54,794 nt of DNA, from contig JANXDM010000002.1 in assembly GCA_025058615.1 (NCBI GenBank), positions 1 through 54,794 on the forward strand, written 5' to 3'. Of this stretch, positions 1 to 54,794 are shown piece after piece. Every line of letters starts with the position of its first letter. The stretch's first letter is position 1. The translations under genes and the position numbers were made by a program. The DNA comes from Candidatus Pacearchaeota archaeon. GTDB taxonomy: Archaea > Nanobdellota > Nanobdellia > Pacearchaeales > UBA284. Below the pieces are notes generated by a model. It saw only the letters and a program-made list of their open reading frames with translations, made no database searches and was not told the origin of the DNA.

Positions 1-1
1 A

Positions 2-973
2 AATATAAAATATGCCGAACATGAAAAAATAGAAATAGAAGCAAAACTTAAAGAGATAGAAAAAGAGATTGAAGAAGAAAATAAGAAATTACAAAAAAAG
101 AAAAACGAGCAAGAATTTTTAGAAAAAAAATTTGGTAACCTTTTTTTGGAAAAGCAAAAGATTCAAGAGAAGAATCACCAGCTAGAATTGAAAATAAACG
201 AGCAACAAATATACAAAAATCTCTTGGAAGAAAGACTCAACGACATTAAAGTAAAAAAAGCAAAACTAGAGGCAGAAAATTCCTCTCTCAGGGAAGAGAT
301 TCAACAATATGGACAAGAGAAGATGATAAAGGGAAGCAAAGAAGCAATCGAAAAAAAACTTTTAAGATACGAAGAAGAACTTTCCAGTTTGGGTTCTGTG
401 AATATGAAGGCAATAGAAATGTACGAGAAACTTAAGAAAGAATGCGAAGAAATAGAAGAAAAAGTTAAAAAGCTACAACAAGAAAAACAAGAAATCTTGA
501 ACGTGATTTCCGAAATAGACAAAAAGAAAAAACAAGCTTTCATGCGAACTTTTAATACAATAAATCGATATTTTTCCGAAAACTTCATGATGCTAAACGA
601 CAAGGGTGAAGCCTTCCTCGAATTGGAAAACAAAGAAGATCCTTTTCTTGGAGGAATAAATGTTGTAATAAAGCTTGCAAAGGGTAAATATATGGATTCT
701 GAGTCCTTATCTGGGGGAGAAAAAGTCATTGTAGCACTCGCGCTGATTTTTGCTATTCAAAAATACAAACCTTATCATTTTTACATTTTTGATGAAATCG
801 ATGCAGCATTAGACAAAAGAAATTCTGAAAAACTTTCGGAACTCATAAGACAAGATAAGAAGTCACAATATATAGTTATAACACATAATGAAGTAACGAT
901 AAACAAAGCCACCACTTTGTATGGCGTATCGATGCAAGACGGAATCACAAAAATAGTAAGTCTAAAGCTATGA
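2..973 (+). CDS. smc: SMC family chromosome segregation protein, C-terminal part (5' truncated by window)
   Basis: Frame open from base 2; coiled coil followed by LSGGEKVIVALALIFAIQ signature, Walker B FYIFDEIDAALD and YIVITHNE. Confidence 0.93.
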   Translation, partial: NIKYAEHEKIEIEAKLKEIEKEIEEENKKLQKKKNEQEFLEKKFGNLFLEKQKIQEKNHQLELKINEQQIYKNLLEERLNDIKVKKAKLEAENSSLREEIQQYGQEKMIKGSKEAIEKKLLRYEEELSSLGSVNMKAIEMYEKLKKECEEIEEKVKKLQQEKQEILNVISEIDKKKKQAFMRTFNTINRYFSENFMMLNDKGEAFLELENKEDPFLGGINVVIKLAKGKYMDSESLSGGEKVIVALALIFAIQKYKPYHFYIFDEIDAALDKRNSEKLSELIRQDKKSQYIVITHNEVTINKATTLYGVSMQDGITKIVSLKL

Positions 974-3266
974 GTTTATTTTTTTCTGTTTTCTCTTCTT
1001 CTTCAAAAAATTTCAGAATTTTCTTTCCTAATCCGGATATAAAAATAATAATTATGATAGCAATTATTATTGCGCCTAGGATATAATTCTGGTAAAGCCT
1101 GAAAAAGCTAATTCTTTTTTCCTGTTTGGAAGTTTCATTTTTCATTTCTACTTTAGGTATTGTAGTGTTTGTTATGTTTTTTTCTTCGGTTCCTTCTACG
1201 ATTATTTTAATTTTGTTGCTTGCTATTATGTTTTCTCCATCTGTCGCATAAAAAATTATCTCTCTGGTACCTATAAAATCTTCCGGTATTTTTATCCTTA
1301 CGATTTCTTTTAAGATAGCCACATCTATTCCGACTGGTTTGATCGTAGTGAAAAACAGGGACTCGTTTTCAGGATCTTCTATATAAATTGAGAGGTTCAG
1401 TTCGAAAATTTCTCCCGGTTTTAATCTTATATCAGGAATATTTTTCTTGAGTAAAGGTGGTTTATTAGTTATGTTTGTTATGTTTTCTTCTTGGGGTTGT
1501 TTTGCTTTGAACAATCCTTTGAAAAAATTTAAGATTTTTGCAATAATATTTATTTGCTTTTTTTCTGTTGTTTTTTTTGCTTTTTCTTCTGTTAAATTTG
1601 TTATATTTTCGGGTGTTATTTCTGGGGTTGGTTCTGTCTCTTTTATTACATGGATTTTGATTGTTTGAGAAGATACTACCCTAGAATCCTTGACACGGGC
1701 TGCTACATTCAAAGTATAAGTACCGGTTGCTATTTCGAGCGAAGGAGCCATATAAGCGTATAAAGTTTCTGTTTGGCCGGGTTGTAACTTTATTGTTGCC
1801 GGATTAACCTGAGAAAAAATAGCAGCGTTTCCGCTTAGCTCTATAACATATTCTGCCTCCAAAATTCCTTTGTTTTCAATAGTAAAAATGAGAACATTGC
1901 TGGAATCTCTGTTTATTGTTAACTCTTGTTTTTCTACGGAAACAAAAGGTTTGTAACAATCCTCTGTTGTTACAATGGTTAGTAATATTTTGTCTTGAGA
2001 TTCTACTTCGCTGACAGGATCTTTTGCTGTTAATGATGAGACATAGTCCCCCGCTTTCGTTTCTTTGTCTGGAGAAACAAGCAAGTAAATATTTTTCTCT
2101 TCGTTTGGCATTAGAGAAATTTTTTTCTCAAAAATTTTGACCCAAAATGGAGCATCTAATTTTATTTCGAAAGTATTGTTGAACTTTCCAGTATTTTTAA
2201 TTTTTACGTTATAACTATAATTTAATCCAGCGCAAACTTTATCTGCTTCTTTTTCTATTTCTAAAGAAACGCCGAAGCAAGGAACTACTTTCAAAGTAAT
2301 TTCTGTTTCGCGAAGAACATTTCCTTTTTTTGAAAGAGTTTGTAAGGAGATGTTGAATTCGCCAATTTTTTTGAAGGGAGGTTGTGTAATTAAATTAAAA
2401 GTTGTTTCTTTTCCTTTTTGAACTTCTATTATTTTTTTATCTATGAAAGTCCACGGTGGAGCTTTCAGATTTATGGCATAACTATTTTCTACAGTCCCTT
2501 TATTTTGAATAGTTACTGGAATCACCTTTTTTTCGTTTTCACATATTTCTACGTAAGGAGCAGCATTTATTGTATAATCATAACAAGGTACAACTTCTAA
2601 TTGTAAAGGAGTTTCTGCCTGTGCAAGAACAGAAATTGATTTTACTTTGAAAATGGCAGAATAATTTCCTTTTGCATCGCATGGAATTTTAACTTGTACT
2701 GGAATTATAGTGGAAGAATTTTTAGGTAGAGAAAAATTGAATCCAGGAAGCGAGACCCATTTTGCAGCACTTCCTTCTACAGAAAGTTGGTAATTTTCAA
2801 AATAGACCCCTTTGTTGCTGAGTTTAAGTTCTAAATTTAAAGATTCACAAGCACATACTTTTTCTCGTGATGGATAAATTTCTAAAATTGTTTTGTGGCA
2901 ATTTTCTACTATTATCTCATGATTTATCCTTTTGGAAGCATGGCTTCCTTTTACCAAGACTTCTAGAACATAAGTTCCAGGGACATGTCTGGAGCTTGGT
3001 GTGATATATATGAAAATGCTTTTTTTTTCATTTGCTCTTAGATAAACTCCAGAAGGAACAGCTAAAGAAAAACTTGCCGCGCTTCCTCCTAGGTTTATGG
3101 TGAAAGAATCTGCAACGCTGCTTGTGATCTGTTCTTCTATAATAATAGTGCTTGATGGGCAAACAACATTGGTTGTCAGTTTGCTCTCTATCATAATTTC
3201 TGCCGAAGCAAGATTTGGAAAAATAAGAAAAAGAATCATTGTTGCCCACAATAATTTGTTTTTCAT
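945..3266 (-). CDS. Secreted/membrane-anchored protein with repeated NEW3/CARDB-like beta-sandwich domains
   Basis: N-terminal signal peptide, repeated 'xVxIxNxGxxxxxYxIxL' segments, C-terminal TM helix followed by charged tail. Confidence 0.75.
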   Translation of the reverse strand: MKNKLLWATMILFLIFPNLASAEIMIESKLTTNVVCPSSTIIIEEQITSSVADSFTINLGGSAASFSLAVPSGVYLRANEKKSIFIYITPSSRHVPGTYVLEVLVKGSHASKRINHEIIVENCHKTILEIYPSREKVCACESLNLELKLSNKGVYFENYQLSVEGSAAKWVSLPGFNFSLPKNSSTIIPVQVKIPCDAKGNYSAIFKVKSISVLAQAETPLQLEVVPCYDYTINAAPYVEICENEKKVIPVTIQNKGTVENSYAINLKAPPWTFIDKKIIEVQKGKETTFNLITQPPFKKIGEFNISLQTLSKKGNVLRETEITLKVVPCFGVSLEIEKEADKVCAGLNYSYNVKIKNTGKFNNTFEIKLDAPFWVKIFEKKISLMPNEEKNIYLLVSPDKETKAGDYVSSLTAKDPVSEVESQDKILLTIVTTEDCYKPFVSVEKQELTINRDSSNVLIFTIENKGILEAEYVIELSGNAAIFSQVNPATIKLQPGQTETLYAYMAPSLEIATGTYTLNVAARVKDSRVVSSQTIKIHVIKETEPTPEITPENITNLTEEKAKKTTEKKQINIIAKILNFFKGLFKAKQPQEENITNITNKPPLLKKNIPDIRLKPGEIFELNLSIYIEDPENESLFFTTIKPVGIDVAILKEIVRIKIPEDFIGTREIIFYATDGENIIASNKIKIIVEGTEEKNITNTTIPKVEMKNETSKQEKRISFFRLYQNYILGAIIIAIIIIIFISGLGKKILKFFEEEEKTEKNKLIALDLLFL

Positions 3267-3409
3267 TTTTATTACAAAGGAATTACAGATAATATAAAAA
3301 TATTATTGTAAAATAAAATAATATTTCAAGAATGGAAAATTGTTACTACTTTTTATAACAAAAAGAAAAAAATAAAAAATTAAAAATTAAAAAATAGCCT
3401 TTCGAGTTC

Positions 3410-4711
3410 TTAGTAATAGCTTTCTTCAGGTTTCTCTTCTGTTGTTTTTCTCGTCAACAAAATTATCAACAAGACAACTATTATTGCTGCAAGCACTATT
3501 CCTACTATAAGCAAAGCCGTTCTTAGGTCGAGAACTTTTTTCTCCACTTCCTTCACGTTTGTTATGAAGTTGAATCTTTCCATTCTTCCGTTATAGGTTA
3601 CTTCTACAGTAAATAAGTGTTCGCCTGCTACAGCTGCTTTGTCTATAGATAAGTTTATTGTTACAAGTCTGCTTTCCCCAGGAGCAAGCGTAAAAGATGC
3701 TGGAACAATTTCAGAAGTTGCCCAGCCCTCTGTCCCTAGAACTGAGACAATAATTCTCCTTGTTGTTGCTTCGTTATTTGTTATAACGAAAGAAAATCTT
3801 GCCTCTTCACCGGGATATGTTTCTACCCTCGTTACTTGTGGCACTATTTCTACTTTACCTCTTTCCACTGCTTCAACGATAAACCCGATTTTTTCTTCTG
3901 TTTTGATTTCTCCGTTGTATGCCTCTACAAGCAGCGTATAGATTCCTGGAGAAACGCTTGTAGGTAATGCGATGGAAAATGCAACACTTTTAGTGTCATC
4001 TTCGTCTTTGTTATCATACGCTGCAAGGTCTCCTACATAGTAAATTCTTGAAATTCCAAGTTCTTTTATTGTTACTTTTAGGTAAACATCTTCTATTTCA
4101 TGGTTCCCCGTATTTTTTACTACAACAACTCCTTCTACCTTGGCCCCTGCTTTTATAGTAGTTTCTTTCAAATTTATAGACATTATTTTCAAGAAATTAG
4201 CTACCCTTTGTATTTCTACTTCTATTTCTGCTTCTGTTACTCCCTGAAGTTTTCTTTCGCCTTCGATGTCAACATGTAAAGTATATGTTTTCGAGCCATC
4301 TGTGTCGTGGGCTTTCCAATTCTCTGGAATTTCTAGATAAAGGAATTTTATGTATTGTTTTCCGGCGTATACATCAAATGCAGAAGTTTCATCTTCAAGG
4401 GTTCTTCCTCCTCCACGCATCCATGCTCGAACAATTACGTTACTCAAATTTTTTGGGTTTTTTACATTATCGAAGACTACTTTTATTACAATTCTTTCTC
4501 CTCTTTCAATAGCCGGAGTATTGAGCTGTGTACTTGTACAAGTCCATCCAATAGAATTCTGATTAGGTTCGCATTTTCCATACCAAACAGGCTCGCCGTT
4601 AGTGTATATCAAAAAATTAGTTACATCAGGATCTGTAGTTTCTGCTATCGCTGTGGTTGCTAGCATTGCTGCAAGAGCTATTCCCAAGAACAAAAATATT
4701 GTTTTGTTCAT
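3410..4711 (-). CDS. Secreted membrane-anchored protein, COG1361/S-layer-like with NEW3-type domains
   Basis: Signal peptide MNKTIFLFLGIALAAMLATTAIAE, beta domains, C-terminal TM and basic tail. Confidence 0.75.
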   Translation of the reverse strand: MNKTIFLFLGIALAAMLATTAIAETTDPDVTNFLIYTNGEPVWYGKCEPNQNSIGWTCTSTQLNTPAIERGERIVIKVVFDNVKNPKNLSNVIVRAWMRGGGRTLEDETSAFDVYAGKQYIKFLYLEIPENWKAHDTDGSKTYTLHVDIEGERKLQGVTEAEIEVEIQRVANFLKIMSINLKETTIKAGAKVEGVVVVKNTGNHEIEDVYLKVTIKELGISRIYYVGDLAAYDNKDEDDTKSVAFSIALPTSVSPGIYTLLVEAYNGEIKTEEKIGFIVEAVERGKVEIVPQVTRVETYPGEEARFSFVITNNEATTRRIIVSVLGTEGWATSEIVPASFTLAPGESRLVTINLSIDKAAVAGEHLFTVEVTYNGRMERFNFITNVKEVEKKVLDLRTALLIVGIVLAAIIVVLLIILLTRKTTEEKPEESYY

Positions 4712-4830
4712 TTTTTTATTTAGATTCTAAATTTTGTTGCTATTCTTAAGTTAAATCACTTTAAAAACTTTTCTGTCTATTCAATAAATGTAATTACTAC
4801 ATGTTGGTAAAATTTTCAAAATTTTTTTTA

Positions 4831-5625
4831 TTACTTCTTTTTAGTTAAATTTTTCCAAATTTTAATTCCTTTTATCGAATCTTCAAGAGGGGTAGGGCTT
4901 TCGTTTATTATGGATGCATTTAATTTATATTTTTTAAACATCAGCAATAACTCTCGCCAATCTTTTTCTTTTGTTGTAGTATGCCTTTTTTCACCTTTTG
5001 ATGTGTACTCTATTCCAGAAAAATGGCAATGCAAATTTTTCAATTTTTCTTCTTTTATTTTTTTGAAAATTTCCTCATAATTTTTCCTTCCCTCTCTTGC
5101 TTCTATATGCGAGAAATCAATTGTTAGAAAACATTTTGTTTCTTTCATTAACTTAAGCAATTCTTGCAAAGATCCGAATTGGGTTATTTTTCCAGTTGTT
5201 TCTGGGGCAAGAACGAGTTGCCAGCTCTTTTGTGTGATGGTTTCTTGCATTTCAATAATTTTTTCTTTAACAATTTCATATGCTTCTTCTTCTGTTTTGT
5301 TTTCATAGAAGCCACAATGGAATACAACATATTTTGCTTTTAAGTAATTAGCACGCTCACAACATTGTAAAATTCTGTCGATGCTTGCTTCTTGTTTTCT
5401 TTTTTCTTTTGATAGCAAATTGATCCAATAGTGGGCATGAACGCTCAGACTCACATCAAATTTTTTTGCTTTTTCTCCTATTATACGTGCTTGTTCGTTG
5501 TTCATCCAAACATGGTATGTAAAAGGAATTTCTGCTGCTTTTATCCCTTGCTTGCTGAAATATTCTAGATTTTTAATAGCTTCTTTGAAGCCGCCTATTC
5601 CAGCAGGTCCGAAACGAATCTTCAT
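4831..5625 (-). CDS. nfo: Endonuclease IV-like AP endonuclease / xylose isomerase-type TIM barrel
   Basis: KAAEIPFTYHVWM, LSVHAHYWINL, VFHCGFY, LAPETTGK, TIDFSHIEA, LHCHFSG metal-ligand motifs. Confidence 0.85.
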   Translation of the reverse strand: MKIRFGPAGIGGFKEAIKNLEYFSKQGIKAAEIPFTYHVWMNNEQARIIGEKAKKFDVSLSVHAHYWINLLSKEKRKQEASIDRILQCCERANYLKAKYVVFHCGFYENKTEEEAYEIVKEKIIEMQETITQKSWQLVLAPETTGKITQFGSLQELLKLMKETKCFLTIDFSHIEAREGRKNYEEIFKKIKEEKLKNLHCHFSGIEYTSKGEKRHTTTKEKDWRELLLMFKKYKLNASIINESPTPLEDSIKGIKIWKNLTKKK

Positions 5626-5629
5626 TTTA

Positions 5630-7402
5630 TTATTTGATTTTTTTCTTTTTGAATTGATTTGTGTAGAATTGTTCTATTTCTGTTAGAGTATGAATGTCGA
5701 AAACACCATGTTCAGGTCGAAGTCTTAAAATTCTAGGAAAACGAAGGGCAAAACCACTAGAATATGTAGGGCTCTTTTGTATTTCTTGGTATGCAACTTC
5801 TACCACTACTTTTGGCTTTATTTTTACTTCACGACCTTTTTGTTCTATTATGAGTGGTTTTAAAATTTTTGTTAATTCTTCGAAACTTACTCCACCTTCA
5901 CTTTTTTCCTTTACACCAGTTCCAACTTTTCCTACCTCTAAAAATTTGTCTTCATGTCTGCAGGCTAGAATGAAAGAAGAAAGCCATCCGCTTCTTTTAC
6001 CTGTACCCCATTCTGCACCAACAATTACCAAATCGAGAGGCTCTTGTGTCGGCTTGAATTTGACCCATGTCCCTACTCTTGCTCCTGGTTGATAATGAGA
6101 ATTTAAATTTTTCATTATGATTCCTTCCATTCCTTTTTTCAGAGCCTCTGTGTAGAATTTTTCTGCTTCTTCTTCTTTGTCGGTAATGATGCCTTCGGCT
6201 ATTTTTATTTTCCATTTTACCGGTTTGATTATTTTTTCCAGAAGTTTTTGTCTTTCCTTTAGTGGCTCTTTTATCAAACTTTTTCCGTTATAGAAAAGAC
6301 AATCAAAAATATTTACTTCCACTGGCAAATCTTTTTGCATCTTTTCTATTTCATATTTTCTCTTTATCCTTTGGCTTATTTCTTGGAACGGTCTGTATCT
6401 TTTTGTTTTTGGATCGTATCCCACTGCCTCTGCGTCCAAGATGAAAGATTTTCCTTCCACATGTTTAGCTACAAAATCAACAACTTCTGGAAATTGGTTC
6501 GTGATGTTGTCTAGCCTCCTTGTGTAAAGAATAATTTTTCCTTTTTCGGTTTTGTGTATCAGCATTCTGAAACCGTCATATTTTAACTCTATCTTAGCAG
6601 GCCTGCCGACGCTTTCGAAAGCTTCTTTTATGCTATCTACTTTCAAGCAAAGTTCTACCTTAACTGGCCTTCCAGGTTCGAGGTTTATGCTTTTCAAAGC
6701 ATTTTCTCCTTTTCTTGCAGCTTCTAATACTATCCCGAAATCGTTCGCTAGATCATATGCTTGTTGAACTAATTCTATATATTTGTTGTATTCTTCCCTT
6801 TGTTCTTCTTTTAATTCTAACTCCCCCTCTTCTTTATTGTATTTTATACCTATTTTATCGCCAAAACAAGCCCAAACTATAGCGTCTCTTATCGTACCTT
6901 CAGCAACCCCTATTCGAAGTTCTTCGAGTAGTGTTCTTACTACATAACGCGCCTCGATTGGTTCGGCCAAAGTTATTAATTCTGCAACGAGTGCTATTTT
7001 TCTTTCTATCGTTCCAGAGCCTTGCAAAGAAGAAGCTTTTCTTAAATTTTCTATGACTTTTTCTGTTGTTAATTTTGTAGCAAAAAGTGTTTTTTGTTTT
7101 CTTTTTTTTGTCGCTTCTTCAGTAACTTTTCCAAGATCGCCTAACTTACGCCATTCTTTTATGATTTCTTCCTCATTCATACCGGTTGCTTTAGAAATTG
7201 CTTTTATAGCAAGCTGGGAAGAAACCCCTATCTCGGCTTCTTGCCAGTCTGGAAAAACTTTTCCTTGAACAAGATAAGCAATGTCTCTTGCTTCTTTTTC
7301 ATCAATACTCTTGAAGAATTCTGCTAGAATGTATGTTTTTTCTAAACGTTTTTGTGTAGCTTCTAGTCCTTGGTAAACTTTTACTAGTTCCTTGTATAGC
7401 AT
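5630..7402 (-). CDS. lig: ATP-dependent DNA ligase (archaeal replicative type)
   Basis: Motif I ELKYDGFRMLIH, EGIIMKN, WVKFKP, full-length 590 aa. Confidence 0.95.
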   Translation of the reverse strand: MLYKELVKVYQGLEATQKRLEKTYILAEFFKSIDEKEARDIAYLVQGKVFPDWQEAEIGVSSQLAIKAISKATGMNEEEIIKEWRKLGDLGKVTEEATKKRKQKTLFATKLTTEKVIENLRKASSLQGSGTIERKIALVAELITLAEPIEARYVVRTLLEELRIGVAEGTIRDAIVWACFGDKIGIKYNKEEGELELKEEQREEYNKYIELVQQAYDLANDFGIVLEAARKGENALKSINLEPGRPVKVELCLKVDSIKEAFESVGRPAKIELKYDGFRMLIHKTEKGKIILYTRRLDNITNQFPEVVDFVAKHVEGKSFILDAEAVGYDPKTKRYRPFQEISQRIKRKYEIEKMQKDLPVEVNIFDCLFYNGKSLIKEPLKERQKLLEKIIKPVKWKIKIAEGIITDKEEEAEKFYTEALKKGMEGIIMKNLNSHYQPGARVGTWVKFKPTQEPLDLVIVGAEWGTGKRSGWLSSFILACRHEDKFLEVGKVGTGVKEKSEGGVSFEELTKILKPLIIEQKGREVKIKPKVVVEVAYQEIQKSPTYSSGFALRFPRILRLRPEHGVFDIHTLTEIEQFYTNQFKKKKIK

Positions 7403-7509
7403 AATATTTTAATTATTTCAGAACTTTTAAGTTTTGCTTGGGTGTACATTTCATAAGTTTAACTTCAAAAAATGAAAATATTTATAAAAGACCTTTGTTT
7501 GAAATTGAA

Positions 7510-8049
7510 ATGAAAAATTTTTTAAAAGCTTTCACTCTATTTTTAACATTATCTATTTCGAACTGTCGTGATTTTAAATTAAAAGAAATTTCTCCATTTG
7601 AATATACTTTCATAAAAAAAGTAAATTACAATTTTGTTTTGGATCATGAGAAAAAATTACAACTTGAAAAGGAAATCGAAAAAATTTTTTCTAAAAAAAG
7701 AAAAAATTTGAGTTTGAACGATTTGATTATAGCAAGCGCTGATTTGGTGGCTAGGCAGTTAGAATATGACTTTATAGGGTTTTTTGAGAAAAGAGAGAGA
7801 AGTCATTTTCCCTTGGGAAAGAAAATTACAAATTGTCTAGATTATTCTTTCTTGTATGTTTGGATATTTAATAATCTAAGCAAAAAAGCAGGACTACCTT
7901 ATAGAGCAGAAGGAGTATATGGTAATGTTCGTTTTTTTGGACATAAAATAACAGGACATTATTGGGTAAGAATAATAATTAAAGATAAAAAAATAGCAGA
8001 AATTGATCCGATTTTGTATGATTATTTCAAAATTTTGCGTGTAGATTAG
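7510..8049 (+). CDS. Putative transglutaminase-like secreted/lipoprotein
   Basis: ATG at 7510; hydrophobic N-terminus ending LSISNC; candidate Cys (TNCLDYSFLYVWIFNNLSKKAGLPYRA), His (GHYWVRI), Asp (EIDPILYDY) triad order. Confidence 0.55.
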   Translation: MKNFLKAFTLFLTLSISNCRDFKLKEISPFEYTFIKKVNYNFVLDHEKKLQLEKEIEKIFSKKRKNLSLNDLIIASADLVARQLEYDFIGFFEKRERSHFPLGKKITNCLDYSFLYVWIFNNLSKKAGLPYRAEGVYGNVRFFGHKITGHYWVRIIIKDKKIAEIDPILYDYFKILRVD

Positions 8050-8065
8050 TTTTCATACATCTCTT

Positions 8066-10510
8066 TTAAGTTAATTTTTTGAGTTTTTCTAATTCTGGTT
8101 TGAGTTTTTCTAATTCTGCCTTGATGCATTTCTGAAATTTTTTTTTGTTGTTAAGGTGAAAGCATCTGGCGAGGGCAAGAGAGTAAGGCCCAAAAAGACC
8201 GTCCCCAACACAATTTCCGTTAATAAACTTGCCTGCACAAAATCCTTTTTCTTTATACATTTTTTCTTGCCATTCCTTTACTGCTTTAAATGTTTTTGGT
8301 CCATATTTTCCATCTCTCTCTTCAGGCGAAATTCCAACCAATTCTTGAATTATTTTCACTTGATTATAAATATAGCCTTCGCGCCTACTATAACCGTCTC
8401 CTTGTTTGTAGTATCCTCTTCCTGGAAGCATCATCTTCTCTAATTTTTCGTGGAGCGACATTTTTAAGTTGGGTAGATACTTTAATATATTGAATTCTTC
8501 TATAGTACCATCAAAATCTTTAGATAATTTTTCTGCAAAGTCTGTTCCTGCAAAATCTGCTCCTATGTCGTGCACGTCCCATCGATATTTTTCAATTTTA
8601 ATTCCCTGTTCTTTCAATTCTTCTTGAAACATTCCAATCCCGGTGCTACCAACTTCCGCATCAATATGAAAAAGCCTGAGGAAAACTCCATTCACCCAAC
8701 CTTTTTGGTACATTCTAGCCCCAGCAGCAATAAGCATGCGATACACCTTATCTTGTTCTGGTCCTTCTGGTACCAATTTTTTGTATTTTGTTGAATTGAT
8801 CAACTTTCCAGTTTTTTGATCAATAAGTTTTACCCACCTCAGATGTTTATAATTTGAAGAAAAGATAGCCACCAGTCTGAGATATTCTTTTTCATCGCTT
8901 GCGATTTTTCTTGCGATCTTGAAAATGTGATTTAATTTCTCTTCATAACTCATTTTCTTAAATTTGTATGTGTTTAATTCGTTATACATCCTCTCTAATT
9001 TATTTTTATCAATTATCATTTTCTGTATAATACTTTCAGGAACGTCTGGAAAGTACTTACCATCGAACAAAGAATTCTGTTCAATAACTACTTTACTATA
9101 GATTTTTAAGCCCGTTGTTGCGCATTTTTTTAAAAAATATTGTGTTGCTTTTTTTAAAAGAGATTGTTTTTTTGTTGCACTTCCGGTTATTTGATTTTCA
9201 GTTATTTGTTTGTTCGTAATTTCGGTTTCACAAAAAAGCTTTCCATCTTCTTGTATCGCTATGTCACTAGTTCCATAACCAATTATGTCTTCAGTTATAA
9301 AAAAGTTTATATCCGAATCATCAACTTTTATTAAATTTTTTCCTGAGCTGTCTTGGATCTCAATTTTTAAAGGGATTACACCTCTACTTTTCGGAAATGC
9401 TTCCAAATTTTCTACCTCTATTCTTCCATCACCAAAGAACGAAAAATAAGAATTTCCATTTTTGATTTTTATTAAGGAGTTGTTATTTTTGTAACTAAGT
9501 ATAGCTGTTTGTGCAGGATATTCTTTATCTATGTTCTTTAGTTGAAGCCTTCCTCCATTAAAAACACTTATATCAAAACTCCCCCCTTTGATTTTTATAT
9601 ATGGATTATTTGGTAAGAAAGCCAAAGAAATATTGTCTCCGCTAACAACTATTTCTTTTTTGCTTAAAGAAATGTAATTTTCACGAGGTTTTTTTTGCTG
9701 ATCGAAGTATAAATATAATCTTTCCTTCATCTTGTTTGATAATTTAATATTATCTAATATTATTGTGTCTCCTTCTTTCAAAAAGAATTCACCCTTGTGG
9801 TAGTTTATTGTTCCTTTTTGTAATATTCCCCCCCATGGGAGGGTGATATTTTCTCCCTTTATTTCCAGCAAATTATCGAACGAATTTAAATTTAATAATT
9901 GGGGAGTCTTAATTTTAGAATTCTTTTCTAGTCCTATCTTTATTGTTTTATTTATAAAAATTACCTTTGATTTTGGAGGAAGATTTATTCTATCATTTCC
10001 TATGGTTAATATTTCTTCTTGTTCTCCAATCTCCAAAGAGCCACACATCTCTCCTTCTTTGTACATGTGTAAATCAGTTATTAACTTAATATTGTTTGAC
10101 TTAGATCTTATTTGATTATAAAGCATAATTATTGTTGACAACTCTTTTACACCTTCTTGTTTTGTTCTGGATATCTCTTCCAATGAAGAGTCATCAACAA
10201 TGTCAAGTATTTGTAATTGTGTTCCATAGATTTTGCAAAGTTCTTCCTTTTTATTACTACATATTATTCTTTGTGTGAGTTGATTTAATGGTTGGTTTGA
10301 AATGGTTAATATAAGAGTAGTATTTATTGTTGCTAGAGGTAGTCGGTTTAGTTGCTTCTGTTTTTCATAACAAGAAATTGTGAGAGCAACCATTGCTGTT
10401 TTGGTCGTTTGTGTGCTTGCGTCAGAAGCAGAAACATTTAGACTGCAACATAAAATAAAAGGAAAAAGTAGAAAAAAAACTAAAAATACAAAAAGAGGGA
10501 CTTTTTTCAT
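8066..10510 (-). CDS. Large secreted protein with C-terminal peptidoglycan-binding-like domain; remainder unassigned
   Basis: Signal peptide; C-terminus VGISPEERDGKYGPKTFKAVKEWQEKM...DGLFGPYSLALA resembles PG_binding_1; middle region unassigned. Confidence 0.65.
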   Translation of the reverse strand: MKKVPLFVFLVFFLLFPFILCCSLNVSASDASTQTTKTAMVALTISCYEKQKQLNRLPLATINTTLILTISNQPLNQLTQRIICSNKKEELCKIYGTQLQILDIVDDSSLEEISRTKQEGVKELSTIIMLYNQIRSKSNNIKLITDLHMYKEGEMCGSLEIGEQEEILTIGNDRINLPPKSKVIFINKTIKIGLEKNSKIKTPQLLNLNSFDNLLEIKGENITLPWGGILQKGTINYHKGEFFLKEGDTIILDNIKLSNKMKERLYLYFDQQKKPRENYISLSKKEIVVSGDNISLAFLPNNPYIKIKGGSFDISVFNGGRLQLKNIDKEYPAQTAILSYKNNNSLIKIKNGNSYFSFFGDGRIEVENLEAFPKSRGVIPLKIEIQDSSGKNLIKVDDSDINFFITEDIIGYGTSDIAIQEDGKLFCETEITNKQITENQITGSATKKQSLLKKATQYFLKKCATTGLKIYSKVVIEQNSLFDGKYFPDVPESIIQKMIIDKNKLERMYNELNTYKFKKMSYEEKLNHIFKIARKIASDEKEYLRLVAIFSSNYKHLRWVKLIDQKTGKLINSTKYKKLVPEGPEQDKVYRMLIAAGARMYQKGWVNGVFLRLFHIDAEVGSTGIGMFQEELKEQGIKIEKYRWDVHDIGADFAGTDFAEKLSKDFDGTIEEFNILKYLPNLKMSLHEKLEKMMLPGRGYYKQGDGYSRREGYIYNQVKIIQELVGISPEERDGKYGPKTFKAVKEWQEKMYKEKGFCAGKFINGNCVGDGLFGPYSLALARCFHLNNKKKFQKCIKAELEKLKPELEKLKKLT

Positions 10511-11220
10511 TTTTTAACTCCAAAAATAAATTCATAAGGTTTTCCATTGATGAGAGATTCATGATCTATAATCGAATATATAATCGTTTTATCAAGCCGG
10601 GTTATTATGTCTATCGTCAAATTGTTTTTTGCTGCAATATCGAAAATACAGCTAACACATAAACTCTCCTTATTTGCTTCGTGTGCTAGTTGTACTGCTA
10701 AACCATATATGAAACCCAATCTTACTTTGAAAGTTACATTAAAAAATTGGAGATAGCTAGTTTTATTATTTTTTTCAATTGTTATGGGGTAGTTTACTGA
10801 TACAAAAAATTCGTTTTCTCTTATTTCTGTGGTGGTATTTATTTCTTTTTGTATGACTTTTATATCTTTAAAATCTATAAAATTTTTAGTGCAGAAATAC
10901 AGTTCTTCGTTTATATATTGTGAAATACTCTTTTCAATCATCTCTTTTGAAGGAATATTTGTTTGGTTCTTCTCTACATAAATTGCAACAACATTCTCAT
11001 CAGGAAGATAAAGATAACCTCCTTTTTGACCGATTGTGTAGGCAGCATTGTTTCCAACAGTTTTTACACAATCATAAATAAAAGAAGATATTTTATCTAT
11101 TTCTGTTTCATGTTTTTCTATTTTTTTTGTTTGATTTAGAAGAACTACCATAAGAACCACTGTAACAACAACAAGTGCAATTATTACAAAAAAAGTTATT
11201 TGACCTCTTTTGTTTTTCAT
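10507..11220 (-). CDS. Membrane-anchored protein with class III/pilin-like N-terminus
   Basis: MKNKRGQITFFVIIALVVVTVVLMVVLLNQ N-terminal hydrophobic segment; 4-bp overlap with downstream 814-aa gene. Confidence 0.6.
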   Translation of the reverse strand: MKNKRGQITFFVIIALVVVTVVLMVVLLNQTKKIEKHETEIDKISSFIYDCVKTVGNNAAYTIGQKGGYLYLPDENVVAIYVEKNQTNIPSKEMIEKSISQYINEELYFCTKNFIDFKDIKVIQKEINTTTEIRENEFFVSVNYPITIEKNNKTSYLQFFNVTFKVRLGFIYGLAVQLAHEANKESLCVSCIFDIAAKNNLTIDIITRLDKTIIYSIIDHESLINGKPYEFIFGVKK

Positions 11221-11322
11221 TATTTTCAAAAATAGAATTATATTTTTAAAATTTTTTGTTTTTCAAAATTTTAATTATCGCTTTTTCGCAACATTTTTAT
11301 ATTAAAAAGTCATGAAAAAACC

Positions 11323-11853
11323 ATGCTTGACGAAATAATTCGTGCAAGAAGAAGCATAAGAAAATACTCTAGCAAAAAAGTTTCTTTTCAAAATGCTATA
11401 GAGATTTGTGATGTTGCAAGGTTTGCTCCCATGGCTGGTAACATATTCTCTTTGAAACTAGTTATTGTTTCTGAGAAAGAAAAAATAAAACAGCTGGCTG
11501 AGGCGTCACAGCAACCTTTCATTGCAGATGCTTCTTTTATTGTTGTTGTCTGTTCGGAAACGAGCAAAGTAGCAAGAAGTTACGGTATGAGAGGTGAAAA
11601 GTATGCTAGGCAGCAAGCCGGGGCTGCAATACAAAACATGCTTTTGAAAATTACTGAATTAGGTCTTGCGAGCTGCTGGATAGGATGGTTTGATGATGCT
11701 ACAGTGCGAAGAATAATAAAAGCACCGTCTGATGCAGACATAGAAGCATTGTTACCTGTTGGTTATGCTGCAGAGAAACCTAGAAAAATTTTCAAACCAG
11801 ATCTGAAGAGCATCATTTTTTTTGAAGAGTGGGGCAAAAAAGAAAAAAAGTAA
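11323..11853 (+). CDS. Nitroreductase family protein
   Basis: IRARRSIRKYSSKKV, RFAPMAGN, GAAIQNMLLKITELGLASCWIGWF, LLPVGYAAEKP. Confidence 0.88.
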   Translation: MLDEIIRARRSIRKYSSKKVSFQNAIEICDVARFAPMAGNIFSLKLVIVSEKEKIKQLAEASQQPFIADASFIVVVCSETSKVARSYGMRGEKYARQQAGAAIQNMLLKITELGLASCWIGWFDDATVRRIIKAPSDADIEALLPVGYAAEKPRKIFKPDLKSIIFFEEWGKKEKK

Positions 11854-11854
11854 T

Positions 11855-12145
11855 TTATTCGAGAAACACAATTCTTTCTAAAGTTTTTCTATGTTTTTTT
11901 ATAATTTTTTCTATTCTTTTTCTTTCTTCTTCGTTTTTGATTCGTCTCAAAATATATGTATTGTTGTTTTTCTCTACTATTTCTCCTAAAACAAGAGTTA
12001 TGTAAGGATTTTTTTCGTCAAAAATTTGGATTGTCAATATGTCACATCGTTTGTTATTAATTATGATTGGAATTTCCTCTCTCTTTAACTCGTCAGTTTT
12101 TCTAAAAAAATATTTCACGTAAATAATTTCATGATAATCCTCCAT
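11855..12145 (-). CDS. Hypothetical protein
   Basis: 96-aa ORF in a compact region, Lys/Glu-rich C-terminus. Confidence 0.5.
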   Translation of the reverse strand: MEDYHEIIYVKYFFRKTDELKREEIPIIINNKRCDILTIQIFDEKNPYITLVLGEIVEKNNNTYILRRIKNEEERKRIEKIIKKHRKTLERIVFLE

Positions 12146-12230
12146 TTTCTTTTTTCATTTTTTACCTATTTAAATTTTGTTGAAAGAAAATATAGAAAAA
12201 TATTTATATTAAAAGAGCAAGAAAAAAAAC

Positions 12231-12860
12231 ATGGCCGAAGACATCTTCGAAGAACTTGGCCTAGAAAAGGAAAGCAAAGAAAAGAAAAAAGAAAAACAAG
12301 AGGAGAATTCCTTAGAAGTGTTGGATAAACTTTCTAAAGAATTACAACAATTTAAAACTATAGAAAGAAAGATGGAATATTTAGAAAAGTTGCTAAGTAA
12401 AGAGCATAACCAAACTAAGAGAAGAGCAATCTTTACCTTAATGGCTTCTTTGCAAGCAGAAAGAAAATGGTTCAATAGTGCAGCAAAATCTTTAAGTAAT
12501 GCAGCCGATTTGGCAGAAACATTCAGAGAAAAAATTGACCTTTTCCTTAGGGCAATGCTTTTTTACGTAAAAGCACAAGATTACTTGGAAGCAGAAGCGA
12601 CGATGCGCAAGGCATTGGTTTTAGCAATTCCAAGGGAAAAGCAAGAGATTCAGAAAAGTTTAGTAAATGCGTATCTTCAGCAAGCGAAAGAATTCGAAAA
12701 TAACAAACAATTGACAAAAGCGATAAACGTTCTTTCCAGGGTATTGGTGCAAAAAATAGATAAAGAGCTAGAGAGAGAAGTTAAAACAAAAATGGCTGAG
12801 CTCTATGATAGAATAGGAAGGCCGATAGAGGCAAACAGAATAAGAAGCGAGATAAAATAA
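12231..12860 (+). CDS. TPR-like helical repeat protein
   Basis: TATA-like AT tract upstream; alpha-helical repeats (AAKSLSNAADLAETFREKIDLFLRAMLFYVKAQDYLEAEATMRKAL). Confidence 0.6.
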   Translation: MAEDIFEELGLEKESKEKKKEKQEENSLEVLDKLSKELQQFKTIERKMEYLEKLLSKEHNQTKRRAIFTLMASLQAERKWFNSAAKSLSNAADLAETFREKIDLFLRAMLFYVKAQDYLEAEATMRKALVLAIPREKQEIQKSLVNAYLQQAKEFENNKQLTKAINVLSRVLVQKIDKELEREVKTKMAELYDRIGRPIEANRIRSEIK

Positions 12861-12922
12861 AAATTTTCTTTATGTTTTTTTCTATTAGTTGGTCTATTGT
12901 TAATTTTTTACTTTAAAAATTG

Positions 12923-12965
12923 TAAAAAAAAGAAAAAAAAGGGCTAGCCTCCGAAGAAGCTAGCC
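12923..12965 (-). terminator. Hairpin plus oligo-T terminator downstream of ftsZ
   Basis: On minus strand GGCTAGC-ttcttcggag-GCTAGCC followed by T-rich tract (plus strand aaaaaaaaagaaaaaaaa at about 12923-12940). Confidence 0.6.
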
Positions 12966-13033
12966 GAGAACTCGAAAGGCTAAGGGGATCATAAAGTTGA
13001 ATAGCTGAACATGAACTTTCTTGAAGCTTAAGA

Positions 13034-14110
13034 TCATCGGAAAAACTCTACCCCAAGTTCTGAAGTTGTAGCAAGCGGTGCAATTTCACTCGTTCTCTGT
13101 TTTCCCAGAACATAAGGGCTTTTTACTCCTGTGATAATTGTTATTACTCTTACTTTTCCTCTGAAATCCCGATTTATCCTTGCCCCTATTATGACTTGCG
13201 CATCTGGAGAAAGATTTTCTGTTATTAATTGGCCTATGTTGTTCAATTCTTCTAGCTTCAAGTCGTCTCCACAAGTAACGTGAATCAAAGCCCCTGTTGC
13301 TCCTTTGTAATCTACATCAAGCAAAGGATGGCTCAATGCTTGTTTTACAGCTTCTTCAACTCTGTTCTGTGTATCGCTTTCTCCTATCCCTATGCAAGAC
13401 ACATCACCATTTTTCATTATCGCTGCAACGTCCGCATAATCTAAGTTTATCAAGCTTGGAATTGTTATAGTTTCTACAATTCCTTTTATCATTGTACTAA
13501 CTAGCTCGTTGGCGACTGCAAGGGCTTGCTCTATAGGTAAGTTTCCAGCTATATCTACAAGTCTATTGTTATCTATCACTATTGCAGTATCTACAACCTC
13601 TCGCAACTGTTGCAAACCAAACTCTGCCTTGTCTATTCTTGCTCTTTCTGTTTCCCATGGCATTGTAACTACTGCAATTGTGATTGCACCTATCTCTTTT
13701 GCAAGTTGTGCTACTATTGGTATTGCTCCTGTCCCTGTCCCTCCTCCTAAACCAGCAAGCACAAACACCATATCCGCACCGCTAACAGCTCTTTTTAGTT
13801 CTACTATTGCTTCCTTTGCAGCTTCCCTTCCTTTTTCTGGAAAACCACCGCACCCAAGTCCACGTGTTAGCTCTTTACCTATAAGAATTTTTTCGTCTGC
13901 TTTGCTTATACTTAAATGTAACGCATCTGTATTTACTGCATATACTGTTGCTCCTGTAATTCCTTTGTTGAAGAGCCATGTTACCATGTTGCATCCGGCG
14001 CCACCTATACCTATCACTTTTATGTTAGCTCTTCCAGCTTTAAGTTCATCGAAGTTTATCCCATATTTGCTAGCTCCTTCGATAGCTTCTTTTGCAAAAT
14101 CCAAAACCAT
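13034..14110 (-). CDS. ftsZ: Cell division protein FtsZ
   Basis: IKVIGIGGAGCNMV, AGLGGGTGTGAIPIVA tubulin signature, ARIDKAEFGLQQLR, NLDYADV. Confidence 0.97.
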   Translation of the reverse strand: MVLDFAKEAIEGASKYGINFDELKAGRANIKVIGIGGAGCNMVTWLFNKGITGATVYAVNTDALHLSISKADEKILIGKELTRGLGCGGFPEKGREAAKEAIVELKRAVSGADMVFVLAGLGGGTGTGAIPIVAQLAKEIGAITIAVVTMPWETERARIDKAEFGLQQLREVVDTAIVIDNNRLVDIAGNLPIEQALAVANELVSTMIKGIVETITIPSLINLDYADVAAIMKNGDVSCIGIGESDTQNRVEEAVKQALSHPLLDVDYKGATGALIHVTCGDDLKLEELNNIGQLITENLSPDAQVIIGARINRDFRGKVRVITIITGVKSPYVLGKQRTSEIAPLATTSELGVEFFR

Positions 14111-14391
14111 TTTTTACCTCCACCGAAAGATTTATATATTAGTTGTTCTATTCTTTTTCAGAATAAGTAGAACATTCCCCCTTTTTGAAACATCCCCCAA
14201 AAACTTCGTTTTCTTGGCCAACACCTAAATAATAAAATTTTTCAATTCTTTGTCTTTAAATATATTATTGCAAAAAAAAATATATTTTGTAGTATAATTT
14301 TCATTAAATAAAAAATCTCTTTTATATTTTTTCAAGTATCAAAAATAGAGTACAAGACAATGTTTTTATACTCATTTTTTCTTTTTTCTTC

Positions 14392-15618
14392 ATGAAAATC
14401 AAAATTGTTAGAGTAAAAACGAAACACAAAATCTACGAAGGAAAACTTCTCGAGAGTTATGATCCTGAAATCATTTTAATAAAATTAGAGAATGGCTACA
14501 ATATTGGTCTAAAGAAAAAAGAAATTCTTAGTATCGAAGAAATGGAAGAGACAAAAATAGAGGAAAAAGAAACGAAAATAGAACAAAACAAGTCTCTGAA
14601 AAAAATTGCGATAATTGCGACGGGTGGGACAATAGCGAGCAAGGTTGATTATTCAACTGGGGGGGTTACTCCTGTAAAAAAGCCAGAAGATCTTTTAGAA
14701 AGTTTTCCTGAATTGAAGGAAATTGCCCAGTTCGAAGTTTATGTTCCTTTTGTTTTAGACAGTTCGCAAGTTACGAGTAGGGAATGGAAAAAGCTAGCAA
14801 AAATTTGTGCAAACCTCTTGAACCGTGAAGAAATAAAAGGAGTTGTGATATTACACGGAACAGATACTTTACATTATACTGCTGCTGCCCTTTCGTTTAT
14901 GCTTCAAAATTTAAACAAACCTGTTGTTTTTACTTTTGCGCAAAGAAGCATTGACAGAGGATCTAGTGATGCCTATCTAAATTTGAAATGCGCTTGTCTT
15001 GCAGCTCTGTCGGATATTGCAGAAGTTCTCGTTGTTGGTCACGAAGACATGAACGACTTGAGTTGCATTGTGTTGAGAGGGACAAAAACAAGAAAAATGC
15101 ATTCGACAAAAAGAGCAGCTTTTCAAGCAATTAATGACTTACCAATTGCAAGAATTTATCACGACAACAAGATTGAGATGTTATCTAAAAATTATAAAAA
15201 AAGAAATGAAAAAAAGAAGGTCGAAGTTGTTCCGCTTTTCGAGGATAAAGTAGCGTTGATAAAATTTTTTCCTGGAGCATCCCCGGAAATTTTAGAATAT
15301 TTTATAAAAAAGAAATACCGAGGAATAGTCATAGAAGCATTTGGACTAGGACAAATATCAGAGAGTTGGATACAAAGGATAAAAAAAGCTTGCAAGAAAT
15401 GTGTAATTTGCATAACGACCCAAACCATTCACGGAAAAGTAGATCCTTATGTTTATGCTCCTGCAAGAAAATTACACGAGGCAGGAGCTTTGTTTCTTGA
15501 GGACATGATTTCAGAAACCGCTTATGTCAAACTTGGATGGCTTCTTGGCCAGTATGACCTTAAGAAAGTGAAAGAACTTATGTTAAAAAATCTTGCCAAT
15601 GAGGTTAATATGAGTTAA
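14392..15618 (+). CDS. gatD: Glu-tRNA(Gln) amidotransferase subunit D
   Basis: IAIIATGGTIASKVDYSTGGV asparaginase motif, VVILHGTDTLHYTAAALSFML, N-terminal SH3-like domain. Confidence 0.94.
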   Translation: MKIKIVRVKTKHKIYEGKLLESYDPEIILIKLENGYNIGLKKKEILSIEEMEETKIEEKETKIEQNKSLKKIAIIATGGTIASKVDYSTGGVTPVKKPEDLLESFPELKEIAQFEVYVPFVLDSSQVTSREWKKLAKICANLLNREEIKGVVILHGTDTLHYTAAALSFMLQNLNKPVVFTFAQRSIDRGSSDAYLNLKCACLAALSDIAEVLVVGHEDMNDLSCIVLRGTKTRKMHSTKRAAFQAINDLPIARIYHDNKIEMLSKNYKKRNEKKKVEVVPLFEDKVALIKFFPGASPEILEYFIKKKYRGIVIEAFGLGQISESWIQRIKKACKKCVICITTQTIHGKVDPYVYAPARKLHEAGALFLEDMISETAYVKLGWLLGQYDLKKVKELMLKNLANEVNMS

Positions 15619-15731
15619 TTTTTTTCCTTAATATTTAAGGGTTTTTGTTTGAGTATTTTGTGAAAAGTAGTTCTTATGGCGAAAACTTAAAAAACGTAAT
15701 ATTTAAATATCTATTTTGTTGTATATAATTG

Positions 15732-15791
15732 GCTCACATAAAATAATCAATCATCGTTCATGATCAAAATTGAACAGCGAATTCTGTGAGC
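15732..15791 (+). other. Potential stem-loop in dnaG upstream region
   Basis: GCTCACA (15732-15738) pairs with TGTGAGC (15785-15791); internal GTTCA (15756-15760) pairs with TGAAC (15771-15775). Confidence 0.4.
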
Positions 15792-15820
15792 TATAAAAAT
15801 AATAAATAAGAAATTTAAGA

Positions 15821-16966
15821 ATGGGAAAGATAAGCCCTCCTTCGATAAAATATATAATAAAAGCAAAATTTAGCGCCGAAGGGATAGTAGAAAAACCCGA
15901 CGTTATAGGAGCAATATTCGGACAAACAGAGGGCCTTCTAGGGGAAGAATTAGAGCTGAGAGAATTGCAAAAGAAGGGAAAGATAGGAAGAATAGAAGCA
16001 ACTTTACAAGTTAAAGATTCAAAAACAGAAGGCATTGTTGAAATACCTACTTCAATGGACAAGACTGAAACTACAATAATTGCTGCCGCGATAGAAACAG
16101 TGGACAGAGTAGGACCGTGCGTTGCAAAATTTGAGATTTTTGAGATAGAGGATGTAAGAAGCAGCAAGAGACAGTATATAGTAGAAAGGGCAAAAGTTTT
16201 ACTTGAGAAGCTGGCGGCAAGCTTGCCTGAAAAAAAAGAAATAGAAAACGCAATACTCGTGCATTCAAAAATATCCAAAGTTTCTGAGTATGGTATAGAA
16301 AAATTACCATGTGGTCCAGATATTGAAGAAGCAGAAGAAATAATAGTAGTAGAAGGAAGAGCTGATGTTGTAAATCTTCTGAAAGCAGGAATAAAAAATG
16401 TTATTGCAATGGACGGTGCTTCTCTCCCAAGAACAATAAAAGAATTAGCCAAAAGAAAAAAGATAATTTTGTTTATAGACGGTGATAGGGGAGGACTATT
16501 AATAGCAAAAAATTTGATAGAAAATATACCACTCAAAGGCATAGCGAGAGCACCTGATGGAAAAGAAGTAGAAGAGCTTACAGAGAAAGAAATCAATACT
16601 TGTTTGAGAAATGCTTTAAGTGTGGAAGATTTCAAAAAAACTTTTTTGAGCAAGAAAAGAAGAAAAGAACACCATAAAGAGGAAGGAAAAATAAACTTTG
16701 AAGAAATCTTCAGAAAAATAGAGGGGACTAATTCTTGTATTGTCTTTTTTGATTCAGCAGGAAAAAAAATGTCCAAAAAAGCTGTTGGAGAATTAGTAAA
16801 TTTCTTATATACTTTGAAAAAGAATCAAACAAGAATATACGCTTTGGTTATAGATGGAACGTTGACGAAGCAAGTCCTTAATCTTGCTGAACAACTTTCT
16901 TGCAAATTTATTGCTGCAAGAAATTTCCAAGCAACTTCAGAAAAAATAAAATTCATAAGTTTTTGA
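15821..16966 (+). CDS. dnaG: Archaeal DnaG-like primase (TOPRIM)
   Basis: SIKYIIKAKFSAEGIVEKPDVIGAIFGQTEGLLG; TOPRIM IIVVEGRADVVNLL ... ILFIDGDRGG. Confidence 0.95.
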   Translation: MGKISPPSIKYIIKAKFSAEGIVEKPDVIGAIFGQTEGLLGEELELRELQKKGKIGRIEATLQVKDSKTEGIVEIPTSMDKTETTIIAAAIETVDRVGPCVAKFEIFEIEDVRSSKRQYIVERAKVLLEKLAASLPEKKEIENAILVHSKISKVSEYGIEKLPCGPDIEEAEEIIVVEGRADVVNLLKAGIKNVIAMDGASLPRTIKELAKRKKIILFIDGDRGGLLIAKNLIENIPLKGIARAPDGKEVEELTEKEINTCLRNALSVEDFKKTFLSKKRRKEHHKEEGKINFEEIFRKIEGTNSCIVFFDSAGKKMSKKAVGELVNFLYTLKKNQTRIYALVIDGTLTKQVLNLAEQLSCKFIAARNFQATSEKIKFISF

Positions 16967-17011
16967 AAAATAAGAAAAAGCAGAGATAATGTAAAAGCTC
17001 CGAAACTAACT

Positions 17012-18298
17012 TTAGAGTTTTTTTGGAATAACCTCAATGCAAACTCCTGCTGCGACAGTTTGTCCCATGTCACGAATTGCGAATCTTGACATGTAAGGAT
17101 TTTTTTGCTGAGTTTCTATGACTAAAGGTTTCATTGGTTTAAGTTTAACTATTGCGACGTCTCCTTTCTTCAAGAAATCTGGTTTTTCTTGCAATACAGA
17201 TCCTGTTTTTGGATCTATTTTTTTCACTAGTTCGAGGAAACGAACAGGAACTTGTGCTGTGTGAACATGCAATACGGGTTGGTATCCGGGAGCAATTACG
17301 GTTGGATGATTTATTACTATTATCTGGGCCAGGAATTCTTCTGCAACAGGAGGAGCCTCTGTTTCTAAAGCTATTACATCACCTCTTGCAATATCCTGTT
17401 TTCCTACTCCTCTTATGTTAACCCCTACATTATCGCCGGCTATTGCTTCTTTTAGTTGTTCGTGATGCATTTCTATTGTTTTTACCTCTCCAACAATTCC
17501 CTTGCCAGTTCTGGCAGGCAAAATGATAACTTTGTCGCCAGGCTTCATCTTTCCTGTTAAAATTTTTCCTACAGGAACAGTCCCTACCCCTGTTATGGTA
17601 TAAACATTTTCTATTGGCATTCTTAATGGCATGTCAACGGGTTTCTTAGGAGGCTCGAACAAATCGAATTGCTCTAGCAAAGTCGGGCCGTTGTACCATT
17701 TCAAATTTTCAGATTTTTTTGTTATATTGTCTCCATAATATGCGCTTGCAGGAATGAAATTAATTTTTTCTACTTTGTACCCAGTCATTTTGAGCAAATT
17801 TTTTACGTCTTCTAATACTTTATTATATTTTTCTTGGGAATAGTTTACTGTGTCCATCTGGTTTATTAGGACAGCAATTTGTTCTACTCCCATTGTTCTG
17901 CATAACCATACATGTTCCTTTGTTTGTGCCATTACACCATGCTGGACTGCAACAACAAGAATTGCAGCATCAGCCTGGCTTGTTCCTGTAATCATGTTTT
18001 TTACGAAGTCCCTATGGCCGGGCGCATCTATTATAGTAACTTGATATTTTTTTGTTATAATTTTTCTATAAGCGAGATCTATAGTCAAGCCACGTTCTCT
18101 TTCTTCTTTTAATCTATCCATTACAAAAGCAAATTCAAATCCTTTTTTTCCCAACTTTTCTGCTACGTCTCGCATCTTTGTCAATTCTTGTTCAGAGAAT
18201 AAACCACTTTCGTAGAGCAGTCTTCCTATTGCTGTGCTTTTTCCATGATCTACGTGGCCAACAAAGATAATGTTAAAATTCGGTTTCTCGCCTGCCAT
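17012..18298 (-). CDS. tuf: Translation elongation factor EF-1 alpha
   Basis: [32 protein letters not shown], archaeal EF-1A C-terminus. Confidence 0.97.
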
Positions 18299-18321
18299 GT
18301 TTAAAGTTTGCCGAATTATAT

Positions 18322-18675
18322 TTATAAATCTTTCGATTTATTTTTTATGAGTATAATAATTGTGTTAAATTTTTCTATTTCTTTCAAATTTTTATTGTAT
18401 TTTTCCGAGTTGTTAAAATCATCTATTTCTAATGTTGCAATATTGAAAATTTTTCCTAACTTTTCCAAGTAAAGTTGTTCTGCTTGAGACGATACTATGG
18501 AATTTATTAAATCTATTTCTTCAGACCAGCTATCTGGTATTTGTATGGAGGTATGTTCTTTAAGAGATTCGAGGATTTCTGATAATTTTTGTATTGTTTC
18601 CTCGATTTTGTTCTCGAGGGTGGAATAAGTTTTTCTTACAATTTTTTCAAATTCCTCCTTATTTTTTCTATACAT
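18322..18675 (-). CDS. Hypothetical helical protein
   Basis: 117-aa ORF, predicted helical by composition. Confidence 0.4.
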
Positions 18676-18687
18676 CTTTTCTTTTTT

Positions 18688-19330
18688 TTAAATTGGAAAA
18701 GACGAAGTTTTTTTGGATGATAGGTACCCAATATTGATACGGGAAATGCATTATTTTTTAGATAATCATAAAAAGAAAGACAATCCTCTAGCGAAAAAAA
18801 CTCCTTATTACATCGTTGACCGTTTGAAGACCCATACCTTTATTATAAAATTTCTCTTTATCCATCCACGTTAATTTTTCTAAAACCCCATCATCAAAAA
18901 GTTCGTATACAATCCAAATTCAGTTAATGGATTGAAAATGAATATATAATAATTTGATGATATATTCTAGAAATAGTTCCGTTTTTATTAATTAGTAGGA
19001 ATGTCTCATTCTCATTAACACTTCCAATAGATCCTTCTTTACCATCCATAGAAAGATCTACCCTACAAACATCTAAAATTTTTTCAATTGTTGACGCTTT
19101 CTTAAGTACATGTAGTTGTGGAACTGGAATAGAATTTTCAGTTCCAATAATTATAGGAGAAAAGTAGATAGAGTGCTCGCCGCAGCTTTTGAATACTTCA
19201 AAACCAACTTCAACTTCTTCTTCATAATAAATTTGTTTTGCTTTTGTTAATCTTTCCTGAAATTAATTGGAATTTATAACCTTCATATAACCTTCAACAA
19301 ATCTTCTGGAGCTACTTTTTCTAATATCAT
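18688..19330 (-). pseudogene. Degraded ORF of unknown family downstream of 251-aa gene
   Basis: Coding-like peptide in shifting frames: MILEKVAPEDL / RRFVEGYMKVINSN*FQERLTKAKQIYYEEEVEVGFEVFKSCGEHSIYFSPIIIGTENSIPVPQLHVLKKASTIEKILDVCRVDLSMDGKEGSIGSVNENETFLLINKNGTISRIYHQIIIYSFSIH* / IWIVYELFDDGVLEKLTWMDKEKFYNKGMGLQTVNDVIRSFFR / LEDCLSFYDYLKNNAFPVSILGTYHPKKTSSFPI*. Confidence 0.65.
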
Positions 19331-20086
19331 TTATACGTTGTAGACTCCGAGAATTATATCTTTCCTATGCTTATATCCTGGAATAATAAACATATCCTTT
19401 ATGATTTTTTCAAGCTTTTTTGTTCTTTCTTCTAACACTTTTTTGAATAATCCTCCAACTTCAGTTTCTCCACGAAGTATGTCTCCGAGTCTTCCACTAA
19501 TTACTTTCCCATTTTTATAGTATCCTAACCTATTAATCTCTTCTTGTGTTAGATAGCCCCTTCCGCTTCCCAAGTAATGTACTAGAGATAGTCCTAAATC
19601 TAAGTTGTTTTCTTTAGGATTTGCTCCTTCTAATTTTATGTCAAAGATAAGACCTTCTACTTCTGCTTTTTTGCTTAAAATATAAAAAGGATTAGGAAGC
19701 TCTTTGTACTTCTTTTTTGGGTTTTTTATGATTTCCGTTATTATTTTTATTTCCTCTTCAGAAAAACATTTTTTTAGATTTTCTAGTAGTTGCTTTATTT
19801 CAGGAGTTAATTGTTGAAATAAAAAGCCTTTTGACACTAGTATTTCTTCAATAACATAAATTATAATTAACTCTAACACTGCGTTTGTTATTATTCTTGT
19901 TGGCCCGGTTCCGTAGGGACCCGGGTTTCCAGGAGGATCAAAACCAGCCATATAAAATTCAATTTCAGAAGAAAGTTTTAAAGGACCCCAGAACGCACCT
20001 TTGTCTGAAAAAGGGATAACTCTTCTTAATACTTCGATTTTTAAATGCTCGTAAAGGTCTATTTTTTGTTGTGTTTTTGATTTCAT
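19331..20086 (-). CDS. Hypothetical protein
   Basis: 251-aa ORF with coherent composition (GAFWGPLKLSSEIEFYMAGFDPPGNPGPYGTGPTRIITNAVLELIIIY); no family recognised. Confidence 0.55.
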   Translation of the reverse strand: MKSKTQQKIDLYEHLKIEVLRRVIPFSDKGAFWGPLKLSSEIEFYMAGFDPPGNPGPYGTGPTRIITNAVLELIIIYVIEEILVSKGFLFQQLTPEIKQLLENLKKCFSEEEIKIITEIIKNPKKKYKELPNPFYILSKKAEVEGLIFDIKLEGANPKENNLDLGLSLVHYLGSGRGYLTQEEINRLGYYKNGKVISGRLGDILRGETEVGGLFKKVLEERTKKLEKIIKDMFIIPGYKHRKDIILGVYNV

Positions 20087-20186
20087 TTTCTGTCAATTAA
20101 ACTTTGTTTGCATCAAATTAATGATTTATAAGAAAAAAAAGGGTTTATAAATCTTTAGGTTGTTACCACTAAATAAAAGTTAAATA

Positions 20187-20714
20187 TCAATATATTTCAG
20201 AAAGTTGTTTTGCGATTGTTTCTGCATTGCCAACGATTCTTTCTATATTCGCGATAAGTTCGGAGAAGAGCATCGTTGTTGCAGGACTTTCTTCTTTCAT
20301 GAGTAACTTAAGCTTATAAACTTCTTTGAATGTTTTGATGTATTCTTTAATTTCTTCTTCGTATTTTTTGTTGTAAGCTTTTTCCTCCAACATATTGAAG
20401 TGATCGGACAAGAGAAGTAGAAGCTTTTTGTTCAATTCTTCGAAGAAGTATTGTGTTTCGGAAGAAAATTTTTCTTTGTTTTTGTTTTTGAAATATGCTA
20501 TTTGTGCAATATTGACTGCTCTGTCGGCAATTCTTTCTATTTCATCTACTACAGAAGAAAAGGTTAAGAACTTTTTTAATATATCTTTTGATATTTTTGG
20601 ATTTTTTTGCAAGGTTTTTTCTATGTAAGAAGCTATCTCCCCCTGTAAATTGTCCACCGCGTCTTCCATCAACATAGTTTCCTCGAATTTTTTTTCATCA
20701 AATTTTTTCAACAA
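20187..20714 (-). CDS. PhoU-like domain protein (probably the frameshifted C-terminal domain of the Na/Pi symporter)
   Basis: METMLMEDAVDNLQGEIASYIEKTLQ-type PhoU helix pattern; homology-like peptide extends upstream of the ORF start in the same frame. Confidence 0.75.
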   Translation of the reverse strand: MLKKFDEKKFEETMLMEDAVDNLQGEIASYIEKTLQKNPKISKDILKKFLTFSSVVDEIERIADRAVNIAQIAYFKNKNKEKFSSETQYFFEELNKKLLLLLSDHFNMLEEKAYNKKYEEEIKEYIKTFKEVYKLKLLMKEESPATTMLFSELIANIERIVGNAETIAKQLSEIY

Positions 20715-21747
20715 TGCAAAGGATTTTTCTACTATTTGTTGTGTTATTTTTGCTTCTCTTTTTAGTTCTTTCTAGTGCCTCTTTTGGTTTTTCCAAAAAA
20801 TTTTTGTCTAGATGAAAAGGTAAAAAGTTTATCCTAGACTCTCTTCCAGGAAGGATCGTTTTTATGAACTTGTAATAGGGTTTGAGAAGTAATAGAAAAG
20901 CAATAGCCATGACAAAGTTGAAGAAAAAATGAAACAAAGAAACTTTAAGACCGATTGGAAAAGCGAAAGAATCGAGTAAAGAGTTGAGCGGCCAGATAAA
21001 AGGTAAAAAAGCGAAAGCACCGAAAACATTAAAGAAGAAATGTGCAAAAGCCGTTCTCTTACCATTTATCGAGGTTCCTATACAGGTTATCAAAGCGGTT
21101 ATTGTTGTGCCTATGTTTGCTCCAAGAACTATTGCTATTGCAGCGGGTAATTCTAACAAGTTATGCTGAGCAAGAATTATTGCGCTGCTTATTGTAATTG
21201 CGCTGCTTTGTACTGCTGCAGTAAAAATAATAGAATAAAAAAAAGCAAGGTATGGGTTTTTGACAGAAAAAAATCTTTGTTGGGTGTATTTTAATGGTTC
21301 TATCGAATAAGAGATTAAGAATAATCCAAAAAAGACAATACCTACATAGAAAATTATTTCTCCTACTCTTTTAGTTTTTTTTATAAAAAGAAGTACAAAT
21401 CCAATCAAAACAAACAGAAAAGAAATTCTTGTTACTCCAATAGCGACAAGATTTACAGTCAAAGTAGTCCCTACGTTGGCTCCGAAAAGTATTGGGAGGG
21501 AATAATAAAGGCCAAGGAGGCCAGAACTTACCAGAGCGAGAGTTAGGACTGTTATCGCGCTACTGCTTTGGCTTATTGCAGAAGAAATTGCTCCGAACAA
21601 AAAACCATACAAAGGTTTTCTTGTTATCTTTCGAAGGTTTGTTATTATCTTTTCTCTTATAAAAAATTTGAGCTTTTCGCTCAACAAAAAAACACCAAAC
21701 AAGAATAACACTATTCCGACAATGAAGAAAATTATTGTTTCAAGCAT
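20698..21747 (-). CDS. Na+/phosphate symporter (PF02690-type)
   Basis: Duplicated membrane motifs: GAISSAISQSSSAITVLTLALVSSG / FGANVGTTLTVN and TAAVQSSAITISSAIILA / VLGANIGTTITALI. Confidence 0.9.
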   Translation of the reverse strand: MLETIIFFIVGIVLFLFGVFLLSEKLKFFIREKIITNLRKITRKPLYGFLFGAISSAISQSSSAITVLTLALVSSGLLGLYYSLPILFGANVGTTLTVNLVAIGVTRISFLFVLIGFVLLFIKKTKRVGEIIFYVGIVFFGLFLISYSIEPLKYTQQRFFSVKNPYLAFFYSIIFTAAVQSSAITISSAIILAQHNLLELPAAIAIVLGANIGTTITALITCIGTSINGKRTAFAHFFFNVFGAFAFLPFIWPLNSLLDSFAFPIGLKVSLFHFFFNFVMAIAFLLLLKPYYKFIKTILPGRESRINFLPFHLDKNFLEKPKEALERTKKRSKNNTTNSRKILCIVEKI

Positions 21748-21872
21748 TTTTGGTTCTTACTTTTCCGCGCTTTTTTTCCTTCTCGTTTGAAGCACACAGC
21801 TTCTATCCTCTTTTTTTATTAATTGTTTCAAAACAAACTTCTTTAAAAATATTTTTTAAAATTTTCAAAAAT

Positions 21873-21946
21873 GGGGCTGCTGGGATTTGAACCCAGATCT
21901 CGTGCGCCCTAGGCACGTGTACTCAGCCAAGTTATACTACAGCCCC
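21873..21946 (-). tRNA. tRNA, anticodon AGG (Pro by anticodon)
   Basis: Minus strand GGGGCTG-TA-GTAT..GTAC-A-CGTGC-CTAGGGC-GCACG-AGAT-CTGGG-TTCAAAT-CCCAG-CAGCCCC; all stems paired. Confidence 0.88.
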
Positions 21947-22036
21947 TTCTTCTTTATATTGTTTTGTACATGCTGATATATTAATTTTTTTCTGTTTGTT
22001 GGAATAATTTTTAAAGTTAAAATAAGTAGAAGATTT

Positions 22037-22270
22037 ATGGCTGGTCCTGCCGAAGGAAAATATCCAATAAAAGCAAAAGTTTATTTACACGAGCAAGGTA
22101 AGTCAAGGGCTAAAATAACCCATATAGATATAGAAGCGGAAGAAATAGGTGAAATAATAAAGGAGGGGGAAACAACATATTGCGCAGGAAAGAAAGGGGG
22201 GTGCTTTATAGGTTTGAAAAAAGAAATGCTAGAAAGAGCAAAAAAAATCATAGAGAAGAAGAAAAAATGA
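22037..22270 (+). CDS. Small hypothetical protein
   Basis: 77 aa, ATGA overlap with the next gene; YCAGKKGGCFIGLKKEM. Confidence 0.55.
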   Translation: MAGPAEGKYPIKAKVYLHEQGKSRAKITHIDIEAEEIGEIIKEGETTYCAGKKGGCFIGLKKEMLERAKKIIEKKKK

Positions 22271-22830
22271 TTTCTTTCAAGTACAAGATCTCAAAAGCAA
22301 ATACTCATAAGCGTAATGACAAAAAAGGAAAAAAGTTATTCAAAAAATCAATTTTTATTTTGATTTTAATTTTTTTTGTATTTTTTGCAGGAATCTTTCT
22401 TGGATTTTTGATTTTTGAAAAAGAATTCGAATTCCCTTTCTACATATTTTCGAGAGATGTCGAGGAAGCAAGCGTTTCTATAGAAGATCAAAATTTGATT
22501 TTAAAAGTTGGATGCAGAGCTCTTTTTATGACAATAACACAAGATCAAGCACTTTCTATAAAGGCTGCGTTGGAAAACGTAACCCCCTATAGGCCGTTAA
22601 CTCATGATATTCTGATGAATATTTTAAGAGAATACGAAGTAGAGATATTGCATGCAGTGGTTCACGATTCAAGAGATGGCGTTTATTTGGCCAAATTATT
22701 TCTTAGAAGAAAGAACAAAATACTTTGTCTTGATGCAAGGCCGAGCGATGCTGTGGCAATTGCCTTACGAGCAAACTCCAAGATATATGTTAAAAAGAAC
22801 TTGATAGAAAAAGCAGAAGAAATTTGTTAA
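22267..22830 (+). CDS. Membrane-anchored bifunctional nuclease (BFN/DUF151) family protein
   Basis: N-terminal TM then VGCRALFMTITQDQALSIKAALE...PLTHDILMNILREYEVEILHAVVHDSRDGVYLAKLFL...LDARPSDAVAIALRAN. Confidence 0.88.
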   Translation: MISFKYKISKANTHKRNDKKGKKLFKKSIFILILIFFVFFAGIFLGFLIFEKEFEFPFYIFSRDVEEASVSIEDQNLILKVGCRALFMTITQDQALSIKAALENVTPYRPLTHDILMNILREYEVEILHAVVHDSRDGVYLAKLFLRRKNKILCLDARPSDAVAIALRANSKIYVKKNLIEKAEEIC

Positions 22831-22866
22831 GAGAAAATTTAAAAGTAGTCTTTCTTTTCTTTGAGA

Positions 22867-22950
22867 GCCGGGATGGCCCAAGTGGTACGGCACCAGCCTG
22901 CTAAGCTGGCTCCCGAAAGGGAGGTCTGGGTTCGAGTCCCAGTCCCGGCG
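22867..22950 (+). tRNA. tRNA-Ser(GCU)
   Basis: GCCGGGA/TCCCGGC acceptor, G73, CCAGC-CTGCTAA-GCTGG anticodon arm, long variable arm CTCCCGAAAGGGAG. Confidence 0.95.
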
Positions 22951-22992
22951 TATTTGCGTTATCTTTAAAAATACTTTATTCTTGAGGAAAAA

Positions 22993-23697
22993 ATGGAACA
23001 AAAGGAAGAAAAAATTGAAAAGAAAGAAAAAACACAAGAAAAATTACTGGTTCCTGTAGAATATTATATCCAAGCAGGAGTTCATCTTGGTACTAGAGCA
23101 GTTACACCCCATATGCGTGAGTATGTTTATAAAAGAAGGGCAGACGGAATAGCGGTCTTAAATACCAAAAAAATTGACGATAAAATAATTATAGCTTCCG
23201 AATTTCTAGCACAATTTCAACCAGAAGAAATAGTTTTTTGTTGTAAGCGTGAAGGCTGCGAAAAAATAGTAAAACTGTTCGGGGAGATCACTGGAATAAG
23301 AACTTTTACGAAGTACCCTGCGGGTATAATAACAAACCCCCTTCTTTCTAATTTTTTTGAACCTAAGGTGATGTTCATCTCAGATCCTTGGGTTGATGCG
23401 AATGCGCTTAAGGACGCTGTTGTTATAAAAATACCTATTGTTGCATTATGCAGCACTAACAACGTGACCAGTTACGTAGATATAGTAATCCCATGTAACA
23501 ACAAGAGTCCAAAGAGTCTAGGGCTTGTTTTGTACTTGATAGCAAAGCTTTTTCTCGAAAAAAAAGGAATAAAACAAAATATTACTATGGAAGACTTTTT
23601 CCAACCAGAAAAAGAAATAGGTCTAGAAGAAGCCAGAAAGATCGTTAGAAAAAAACTAGAAGAAATGAAGAAAAAAAGAGAAGAGGGAATTCTTTAA
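22993..23697 (+). CDS. rps2: 30S ribosomal protein S2 (uS2)
   Basis: GVHLGTRAVTPHMREYVYKRRADGIAVLNTKKID, RTFTKYPAGIITNP, FISDPWVDANALKDA, IPCNNKSPKSLGLVLYLIAK. Confidence 0.96.
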   Translation: MEQKEEKIEKKEKTQEKLLVPVEYYIQAGVHLGTRAVTPHMREYVYKRRADGIAVLNTKKIDDKIIIASEFLAQFQPEEIVFCCKREGCEKIVKLFGEITGIRTFTKYPAGIITNPLLSNFFEPKVMFISDPWVDANALKDAVVIKIPIVALCSTNNVTSYVDIVIPCNNKSPKSLGLVLYLIAKLFLEKKGIKQNITMEDFFQPEKEIGLEEARKIVRKKLEEMKKKREEGIL

Positions 23698-23776
23698 GCC
23701 TCTGCTGGGATTCGAACCCAGGACTTCCGTCTTTCCTTTCTACGAGGACGGTGCTCTACCACTGAGCTACAGAGGC
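23698..23776 (-). tRNA. tRNA-Thr(CGU) with extended (15-nt) anticodon loop / putative 8-nt intron
   Basis: Minus strand GCCTCTG-TA-GCTC-AGTGGTA-GAGC-A-CCGTC-CTCGTAGAAAGGAAA-GACGG-AAGTC-CTGGG-TTCGAAT-CCCAG-CAGAGGC; all stems perfectly paired. Confidence 0.88.
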
Positions 23777-23880
23777 ATCTAAAAACATAATTAGCAAAAT
23801 ATATCTTTTTTATAAATCTAATTACTTAGTTTTTGTAACCATTTTTAAATAGATAAATTTTTAAAGTAGAATTTCTGTAT

Positions 23881-24558
23881 ATGCAAAAAATGTTAATGAA
23901 AAAATCTTCAGATTATACTTTGATAACTTTGCTGCTAGATGCTTCTCAGAAACTTGGTTTAGGCCATGAAGAACTGGGGAAAATTATAGCAAAATGTGTT
24001 TTGGGAGAACCAACCAAGAATTCCTTTGCAAAATTGAAGAACTATCACAGAGAAAGAGCAGAAAAACTGAGGGATAAAATTTATTCTGTTTTGAGGGAGA
24101 TAGAACAAAAAGGTCGAGATCAATATATAAAAAAAATAGAATCAGAAATAAAAAAAAATATAAAAAACATACCATGCGTATCTTCAAATTGGTGGTACAC
24201 TATTTATAGTGTTTTGTTTGAACAGTTTAATTCATACAAAGAAAAACAAGAAAAAGATCTGGGAAAGAAATTCGAGGAATACTATCCAAAAGAAGAAACA
24301 GTTTTGAACGAGTTTTTGAAGAAATTCTTCGAAGAAGGGATAATAACAAAAGTTTTGTTGAATAATGTTCTTAAAAAAGTCTATCCAGTTCAAGTAAAGG
24401 AAGCCACCGGAAAAGAGCAACTAAAATCTATGATAAAAGTGATAAAAGAGGAAGGAAAATCTATAGAAAAAATGCGGGAAGAATACAAAACTTTTATAAA
24501 TACTTTTTTGAATGTTGTTCGTAATTTTGAAAAGCTGGAAAAAATTATTGAGATTTGA
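23881..24558 (+). CDS. Hypothetical helical protein
   Basis: 225-aa ORF, Lys/Glu rich, coherent coding. Confidence 0.55.
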   Translation: MQKMLMKKSSDYTLITLLLDASQKLGLGHEELGKIIAKCVLGEPTKNSFAKLKNYHRERAEKLRDKIYSVLREIEQKGRDQYIKKIESEIKKNIKNIPCVSSNWWYTIYSVLFEQFNSYKEKQEKDLGKKFEEYYPKEETVLNEFLKKFFEEGIITKVLLNNVLKKVYPVQVKEATGKEQLKSMIKVIKEEGKSIEKMREEYKTFINTFLNVVRNFEKLEKIIEI

Positions 24559-25051
24559 ATTGCATCAAATTCATCAAATTTTCTTTTTTGCTTAACAAGA
24601 TTTTACCATCCATGTCGATGTGCAATCTGAGCATGTCGAGGCTGGAAAGTATTACAATTATGTTCCATACTTGTTTGTTTTCATGTCTTTGTAAAATAGC
24701 AACAACTTCTTGAATTTCTGAGAAAATTTTTTGTTTTTTCATTTCTTCTGCAAGAATTTTTTCTATATCTTTGATATCTACTTTTATATTTTTTTTCAGG
24801 GCTTGAAAATTTTCGACTGGTCTTTCTAATATATCTTGCTTTGATTTAACTTCATCATTTTGCATAAAGAACGTTTTTATTTTGGTTTTTCCTACTAAAT
24901 AGTCTATTTGCTCACATTCTACTAATAAGTTCCCAAAAGCTTTTCGAAAGGTGAAGAAGGCGCTGTATAGTTTGGCTGTAGGATTATTTTTTTTAAATTT
25001 ATAAAATTCTTTACTGGATTCGACTTTTTTCAAAAGTTCTTTGAAAGACAT
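24545..25051 (-). CDS. Hypothetical protein
   Basis: 168-aa ORF convergent with the preceding gene. Confidence 0.55.
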   Translation of the reverse strand: MSFKELLKKVESSKEFYKFKKNNPTAKLYSAFFTFRKAFGNLLVECEQIDYLVGKTKIKTFFMQNDEVKSKQDILERPVENFQALKKNIKVDIKDIEKILAEEMKKQKIFSEIQEVVAILQRHENKQVWNIIVILSSLDMLRLHIDMDGKILLSKKENLMNLMQFKSQ

Positions 25052-25361
25052 TTATCTTGAAAGCAGAGAAAGTTTTTAAATGTTGTTTTTATTACTTCTT
25101 TTAGTTGTTTAATATTTGAAAAATTATTTTTTTGCAATTTTCCATAATAATTATAATTCGAAGTACTTCCTGAAAGAATCTCCGAAAGGGTTGTCTGTCA
25201 GGAGGAAGTAAATTCTTTAGTAATAAATCTTGTTTTGTATTAGGATCTTTTCTTATAAAGTAGTTTTTGTTATTTTAGATTTTGATAATGAAAATTTGGG
25301 TTTTCAACAATTTAATAAAGATTGCCGAAGAATTCAACTTTATTTATAAAAAAGATGTTTT

Positions 25362-27014
25362 TTACAGAAGTTTTTTAATTTCTGTTTGTTCCTTCAATTT
25401 TTTTATGAAATCTTCAAGCTTGATTCCGAATTCTGGTTTTTTGTTCCTTGGTCTTACTGCTAGCGTATTGGTTTTTTCTTCTTTGTCGCCTATCACGACT
25501 ATGTAAGGAATTTTTTGCAATTCTGCCTCACGAATTTTATAATCTAAAGTAACATCCTCGAAATCTGTTTCTATTCTGAAGCCTTCTTGCTTTAACCTTT
25601 CAGCTATTTTTTTCGCAGTTTCAACGTTTCTTTTTGTAAAACTCAAAACTCTAATTTGCACAGGAGAAAGCCACAAAGGAAAAGCCCCGTTGTAGTGTTC
25701 TGTCAAAATACCTATGAAACGCTCTATCGAACCAAATATAGTTCTGTGGATTATTTTTACGGTGTGCTGCTTGTTGTCTTTCCCCGTATATTTTAGTTCG
25801 AATTTTTCTGGCATGAAGAAATCTACTTGAATTGTGGCACATTGCCACTCTCTCCCTTGAGAATCTTTTATATGAAAGTCTATCTTCGGGCCGTAGAAGG
25901 CTCCTTCTCCTGGGTTCAACTTGAATTCTAACTTCAGTTTTTTGAGAGCATTTTGGAGTGCTTTTTCTGCGGCAGTCCATTTTTCTTTTGTTCCTATATG
26001 TTCTTTTGGCATTGTTGATAGCTCTATTCTGTAAGAAAAGCCAAATACACAATATATTCTTTGAATAAGTCTAATAATGTTCATTATTTCTTCTTCAAGT
26101 TGCTCTTCTGTGCAAAAAATATGGGCATCATCTTGCGTAATTTGCCAAACCCTAAACATTCCTGCAAGAACTCCTGAAAGTTCTTTTCTGTGAACTATAC
26201 CAAGTTCTGCAAATCTTAGCGGAAGCTCTTTGTAGCTTCTCGGTTTTAGTTTGAAAAGAAGTATTGCTCCGGGGCAATTCATCGGCTTGAGTGCAAATTC
26301 TTCGTTTGCTGCAGAAGTAAGAAACATATTTTCTTTGTAGTAATCCCAATGTCCTGATATTTTCCACAATTTCTTTGACATTAGTTGAGGGGTGCTTATT
26401 TCTTTGTATCCTTCTTTTTCGTGTTCTTTTCGCCAAAAATTTATTAACAAGTTTCTTAATATTACTCCTTTTGGATGCCAAAAAACACAGCCTGGAGAAA
26501 CTTCATTGAAACTGAAGAGGTCAAGCCTGCTTCCTAGAATCCTGTGGTCTTGTGGTGAGAGTTTACTTTTATCTAGGATGATCTTTCTTAGTTTTTCTTT
26601 TTTTTCTTCAGGAGTTATTTCTCTACTTAGTTCTGCAAGAGGGTGTCCTTTACATTTCAATTCGAATTCTTTGTACCAACCAAAGGGAGCTTTCTTTACG
26701 TCGAAGTGTTTTTTCAAAGCTTTTTCTGTTTTTTCAAGAATTTTTGAAGCAATTTCCGGCCTGGCTAGTCTGGAACTTAGGTGCGCGTAAGGATAAAGAA
26801 CTATCTTTTTACATTTTACTTTTGATGCGATTTCTTTTATGTTTTCAACTAATTTTTCGACCAATTCTTCGTTGTCGTTCTCTTCTACAGTTGTTAAAAC
26901 AACAAGACATTCTCTTTCTATAGTCTCTTTTTTTTCTGTTTTTTCTGCTCCTTTTATTGCTTCCTTGACGGGCTTGAACTTGATGTAGTCGCAATGCAAT
27001 GTTAATATCTTCAT
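25362..27014 (-). CDS. thrS: Threonyl-tRNA synthetase (archaeal editing domain type)
   Basis: N-terminal MKILTLHCDYIKFKP archaeal ThrRS editing domain; class II motifs, KPMNCPGAI, FRVWQITQDDAHIFC, HRTIFGSIERFIGILTEHYNGAFPLWLSPVQ. Confidence 0.96.
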   Translation of the reverse strand: MKILTLHCDYIKFKPVKEAIKGAEKTEKKETIERECLVVLTTVEENDNEELVEKLVENIKEIASKVKCKKIVLYPYAHLSSRLARPEIASKILEKTEKALKKHFDVKKAPFGWYKEFELKCKGHPLAELSREITPEEKKEKLRKIILDKSKLSPQDHRILGSRLDLFSFNEVSPGCVFWHPKGVILRNLLINFWRKEHEKEGYKEISTPQLMSKKLWKISGHWDYYKENMFLTSAANEEFALKPMNCPGAILLFKLKPRSYKELPLRFAELGIVHRKELSGVLAGMFRVWQITQDDAHIFCTEEQLEEEIMNIIRLIQRIYCVFGFSYRIELSTMPKEHIGTKEKWTAAEKALQNALKKLKLEFKLNPGEGAFYGPKIDFHIKDSQGREWQCATIQVDFFMPEKFELKYTGKDNKQHTVKIIHRTIFGSIERFIGILTEHYNGAFPLWLSPVQIRVLSFTKRNVETAKKIAERLKQEGFRIETDFEDVTLDYKIREAELQKIPYIVVIGDKEEKTNTLAVRPRNKKPEFGIKLEDFIKKLKEQTEIKKLL

Positions 27015-27058
27015 TGAAAAAGCAAGCACGGGGTATTTATAAAATTTTAGAATTTTGA

Positions 27059-27685
27059 TTATTTAGGCTCTATTTTTTGAATTTCAGAAAAAGGAATAAA
27101 AATAGTTGCAGTACTATCCCATCTGGTAATCCTGTAACCTATGTTGTTGCTTTCATAAAATTTCTTTAATTTTTCTTGTTTACCATTCTTAATGTAATAG
27201 GCGCTCGAAGGATCCTCTCCAACGATTTCCCATTTATCTGCATCAAAATGTTGTAATGGGAAACAGTCAATATATCCTTGGACGCGATCTCCATTTTTCA
27301 AGTCAACAATACAATAATCATTTCCTATATAAACTACAGAAACCTCATCAGCATTAATAGAGAATTGATATTCTTCCAACAAATATAATTTATTTTCTTT
27401 TTTCGTAGAGTAAAGAACTTTGTATCTTGGATGGTTTCTTTCTTCCTCTGATAAATCTTTTGGTATTGTAAGTTTTATTTTATTAGAAACTTTTGTTTGT
27501 TTCTCTGTTTTTATTATAGGATTTCCATAGAGGTCATAAGAATGAAGTTCTACTAGATATTCGAGTTTCAATCGTGCATTTTTAACATAAATTTCTTGGT
27601 CGTTGTTTAGTGTTACTAACCAACATGAGCCTAGCCCAACAAGCGGCGCCAAGAGTAGTTTCAAAATTTTTTCTTTCAATCCCAT
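27059..27685 (-). CDS. Hypothetical putative lipoprotein
   Basis: N-terminal MGLKEKILKLLLAPLVGLGSC lipobox-like; stop is 7 bp from neighbouring gene in same operon. Confidence 0.5.
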   Translation of the reverse strand: MGLKEKILKLLLAPLVGLGSCWLVTLNNDQEIYVKNARLKLEYLVELHSYDLYGNPIIKTEKQTKVSNKIKLTIPKDLSEEERNHPRYKVLYSTKKENKLYLLEEYQFSINADEVSVVYIGNDYCIVDLKNGDRVQGYIDCFPLQHFDADKWEIVGEDPSSAYYIKNGKQEKLKKFYESNNIGYRITRWDSTATIFIPFSEIQKIEPK

Positions 27686-27691
27686 TTTTCG

Positions 27692-28813
27692 TTATCTTAT
27701 TTGATGGCCTTTTATAATTGTTTTTCCTTCGTGGATATATGTATTTCCGTCTTTTTGGATTTCTTCGGCAAAAACCTTGAACTTGATACCTGTAATTTTT
27801 AGGTTTTCAAACTCATCTCGGGGAATAGGATAGATCAAAATAAGAGGAAGTGTCTCGTCAGGGTATAGTTTATCATCGTAGACCCATACCATATCAATTA
27901 GGCCCCTTTTCTTTAACAATTCTTCTAAGCCGTATCTTCCAGTAATTTGAAACCTGGAGGTAGGATTAACAGTTATTGGTCGCGATACTCCAACTAAATA
28001 AGGTAAACATTTACCTTTTCTTATCTCATCTAAGTTTAAAGGATATTTGCCGTTGTTTGTAATTTTCACGTGAGCAAAAAGATATCTCGTTGTGTTATGA
28101 ATTGTTACAACAGAATCGACCTCTATTTTTGGGATTTCTATTTTCAAATCTCCGTATTCTGCTTCTTCCCAATAGTGATATTCTTTGTTGGTGTTATATT
28201 TTTCTGTTTCTTGTCGATTTCTGTAGCTATTCTCACGTGTTCTATTTTCTTCTAAATCTTCTAAGTTCTCCTCATTTTTTCTTTCTTCCTGCTTACCATT
28301 ACGACCATCGTCGTTTAGATCATAAGATTCCTCCATCCCTTCCGATATTATCGATGGTACCTCTTCTTCTTTTTCTTTCGCTGTTGTATCTTTTTTGCTT
28401 TTGTGGTACTTTACCCATTGTCCAATTACAGGATCATAGTATTCTCCTAATATATACCTTTTTTCTATCTCGTCGAAAACAAGCTTATTAATTCCACCAC
28501 GTCCACCTACAAAAATATCATTATACTTTCTGCCGATCCAAATACTATCCCCACACCATCTTCCTATTTCTTTTCCCGTCTCTCCGTCTATTATAATGAA
28601 TTCGTAGTTAGGAGACGTCGAGCCGCCAATTCCAGAGCTTCTTTTTATGATTTCATCAAATCCATCTCCATTCAGATCAACTTTACTAACAATTTCTAGA
28701 TCGTTTTCGTTTTTGATAAGTTTTTTTTGAAGGCCATGCCTCAAAGTTAAATATCCTCCAATACCGATGAGGCCCCCAAGAAATAAAGCAAAAAGAGTTT
28801 TTTTAAGTGGCAT
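27692..28813 (-). CDS. Membrane-anchored protein with FG-GAP/VCBS-like motif
   Basis: N-terminal hydrophobic anchor; VSKVDLNGDGFDEIIKRSSGIGG and YDLNDDGRNG Ca-binding-like motifs. Confidence 0.55.
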   Translation of the reverse strand: MPLKKTLFALFLGGLIGIGGYLTLRHGLQKKLIKNENDLEIVSKVDLNGDGFDEIIKRSSGIGGSTSPNYEFIIIDGETGKEIGRWCGDSIWIGRKYNDIFVGGRGGINKLVFDEIEKRYILGEYYDPVIGQWVKYHKSKKDTTAKEKEEEVPSIISEGMEESYDLNDDGRNGKQEERKNEENLEDLEENRTRENSYRNRQETEKYNTNKEYHYWEEAEYGDLKIEIPKIEVDSVVTIHNTTRYLFAHVKITNNGKYPLNLDEIRKGKCLPYLVGVSRPITVNPTSRFQITGRYGLEELLKKRGLIDMVWVYDDKLYPDETLPLILIYPIPRDEFENLKITGIKFKVFAEEIQKDGNTYIHEGKTIIKGHQIR

Positions 28814-28958
28814 TTTATTTTTATTTTGTTCGTTTATATTTTCAAACCTCTTAAATCTTTACCGATAGCACGCTATTTCAGTTTTATATTTTAATAGACT
28901 TTTCTTTTTTAAACTTTTTCATACAAAATTTTAAATATCCTTTTGGCTTCTTTCAAGG

Positions 28959-31049
28959 ATGAATCCAAAAACAGCTTTGCTTTTGTTTTTGGTGTTGTTT
29001 GTTTCTTCGGCAGAAGCCAAAATAGTTTTTACGAAACCTTTTAATACTTATAACCTTGGTGACAGGATAGAGCAACAAATCTCTTTAACGAGCAATACTG
29101 GGTTCGAAGGCTTTTTTAGGGTTATGCTTCTTTGCGATGGAAAAGAATTTTTGATTTTTTATTCTCCTGTGATAATACAGCCAGAGAAGGAAAAAATGAT
29201 AGATTTGAGTTTTGTTCACAATGTTACGGGTTCATGTAAATTTTTTGCAACATTAGAAAAAGAAAAAGTGATAGAAAATGCTTTTTCAGAATCTTTTTTG
29301 ATTACTGACGAAATAGTTCTCGATTTGAAATTGAGCAAACAATATTTTTTTCCAGGAAAAAATTTGGAAATTGAAGGGAAAGTGCATAAAAGGAGCGGAG
29401 AGCCTTTTACTGGAAAGGTAGATTTATTCTTTTTTGGTAAAAATTTTTCTACCAGTGTTGTAAAAGGGGAATTTTTTTTCAGGACGGAAATACCGAAGAA
29501 TGCAAAAGCAGGAAGAAATTTTTGCATTGTTAATGTTTCTGACGATTTCGGAAACAAAGGAAGCGCTATTCTTGAGTTTGATGTTGCTTCTGTTCCTTCT
29601 TCTTTAGTAATAGAATTAAATAATGAGACCTTAATTCCTGGAACGCTTCTTGTTGTCGTTCCAAAACTTCTAGACCAGTCAGATACAACAATAAGAGAAA
29701 ATGTTTCTCTGAGAATCTTCAAGGTGGAAGATTTTTTGTTCTTCCAGAAAAAGGAGCTCCTTATCGAAAAGCTTGTGCAAAGCGGGGCTTCTTCTTTTTA
29801 TAGATTCGGAAACTTTTCAGAACCTGGTTATTACATCATAGAAGCTTACTCTCAAGGGTTTAGAACCACAAAAATAGTTTACGTACTTCCGGTGGAAAAA
29901 ATAGACATCAATTTGAGCGGTAACATTTTGGAAGTAAAAAATCTTGGTAATGTTCCATACAAAAAACCTTTAGAAATTAAACTAGAAATGGGGAATTTTT
30001 CCAGAACTCTTGTAATAGATTTAGATTTGGACGTGAACGAGACAAAGATTTTCAAGTTGGAGGCTCCAAAAGGAACTTACGAACTAACTTTTTTGTTGCC
30101 GGAGCAAAAAAAACTACGAACGAACTTAATCGGAAAAGTTGTTGCAGCTGTAGAGTTGGGAAAGGAAAGAAAAAAGGATTATTCTTGGGTCGTTCTTGTT
30201 ATTGCTCTTGGGTTAGCCTCTTTTTTTGTAGCAAGAAAGTTGCTCAAGAAAAAAGTCAAGAAAAATTTAAAAAAGCAAAGCGTGAAAATTTTAAAAGAAA
30301 AGAAATCAAAAGAAGTCAGAGAAAAAATGCCAGTACAGCTTTTTTTTGGCGAGACTCCTACCGAGGATGATCCTTTCAAGAAAATTTTCTTAAAGAATTC
30401 TTCACAATTTGCGGCCCCATATCTCGAAAGGGCAAAACTAGTAGGTGCAGCAAAAAAACAAGTAAGCGTCGTTGCTTGTAATTTGCGTAATTTTTTTGAA
30501 TTGGAAAATCTGAGGAAGAAAAATACAATTCAATTCGAAAGAATAATCAACAATTTCTTTCAAAGTTTAATAAAGATAGTAAGAAGTTATGGTGGTGTTC
30601 TCGATTATAACAAAAATGAAATTTTAATTTTCTTCTTGAAAGAAGATCAAGAGCTGAATGCTGTTAAAGTAGCAAATGAGTTGAGAGTATTTGTTACTAA
30701 ATTCAACGAGGAATTAAAGAAAGAAGGAATAGAATTTGAGTTGTCTTCTGGTTTTGGGGTTAACTCTGGCCTTCTAGCTTTTTCAGAAAGTGAAAAAGTA
30801 ATTAGATACGAAGAAAGCGAGACTACTAAAATTTCAAGAGCGCTTTCCAAAAAAGCTTTCGATGGAGAAGTTTTGCTCGCGAGTAGCATTTACATAAAAA
30901 TAGGTTCTTTGATTAATGTAAAGAGAATTACCCCTCTTTATCTCGATGAAAGAAGAGCAGTGGAATGCTTTCTTTTGCAACAACCTTCCCCTTCTGAAAT
31001 AAAATCTCTGCAACAAGGCCGTGTAAGAAAATTTCTTGAAAGTCTTTGA
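28959..31049 (+). CDS. Membrane receptor-like protein: secreted N-terminal beta domains, single TM, cytoplasmic class III nucleotidyl cyclase homology domain (degenerate catalytic residues)
   Basis: Signal peptide; TM WVVLVIALGLASFFVARKLL; VSVVACNLRNFFELENLRKK..IINNFFQSLIKIVRSYGGVLDYNKNEILIFF..NAVKVANELRVF..LSSGFGVNSGLLAF..TTKISRALSKKAFDGEVLLASSIYIKIG aligns by eye with the class III cyclase fold. Confidence 0.75.
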   Translation: MNPKTALLLFLVLFVSSAEAKIVFTKPFNTYNLGDRIEQQISLTSNTGFEGFFRVMLLCDGKEFLIFYSPVIIQPEKEKMIDLSFVHNVTGSCKFFATLEKEKVIENAFSESFLITDEIVLDLKLSKQYFFPGKNLEIEGKVHKRSGEPFTGKVDLFFFGKNFSTSVVKGEFFFRTEIPKNAKAGRNFCIVNVSDDFGNKGSAILEFDVASVPSSLVIELNNETLIPGTLLVVVPKLLDQSDTTIRENVSLRIFKVEDFLFFQKKELLIEKLVQSGASSFYRFGNFSEPGYYIIEAYSQGFRTTKIVYVLPVEKIDINLSGNILEVKNLGNVPYKKPLEIKLEMGNFSRTLVIDLDLDVNETKIFKLEAPKGTYELTFLLPEQKKLRTNLIGKVVAAVELGKERKKDYSWVVLVIALGLASFFVARKLLKKKVKKNLKKQSVKILKEKKSKEVREKMPVQLFFGETPTEDDPFKKIFLKNSSQFAAPYLERAKLVGAAKKQVSVVACNLRNFFELENLRKKNTIQFERIINNFFQSLIKIVRSYGGVLDYNKNEILIFFLKEDQELNAVKVANELRVFVTKFNEELKKEGIEFELSSGFGVNSGLLAFSESEKVIRYEESETTKISRALSKKAFDGEVLLASSIYIKIGSLINVKRITPLYLDERRAVECFLLQQPSPSEIKSLQQGRVRKFLESL

Positions 31050-31124
31050 TTAAAAATTTTGAAAATTCAAGAAAAGTTTTTCTACAAAGAAAAACTTTAA
31101 AAATGTTCTTTCTTGCTTACAAAC

Positions 31125-31745
31125 ATGAAAAAGAGTGAGAAAATAGAAAAAATTTTACTGGAAATAGCAATTCAACTAGCAAGAGAAGGAAAAGGAGCAT
31201 TGTTTGTGGTTAATGATAAAGTAAAATACAAGAGATTGTTCCAACAAAGGATCAAGCCTTTCAGTGTTTTCAGCAAGGGGGCGCAAAAAATTTTGAAAAG
31301 CATAGCCCCGTTAGATGGAGCTGTGATTATTACTTCTGAAGGAATAGTGAAAGATTATGGAGCGATGATAGAGACAAAAAAAACTTTCAAAGGATTTGGA
31401 ACAAGGCATAGCGCTGCCTTTACTGCCTCGGAAGGAGGGATAGCTATTCTATGCTCAGAAGAAGAGAAAAAAGTAAGAATTTTCAAAGATGGGAAATATG
31501 TAATGCAGTTGGATCCTCTACAAAAGGGGGTAGAAGCAAAAGTTCCTGCTGTGGTTTCTGTCTTAGAAGTAATAGGAGCCGGAACAGTCGGAACCGTAGG
31601 AGTAATGACGATAGCCCCGCATGCCGGAATTGCTTTTTTACCAGGGGTCTTAATTTTTGGGGTTAGCTATTATGCTTTGAAAAAAATAGCAGAAACTTTG
31701 AATTTGAAAGAATTATTAAGAAAAGCAAAAATAAAAATTGATTAA
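31125..31745 (+). CDS. DisA_N/DacZ-type diadenylate cyclase (c-di-AMP synthase) with C-terminal hydrophobic tail
   Basis: LDGAVIITSEG (DGA motif) and FGTRHSAAFTASEGGIAILCSEE (GTRHxxA motif); C-terminal hydrophobic segments VVSVLEVIGAGTVGTVGVMTIA and GIAFLPGVLIFGVSYYAL. Confidence 0.88.
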   Translation: MKKSEKIEKILLEIAIQLAREGKGALFVVNDKVKYKRLFQQRIKPFSVFSKGAQKILKSIAPLDGAVIITSEGIVKDYGAMIETKKTFKGFGTRHSAAFTASEGGIAILCSEEEKKVRIFKDGKYVMQLDPLQKGVEAKVPAVVSVLEVIGAGTVGTVGVMTIAPHAGIAFLPGVLIFGVSYYALKKIAETLNLKELLRKAKIKID

Positions 31746-31764
31746 AAAAATAAAAAGAAAAAAA

Positions 31765-34700
31765 TCAAAATTTTTTCTTTTTTAACAATAAGCTTACAGC
31801 TAGTGCAGCTCCAGCTGTTATCAAGATAATTAAAATCCCTACTGAAGTTTTTGCAGATCCTATCGCGGCTCCTGTGATTGTGTCGGTTTTTTCAATTTCA
31901 TCTGTGATTATTTTTGTTTTTTCTCTTGCTTCTTCTGATGGGCATACTTCCTTCTCTTTAGGTTTCTCTCGTGTTGTTCCGCATTCGTTTATGTCTTTAC
32001 ATGTTCTGTACATGTATCCAGAAACGCAAGGACCCCAAGGAGAGCATATCCAATTTTCCTTACATTCTTTTTCGAGTTTAGGAAATTCTCCTCCACGAAC
32101 ACCAGGCGTTGTTCCTGTTCTTGGGGTATAACAATTACTTGCATCGATGATGCAGTTTTTGCACTTTAGAGTTCCGTGCGTGTGACCGAAATCTCTACAA
32201 GTCAAACCTCCGAAATCATTTCCATCACATTCTTCATCAAATTCTTTTATGTTGTTTCCGCAATAAGCCCCTTTTGGTCCTCTTGGTTTGAATGTTATTT
32301 TGTTTCCTGCAACTTCTATGTCGAATGCGCTGTTTATTTCGTTTCTAGGCTTTTCTTCATTATCAAATCCAATTCCTATAACATACTTGAGTTCAGAGCA
32401 TCTTGGCGTAGAGTTTGGTGCCTCGAATTCTAACGTAACAGAACCGTTTTTTGGATTGTTGTTTCTTGGTCCTATCATAAGGCTTGTTTCATCAAAGTTC
32501 CCGTTCCAAGGGAATCTAAGTTCTTCGACATCTTTTGAGCTTGTAGCGTTTTTTAGTACAGGGTTGAGCCATTCACCACCGTTGGGGCCGCAAAGCTTTT
32601 CCATTTGCATTGCTACTGCATTTCCTCCATGGCATAAATACATCAAATAGCCGAAAGATGCTGTTTCATTACTTCCTATTTTTAAAGTCACTGATTCTGG
32701 GTGTACATACCAGAAAACATCATATTGTAGTGTGATGTTTCTTTCTTCTGTATTGTTGTTTCCTAAATTATCATAAGCAATTACTCTTACTTTGTACTCT
32801 CCAGCAGGATAAAGGTGATTAATTTTTCCTTCCCATTTTTTTTGCTTGTATTGAAGTTGTACTCTTTCCAAAACATGGCCTGTTAAATTTACTAATTCTG
32901 CATCCACTTTTGAATGGTTTACGCTAGACCCATCATCGAAAATAGTTGCACGAACGCTAAAAGTAAATAGCTCACAACCTATTTCTGCATTCTCTGAAGG
33001 ATTTATTATTGTTATTGTAGGAGGGGTATTGTCTAGATAGTGTGTTTGATTTTTTGTAGGTTCTCTGTTGTTAAGTTTGTCGAAACTCCAATAGTATAAA
33101 TTGTACCGACCATCTGCAAGGTCATTATCGAAAGTTAAGTTGTAAGGAGCTATATGGCAACCGCTTTGCTGTACTCCAGATTCATTGCTGATTTCATAAC
33201 AAGTTTCATAACATCCAACTCCAGAGTCAGAGCAGTTTAATTCGATCTTGGTATTACTTGAAACAAAAGAGCTATAATTCATATAAAGTTTCTTCGTTGT
33301 TTCCGGCGGTGTATTGTCTAAATAGTGCTTTTGTGTATTGGTTGCTTCCTGGTTTCCAAGTTTATCAACAGAATACCATTGCAATATATAATTTCCATCA
33401 CTTCCCCTGATATTGAAAGTTGTTTTGTTTCCTTCTGCTTTTATCCATGTTCCATTGTAGTTATACATTATATAATCGCAACCTATACCTTTATCGTTGC
33501 ATACTAAAGTTATGCTCGTATTGCTTGTTATGTAATAATTGTTAACATTTGGTGTTCCTACTTCCTTTGTTGTCGTAGGGGCTGTTGTGTCTATATTGTA
33601 TGTTTTTGAGTCTGTTTTATAATTGCATGCGTAATCTATTGCTTTTTTTGTGACAATGCATTGTCCGTCATTACAATCTTCAGGAACTTTCACACTTATA
33701 TTTTTGTTGCATGTGGTTTCTATCCAGTTTCCATCGTTTATTTTGTAGTAACACTTCCACAAACCAAGATTATCAGACTCTGCCTCGCTTACTTCGAATG
33801 TCTTGTTGAACCAAGTTCCATCCTCAGGCGCAATGATCTCTATTTCTGGGGCTTCTGTGTCGTACCACACTTTTTCGCTTTCATTCCATGGCCCTAAGTT
33901 ACCAGCTCTGTCGACTGCTCTTACTTTTATATAATAATTCATTCCACTTGTAGGACTAGGAACACTTATAGTTGTTGATGTTGTTTTTCCTTTTGAATAC
34001 AAACTTCCATTTTGATAAATTTCGTATTCGTAATAATCTATTCCTGCACATCCTGCATCTGTCGCGCTCCAGGAGAACCTTGGAGATTCATTTACGTAAT
34101 TTGGAACACAATTACTAGGATTTGCATGCCAAACATTAATCGCACTTGGCGTAGATGTGTCGACACAAACGTCACAACAGTCGTCTGGGTAGGTTATGTT
34201 TTCCAAATTTTTTGCAGAATCTTTTGCAAGACCACATAGAGTGTGCCAGCCTTCTTGAAGCCAGCCGTCAAAATTCGGATCTGTGTGCCAGATCTCTGTG
34301 ATGTCGTTGTCATTGCAAGAACCGTCATTACATACAGCATTCCTCGTTGCCAAATTATCCCATTTATATTGTATGTTAATTATGGAGCTATTTCCAGAAC
34401 CAGCGTCGCTAGAAATTCCATTACCAATAACTTGGGTGTAGTTAACATATGCTTTATAATTTGTACAATTTCTTCTGTTGTAAGTTTCGTTGTATTGGGT
34501 GAAGTGAGTTATGTTCGTGTCAGGTTCTTGGGTGTCGTTTTGTGGAGGCTGTATAATTTCATAAATAACTGTTAACTTTACCAAATCATGTTGTGTTTTT
34601 GCTCCTCTTCCATCTCTTGCTTGGAAATAAACTTTCAAGTTGTTTATATCTTCTGTTGTGTTTATGTAATCGAGATCTATAGTAATTGTATGGTCTTGAT

Positions 34701-35097
34701 TTGGGAATGGTGCTGAAATTGCGTGCCATGGTCCCCAGTTACCTGTACTATGGTCCCATACTCGTAGTCTTGCTTCTGGCTCTACAGTTCCCGTCCTTTG
34801 CCATTCGAATGTTAAAAAAACATCATTTACAATTACATTAGATAAATTCCCTGTAAAGTTCCATTGGATATATTCATTAGTATAGTTGCTCGGCCAGAAG
34901 CCGTCGCTTCCGTATCTATTGTCATCACTCGAATTAACTTTTGCCAGATCTGCAGTAGTCATTATATAACCAGAAGCATTTTGCGTTGTATCTATGCCCC
35001 ATGTAGGATAAAGATCTATTGTTGCTGCAGAAACAGCTTGAAAAAGAAATACTGCTATCAAGAGCCATGCACTAGCAAACAAAAACCTCTTTTTCAT
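31765..35097 (-). CDS. Large secreted surface protein with Ig-like repeats, Cys-rich and thrombospondin-1-like segments, C-terminal TM
   Basis: Repeated 'NTQKHYLDNTPPETTKK' / 'NQTHYLDNTPPTI' units; CGNNIKEFDEECDGNDFGGLTC; WICSPWGPCVSGYMYRTCKDINECGT; C-terminal TM + KKKKF. Confidence 0.75.
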   Translation of the reverse strand: MKKRFLFASAWLLIAVFLFQAVSAATIDLYPTWGIDTTQNASGYIMTTADLAKVNSSDDNRYGSDGFWPSNYTNEYIQWNFTGNLSNVIVNDVFLTFEWQRTGTVEPEARLRVWDHSTGNWGPWHAISAPFPNQDHTITIDLDYINTTEDINNLKVYFQARDGRGAKTQHDLVKLTVIYEIIQPPQNDTQEPDTNITHFTQYNETYNRRNCTNYKAYVNYTQVIGNGISSDAGSGNSSIINIQYKWDNLATRNAVCNDGSCNDNDITEIWHTDPNFDGWLQEGWHTLCGLAKDSAKNLENITYPDDCCDVCVDTSTPSAINVWHANPSNCVPNYVNESPRFSWSATDAGCAGIDYYEYEIYQNGSLYSKGKTTSTTISVPSPTSGMNYYIKVRAVDRAGNLGPWNESEKVWYDTEAPEIEIIAPEDGTWFNKTFEVSEAESDNLGLWKCYYKINDGNWIETTCNKNISVKVPEDCNDGQCIVTKKAIDYACNYKTDSKTYNIDTTAPTTTKEVGTPNVNNYYITSNTSITLVCNDKGIGCDYIMYNYNGTWIKAEGNKTTFNIRGSDGNYILQWYSVDKLGNQEATNTQKHYLDNTPPETTKKLYMNYSSFVSSNTKIELNCSDSGVGCYETCYEISNESGVQQSGCHIAPYNLTFDNDLADGRYNLYYWSFDKLNNREPTKNQTHYLDNTPPTITIINPSENAEIGCELFTFSVRATIFDDGSSVNHSKVDAELVNLTGHVLERVQLQYKQKKWEGKINHLYPAGEYKVRVIAYDNLGNNNTEERNITLQYDVFWYVHPESVTLKIGSNETASFGYLMYLCHGGNAVAMQMEKLCGPNGGEWLNPVLKNATSSKDVEELRFPWNGNFDETSLMIGPRNNNPKNGSVTLEFEAPNSTPRCSELKYVIGIGFDNEEKPRNEINSAFDIEVAGNKITFKPRGPKGAYCGNNIKEFDEECDGNDFGGLTCRDFGHTHGTLKCKNCIIDASNCYTPRTGTTPGVRGGEFPKLEKECKENWICSPWGPCVSGYMYRTCKDINECGTTREKPKEKEVCPSEEAREKTKIITDEIEKTDTITGAAIGSAKTSVGILIILITAGAALAVSLLLKKKKF

Positions 35098-35277
35098 TTT
35101 TAACCTCCTTTCAATGTCCCGGCAAGGGACTTAAAAATTGAAAAAATTGAAAAATTACTTTACCAAGAGAAACTTGCTTATAAATATTGTTACATCGAAA
35201 AATATACATTATCCAGACTATTTTTGTTGCTACTTTTTCTGACAAAATTTTTTAAGTTTGCTTTCTTATTTCTTCAC

Positions 35278-36219
35278 ATGATTTCGGAAAAGTTGAAAAG
35301 AATGCTCGAAAAGCAGCATTATGTAATTGTGGGAAAACATTCCGCAGTCCAAATTTGCAAGTACACAAAAGAAAGCCTTCGTGGAAAGGATGTTTGTTAC
35401 AAACAAAAATTTTATGGAATCCAAAGCCATAGATGCTGCCAAATGAGTCCTGTAGTTAATTTATGCCATCATAGGTGTGTTTATTGTTGGCGCCCTATAG
35501 AATTTACTTCCTTTACAAAATTGCAACAAGTAGACGATCCTGAAGAGATCATAGGAGGATGCATTGCCGCCCAGAGAAAACTTTTGTCTGGTTTTTTGGC
35601 AAACAAAAATGTTTCTAGAGAGAAATTTTTCGAAGCCCAAGAACCGAAACATTTCGCTATCAGTTTGATCGGAGAGCCTACTCTTTACCCGAAAATTGGA
35701 GAATTAATTCTCATACTTAGGGAAAAAGGAATAACTTCTTTTCTTGTGACCAATGGAGAAAGCCCTGATGTTTTGAAAAATCTGCAGCGAAAAAATGCAT
35801 TACCTACACAACTTTATATCTCTCTCAATGCTAGCAACGAAGACCTTTATAAAAAAATTTGCAATCCTATAGGAGGAAGCTGGGAGAACATTTTGAAAAC
35901 TTTAAGACTTTTACGTATTTTAAAAACAAGAACTGTTGTAAGGATTACTTTGATAAAGGGGCTGAACACACAACAAATTGAAGAATATTCTTCTTTGCTC
36001 AAGACAGCAAAACCAAATTTTGTAGAGATAAAGGCTTATATGCATATTGGTTTTTCACAATATAGACTGAGCCGCGAAAATATGCCTTCTCATCAAGAAA
36101 TAAAAGAATTTGGAAAAAATATTGCATCCTCTATAAATTATAAAATTCTTGATGAAAAGGAAAACAGCCGAGTAGTTTTACTAGGAAAAAGCAACAGAGA
36201 CAGATTTATCAAAGTTTGA
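35278..36219 (+). CDS. taw1: S-adenosyl-L-methionine-dependent tRNA 4-demethylwyosine synthase (Taw1/TYW1)
   Basis: CHHRCVYCWRP radical SAM motif, HRCCQMSPVVNLC, FAISLIGEPTLYPKIGELI, FLVTNGE, VEIKAYMHIGFSQYRLSRENMPSH. Confidence 0.94.
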   Translation: MISEKLKRMLEKQHYVIVGKHSAVQICKYTKESLRGKDVCYKQKFYGIQSHRCCQMSPVVNLCHHRCVYCWRPIEFTSFTKLQQVDDPEEIIGGCIAAQRKLLSGFLANKNVSREKFFEAQEPKHFAISLIGEPTLYPKIGELILILREKGITSFLVTNGESPDVLKNLQRKNALPTQLYISLNASNEDLYKKICNPIGGSWENILKTLRLLRILKTRTVVRITLIKGLNTQQIEEYSSLLKTAKPNFVEIKAYMHIGFSQYRLSRENMPSHQEIKEFGKNIASSINYKILDEKENSRVVLLGKSNRDRFIKV

Positions 36220-36873
36220 TCATTCTTTCTCTAGGATCTCTGCCCTTATTCCTTTTTTTTTGCAAAGCTCTACAAATTTTTTTGCATCGTCGGGAGAACC
36301 GACTATGCTTCCGTAGTGCATTGGGATCGCAAGGGAAGGCTTTATTATGCCTGCGGCCTTTGCCGCTTCTTCTGCATTCATTGTATAAGTTCCTCCGACA
36401 GGAAGCAAGACAACGAATTCTTTTCTTGGGTTGATGTATTGCATTTCTTTTATTAGATCCGTATCGCCGGCATGATAAATTGCTGCTTCTTTTGTTTGTA
36501 TAAGATACCCGACATAATTTTCGTTCTTCGAATGAAATTTTTTGTTTGTATTGTAAGAAGGAATTGCCTTTATTTTTATTTCTCCTATACAAAATTCTTT
36601 TTCAGGATATGTTAGTTGTATTTCCACTTTTGTATCAATTTTTGCAATCGTGCTCTGGCAATCAGGGGTGCAAAAAATTTTTGTTCCAGGCTTTATGATT
36701 TTTCGTATGTCTTCTATAGAGCAATGGTCAAAGTGTCCGTGTGTTATCAAGATTATGTCTGCCTTTTCTCCAGGGGCGATCTGGTAAGGATCTATGTAAA
36801 TTGTTTTTGAAGTAGTTTTTATCTTAAAGCCGGCATGCCCAAGCCATGAAATTTCTATATCTTTGATTTTCAT
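36220..36873 (-). CDS. Metal-dependent hydrolase, beta-lactamase superfamily (UPF0173-like)
   Basis: ISWLGHAGFKI, ILITHGHFDHCSIEDI, AAIYHAGDTDLI, AIPMHYGSIVGSPDDA. Confidence 0.9.
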   Translation of the reverse strand: MKIKDIEISWLGHAGFKIKTTSKTIYIDPYQIAPGEKADIILITHGHFDHCSIEDIRKIIKPGTKIFCTPDCQSTIAKIDTKVEIQLTYPEKEFCIGEIKIKAIPSYNTNKKFHSKNENYVGYLIQTKEAAIYHAGDTDLIKEMQYINPRKEFVVLLPVGGTYTMNAEEAAKAAGIIKPSLAIPMHYGSIVGSPDDAKKFVELCKKKGIRAEILEKE

Positions 36874-36883
36874 TTTTTTGCTT

Positions 36884-38164
36884 TTAAGGTTCAAGCCTTG
36901 TTAATGTTCGCGGAAAAGCAATAGCGTCTCTTATATTGTCTAGTTTGCAGATCCACTGAACGAGTCTTTCTACCCCAAGGCCAAAACCAGCGTGTGGTAC
37001 ACTTCCGTAACGTCTGGAGTCTAAGTACCATTCCGCTTTTTTCAATTTTATTTTTGCTTTTTTTAATCTTTCTTTTATCTTTTTTAAATCTGGTTCTCGT
37101 GCGGAACCGTCTACAATTTCTCCTACTTCTGGAGCAAAAATGTTGAAATTCATTCCCGTTCCGGGCATCTTTGGATCTTCTCCGTGATAGAATTTTAAGA
37201 TGCTCAAGGGGTAATTTGTTATAACAACAAAATTATCAAATTGTTTTGCTATTTCTTTTTCTTCCTTTGCTCCGAAATCTTGTCCGTATTCGATTTCATA
37301 TTTTTTCCTTAGTAATCTTATCGCTTCTTCGTAAGTAATTCTAGGAAAAGGCGCTTTTATTTTCTTTAGATATTCTTCTTCTACACCCAAAACTGAAAGC
37401 TCTTTTTGATTGTTTTCGAGAACCTTTTTTATGCTGTACATTATACAATCTTGCGCTACGTTTATCATGTCTTCCATCGAAGCCCACGCTTGCTCTACTT
37501 CACAATGCCAAAATTCTGTCAAATGTCTTGGTGTTCTAGATTTTTCTGCTCTAAAAGATGGGGCTATAGTGTAAACTTTTTCAAAACTGCTGACAAGTGT
37601 TTCTCCGTAGAATTGCCACGATTGTGTTAAGAATGCTTTTTTTTTGAAATAATCAACTTTGAAAGTTTCTGCACCTCCTTCGCTGGTTATCGGAGTTATT
37701 ATGGGGGCATCTACTTGAACAAAGCCTTTTTTGTGCAAGCATTCATGCAGAGCAAACAGCACCGTCGAACGAATCTTCAAGCTAGACACTAGCCTTCTCG
37801 AACGCAGAGCCAAATGTCTCACATCAAGAAGAAATTCTTCGCTTAGATCTTTTGTTATTGGAAAAGGCTCTGCGAGACCGACTATTTCGAGAGAAGCAAC
37901 TTCGATTTCGTAGCCGTTTGGAGCTCGTTGTTCCTTACGTAATTTTCCTGCAAGCATCAGAGAACTTTCGATAGTTAATTTTTTTGCTTTTTCAAATAAA
38001 GAAGGATTTTCTTTTGTAACAATAGCTTGTATTATATCTGTAGAATCTCTTACAACAATAAAAATTTTTTCTTTGTGTTTTCTTACTCTATAAACCCAAC
38101 CACGTATTGATACATTTCCTTCTTTTTTTTCCAATGCTTCCTGTATGCTCATGAACTCTTGCAT
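36884..38164 (-). CDS. asnS: Asparaginyl-tRNA synthetase (class IIb)
   Basis: OB-fold N-terminus, FLTQSWQFYGETLVSSFEKVYTIAPSFRAEKSRTPRHLTEFWHCEVE, GFGLGVERLVQWICKLDNIRDAIAFPRT. Confidence 0.93.
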   Translation of the reverse strand: MQEFMSIQEALEKKEGNVSIRGWVYRVRKHKEKIFIVVRDSTDIIQAIVTKENPSLFEKAKKLTIESSLMLAGKLRKEQRAPNGYEIEVASLEIVGLAEPFPITKDLSEEFLLDVRHLALRSRRLVSSLKIRSTVLFALHECLHKKGFVQVDAPIITPITSEGGAETFKVDYFKKKAFLTQSWQFYGETLVSSFEKVYTIAPSFRAEKSRTPRHLTEFWHCEVEQAWASMEDMINVAQDCIMYSIKKVLENNQKELSVLGVEEEYLKKIKAPFPRITYEEAIRLLRKKYEIEYGQDFGAKEEKEIAKQFDNFVVITNYPLSILKFYHGEDPKMPGTGMNFNIFAPEVGEIVDGSAREPDLKKIKERLKKAKIKLKKAEWYLDSRRYGSVPHAGFGLGVERLVQWICKLDNIRDAIAFPRTLTRLEP

Positions 38165-38210
38165 ATTTTTACTTAGGAAAAAGGAATTTTTAAAATTTTA
38201 TAATTATTAC

Positions 38211-38858
38211 TTATCTGCTCTTTTTGACTCCAATTCTTTTACAAACCCTTCTTATAGGACAGATAGAACATTTTGGGGATATCGGCGTACATATCGTTCT
38301 TCCGAATAAGATCATAGTTGTATTGAATTCACGCCAAAATCTTTTTGGAAGCAATTTTTTCAATTTTTTCTCTGTTTCTTCTGGAGTTTTTGTTTTTATC
38401 CATCCTATTCTATTTGGAATTCTATGGCAATGCGTGTCTATTGGTAATGCATCTTTTCCGTAAGCGAATGCAAGAACGATGTTTGCGGTTTTTTGTCCTA
38501 TTCCCTTTATACTTAATAATTCTTCTTTTTTTTCTGGAACCTTCCCCTTGAATCTTTCTAGGAGCTCTTTGCATACATGTTTTATTATCCTTGCTTTTCT
38601 TTTGTAGAAACCAGAACTGTAGATTATTTTTTCCAATTTTTTAGTTGGAATTTTCAAAATTTCTTCTGGAGTCTTTGCATGCAAGAACAAATTTTTCGCT
38701 GCTTTTTCGGTGTTTTCGTCTTTTGTTCTGAGAGAAAGCAAACAAGTGATAAGGACACGAAAGGGGTCATATTTTGAACTTTTTCTGACAGCAGGCTTTT
38801 CGTATCTCGAATAAATTTTTTCTAGAATTTCCATTGTTTTAGAGATCTCTCTTTTCAT
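38211..38858 (-). CDS. nth: Endonuclease III
   Basis: Hh[42 protein letters not shown]-terminal FeS CxxxxxxCxxCxxxxxC. Confidence 0.94.
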
Positions 38859-38914
38859 CAACGAGACGAAACCTGACAAGATTTATAAATCCTTTTTTCC
38901 AAATCAAGAATAAA

Positions 38915-39337
38915 ATGGGATTGATGTCTGCAAGAAAATTAAAGAAGGAGAGAAAAAAATATAGATGGAGTCATTGGCCTTACAAAAGGAGAATGCTCCG
39001 TCTTAAAGAGAGGTTCGACCCCTTGGAAGGAGCTTCTCAAGCAAGGGGTATAGTTTTAGAAAAAATTCAATTGGAAGCGAAACAACCAAATTCGGCCATG
39101 CGTAAATGTGTTCGGGTTCAGCTGTTAAAAAACAACAGAAAAATAACTGCTTTTGTTCCTGGCAATCTTGCTTCGAAGTTTATAGATGAACACGACGAAG
39201 TCCTCGTTGAAAGCATAGGAGGAAAAATGGGGAGGGCAAAAGGGGATATTCCTTGTGTTAGATATCAAGTTATAGCAGTTAATGGCCAACCTCTTAAAAT
39301 GTTGGTAAAAGGAAAAATAGAGAAGGCAAGAAAATGA
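38915..39337 (+). CDS. rps12: 30S ribosomal protein S12 (uS12)
   Basis: [49 protein letters not shown]. Confidence 0.97.
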
Positions 39338-39918
39338 AGATTTTTGGTAAATATTCTACCGAAGAGATTAAAATTGAAGATCCTGGGTTGAAAGCCTACA
39401 TAAATTTAGATACAAAACTTATGGTAAAAAGCCATGGAAGAGAACGAGAAAGGTTCGGAAAAGCAAAAATAAACATAGTAGAAAGATTGATTAATAGAAT
39501 AGCAGTACCAGGTCATCGAGGTAAGAAACATAAAATAATTACAAGAGTTACTGGAAAGTTTACCCAACATGCAAAAACAGTAATGAAGACATTTGATTTA
39601 ATAGAAGAAAAAACGAAGCAGAATCCTTTGCAGGTTTTGGTTAAGGCAATAGAAAATGCTGCTCCTCATGATGAAATAACAACTATAGAATATGGAGGAG
39701 CAAGGTATCCACAAGCCGTTGATTGTTCGCCGCAACGTAGGGTAGATCTTGCTTTGAGGCATTTGGTCCATGGTGCTTTTGATAAAAGCTTCAACAAAAA
39801 AATTAAATTTTACGAAGCCCTTGCACAAGAGATAATTGCTGCTTCTCAAAATTCTAACGAAAGTTTTGCGATAAGAAAAAAAATAGAGATGGAAAAACAA
39901 GCCGATTCCGCAAGGTAA
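39334..39918 (+). CDS. rps7: 30S ribosomal protein S7 (uS7)
   Basis: [52 protein letters not shown]. Confidence 0.97.
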
Positions 39919-40134
39919 ACGTTAATTCTTTATTCTTTGAAAAATTTCTTTCGCTTCCGTCAGAGATTTTCTCTTCTTCTAAAATTTTTTGATTTGTTTG
40001 TAGCATATCGATCGAAATATAAAAACTAATTCTTTTTCTTGCTTTTCCTTTTTAAATTTTTAAAAAGCTTGGAGATACTTGTGGATAGATACTTCCTGCA
40101 TAAATTTTAAAAGTATTATGTAATTTTTTTGAAA

Positions 40135-42315
40135 ATGGCAAAAGAATCCAGAATAGAAAAATACAAAAGATTGATCTGGAAACAAGAAAATATTAGAAAT
40201 ATTTGTACTTCCGCGCATATTCATCATGGGAAGACAGCAATGACTGATAACTTGCTTGCGGCTGCCGGCTTGATGGCAGCAAAATATGCAGGCGATCTAG
40301 AAAAAGGAATGATGACATGGCAACACGAAGACGAACAAACAAGACTTCTTACTGTGGATGCGGCAAACGTTAGTATGGTCCACACTTACAAGGGGGAAGA
40401 ATATCTAATAAACATGATCGATACCCCAGGACATGTAGATTTTTCTGGAAATGTTACACGGGCAATGCGCGCTGTAGATGGAACTATCGTTTTGGTTTGT
40501 GCTGTAGAAGGAATAATGCCACAAACAGAGACAGTAATAAGGCAAGCCATGCGCGAAAGAGTTAAGCCTGTACTTTTTATCAACAAATTTGACAGATTGA
40601 TAAAAGAATTAAAACTAACGCCAGAAAAGATGCAAGAAAGAATAGTGAAAATTATTCGAGACTTCAACAGACTAATAGAGAAATATGCAGAGGAAGAATA
40701 CAAAGAAAAATGGAGAGTAAGTATACAGGAAGGAAGCGTGGCTTTTGGTTCTGCCGTGGATAATTGGGCACTTAGTTTACCTTTCATGCAAAAGAGAGGA
40801 ATAACTTTTAAAGATATAGAAAAGATATACGAAATGAAGGAAGAAGAAAGGAAAGAATGGTGTTGGAATAACGCTCCTTTGTATGAGGTAATACTAGACA
40901 TGGTAATAAAACACATACCTTCTCCGATAGAAGCACAGAAATACAGAATACCAAAGATATGGCCTGGGGATCTTGAAAGCGAATTGGGGAAAGATTTGCT
41001 TTCTTGCAATCCTAAAGGAAAGGTGGCATTTATTATAACACGTGTAATTATAGATCCTAGAACAGGAAAAGAAATTTCTGTGGGAAGGCTTTTCTCTGGA
41101 ACATTGCGGGCCGGAATGGAAGTTTATTTAAATCAAGCAAAGACAAAGCAAAAAATCCATCAAGTCATGATTTATGATGGAATAAAAACAGAACCCCTTG
41201 ACGAAATACCTGCAGGAAATGTTCTTGCAATAGCGGGAGTTACCGGAAATGCCTCCGAAACAATAACCTTAGAGCCAGAAACTCCTTTTGAAGAAATGAG
41301 ACACATTTTCGAACCTGTTGTAACACAGGCAATAGAAGCGAAAAAACCTTCAGATTTGCCAAAGTTAATTCAAGTTTTGAAGCAAGTTTCTAAAGAAGAT
41401 CCAAGCATAAAGGTAGAAATTAATGAAGAAACGGGGCAGCACTTAATTTCTGGAATGGGAGAATTACATTTAGAAATTATAACTAATAGAATAAGAACAG
41501 AAAAAAATGTTGATGTAAAAACAAGTCCCCCTATAGTTGTTTATAGAGAAACAGTAAGTAGACCAAGCGGAGTTTTCGAAGGAAGATCCCCCAACAAGCA
41601 CAACATTTTTTATATGCAAGTCGAACCGCTCGAAGACAGTGTTTATGAAGCTATAAAGGCAAAAGAAATTCCGGAAGGAAAAATAAAGAAAAAAGATGAA
41701 AAGCTTTTCAAGACTTTAGTAAGCTTGGGAGTTCCTCATGAGGAAGCACACCAATACAAAGAAATTTATCGCGATTGTGTTTTTTGTGATAAAACGAGAG
41801 GAATAATCGCGATAGGGGAGGTTATTGAGATGGTTATGCAAGCGTTCGAGCAAGTCGTCGATCAGGGAGTCTTGGCAAGGGAGCCGTGTATGAAATTGAA
41901 AGTTTCTCTTATCGATTGCAAACTTCATGAGGATGCTATTCACAGGGGTCCGGCGCAAGTTATTCCTGCTGTAAGAGACGCTCTCAAAGCAGCAATAAAC
42001 GATGCAAAACCACTACTTTATGAACCACTTCAAGTTCTTCTTTTTGAAACTCCTCCAGAATTCATAGGAGAAATAACAAAATTGATCCAAAGCAAGAGGG
42101 GCCAGCTCTTAGGGACGGAGCAGGAAGAATATCAAGTACAAATAAAAGCGCAAATGCCTGTAAGCGAAATGATTGGTTTAAGTAATGCTCTAAGGAGCGC
42201 AACCGAAGGAAGGGCAACTTTTTACATAGTGGATCAACTTTTTGCTCCAGTTCCTCGTGAACTGCAAGACAAAATAATAAAACAAATAAGAGAGAGGAAA
42301 GGACTAAGCGATTAA
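40135..42315 (+). CDS. fusA: Translation elongation factor EF-2
   Basis: IDTPGHVDFSGNVTRAMRAVDG, NKFDRLI, ISGMGELHLEI, diphthamide region HEDAIHRGPAQVIPAVRDAL. Confidence 0.97.
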   Translation: MAKESRIEKYKRLIWKQENIRNICTSAHIHHGKTAMTDNLLAAAGLMAAKYAGDLEKGMMTWQHEDEQTRLLTVDAANVSMVHTYKGEEYLINMIDTPGHVDFSGNVTRAMRAVDGTIVLVCAVEGIMPQTETVIRQAMRERVKPVLFINKFDRLIKELKLTPEKMQERIVKIIRDFNRLIEKYAEEEYKEKWRVSIQEGSVAFGSAVDNWALSLPFMQKRGITFKDIEKIYEMKEEERKEWCWNNAPLYEVILDMVIKHIPSPIEAQKYRIPKIWPGDLESELGKDLLSCNPKGKVAFIITRVIIDPRTGKEISVGRLFSGTLRAGMEVYLNQAKTKQKIHQVMIYDGIKTEPLDEIPAGNVLAIAGVTGNASETITLEPETPFEEMRHIFEPVVTQAIEAKKPSDLPKLIQVLKQVSKEDPSIKVEINEETGQHLISGMGELHLEIITNRIRTEKNVDVKTSPPIVVYRETVSRPSGVFEGRSPNKHNIFYMQVEPLEDSVYEAIKAKEIPEGKIKKKDEKLFKTLVSLGVPHEEAHQYKEIYRDCVFCDKTRGIIAIGEVIEMVMQAFEQVVDQGVLAREPCMKLKVSLIDCKLHEDAIHRGPAQVIPAVRDALKAAINDAKPLLYEPLQVLLFETPPEFIGEITKLIQSKRGQLLGTEQEEYQVQIKAQMPVSEMIGLSNALRSATEGRATFYIVDQLFAPVPRELQDKIIKQIRERKGLSD

Positions 42316-43195
42316 AAATTTTTACATTCTTCCGGTCTTTTGTCGAATCTGATTCTGAGAAAACTAGGAGCCCTTAGTTGTCTACCTCTTGTTATTTCTA
42401 GGTATTTCACTTCTACAACAATTTTTGGTTTTATCTAAGTTACTTCCTTTTCTTTTATTTTTTTAGTATCCTTCTTTTTCAAAGGAGAAACTCTTGTCCT
42501 GAGGGCTACCATTTCTTTTTTTAGTTTTTCTAGACTAGAAGAGACCCGAAACTATCTTTTCTTTTTGATTTTCCTTTCGTAAATCCTATTACTACGGCAT
42601 CAGTCGTTTTGAAATTTTTTATTTTCAACCATGAGAAAGACCTCTTTTGCTCGTAAGTTGAATTTATCTTTTTTGCAATTACACCTTCCAATCTCTCTTT
42701 TTTTATTTTTCTCCACAATTTTTTTCCGTCTTTTGCGTATGGGCAGAGTACTATAAAGGGAGAATTTTTAATAATACCTTCCAAAATCTTCTTTCTTTCT
42801 TTTACTGTTTTCTTTATTAAAGAAACACCGTTCAACTCGAGAATATCAAAAACAAAAAGAGTTGCTGGTAACTCCTTTGATCTTATTTCTATCAATGTTT
42901 TATTTTTCAATTGTTCTCTTTGTTGTAGGAAGTTGAAGTTTGGTTTTCCTTTTTTGTCCAAAATAATCAACTCCGCATCAAGAACGCATTTTCTTGCCAT
43001 CAAATTTTTGTGTATATTTTTCAGTTCAGGATATCTAGAAATTATGTTTTTCCCTCTCCGATTAATAAGTTTTATTTCTTTTTCGTTTTTGTATATTAGA
43101 ACTCTCGTTCCGTCTAGTTTTGGTTCGAAAATATATTCATTGCTGTTCAAGATATGCTTGTCCCCTATTTCAGCCAGCATTGGCTTGTAATTCAT
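42312..43195 (-). pseudogene. LigD-type ATP-dependent DNA ligase, disrupted
   Basis: N-terminal frame 42530-43195 has YIFEPKLDGTRVLIY and LEGVIAKKINSTYEQKRSFSWLKIK, ending ..DSFGSLLV*; shifted frame downstream reads LEKLKKEMVALRTRVSPLKKKDTKKIKEKEVT*IKPKIVVEVKYLEITRGRQLRAPSFLRIRFDKRPEECKNF*, a ligase OB-fold tail. Confidence 0.88.
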
Positions 43196-43196
43196 T

Positions 43197-43691
43197 TTAC
43201 AATATTAGTTCTAGAATTTTTTTCTTTGTATCTTCAACTTTATTTTTCTCGAGCCACATGATAGTTCCTTTGTCTTTGTAAATTTTTATGTAATTTCTAT
43301 GCAAGGTGGCAACAACATTTTTTTCAGAATCGATAATTTTGGAAATCATTTCTTTGAAAGCATCGCTGAAAAATTCCATTTTTCCTATTTCATCTATAAT
43401 AAGAATTTCTGCTTTTTCTATACTCTTCTCTGTTTCCTTTACCATTTTGTTTATACCTTCGATGTTGACATGGTATTTTCCGATTTTCGGTCCCTTTCCG
43501 TTTGTCGATGCAAGGATTTCTTCTTTATTGCTTGCTATGTCTTTTATCAAGAAACCCCTTCTTCGGTTTTTTTCTCTTATTTCTGTTGTGACGACGCCGG
43601 CTATTTTTTTTCTTTCTTTTAAGTCATTTATCAAAGAAAGAATCAAAGTTGTTTTTCCACACCCCGGAAAACCTGTAACGAAAATTTTCAT
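43197..43691 (-). CDS. THEP1-like nucleoside triphosphatase
   Basis: VTGFPGCGKTTLILSLI, GVVTTEIREKNRRRGFLIKDI, AEILIIDEIGKMEFFSDAFKEMI, VVATLHRN. Confidence 0.9.
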   Translation of the reverse strand: MKIFVTGFPGCGKTTLILSLINDLKERKKIAGVVTTEIREKNRRRGFLIKDIASNKEEILASTNGKGPKIGKYHVNIEGINKMVKETEKSIEKAEILIIDEIGKMEFFSDAFKEMISKIIDSEKNVVATLHRNYIKIYKDKGTIMWLEKNKVEDTKKKILELIL

Positions 43692-44434
43692 TCTTTTTTT
43701 GGTTTTATACTTAGTCTTAATGCCTCTACTAGTTTTTCTGGCTTTGGCTTTTTTTGTTTTTGAACTTTTTTTCCAACGATTGTTTCCTTCAATTTTTTTT
43801 CGAATGTGTCTTAATATTTTTCTAGTTCAGGCTCTTTGGAAAGAACAGCCACGAGTTTTTTTGCAAGTTCGAATTCATCCTTTGTTATTTGTACTTTCTC
43901 TTCTAGCTCTTCCAATTCCATAGGTTTTATTTCGTAGGGATAGTATAAAGTAGTGAGAAGAAGCCCTTTTCTGTATGGTCTTACAAGAACAATATATTCT
44001 TTTTGGTGCAAAATCATTCTGGCGAATGCAACTCTTGCCGTAGCGCTGAGGACTTCTCTGAAAAGCCAATAAGCTTTTTCTTTCTTTTTTTCTGGGACAA
44101 CATAATAATTATTATGAAAAAGAATAGGATCAAACCTATCGAACGTCGTGACTCCGATGATCTCGATTTGTTCGGCCTTGTTGGGTTTTATCTTTTCTAT
44201 TTCTTCTTTGGTGAAAACTTTCCACTTTCCTTTTTCTATCTCTATTCCGTGCTTTACGTCCTGCCAAATAACTTCTTTCCTACATTTTGGACAATAACGT
44301 CTATATCGCAACGGCGTATTACATCTACCACAAAGCAAACGAAAACTAAACTGCTTCGGATGAGTAGCGCTATAGAGTTTTACTAGTATGTTAACTAAAC
44401 CGAAATTTAAGCTTCCCTTCCATACGGCTTTCAT
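43688..44434 (-). pseudogene. ku: Ku domain protein (NHEJ) interrupted by in-frame TAA
   Basis: ORF 43811-44434: MKAVWKGSLNFGLVNILVKLYSAT..FRLLCGRCNTPLRYRRYCPKC..; TAA at 43811-43813; the same frame continues DTFEKKLKETIVGKKVQKQKKPKPEKLVEALRLSIKPKKE to 43688, a typical Ku C-terminus. Confidence 0.88.
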
Positions 44435-44525
44435 TTTTTAGAAAAAGAAAACATATTTTTTAACTTTATTCTTAGAAAAATCTTTTAAAATATGCACGGT
44501 TTTTAAATATTAAAAAGAGTAAAAA

Positions 44526-45071
44526 ATGATTGTTGGAATAGCAGGAACAATAGGTGCTGGTAAAGATACCATAGCTAATTTTTTTGTAAAGAATTATAAT
44601 TTCAAAAAAATTGTTATGAGTAATTTTCTGCGCGAAATAGAGAAGCATAGGAGAGTCAAGCCGACGAGAGCAAACTTGAGAAAACTTCAATTAGAATTGA
44701 GAAAAAAATATGGTGAAGAGATTTTAATGGAGATGCTTCTTTCCAAAATTGTAGAAAAAAATCTAAAGAGGGTGGTTATTTCTGGAATAAGAACCCTTGC
44801 CGAGATAAAATTTTTAAAAAAGAAACTAAACGCCAAAATTATTTTTGTTGATGCAAAGCCAGAAGTAAGATTTTTAAGAATCAAAAAGAGAGGTCGTATT
44901 GGAGATCCAAAAACTTATGAACAATTTCTGCACGAGGACGCAATAGAGAATGCGATGTTTTCTTTGAAAAAAGTAAAAAAGTTTGCAGATTTTGTAATAG
45001 ACAATTCTTTTGATGTTAAAAATATGGAAAGGCAAATTAGAAGGATTGCTAAAAAAATGAAACTAAAGTAA
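44526..45071 (+). CDS. AAA/dephospho-CoA kinase-like P-loop kinase
   Basis: IVGIAGTIGAGKDTIANFFVK P-loop, RVVISGIRTLAEIKFLKK, DFVIDNSF. Confidence 0.82.
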   Translation: MIVGIAGTIGAGKDTIANFFVKNYNFKKIVMSNFLREIEKHRRVKPTRANLRKLQLELRKKYGEEILMEMLLSKIVEKNLKRVVISGIRTLAEIKFLKKKLNAKIIFVDAKPEVRFLRIKKRGRIGDPKTYEQFLHEDAIENAMFSLKKVKKFADFVIDNSFDVKNMERQIRRIAKKMKLK

Positions 45072-45141
45072 GGATTAGTTTTGTGCTATCCAAGAATTGG
45101 CTTTCAAAAACTTTAAAAAGTTTTATTTTTTCATTTTTTTG

Positions 45142-45687
45142 ATGGCAACAACAAACTTGAAAATCCAAAATATTGTGGCAACTACTTCTCTGGGTGTAAA
45201 AGTTCCGTTGGTTAAACTTCTTCGAAGTCATTCGAATACAGAATATAATCCAGAACAATTTCCCGGTCTTGTTTTGAGGATCAAAAAACCAAAATCTGCG
45301 GTTCTTGTTTTTAGCTCTGGTAATTTAGTATGCACTGGGACAAAAAATACAGCTCAAGTCAACGAAGTCATTAGACAAGTAATAAACCAATTGCGTAAAA
45401 TAGGAGTAAAAGTAAAAGAAAAACCTAAAATTACTGTTCAGAACATAGTAGCTTCTGGCTCTACCAATTTGGTTCTTAATTTAAACAAGCTTGCTTTGAT
45501 GCTGGAAAATACAGAATACGAGCCAGAACAATTTCCAGGTCTTGTTTACAAATTAGATAAACCAAATGCTACTTTTCTTCTTTTCAGCAACGGAAAACTT
45601 GTATGTACAGGAACAAAGAACAGGAAACAATTAGACGAAGCAATGAAACAATTGGTTGTAAATGTTAAGGCAGCAATGAGTAAGTAA
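45142..45687 (+). CDS. tbp: TATA-box-binding protein
   Basis: Two direct repeats: IQNIVATTSLG..EYNPEQFPGLVLRIKKPKSAVLVFSSGNLVCTGTKN and VQNIVASGS..EYEPEQFPGLVYKLDKPNATFLLFSNGKLVCTGTKN. Confidence 0.98.
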   Translation: MATTNLKIQNIVATTSLGVKVPLVKLLRSHSNTEYNPEQFPGLVLRIKKPKSAVLVFSSGNLVCTGTKNTAQVNEVIRQVINQLRKIGVKVKEKPKITVQNIVASGSTNLVLNLNKLALMLENTEYEPEQFPGLVYKLDKPNATFLLFSNGKLVCTGTKNRKQLDEAMKQLVVNVKAAMSK

Positions 45688-45823
45688 GGTTTAGTCAACC
45701 TTTCGAGCCTGTCTTCTGACTTTTCACTTTTAAAGTATCAAATAAATAAATAATTTTTTTGGATATATTCAAAAACAATAAAAAATATAAATCTATTTTC
45801 TTTTTTTATGAAAAAAGAGAAAA

Positions 45824-47830
45824 ATGACTAGCCAAGAAGATTTACTTTTGGAGGCAAAGGAATTTTTTGAATATTACAAAGAGGAAATAGGAAGAGCTGC
45901 AAAAAAAGGAAAGAAAGCAATTCAAGTTTCTTTTCACGATATAGCAACTTTTTCTCACGAACTCGCAGAATACATTTTAAACAAGCCTGAGGAAGCGATA
46001 GCTTTGATGGAACTCGCTTTAGAAGAATTAGGTCTTCTTACGTCTCCAAGGATAAGGCTTACTGATTTACCGGAATCACAAATCCTAAAAATCAGAGAAA
46101 TAAGGGCAAAACATTTGAATCAACTTCTTGTTATTGAAGGAATTGTAAGACAAGCATCTGAAGTCAGGCCGCAGGTTACGAATGCGAAGTTTGAATGCCC
46201 TACTTGTGGAACAGTAATTTCTGTCTTACAGCTAGAAAAAAAATTTCGTGAACCTTCTAGATGTTCGTGTGGAAGAAAAACCGGTTTTAAGCTATTGAGC
46301 AAAGAACTTGTTGACGCACAGAGAATTGTAATAGAAGAAAGCCCGGAAAGTCTGAGCGGAGGCGAACAGCCGAGACGTATAAACGTATTCTTGAAAGAGG
46401 ATCTTGTTGAACCTAAGATGGAAGAACACACCAATCCTGGTTCTAGAGTTAGAGTAATAGGTATACTCAAAGAATTGCCCGTTCCTTTAGTTGGAGGAGG
46501 CATCTCTACAAGATTTGACTTTATAATAGAAGCAAATAATATACTTCCTTTAGAGGAGACTTATGAAGAGTTGGAGATTACAGAAGAAGAGGAACAACAA
46601 ATTAAAGAACTGGCGGCAGATCCAGAAATTTATAAAAAACTTGCTGCAAGCATCGCTCCTAGTGTTTTTGGTTATGAGGAAATAAAGCTGGCAATAGCAT
46701 TGCAACTTTTGGGCGGAGTTAGAAAAAGAAAAAGCGATGGAACTTATAGTAGAGGGGACATTCACATACTTCTTGTTGGAGATCCCGGAACAGCAAAAAG
46801 TGTAATACTTAAGTTTGTTGCTAGCGTTGCTCCAAAAGGACGATACATAGTCGGAAAGGCAGCAACGCAGGCAGGAATTACTGCAACAGTGGTGAGAGAC
46901 GAGTTCTTGCGGGGCTGGGCTCTGGAGGCTGGGGCGATGGTTCTTGCCAACAAAGGAATCGCTTGTATTGATGAAATGGAAAAAATGACAGAACAAGATA
47001 GAAGCGCAATGCACGAAGCAATGGAACAACAAACAGTAACAATAAGCAAAGCAAATATTCAGGCAACTTTGCGGGCAGAAACTGCCGTTCTTGGAGCAGC
47101 CAATCCAAAATTTGGAAGATTTGACCCTTATCAACCTGTAGCACAACAAATAGAAATGTCTCCTACTCTAATAAACAGATTCGATTTGATTTTTATGCTG
47201 AAGGATATACCAGAAAAATTGAGAGACGAAGCAATAGCAACTCATGTGTTGCGAGAGCATCAAGGTCAAGGAGCTAAGATGGGAATACCTAAGGATCTTC
47301 TCCAGAAATATATTGCATATGCAAGACAAAAAGTTTTTCCACAATTAACAGAACAAGCAATAGAAGAAATAAAAAGATTTTACGTTGAACTGAGAAACCT
47401 GCCGAGTGTTTCTGAAGATTTGATAAGACCGATACCGATAAGTGCAAGACAACTGGAAGCATTAATAAGATTGAGCGAGGCTTCTGCGAGAGCACGATTG
47501 AGTAAAAAAGTTACTCGTGAAGATGCGAGGAGAGCAATACAAATAATGCAGTTTTATTTGTTGCAAGTTGGGATAGATAAAGAAACTGGTAGTATAGATA
47601 TTGATAAGATTGTTACAGGAATTCCGGCCAGCGAAAGGAGCAAGATTGTTCTTGTTAGAGATGTTATTATAAAACTTGAAAATAGATTGGGAAAGTTAAT
47701 CCCGATTCAAGAAGTGGTAGAAGAATTAAAAGAAAAAATTCCTATCGAAGAATTGGAAGATATTATAGACAAGCTGAAACGTTCCGGGGATATTTTCGAG
47801 CCCAAAAAAGGATTTTTGCAAAGAGTTTGA
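45824..47830 (+). CDS. mcm: MCM replicative helicase
   Basis: DIHILLVGDPGTAKSVILKFV, GIACIDEMEKMTEQDRSAMHEAMEQQTVTISKA, LINRFDLIF, zinc CPTCG..CSCG. Confidence 0.98.
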   Translation: MTSQEDLLLEAKEFFEYYKEEIGRAAKKGKKAIQVSFHDIATFSHELAEYILNKPEEAIALMELALEELGLLTSPRIRLTDLPESQILKIREIRAKHLNQLLVIEGIVRQASEVRPQVTNAKFECPTCGTVISVLQLEKKFREPSRCSCGRKTGFKLLSKELVDAQRIVIEESPESLSGGEQPRRINVFLKEDLVEPKMEEHTNPGSRVRVIGILKELPVPLVGGGISTRFDFIIEANNILPLEETYEELEITEEEEQQIKELAADPEIYKKLAASIAPSVFGYEEIKLAIALQLLGGVRKRKSDGTYSRGDIHILLVGDPGTAKSVILKFVASVAPKGRYIVGKAATQAGITATVVRDEFLRGWALEAGAMVLANKGIACIDEMEKMTEQDRSAMHEAMEQQTVTISKANIQATLRAETAVLGAANPKFGRFDPYQPVAQQIEMSPTLINRFDLIFMLKDIPEKLRDEAIATHVLREHQGQGAKMGIPKDLLQKYIAYARQKVFPQLTEQAIEEIKRFYVELRNLPSVSEDLIRPIPISARQLEALIRLSEASARARLSKKVTREDARRAIQIMQFYLLQVGIDKETGSIDIDKIVTGIPASERSKIVLVRDVIIKLENRLGKLIPIQEVVEELKEKIPIEELEDIIDKLKRSGDIFEPKKGFLQRV

Positions 47831-47850
47831 AGAATTAAATTTTTTAAAAA

Positions 47851-48489
47851 ATGCAAGAAGAATTCAGAAAGAGATTTACAGCTTATAAGCTTAGTATAGG
47901 AATGCTGTTAGAAGGAAAGCCTATTTTCGAAAATGGAAAATTCAAAACACTTATTTTTAATAACAAAGAAATTTATCGTGTCAACATCATTGCTACAGTA
48001 ATAGATAAATTTATCAGCGAAGAGAAACCTTATATAGCTTTAACAATAGACGATAACACAGGGGTAGTTCGCGTCAAGGCTTTTGCCGATGATGTAGTTT
48101 TACTTAAAAATATAGAAATTGGAGACACAATATTAGTAATAGGTTTGTTAAGATATTTCGGAGAAGAACTCTATATTTTACCAGAAATAGTAAAAGTTTT
48201 GGATCCAAAATGGCTACTGGCTAGAAGGTTGGAGTTGATGGAAGAATATAAAACGCTTTATGAAGAGACAAAAAAATTTGAAAGAATGATAAAAGAAACA
48301 TCGAAAGAAAGCCTGAGAGAAAAACTACTTGAAATGATTGCAAAAGCAGAACCACAAGGCGGAATAAGTATAGAGCAACTAATTTTGATGTCGGAAGAAC
48401 CTCCAGAACAGATAAATAGAGAGATAGAAACTTTGCTCGAAGAGGGGGTAATCTTTGAGTCCAAGCCAGGTTTTGTTAGAATTCTGTAG
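47851..48489 (+). CDS. OB-fold nucleic acid-binding (RPA-associated-like) protein
   Basis: IYRVNIIATVIDKFISEEKPYIALTIDDNTGVVRVKAFADDVVLLKNIEIGDTILVIGLLRYFGEELYILPEIVKVLDPKW; 20 bp after mcm. Confidence 0.8.
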   Translation: MQEEFRKRFTAYKLSIGMLLEGKPIFENGKFKTLIFNNKEIYRVNIIATVIDKFISEEKPYIALTIDDNTGVVRVKAFADDVVLLKNIEIGDTILVIGLLRYFGEELYILPEIVKVLDPKWLLARRLELMEEYKTLYEETKKFERMIKETSKESLREKLLEMIAKAEPQGGISIEQLILMSEEPPEQINREIETLLEEGVIFESKPGFVRIL

Positions 48490-48565
48490 TCTTATTAATT
48501 GTAGCTTCATTGTAGCTTTAAATTACAAGCTAAATCTTTAAAAATCTTTGGAGTTTGAAGATTTT

Positions 48566-49099
48566 ATGGCTCTTAGAAAAGGACACTGTTACAGCAAGCT
48601 CGAGAGACCTTATACAAGAAAAAGCAAAGTGAAAAGCAAGAGCTACATAAAGGCGATTCCACAATCGAAAATTTCTAAATTTGTGATGGGTAATCTTCAA
48701 GACTATTACGCAAACAAATTTAACACATGTGTTTCTCTTGTTTCTAGTCAAGAAATTCAAATAAGGGATAATGCAATAGAAGCTTCAAGAATACTCGTGC
48801 TAAGAGAATTGACAGAAAGAGTAAAAAATTTTTGCTTTTTACTTTCTTGTTATCCCCACCATGTTTTGCGTGAGCACAAAATGCTTACAGGGGTAGGAGC
48901 TGACAGAATGCAATCCGGAATGAAGCATTCTTTTGGGAAGCCTGTCAGTCTTGCGGCCCAACTAAGGAGGGGATCAAAAGTTTTTTCTGTTTATTGCATG
49001 AGTGAAGAGGTAGAAAAAGTTAGGGAAATTTTGAAAAAGGCAACAACAAAATTTCCTGGAAAGTACAAAATTATTGTAGAAAAAATAAATACAAAGTAA
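48566..49099 (+). CDS. rpl10e: 50S ribosomal protein L16/L10e (uL16)
   Basis: MALRKGHCYSKLERPYTRKSKVKSKSYIKAIPQSKI, VLREHKMLTGVGADRMQSGMKHSFGKP. Confidence 0.97.
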   Translation: MALRKGHCYSKLERPYTRKSKVKSKSYIKAIPQSKISKFVMGNLQDYYANKFNTCVSLVSSQEIQIRDNAIEASRILVLRELTERVKNFCFLLSCYPHHVLREHKMLTGVGADRMQSGMKHSFGKPVSLAAQLRRGSKVFSVYCMSEEVEKVREILKKATTKFPGKYKIIVEKINTK

Positions 49100-49100
49100 A

Positions 49101-51344
49101 ATGCGGAATATACTCTGGCTTCGAGACGTTAAAAAAGAGGATATAAACATAGTAGGGGGAAAAGGAGCTCATCTCGGAGAAATGTACAATGCTGGTTTTC
49201 CTGTTCCAGAAGCTTTCATAATTACTGCACAGGCATTCAAAGAATTTATGGAAAAGACCAAACTCAAAGAAAAAATTTATGGATTTTTAAAAGTAGATAT
49301 AGAAGACACACAACAGCTCGACAAAATTTCAAGAGAAATTCGTGAATCGATAGAAAAAGCAGAAATACCAAAATTTTTGGAAAAAGAAATCATAGACGCC
49401 TACAAAGACTTAAGCGAGGAGGAACCTTCTTCCTTGTTCGAACCGTGTTTTGTCGCTGTTAGAAGTAGTGCAACGACAGAAGACTTAGAACAAGCGAGTT
49501 TTGCCGGCCAGCAAGAAACTTTTCTTAACGTTAAGGGTAACGATGCCTTGATCGAAGCTATAAAAAAATGTTGGGCTTCTCTCTTTACTGCAAGGGCAAT
49601 TTATTATCGAGCGAGACATGGCTTTTCCCACGAAAATTCTTTTATCGCTGTAATAGTTCAAAAAATGATGAATTTCGATAAGTCGGGGGTTATTTTTACG
49701 ATAAACCCTTTGACAAATAACGAAAAAGAAATAATTATAGAGGCAGTTTTCGGTCTTGGAGAAGGAATTGTTTCTGGAGCGATAGAGCCGGATCATTATG
49801 TTCTAGACAAAGAAACCGGAAAACTTCTCGATTCTAGAATAGGGATTAAAAATTTTGCGGTTGTACGGAGCAGCGAAGGAAAAACCATAAAAAAAGAATT
49901 ATTTGATGAAGATAAAAAAAAGCAAGTTCTTCTTGACTATGAATTAAGGAAAGCATGGGAATATGCTGTGAAAATAGAGAAATATTATCACTTTCCGCAA
50001 GATATCGAGTTTGGTTTCGAAGCCGGAAATTTTTATGTCGTGCAATCCAGACCAGTAACAACAACAAAAAAAGAGATGAAAGATAGTTTTAGGACAGAGG
50101 AAGTTCCGTTGCTTCTCGGACTTCCTGCTTCTTCTGGCGTTGCTTCTGGAAGAGTAAGAATAATACATTCTTTGCAAGAGCTTTCTAAAGTACAACAAGG
50201 AGACATTCTTGTAACGAAAATGACAAGTCCTGATATGGTTGTGGCAATGCAGAAAGCTTCTGCAATCGTAACAGACGAAGGAGGAGTTACTTGTCATGCA
50301 GCTATCGTTAGTAGAGAACTTGGGATTCCGTGTGTAGTAGGAACAAAAAAAGCAACTAGAATTTTGAAGGATGGTATGATCGTTACTGTCGACGGAAGTG
50401 CAGGAAAAATTTATAGTGGTTATAAACAACTTGAAGTTCCAAAAGAAATAATTAGCGAAGAAATGCGTATTGCGTGGGAAGAAATGAAAAAAAAACGCAG
50501 GAAAGTAGATTTAAAAGTTAATTGTGATCTTCCAGAAATTGCAGAAAGAGCAGCGGCCACGAATGCAGATGGAGTTGGTCTTGTCAGGATAGAGTTCATG
50601 ATAGCAGAGAAAGGAATTCATCCTGTATTTTATTTGCAAGAAAAAAGATTAGATGATTATAAGACTTTATTGGTTTCTGGCCTCGAAAAAATTGCTTCTG
50701 CTTTTAAAGGAAAGCCTGTGTGGGTAAGAACTTCAGACATGAGGACAGATGAATATAGAAATTTGAAGGGAGCAGATACAGAGCCAAAGGAGGATAATCC
50801 TATGCTTGGATGGCACGGAATAAGGAGGAGCCTAGAACAAGAAGAAATTTTAAGAGCAGAATTCGAGGCAATAAAAGTTTTGCACGATAAAGGATATAAT
50901 AATGTAGGGGTCATGCTCCCTTTTTTGATAAGTATCGAAGAATTGAAGAGAGCAAAAGTAGTAATGCGTAAAGTAGGTTTGGAGCCATGCAAGGATATTG
51001 AATTTGGTGTTATGTTAGAAACTCCTGCAGCATGTTTAATCATAGAGGATTTATGTTTAGAAGGAATATCCTTTGTAAGTTTTGGTACTAATGACCTAAC
51101 ACAACTTGTTTTGGGAGTTGACAGGAACAACGAGAAACTTGCATCTTTATACAATGAAATGCATCCGGCGGTTTTACGGTTAATAGAGATGGTAATAAAT
51201 ACTTGTAAGAGATATGGTGTAAAAACAAGCATATGCGGGCAAGCAGCATCTAATCCAGAAATGGCAAGATGGTTAATAGAAAAAGGAATAGATAGCTTAT
51301 CAGTAAATATAGATAGTGTAGAAAGAATAAGAAGCTTGTTGTAG
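49101..51344 (+). CDS. ppsA: Phosphoenolpyruvate synthase
   Basis: VGGKGAHLGEMYNAGFPVPEAF, AVRSSATTEDLEQASFAGQQETFLNV, TDEGGVTCHAAIVSRELGIPCVVGT, SFGTNDLTQLVLGVDRN, SICGQAAS. Confidence 0.97.
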   Translation: MRNILWLRDVKKEDINIVGGKGAHLGEMYNAGFPVPEAFIITAQAFKEFMEKTKLKEKIYGFLKVDIEDTQQLDKISREIRESIEKAEIPKFLEKEIIDAYKDLSEEEPSSLFEPCFVAVRSSATTEDLEQASFAGQQETFLNVKGNDALIEAIKKCWASLFTARAIYYRARHGFSHENSFIAVIVQKMMNFDKSGVIFTINPLTNNEKEIIIEAVFGLGEGIVSGAIEPDHYVLDKETGKLLDSRIGIKNFAVVRSSEGKTIKKELFDEDKKKQVLLDYELRKAWEYAVKIEKYYHFPQDIEFGFEAGNFYVVQSRPVTTTKKEMKDSFRTEEVPLLLGLPASSGVASGRVRIIHSLQELSKVQQGDILVTKMTSPDMVVAMQKASAIVTDEGGVTCHAAIVSRELGIPCVVGTKKATRILKDGMIVTVDGSAGKIYSGYKQLEVPKEIISEEMRIAWEEMKKKRRKVDLKVNCDLPEIAERAAATNADGVGLVRIEFMIAEKGIHPVFYLQEKRLDDYKTLLVSGLEKIASAFKGKPVWVRTSDMRTDEYRNLKGADTEPKEDNPMLGWHGIRRSLEQEEILRAEFEAIKVLHDKGYNNVGVMLPFLISIEELKRAKVVMRKVGLEPCKDIEFGVMLETPAACLIIEDLCLEGISFVSFGTNDLTQLVLGVDRNNEKLASLYNEMHPAVLRLIEMVINTCKRYGVKTSICGQAASNPEMARWLIEKGIDSLSVNIDSVERIRSLL

Positions 51345-51399
51345 TATCACTATGAAGTAATTAATCAGAAAAATTTTAAAACCTTACTTTCCTTTTTTC

Positions 51400-52080
51400 T
51401 TGAAAATGTTGGAAGAAGAAGCAAAAGAGAGAGGAATAAACATAGAAGCGTTGCGGCAAGAGCAAAAGAAACTTTCGAAGCAGGTTTCTTGTAGAGATGC
51501 TTTTGATTTTTCTGCTGCAACTAGATTTGGAGCTATAGTTACATATCCGATAGATGACAAGTTGCTTGCTTCTGCAGTTCTCCTTAACGAAAATTTAGAC
51601 ACAATAGAAAAAAAATTTGCAATAAAAAAAGCAAAATTTCCTTACATACCTGGTTTTAGGGCTTTTCGCGAACTTCCAGTTATGCTAGAGGCCTATGAAA
51701 AAATGGAAGAGCAAGCAGATGTTTTTTTCATTTTGGGTCACGGAATAGCACACCCTCGTGGTTTGGGAATTGCAAGTCATTTTGGCGTAATGGTGGAAAA
51801 ACCAACGATAGGGATAGCAAAGAGCATAGATTATGGAAACGAAAAAGAAAACAAAGTCTATGATCCAAAAGGAAAAATCATTGCAGAAAAAGTCCTTACT
51901 AAGAAAGGAGCAAAACCAATTTATGTTTCAGTTGGCCATATGATAAGTTTGGAAACCGCAGTAAAAATAACAAAAAAATGTACAAAAGAGCCACATAAAT
52001 TTCCAGAGCCACTTGTGGAAGCTCGAAAATTTGCAAAAAAAATACGGAAAGAATTTGTAGAAGATGAGACAACTACGTGA
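51400..52080 (+). CDS. nfi: Endonuclease V
   Basis: YIPGFRAFRELPVMLEAYEKMEEQADVFFILGHGIAHPRGLGIASHFGVMVEKPTIGIAKS, YVSVGHMISLETAVKI. Confidence 0.93.
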   Translation: MKMLEEEAKERGINIEALRQEQKKLSKQVSCRDAFDFSAATRFGAIVTYPIDDKLLASAVLLNENLDTIEKKFAIKKAKFPYIPGFRAFRELPVMLEAYEKMEEQADVFFILGHGIAHPRGLGIASHFGVMVEKPTIGIAKSIDYGNEKENKVYDPKGKIIAEKVLTKKGAKPIYVSVGHMISLETAVKITKKCTKEPHKFPEPLVEARKFAKKIRKEFVEDETTT

Positions 52081-52951
52081 TTATCTTTTAATCTTAGAAG
52101 GGAAAAAACTTCCGAAGTTTAAGTTGGCTCGTTCGAGAGGGATTTTAAAAAGAAAAATAAATCAAGCAAAAAAAATCTTAGAATCATGCGAGTTATGTGA
52201 AAGAAAATGTCATGTAAACAGATATAAAGAAGAAGGGTGGTGTAGAGTAAAAGACAAGCTTTTGGTTAGCAGTTATTTTACTCATTATGGGGAAGAATAT
52301 TTCTTTGTTCCAAGTTTCACCGTGTTCTTTTGGAGTTGTACTTTTTCTTGTCAATTTTGTCAGAATTGGAGTATTTCACATAGGTTTGAAGAACCGCAAA
52401 CTATGAAACCTAAAGAATTAGCTTCGATAATAGATGAGCATAATTATTGTAAAAATATAAATTTTGTAGGGGGAGAACCAACTCCTTACTTACCTTTTAT
52501 TCTTGAAACTTTACGATATGTAAAGAGCAACATACCAATCATTTGGAACAGCAACTTTTTTATGTCTTTGAAAAGTATGAAAATACTCAAAGGAATTATT
52601 GATGTTTATCTTTCTGACTTTAAGTACGGAAACGACGAATGCGCGAAAAGACTTAGTAAAGTTGATAATTATACAGCAATAATAAAAAGAAACCATCTTC
52701 TTGCAGCAAAAAACGCCGAACTAGTGATAAGACATTTGATTTTACCAGGACATGTGGAATGTTGTAGCAAACCTATTTTAGATTGGATTGCGAAAAATAT
52801 AAAAGATAAGTGTATTGTTAACCTGATGGACCAGTATAGACCAGAATTTTATGCTTACAAATTTAAAGAACTTAATAGAACTATAAATATTTCAGAATTT
52901 GAAAAAGTACTAGGTTATGCTAAAGAGTTAAATTTAAATTTCATTTTCTGA
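52064..52951 (+). CDS. Radical SAM protein, PflA-activase-like
   Basis: CELCERKCHVNRYKEEGWCRV; FFWSCTFSCQFCQNWSISH radical SAM CxxxCxxC; FVGGEPTPYLPFILETLRYVKS. Confidence 0.88.
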   Translation: MRQLRDYLLILEGKKLPKFKLARSRGILKRKINQAKKILESCELCERKCHVNRYKEEGWCRVKDKLLVSSYFTHYGEEYFFVPSFTVFFWSCTFSCQFCQNWSISHRFEEPQTMKPKELASIIDEHNYCKNINFVGGEPTPYLPFILETLRYVKSNIPIIWNSNFFMSLKSMKILKGIIDVYLSDFKYGNDECAKRLSKVDNYTAIIKRNHLLAAKNAELVIRHLILPGHVECCSKPILDWIAKNIKDKCIVNLMDQYRPEFYAYKFKELNRTINISEFEKVLGYAKELNLNFIF

Positions 52952-52953
52952 AA

Positions 52954-53373
52954 ATGAAAAAGAAAAATTTTGATTATTTTATAAACCACAACACAGGATA
53001 TTTTTATTTGTTTTTTGGAGAAATAGAAAAAATATTTGAAAAAATAAAAAAAAGTGAAATAAAAGATTTTTCCATGAAAACCAAAGAAAAAATAAGAAAA
53101 CTTTATGGAAGAAATGCTGAAATAAATATTTGCTTCTCAGAGAAATATGAACACTTGTTACTTTTTGTTTGTGAACTAAATTGTAGAGAAGGATGGAAAC
53201 TTACAAATCTTTTTTTACCTTGGAATAACATTAAATCTTGGAGACCGAATGAAAACAATCTACAGTTAGAAGACAAGCTAGAATATTCTGGAAAATTTGA
53301 AAATAATGAAGATTTTTGGAAATCTGTTCTCGAATCTTATTTCAAAATTTTAGGCAATGCTACTCAGCCTTAA
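52954..53373 (+). CDS. Hypothetical protein
   Basis: 139-aa ORF, 2 bp after the radical SAM gene; overlaps convergent MFS gene by 14 bp. Confidence 0.5.
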   Translation: MKKKNFDYFINHNTGYFYLFFGEIEKIFEKIKKSEIKDFSMKTKEKIRKLYGRNAEINICFSEKYEHLLLFVCELNCREGWKLTNLFLPWNNIKSWRPNENNLQLEDKLEYSGKFENNEDFWKSVLESYFKILGNATQP

Positions 53374-54742
53374 AACTAAATATTTCGATAAAAAATCTTT
53401 TCCTAAAATGTTTTATTTTTTCTTTTACATCGATAAATTTAAAAGGTTTTACCATACGCACCTCGTTGAATTTTGGGACCAACGTCAAAGATATTAATAT
53501 TCTAAGAATTCCGGAAATAAGAAAAACTGTCAAGAAAACAGATCCGAAGAAGGCAAAAAATCTTGAAGAGACTATAACGCTTCCTAGAGAAGTTCCTGCA
53601 AAGACGGCAATGCTTGTGATTACATTAAAATAACTTTGGCAAAGGGCCATCCTTTCTCTCGTTACAGCATCATAGATGAAATTGCTTGTTGCTAGGGAAA
53701 ATCCTGAAAAAATAACCCCAGAACAAAATTCTATGAAAATAAGAAAAAAGACTAGAGCGAAGGATTTGGGAAGAAAAGAAAATAAGAACCATCCTAAAGG
53801 TATTGTACATGTAAAAAGAGATGTTATCCTTATAGTTTTTACTGTTCCATAATGGTCAATAAATTTACCCCATAATGGCATGAAAATCAACGTTCCCAAT
53901 ATTGAACTAGAAACAATTAAGGTATAGGTTACATAATCAAAGCCAAGATCTTTGAGCATATAAACAACGAAGAAAGGAGAAGCTATGCTTATTGCAAAAT
54001 TCATAAGGGAAATAGCTATAACAAATCTACCAAAATTATTGTGTCGCATCTTTTTTATGAATTGAAAAATTGTAAAATAATGCTCTTTTTTTATTTGCAG
54101 TTTCGGTTCATATTTCTCGAAAAAAAGTCTGCTGGAAACAAATCTTGCAACAGCTGCACAAGAAAACAATATGAAGAAACCTAAATAAATTTTAGTTTTT
54201 TTGAAATAATCAAGCAAAAAACCAGAAAGCAACAGAACAGCGAGAGAGACTATATTTATTATTTTGTTCCTAACCCCGAAGTATTTTCCGCTTTCTTTTG
54301 TTACGATGTCCTTCATCAATGAGTTCCAAATAGGGATTATAAAATTACCTATAGCAACAAAACCTGAATAAACAATTATCAAATAGACAACAGAAAAATT
54401 AGAACTTAACTTAAAAATAAAGAAAAGAACCGCAGCAAACAAAATAAAAAGCCAAAGTATCGATTGTAGTGTTGTCCCAAAAACCATTATTTTTTTTCTT
54501 GAGTATCTTTCGAGAACTTTATGTGAAAATAATTGTGTGAAGTTTCCGATTAGAGTAGGAAAAGCGCTGAGAAATCCGATTTGTGCATTTGTTGCTCCAA
54601 GAGAAAGGGCAAAAGGAGAAATATATCTTTCACTTATAGTTCCAGAAACAGCAGCGAAACCCCCCTCTATTATACTTATTTTTCTACTTTTCTTTTTCTT
54701 TTCTTCTATTTTTTCTTCTGCTTCTTTTTTTAATGTTTCCAT
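53360..54742 (-). CDS. MFS transporter
   Basis: About 12 hydrophobic segments; SLGATNAQIGFLSAFPTLIGNFTQLFSHKVLERYSRKKIM, LFMPLWGKFIDHYGTVKTIR; frame stays open upstream of the Met to the window edge. Confidence 0.88.
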   Translation of the reverse strand: METLKKEAEEKIEEKKKKSRKISIIEGGFAAVSGTISERYISPFALSLGATNAQIGFLSAFPTLIGNFTQLFSHKVLERYSRKKIMVFGTTLQSILWLFILFAAVLFFIFKLSSNFSVVYLIIVYSGFVAIGNFIIPIWNSLMKDIVTKESGKYFGVRNKIINIVSLAVLLLSGFLLDYFKKTKIYLGFFILFSCAAVARFVSSRLFFEKYEPKLQIKKEHYFTIFQFIKKMRHNNFGRFVIAISLMNFAISIASPFFVVYMLKDLGFDYVTYTLIVSSSILGTLIFMPLWGKFIDHYGTVKTIRITSLFTCTIPLGWFLFSFLPKSFALVFFLIFIEFCSGVIFSGFSLATSNFIYDAVTRERMALCQSYFNVITSIAVFAGTSLGSVIVSSRFFAFFGSVFLTVFLISGILRILISLTLVPKFNEVRMVKPFKFIDVKEKIKHFRKRFFIEIFSFKAE

Positions 54743-54794
54743 TCTTTTTTCTTCTTCCCTCTTTTTTTGTTTTGCTCTTTCTCTAAGTAGATCT

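Follow-up and report, generated by a model that had tools for sequence, protein, structure and literature searches.

In DPANN archaea, whose genomes are tiny, few signalling proteins have been recognised, and a locus in a Candidatus Pacearchaeota genome raises the question of whether two putative signalling proteins encoded by neighbouring genes, a membrane receptor and a diadenylate cyclase (DAC), form one pathway. The window analysed here, the whole stretch of 54,794 nucleotides (contig JANXDM010000002.1 of assembly GCA_025058615.1), belongs to a fragmented assembly of 500,610 bases in 51 contigs that is 87.9% complete. A first-pass annotation had proposed that the receptor, which ends in a class III cyclase-like domain, controls a DAC identified as DacZ. 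Both open reading frames are present on the same strand (Table 1), separated by 75 bp if the DAC begins at its likely ATG, or by 63 bp if it begins at an alternative TTG at position 31113, in line with that annotation; the TTG would give a protein of 210 aa, and the ATG gives 206 aa rather than the 207 aa originally counted.

Table 1 Coordinates of the features discussed, in positions of the window
Feature	Coordinates	Strand	Basis or remarks
168-aa protein gene	24545..25051	-	Same conserved block as ThrRS and receptor
ThrRS gene	25362..27029	-	Divergent neighbour of receptor, conserved across order and class
Archaeal TATA-like box TTTAAATA	28930..28937	+	At -29 of receptor ATG
Receptor gene	28959..31049	+	ORF, 696 aa
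Signal peptide/hydrophobic N-terminus, aa 1–25	28959..29033	+	Hydropathy (aa 5–25); AF2 helix 3–15
Ectodomain, aa ~20–402, array of MG/Ig-like β domains	29016..30164	+	Pfam in orthologues, Foldseek, AF2
Transmembrane helix, aa 407–430	30177..30248	+	Hydropathy; AF2 helix 409–428
Predicted pseudo-class III cyclase homology domain, aa 481–696	30399..31046	+	AF2, Foldseek, profile search, residue tally
TATA-like box TTTAAAAA	31096..31103	+	At -29 of DAC ATG; 8/8 match
Short DAC gene	31125..31745	+	ORF, 206 aa from likely ATG; PF02457

Architecture of the receptor

Hydropathy, an AF2 model of the full receptor (mean pLDDT 86) and Foldseek searches all back the domain order originally described, namely a signal peptide, a β-rich ectodomain, a single transmembrane (TM) helix and a C-terminal domain patterned like a class III cyclase. 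The TM helix is followed directly, on its cytoplasmic side, by the stretch KKKVKKNLKK, and the globular part of the cytoplasmic region starts at approximately residue 472, as judged from the AF2 model and hydropathy.

The ectodomain has putative macroglobulin (MG) domains of the alpha-2-macroglobulin/complement family. The window's own ectodomain has no Pfam match; among 33 orthologues, MG2 is matched in 26 and the bait-region family A2M_BRD in 6 (best value overall 3e-12). Foldseek searches with the full receptor model returned complement C3b and A2ML1 as top matches (E 2e-14), with a low global TM-score that is expected because the ectodomain is a flexible array. In contrast to members of that family, the receptor carries only a short array within a 400-residue ectodomain; no thioester domain was seen among the Pfam families matched, the ectodomain being an array of β domains to residue 400 only.

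A class III cyclase fold without its catalytic residues

The AF2 model of the receptor C-domain (mean pLDDT 89.6) matched CyaB (3r5g) in Foldseek with an E value of 2.8e-13 and TM-scores of 0.72/0.79, and the best 50 matches were class III cyclases only. Sequence searches against the PDB agree: the single receptor sequence found Cya2 (2w01) at E 3.8e-5 and a profile of the 33 orthologues found the same entry at E 1.4e-12, while Pfam Guanylate_cyc matched 12 of the 33 orthologues from the order (best value 1.9e-9). The structure search places the modelled C-domain inside the class III nucleotidyl cyclase fold, so the first-pass proposal survives its own refuting condition on this point. The domain shares this fold, together with detectable sequence homology, with CyaB (3r5g), CyaC (1wc-series) and Cya2 (2w01). 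Class III accounts for very few of the adenylate cyclases predicted in archaea (PMC8646023).

Catalytic columns were set by alignment with CyaB and Cya2 and tallied over the 33 orthologues from the order. In the window's receptor, the first and second metal-binding aspartates (D1 and D2) are both replaced by Asn, the transition-state Asn by Lys and the transition-state Arg by Ala, this last column being alignment-dependent, with an Arg present one residue before. The loss of D1 is order-wide: the position is occupied by Lys (12 orthologues), Arg (7), Asn (5), Ser (5), His (2) or Tyr (2), and is Asp in 0 of 33. D2 is Asp in 11 of the 33, the transition-state Asn is kept in 2 and the Arg in 6, and no orthologue from the order has both metal aspartates, or Asn and Arg together. 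The base-selecting Lys and Thr are likewise not retained as a pair. Thus the fold and α/β pattern of the cyclase-like domain stand, whereas the catalytic residues that set class III cyclases apart are absent, a point missed in the first-pass annotation. Judged by residue loss, the domain is a putatively inactive pseudocyclase; on this alignment a canonical cyclase is excluded, since the window's receptor keeps none of D1, D2, Asn and Arg and every orthologue lacks D1.

Cyclase activity could nevertheless persist through non-standard metal ligands, or the domain could pair with a second cyclase domain and contribute its site to that heterodimer. The fold is wholly retained, class III cyclases can act as heterodimers with split site residues, an established arrangement, and the D2 position is still Asp in a third of the orthologues. 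Such activity is highly unlikely, however, given a D1 position that is never acidic, with Lys or Arg there in 19 of the 33 orthologues, and given the loss of the transition-state Asn and Arg as well, which leaves neither half-site complete. No other protein matching PF00211 that could act as a partner class III cyclase was found in the same genome, which at 88% completeness could have one outside the assembly. Two other families of the order encode cyclase-like domains lacking the ectodomain (L151 and L152); their catalytic sets are also incomplete, L151 retaining the first Asp without the second.

Loss of the catalytic residues is compatible with retained nucleotide binding, which counts against a purely relaying domain: the pseudocyclase might bind and sense ATP or another nucleotide without turnover, gating the surface protein from inside. 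The order-wide retention of the fold would suit such a sensor, as would a few conserved positions, for example G17, A88, N103 and G124 of the domain. These are not known ligand-binding positions, however, and with the metal ligands gone and the base-selecting pair not kept, nucleotide sensing is an unlikely function for the domain.

Two receptor-type class III cyclases from other orders of the class (Nanoarchaeia; L153, 7330–9378, and L154, 3039–5405) have a homologous ectodomain, TM helix and cyclase domain, arranged as in the window's receptor. They match PF00211 with E values of 9e-25 and 1e-27, respectively, and keep both aspartates, the Asn and the Arg, as well as an adenylyl-cyclase-type K/T or K/S pair, a full residue set that is missing in the window's order. 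Because these two orthologues are intact, catalysis was probably lost on the way to the window's order, which is the simplest reading; alternatively, L153 and L154 may have gained an intact domain.

Distribution and genomic setting of the receptor

The receptor family is present in 84 of 94 relatives and is a near-universal core gene of the order. With roughly nine in ten of the order's genomes retaining it, such a surface receptor ought to be important for how these archaea sense other cells or attach to them. It is constantly accompanied by a divergent ThrRS gene, TrpRS (in the large family) and the gene for the 168-aa protein, with HAD or TtuA-like genes downstream. Within the order the receptor is divergent from ThrRS or TrpRS and across the class from ThrRS, and the pairing of ThrRS with an ectodomain protein is found in other orders as well. 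Between ThrRS and the receptor, the window encodes two function-unassigned proteins of 208 and 373 aa with hydrophobic N-termini (27059–28813); in other members of the family this interval holds single, different ORFs.

Class-level orthologues that lack the cyclase domain (L155–L169 and L269–L288) end in a tail with the motif Fx(M/L/I)F(D/N/E) in 23 of 34 cases, and the conservation of this motif suggests a common cytosolic docking partner. Given the class-wide pairing with ThrRS and the existence of tail and cyclase variants, the ectodomain protein is, on these comparisons, an ancient one whose cytoplasmic module has apparently been swapped or eroded over time.

The short diadenylate cyclase

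The downstream gene encodes a DAC domain at residues 17–124 (PF02457, E 2.4e-14), preceded by only 16 residues and followed by approximately 80 hydrophobic ones. Its DGA and GTRH motifs are intact and near-invariant in an alignment of 28 homologues, and for this reason the enzyme is probably active, making c-di-AMP. Hydropathy places a C-terminal hydrophobic segment at residues ~138–186; the segment is kept in homologues, and attachment of the protein to the membrane is predicted from it.

Of the earlier assignment to a DisA_N/DacZ domain, the DAC domain and its two motifs hold, and the DacZ identity does not. DacZ is the best NCBIfam match (E 7.6e-12), but it scores 45 bits against a cut-off of 430, and the match begins only at position 128 of the 270-position model. 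In DisA, for its part, the DAC domain is followed by a linker and an HhH DNA-binding domain; this identity was rejected for a protein of 206 aa in which only the ~80 hydrophobic residues lie beyond that domain. An N-terminal PK_C-like domain is the hallmark of the DacZ family (PMC6741144); the window's protein shares with DacZ/CdaZ the domain bearing DGA and GTRH, but lacks the PK_C-like domain and has the C-terminal hydrophobic segment instead, and DacZ was rejected on these grounds together with the bit score. The bacterial membrane diadenylate cyclase CdaA likewise combines a DAC domain with a membrane part, which there consists of N-terminal TM helices (PMC8573169; PMC6741144), whereas the predicted membrane part here is C-terminal (residues 138–186), and this identity was rejected too.

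A second DAC protein of 340–400 aa, DisA-like by eye, occurs in most relatives, either alongside the short one or in its place; it was not found in the window's own assembly, which has the short DAC only. TrkA_C and MscS proteins are types of c-di-AMP target. TrkA_C was found in 3 of the 94 genomes and MscS in 33, neither of them in the window's own genome.

Relationship between the receptor and the diadenylate cyclase

The proposal that the receptor C-domain controls the adjacent DAC, in a receptor-to-c-di-AMP pathway, draws on their shared strand and 75-bp spacing, on the intact DAC motifs and on the C-terminal hydrophobic segment of the DAC, by which both proteins could meet at the membrane. 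Gene distribution argues against it. The short DAC is present in 30 of the 94 relatives, compared with 84 for the receptor, and approximately 55 genomes have the receptor without the short DAC. The two genes are adjacent in the window's genome only: in none of the 29 other relatives with a short DAC, and in none of the 63 GTDB loci retrieved with the DAC, does the receptor lie beside it, one of these loci having a receptor fragment ~6 kb off. G006, a genome in a single contig, encodes the receptor most similar to the window's (42% identity) and lacks DAC genes altogether. A conserved receptor–DAC operon was rejected across these 94 relatives and 63 loci. The first-pass annotation had named a lack of adjacency in related genomes as grounds for dropping its proposal, and no adjacent pair turned up in any related genome searched. 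Within a single family, the short DAC of several genomes does lie ~6–30 kb from the receptor, but the side differs between genomes and the two are never direct neighbours, a pattern resembling loosely shared synteny.

The nearest relatives of the DAC lie in a different setting. In G008, of the same family, the gene is on a different contig from the receptor, between IscS- and IscU-like genes, and in G002, also of the same family (L084), it is beside a cysteine desulfurase, the only Fe–S partner shown there. Three further loci (L206, 4567–6989; L209, 4469–7195; L220) contain an Fe–S assembly cluster in the order IscS/NifS, small ORF, DAC, IscU-like. By this comparison of gene order, the window's DAC has departed from the Fe–S assembly context of its nearest relatives. 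Downstream of it, a convergent gene (31765–35097) encodes a surface protein of 1110 aa that has a TM helix at its C-terminus. In G006 a homologue of this surface protein comes after the receptor, with no DAC between them, an arrangement that fits insertion of the DAC in the window's lineage.

The DAC is also likely to have a promoter of its own. The spacing of TTTAAAAA from the DAC start equals that of the receptor's box and of the boxes of several other genes, and the chance of a box of this type in five positions is 0.4% at the window frequency or ~2% at the intergenic frequency. Against full independence of the two genes, the shared strand and 75-bp distance make read-through co-transcription possible.

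Coupling of the receptor to the DAC is therefore not supported, because the adjacency occurs in this genome only, a TATA-like box of its own precedes the DAC, and G006 lacks a DAC. Control of the DAC by the receptor is the least supported of the rival explanations and very improbable, and a false lead is thereby removed: there is no evidence here for a receptor-to-c-di-AMP pathway.

Proposed functions of the two proteins

We consider it likely that the locus consists of two independent adjoining genes, one for a pseudocyclase surface receptor, which most likely serves as a non-catalytic relay or scaffold, and the other for a separately promoted, membrane-attached DAC. In the receptor, macroglobulin-type domains would form an exported array, joined by a single membrane helix to a cytoplasmic pseudocyclase unable to cyclise nucleotides. 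The class III cyclase fold is normally dimeric, and extracellular contact or strain may alter how the pseudocyclase dimerises, so that it would then offer a docking surface to a cytosolic partner. Other orders would use a short tail with FxMFD at its end, or an intact adenylyl-cyclase-type domain, for the same purpose. The DAC, with its own promoter and predicted membrane attachment, would make c-di-AMP from ATP, and its place beside the receptor would be a lineage-specific relocation.

An order-wide pseudocyclase receptor with a macroglobulin ectodomain, acting as a non-catalytic relay or scaffold, is probably new; a literature search on pseudocyclases, DPANN cyclases and DPANN macroglobulins found nothing relevant. 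A more far-reaching scenario, which we put forward only tentatively, starts from an ancestral adenylyl cyclase of the receptor type that bore a macroglobulin ectodomain. This Pacearchaeota order would have converted it into a near-universal non-catalytic receptor, whose pseudocyclase signals contact at the surface, possibly with host cells, to a partner in the cytosol and takes the place of the FxMFD docking tail of the sister orders. The intact cyclase, the apparently dead cyclase and the short tail form a natural series of cytoplasmic modules on one homologous ectodomain, against which ideas on how a pseudoenzyme receptor evolves can be tested.
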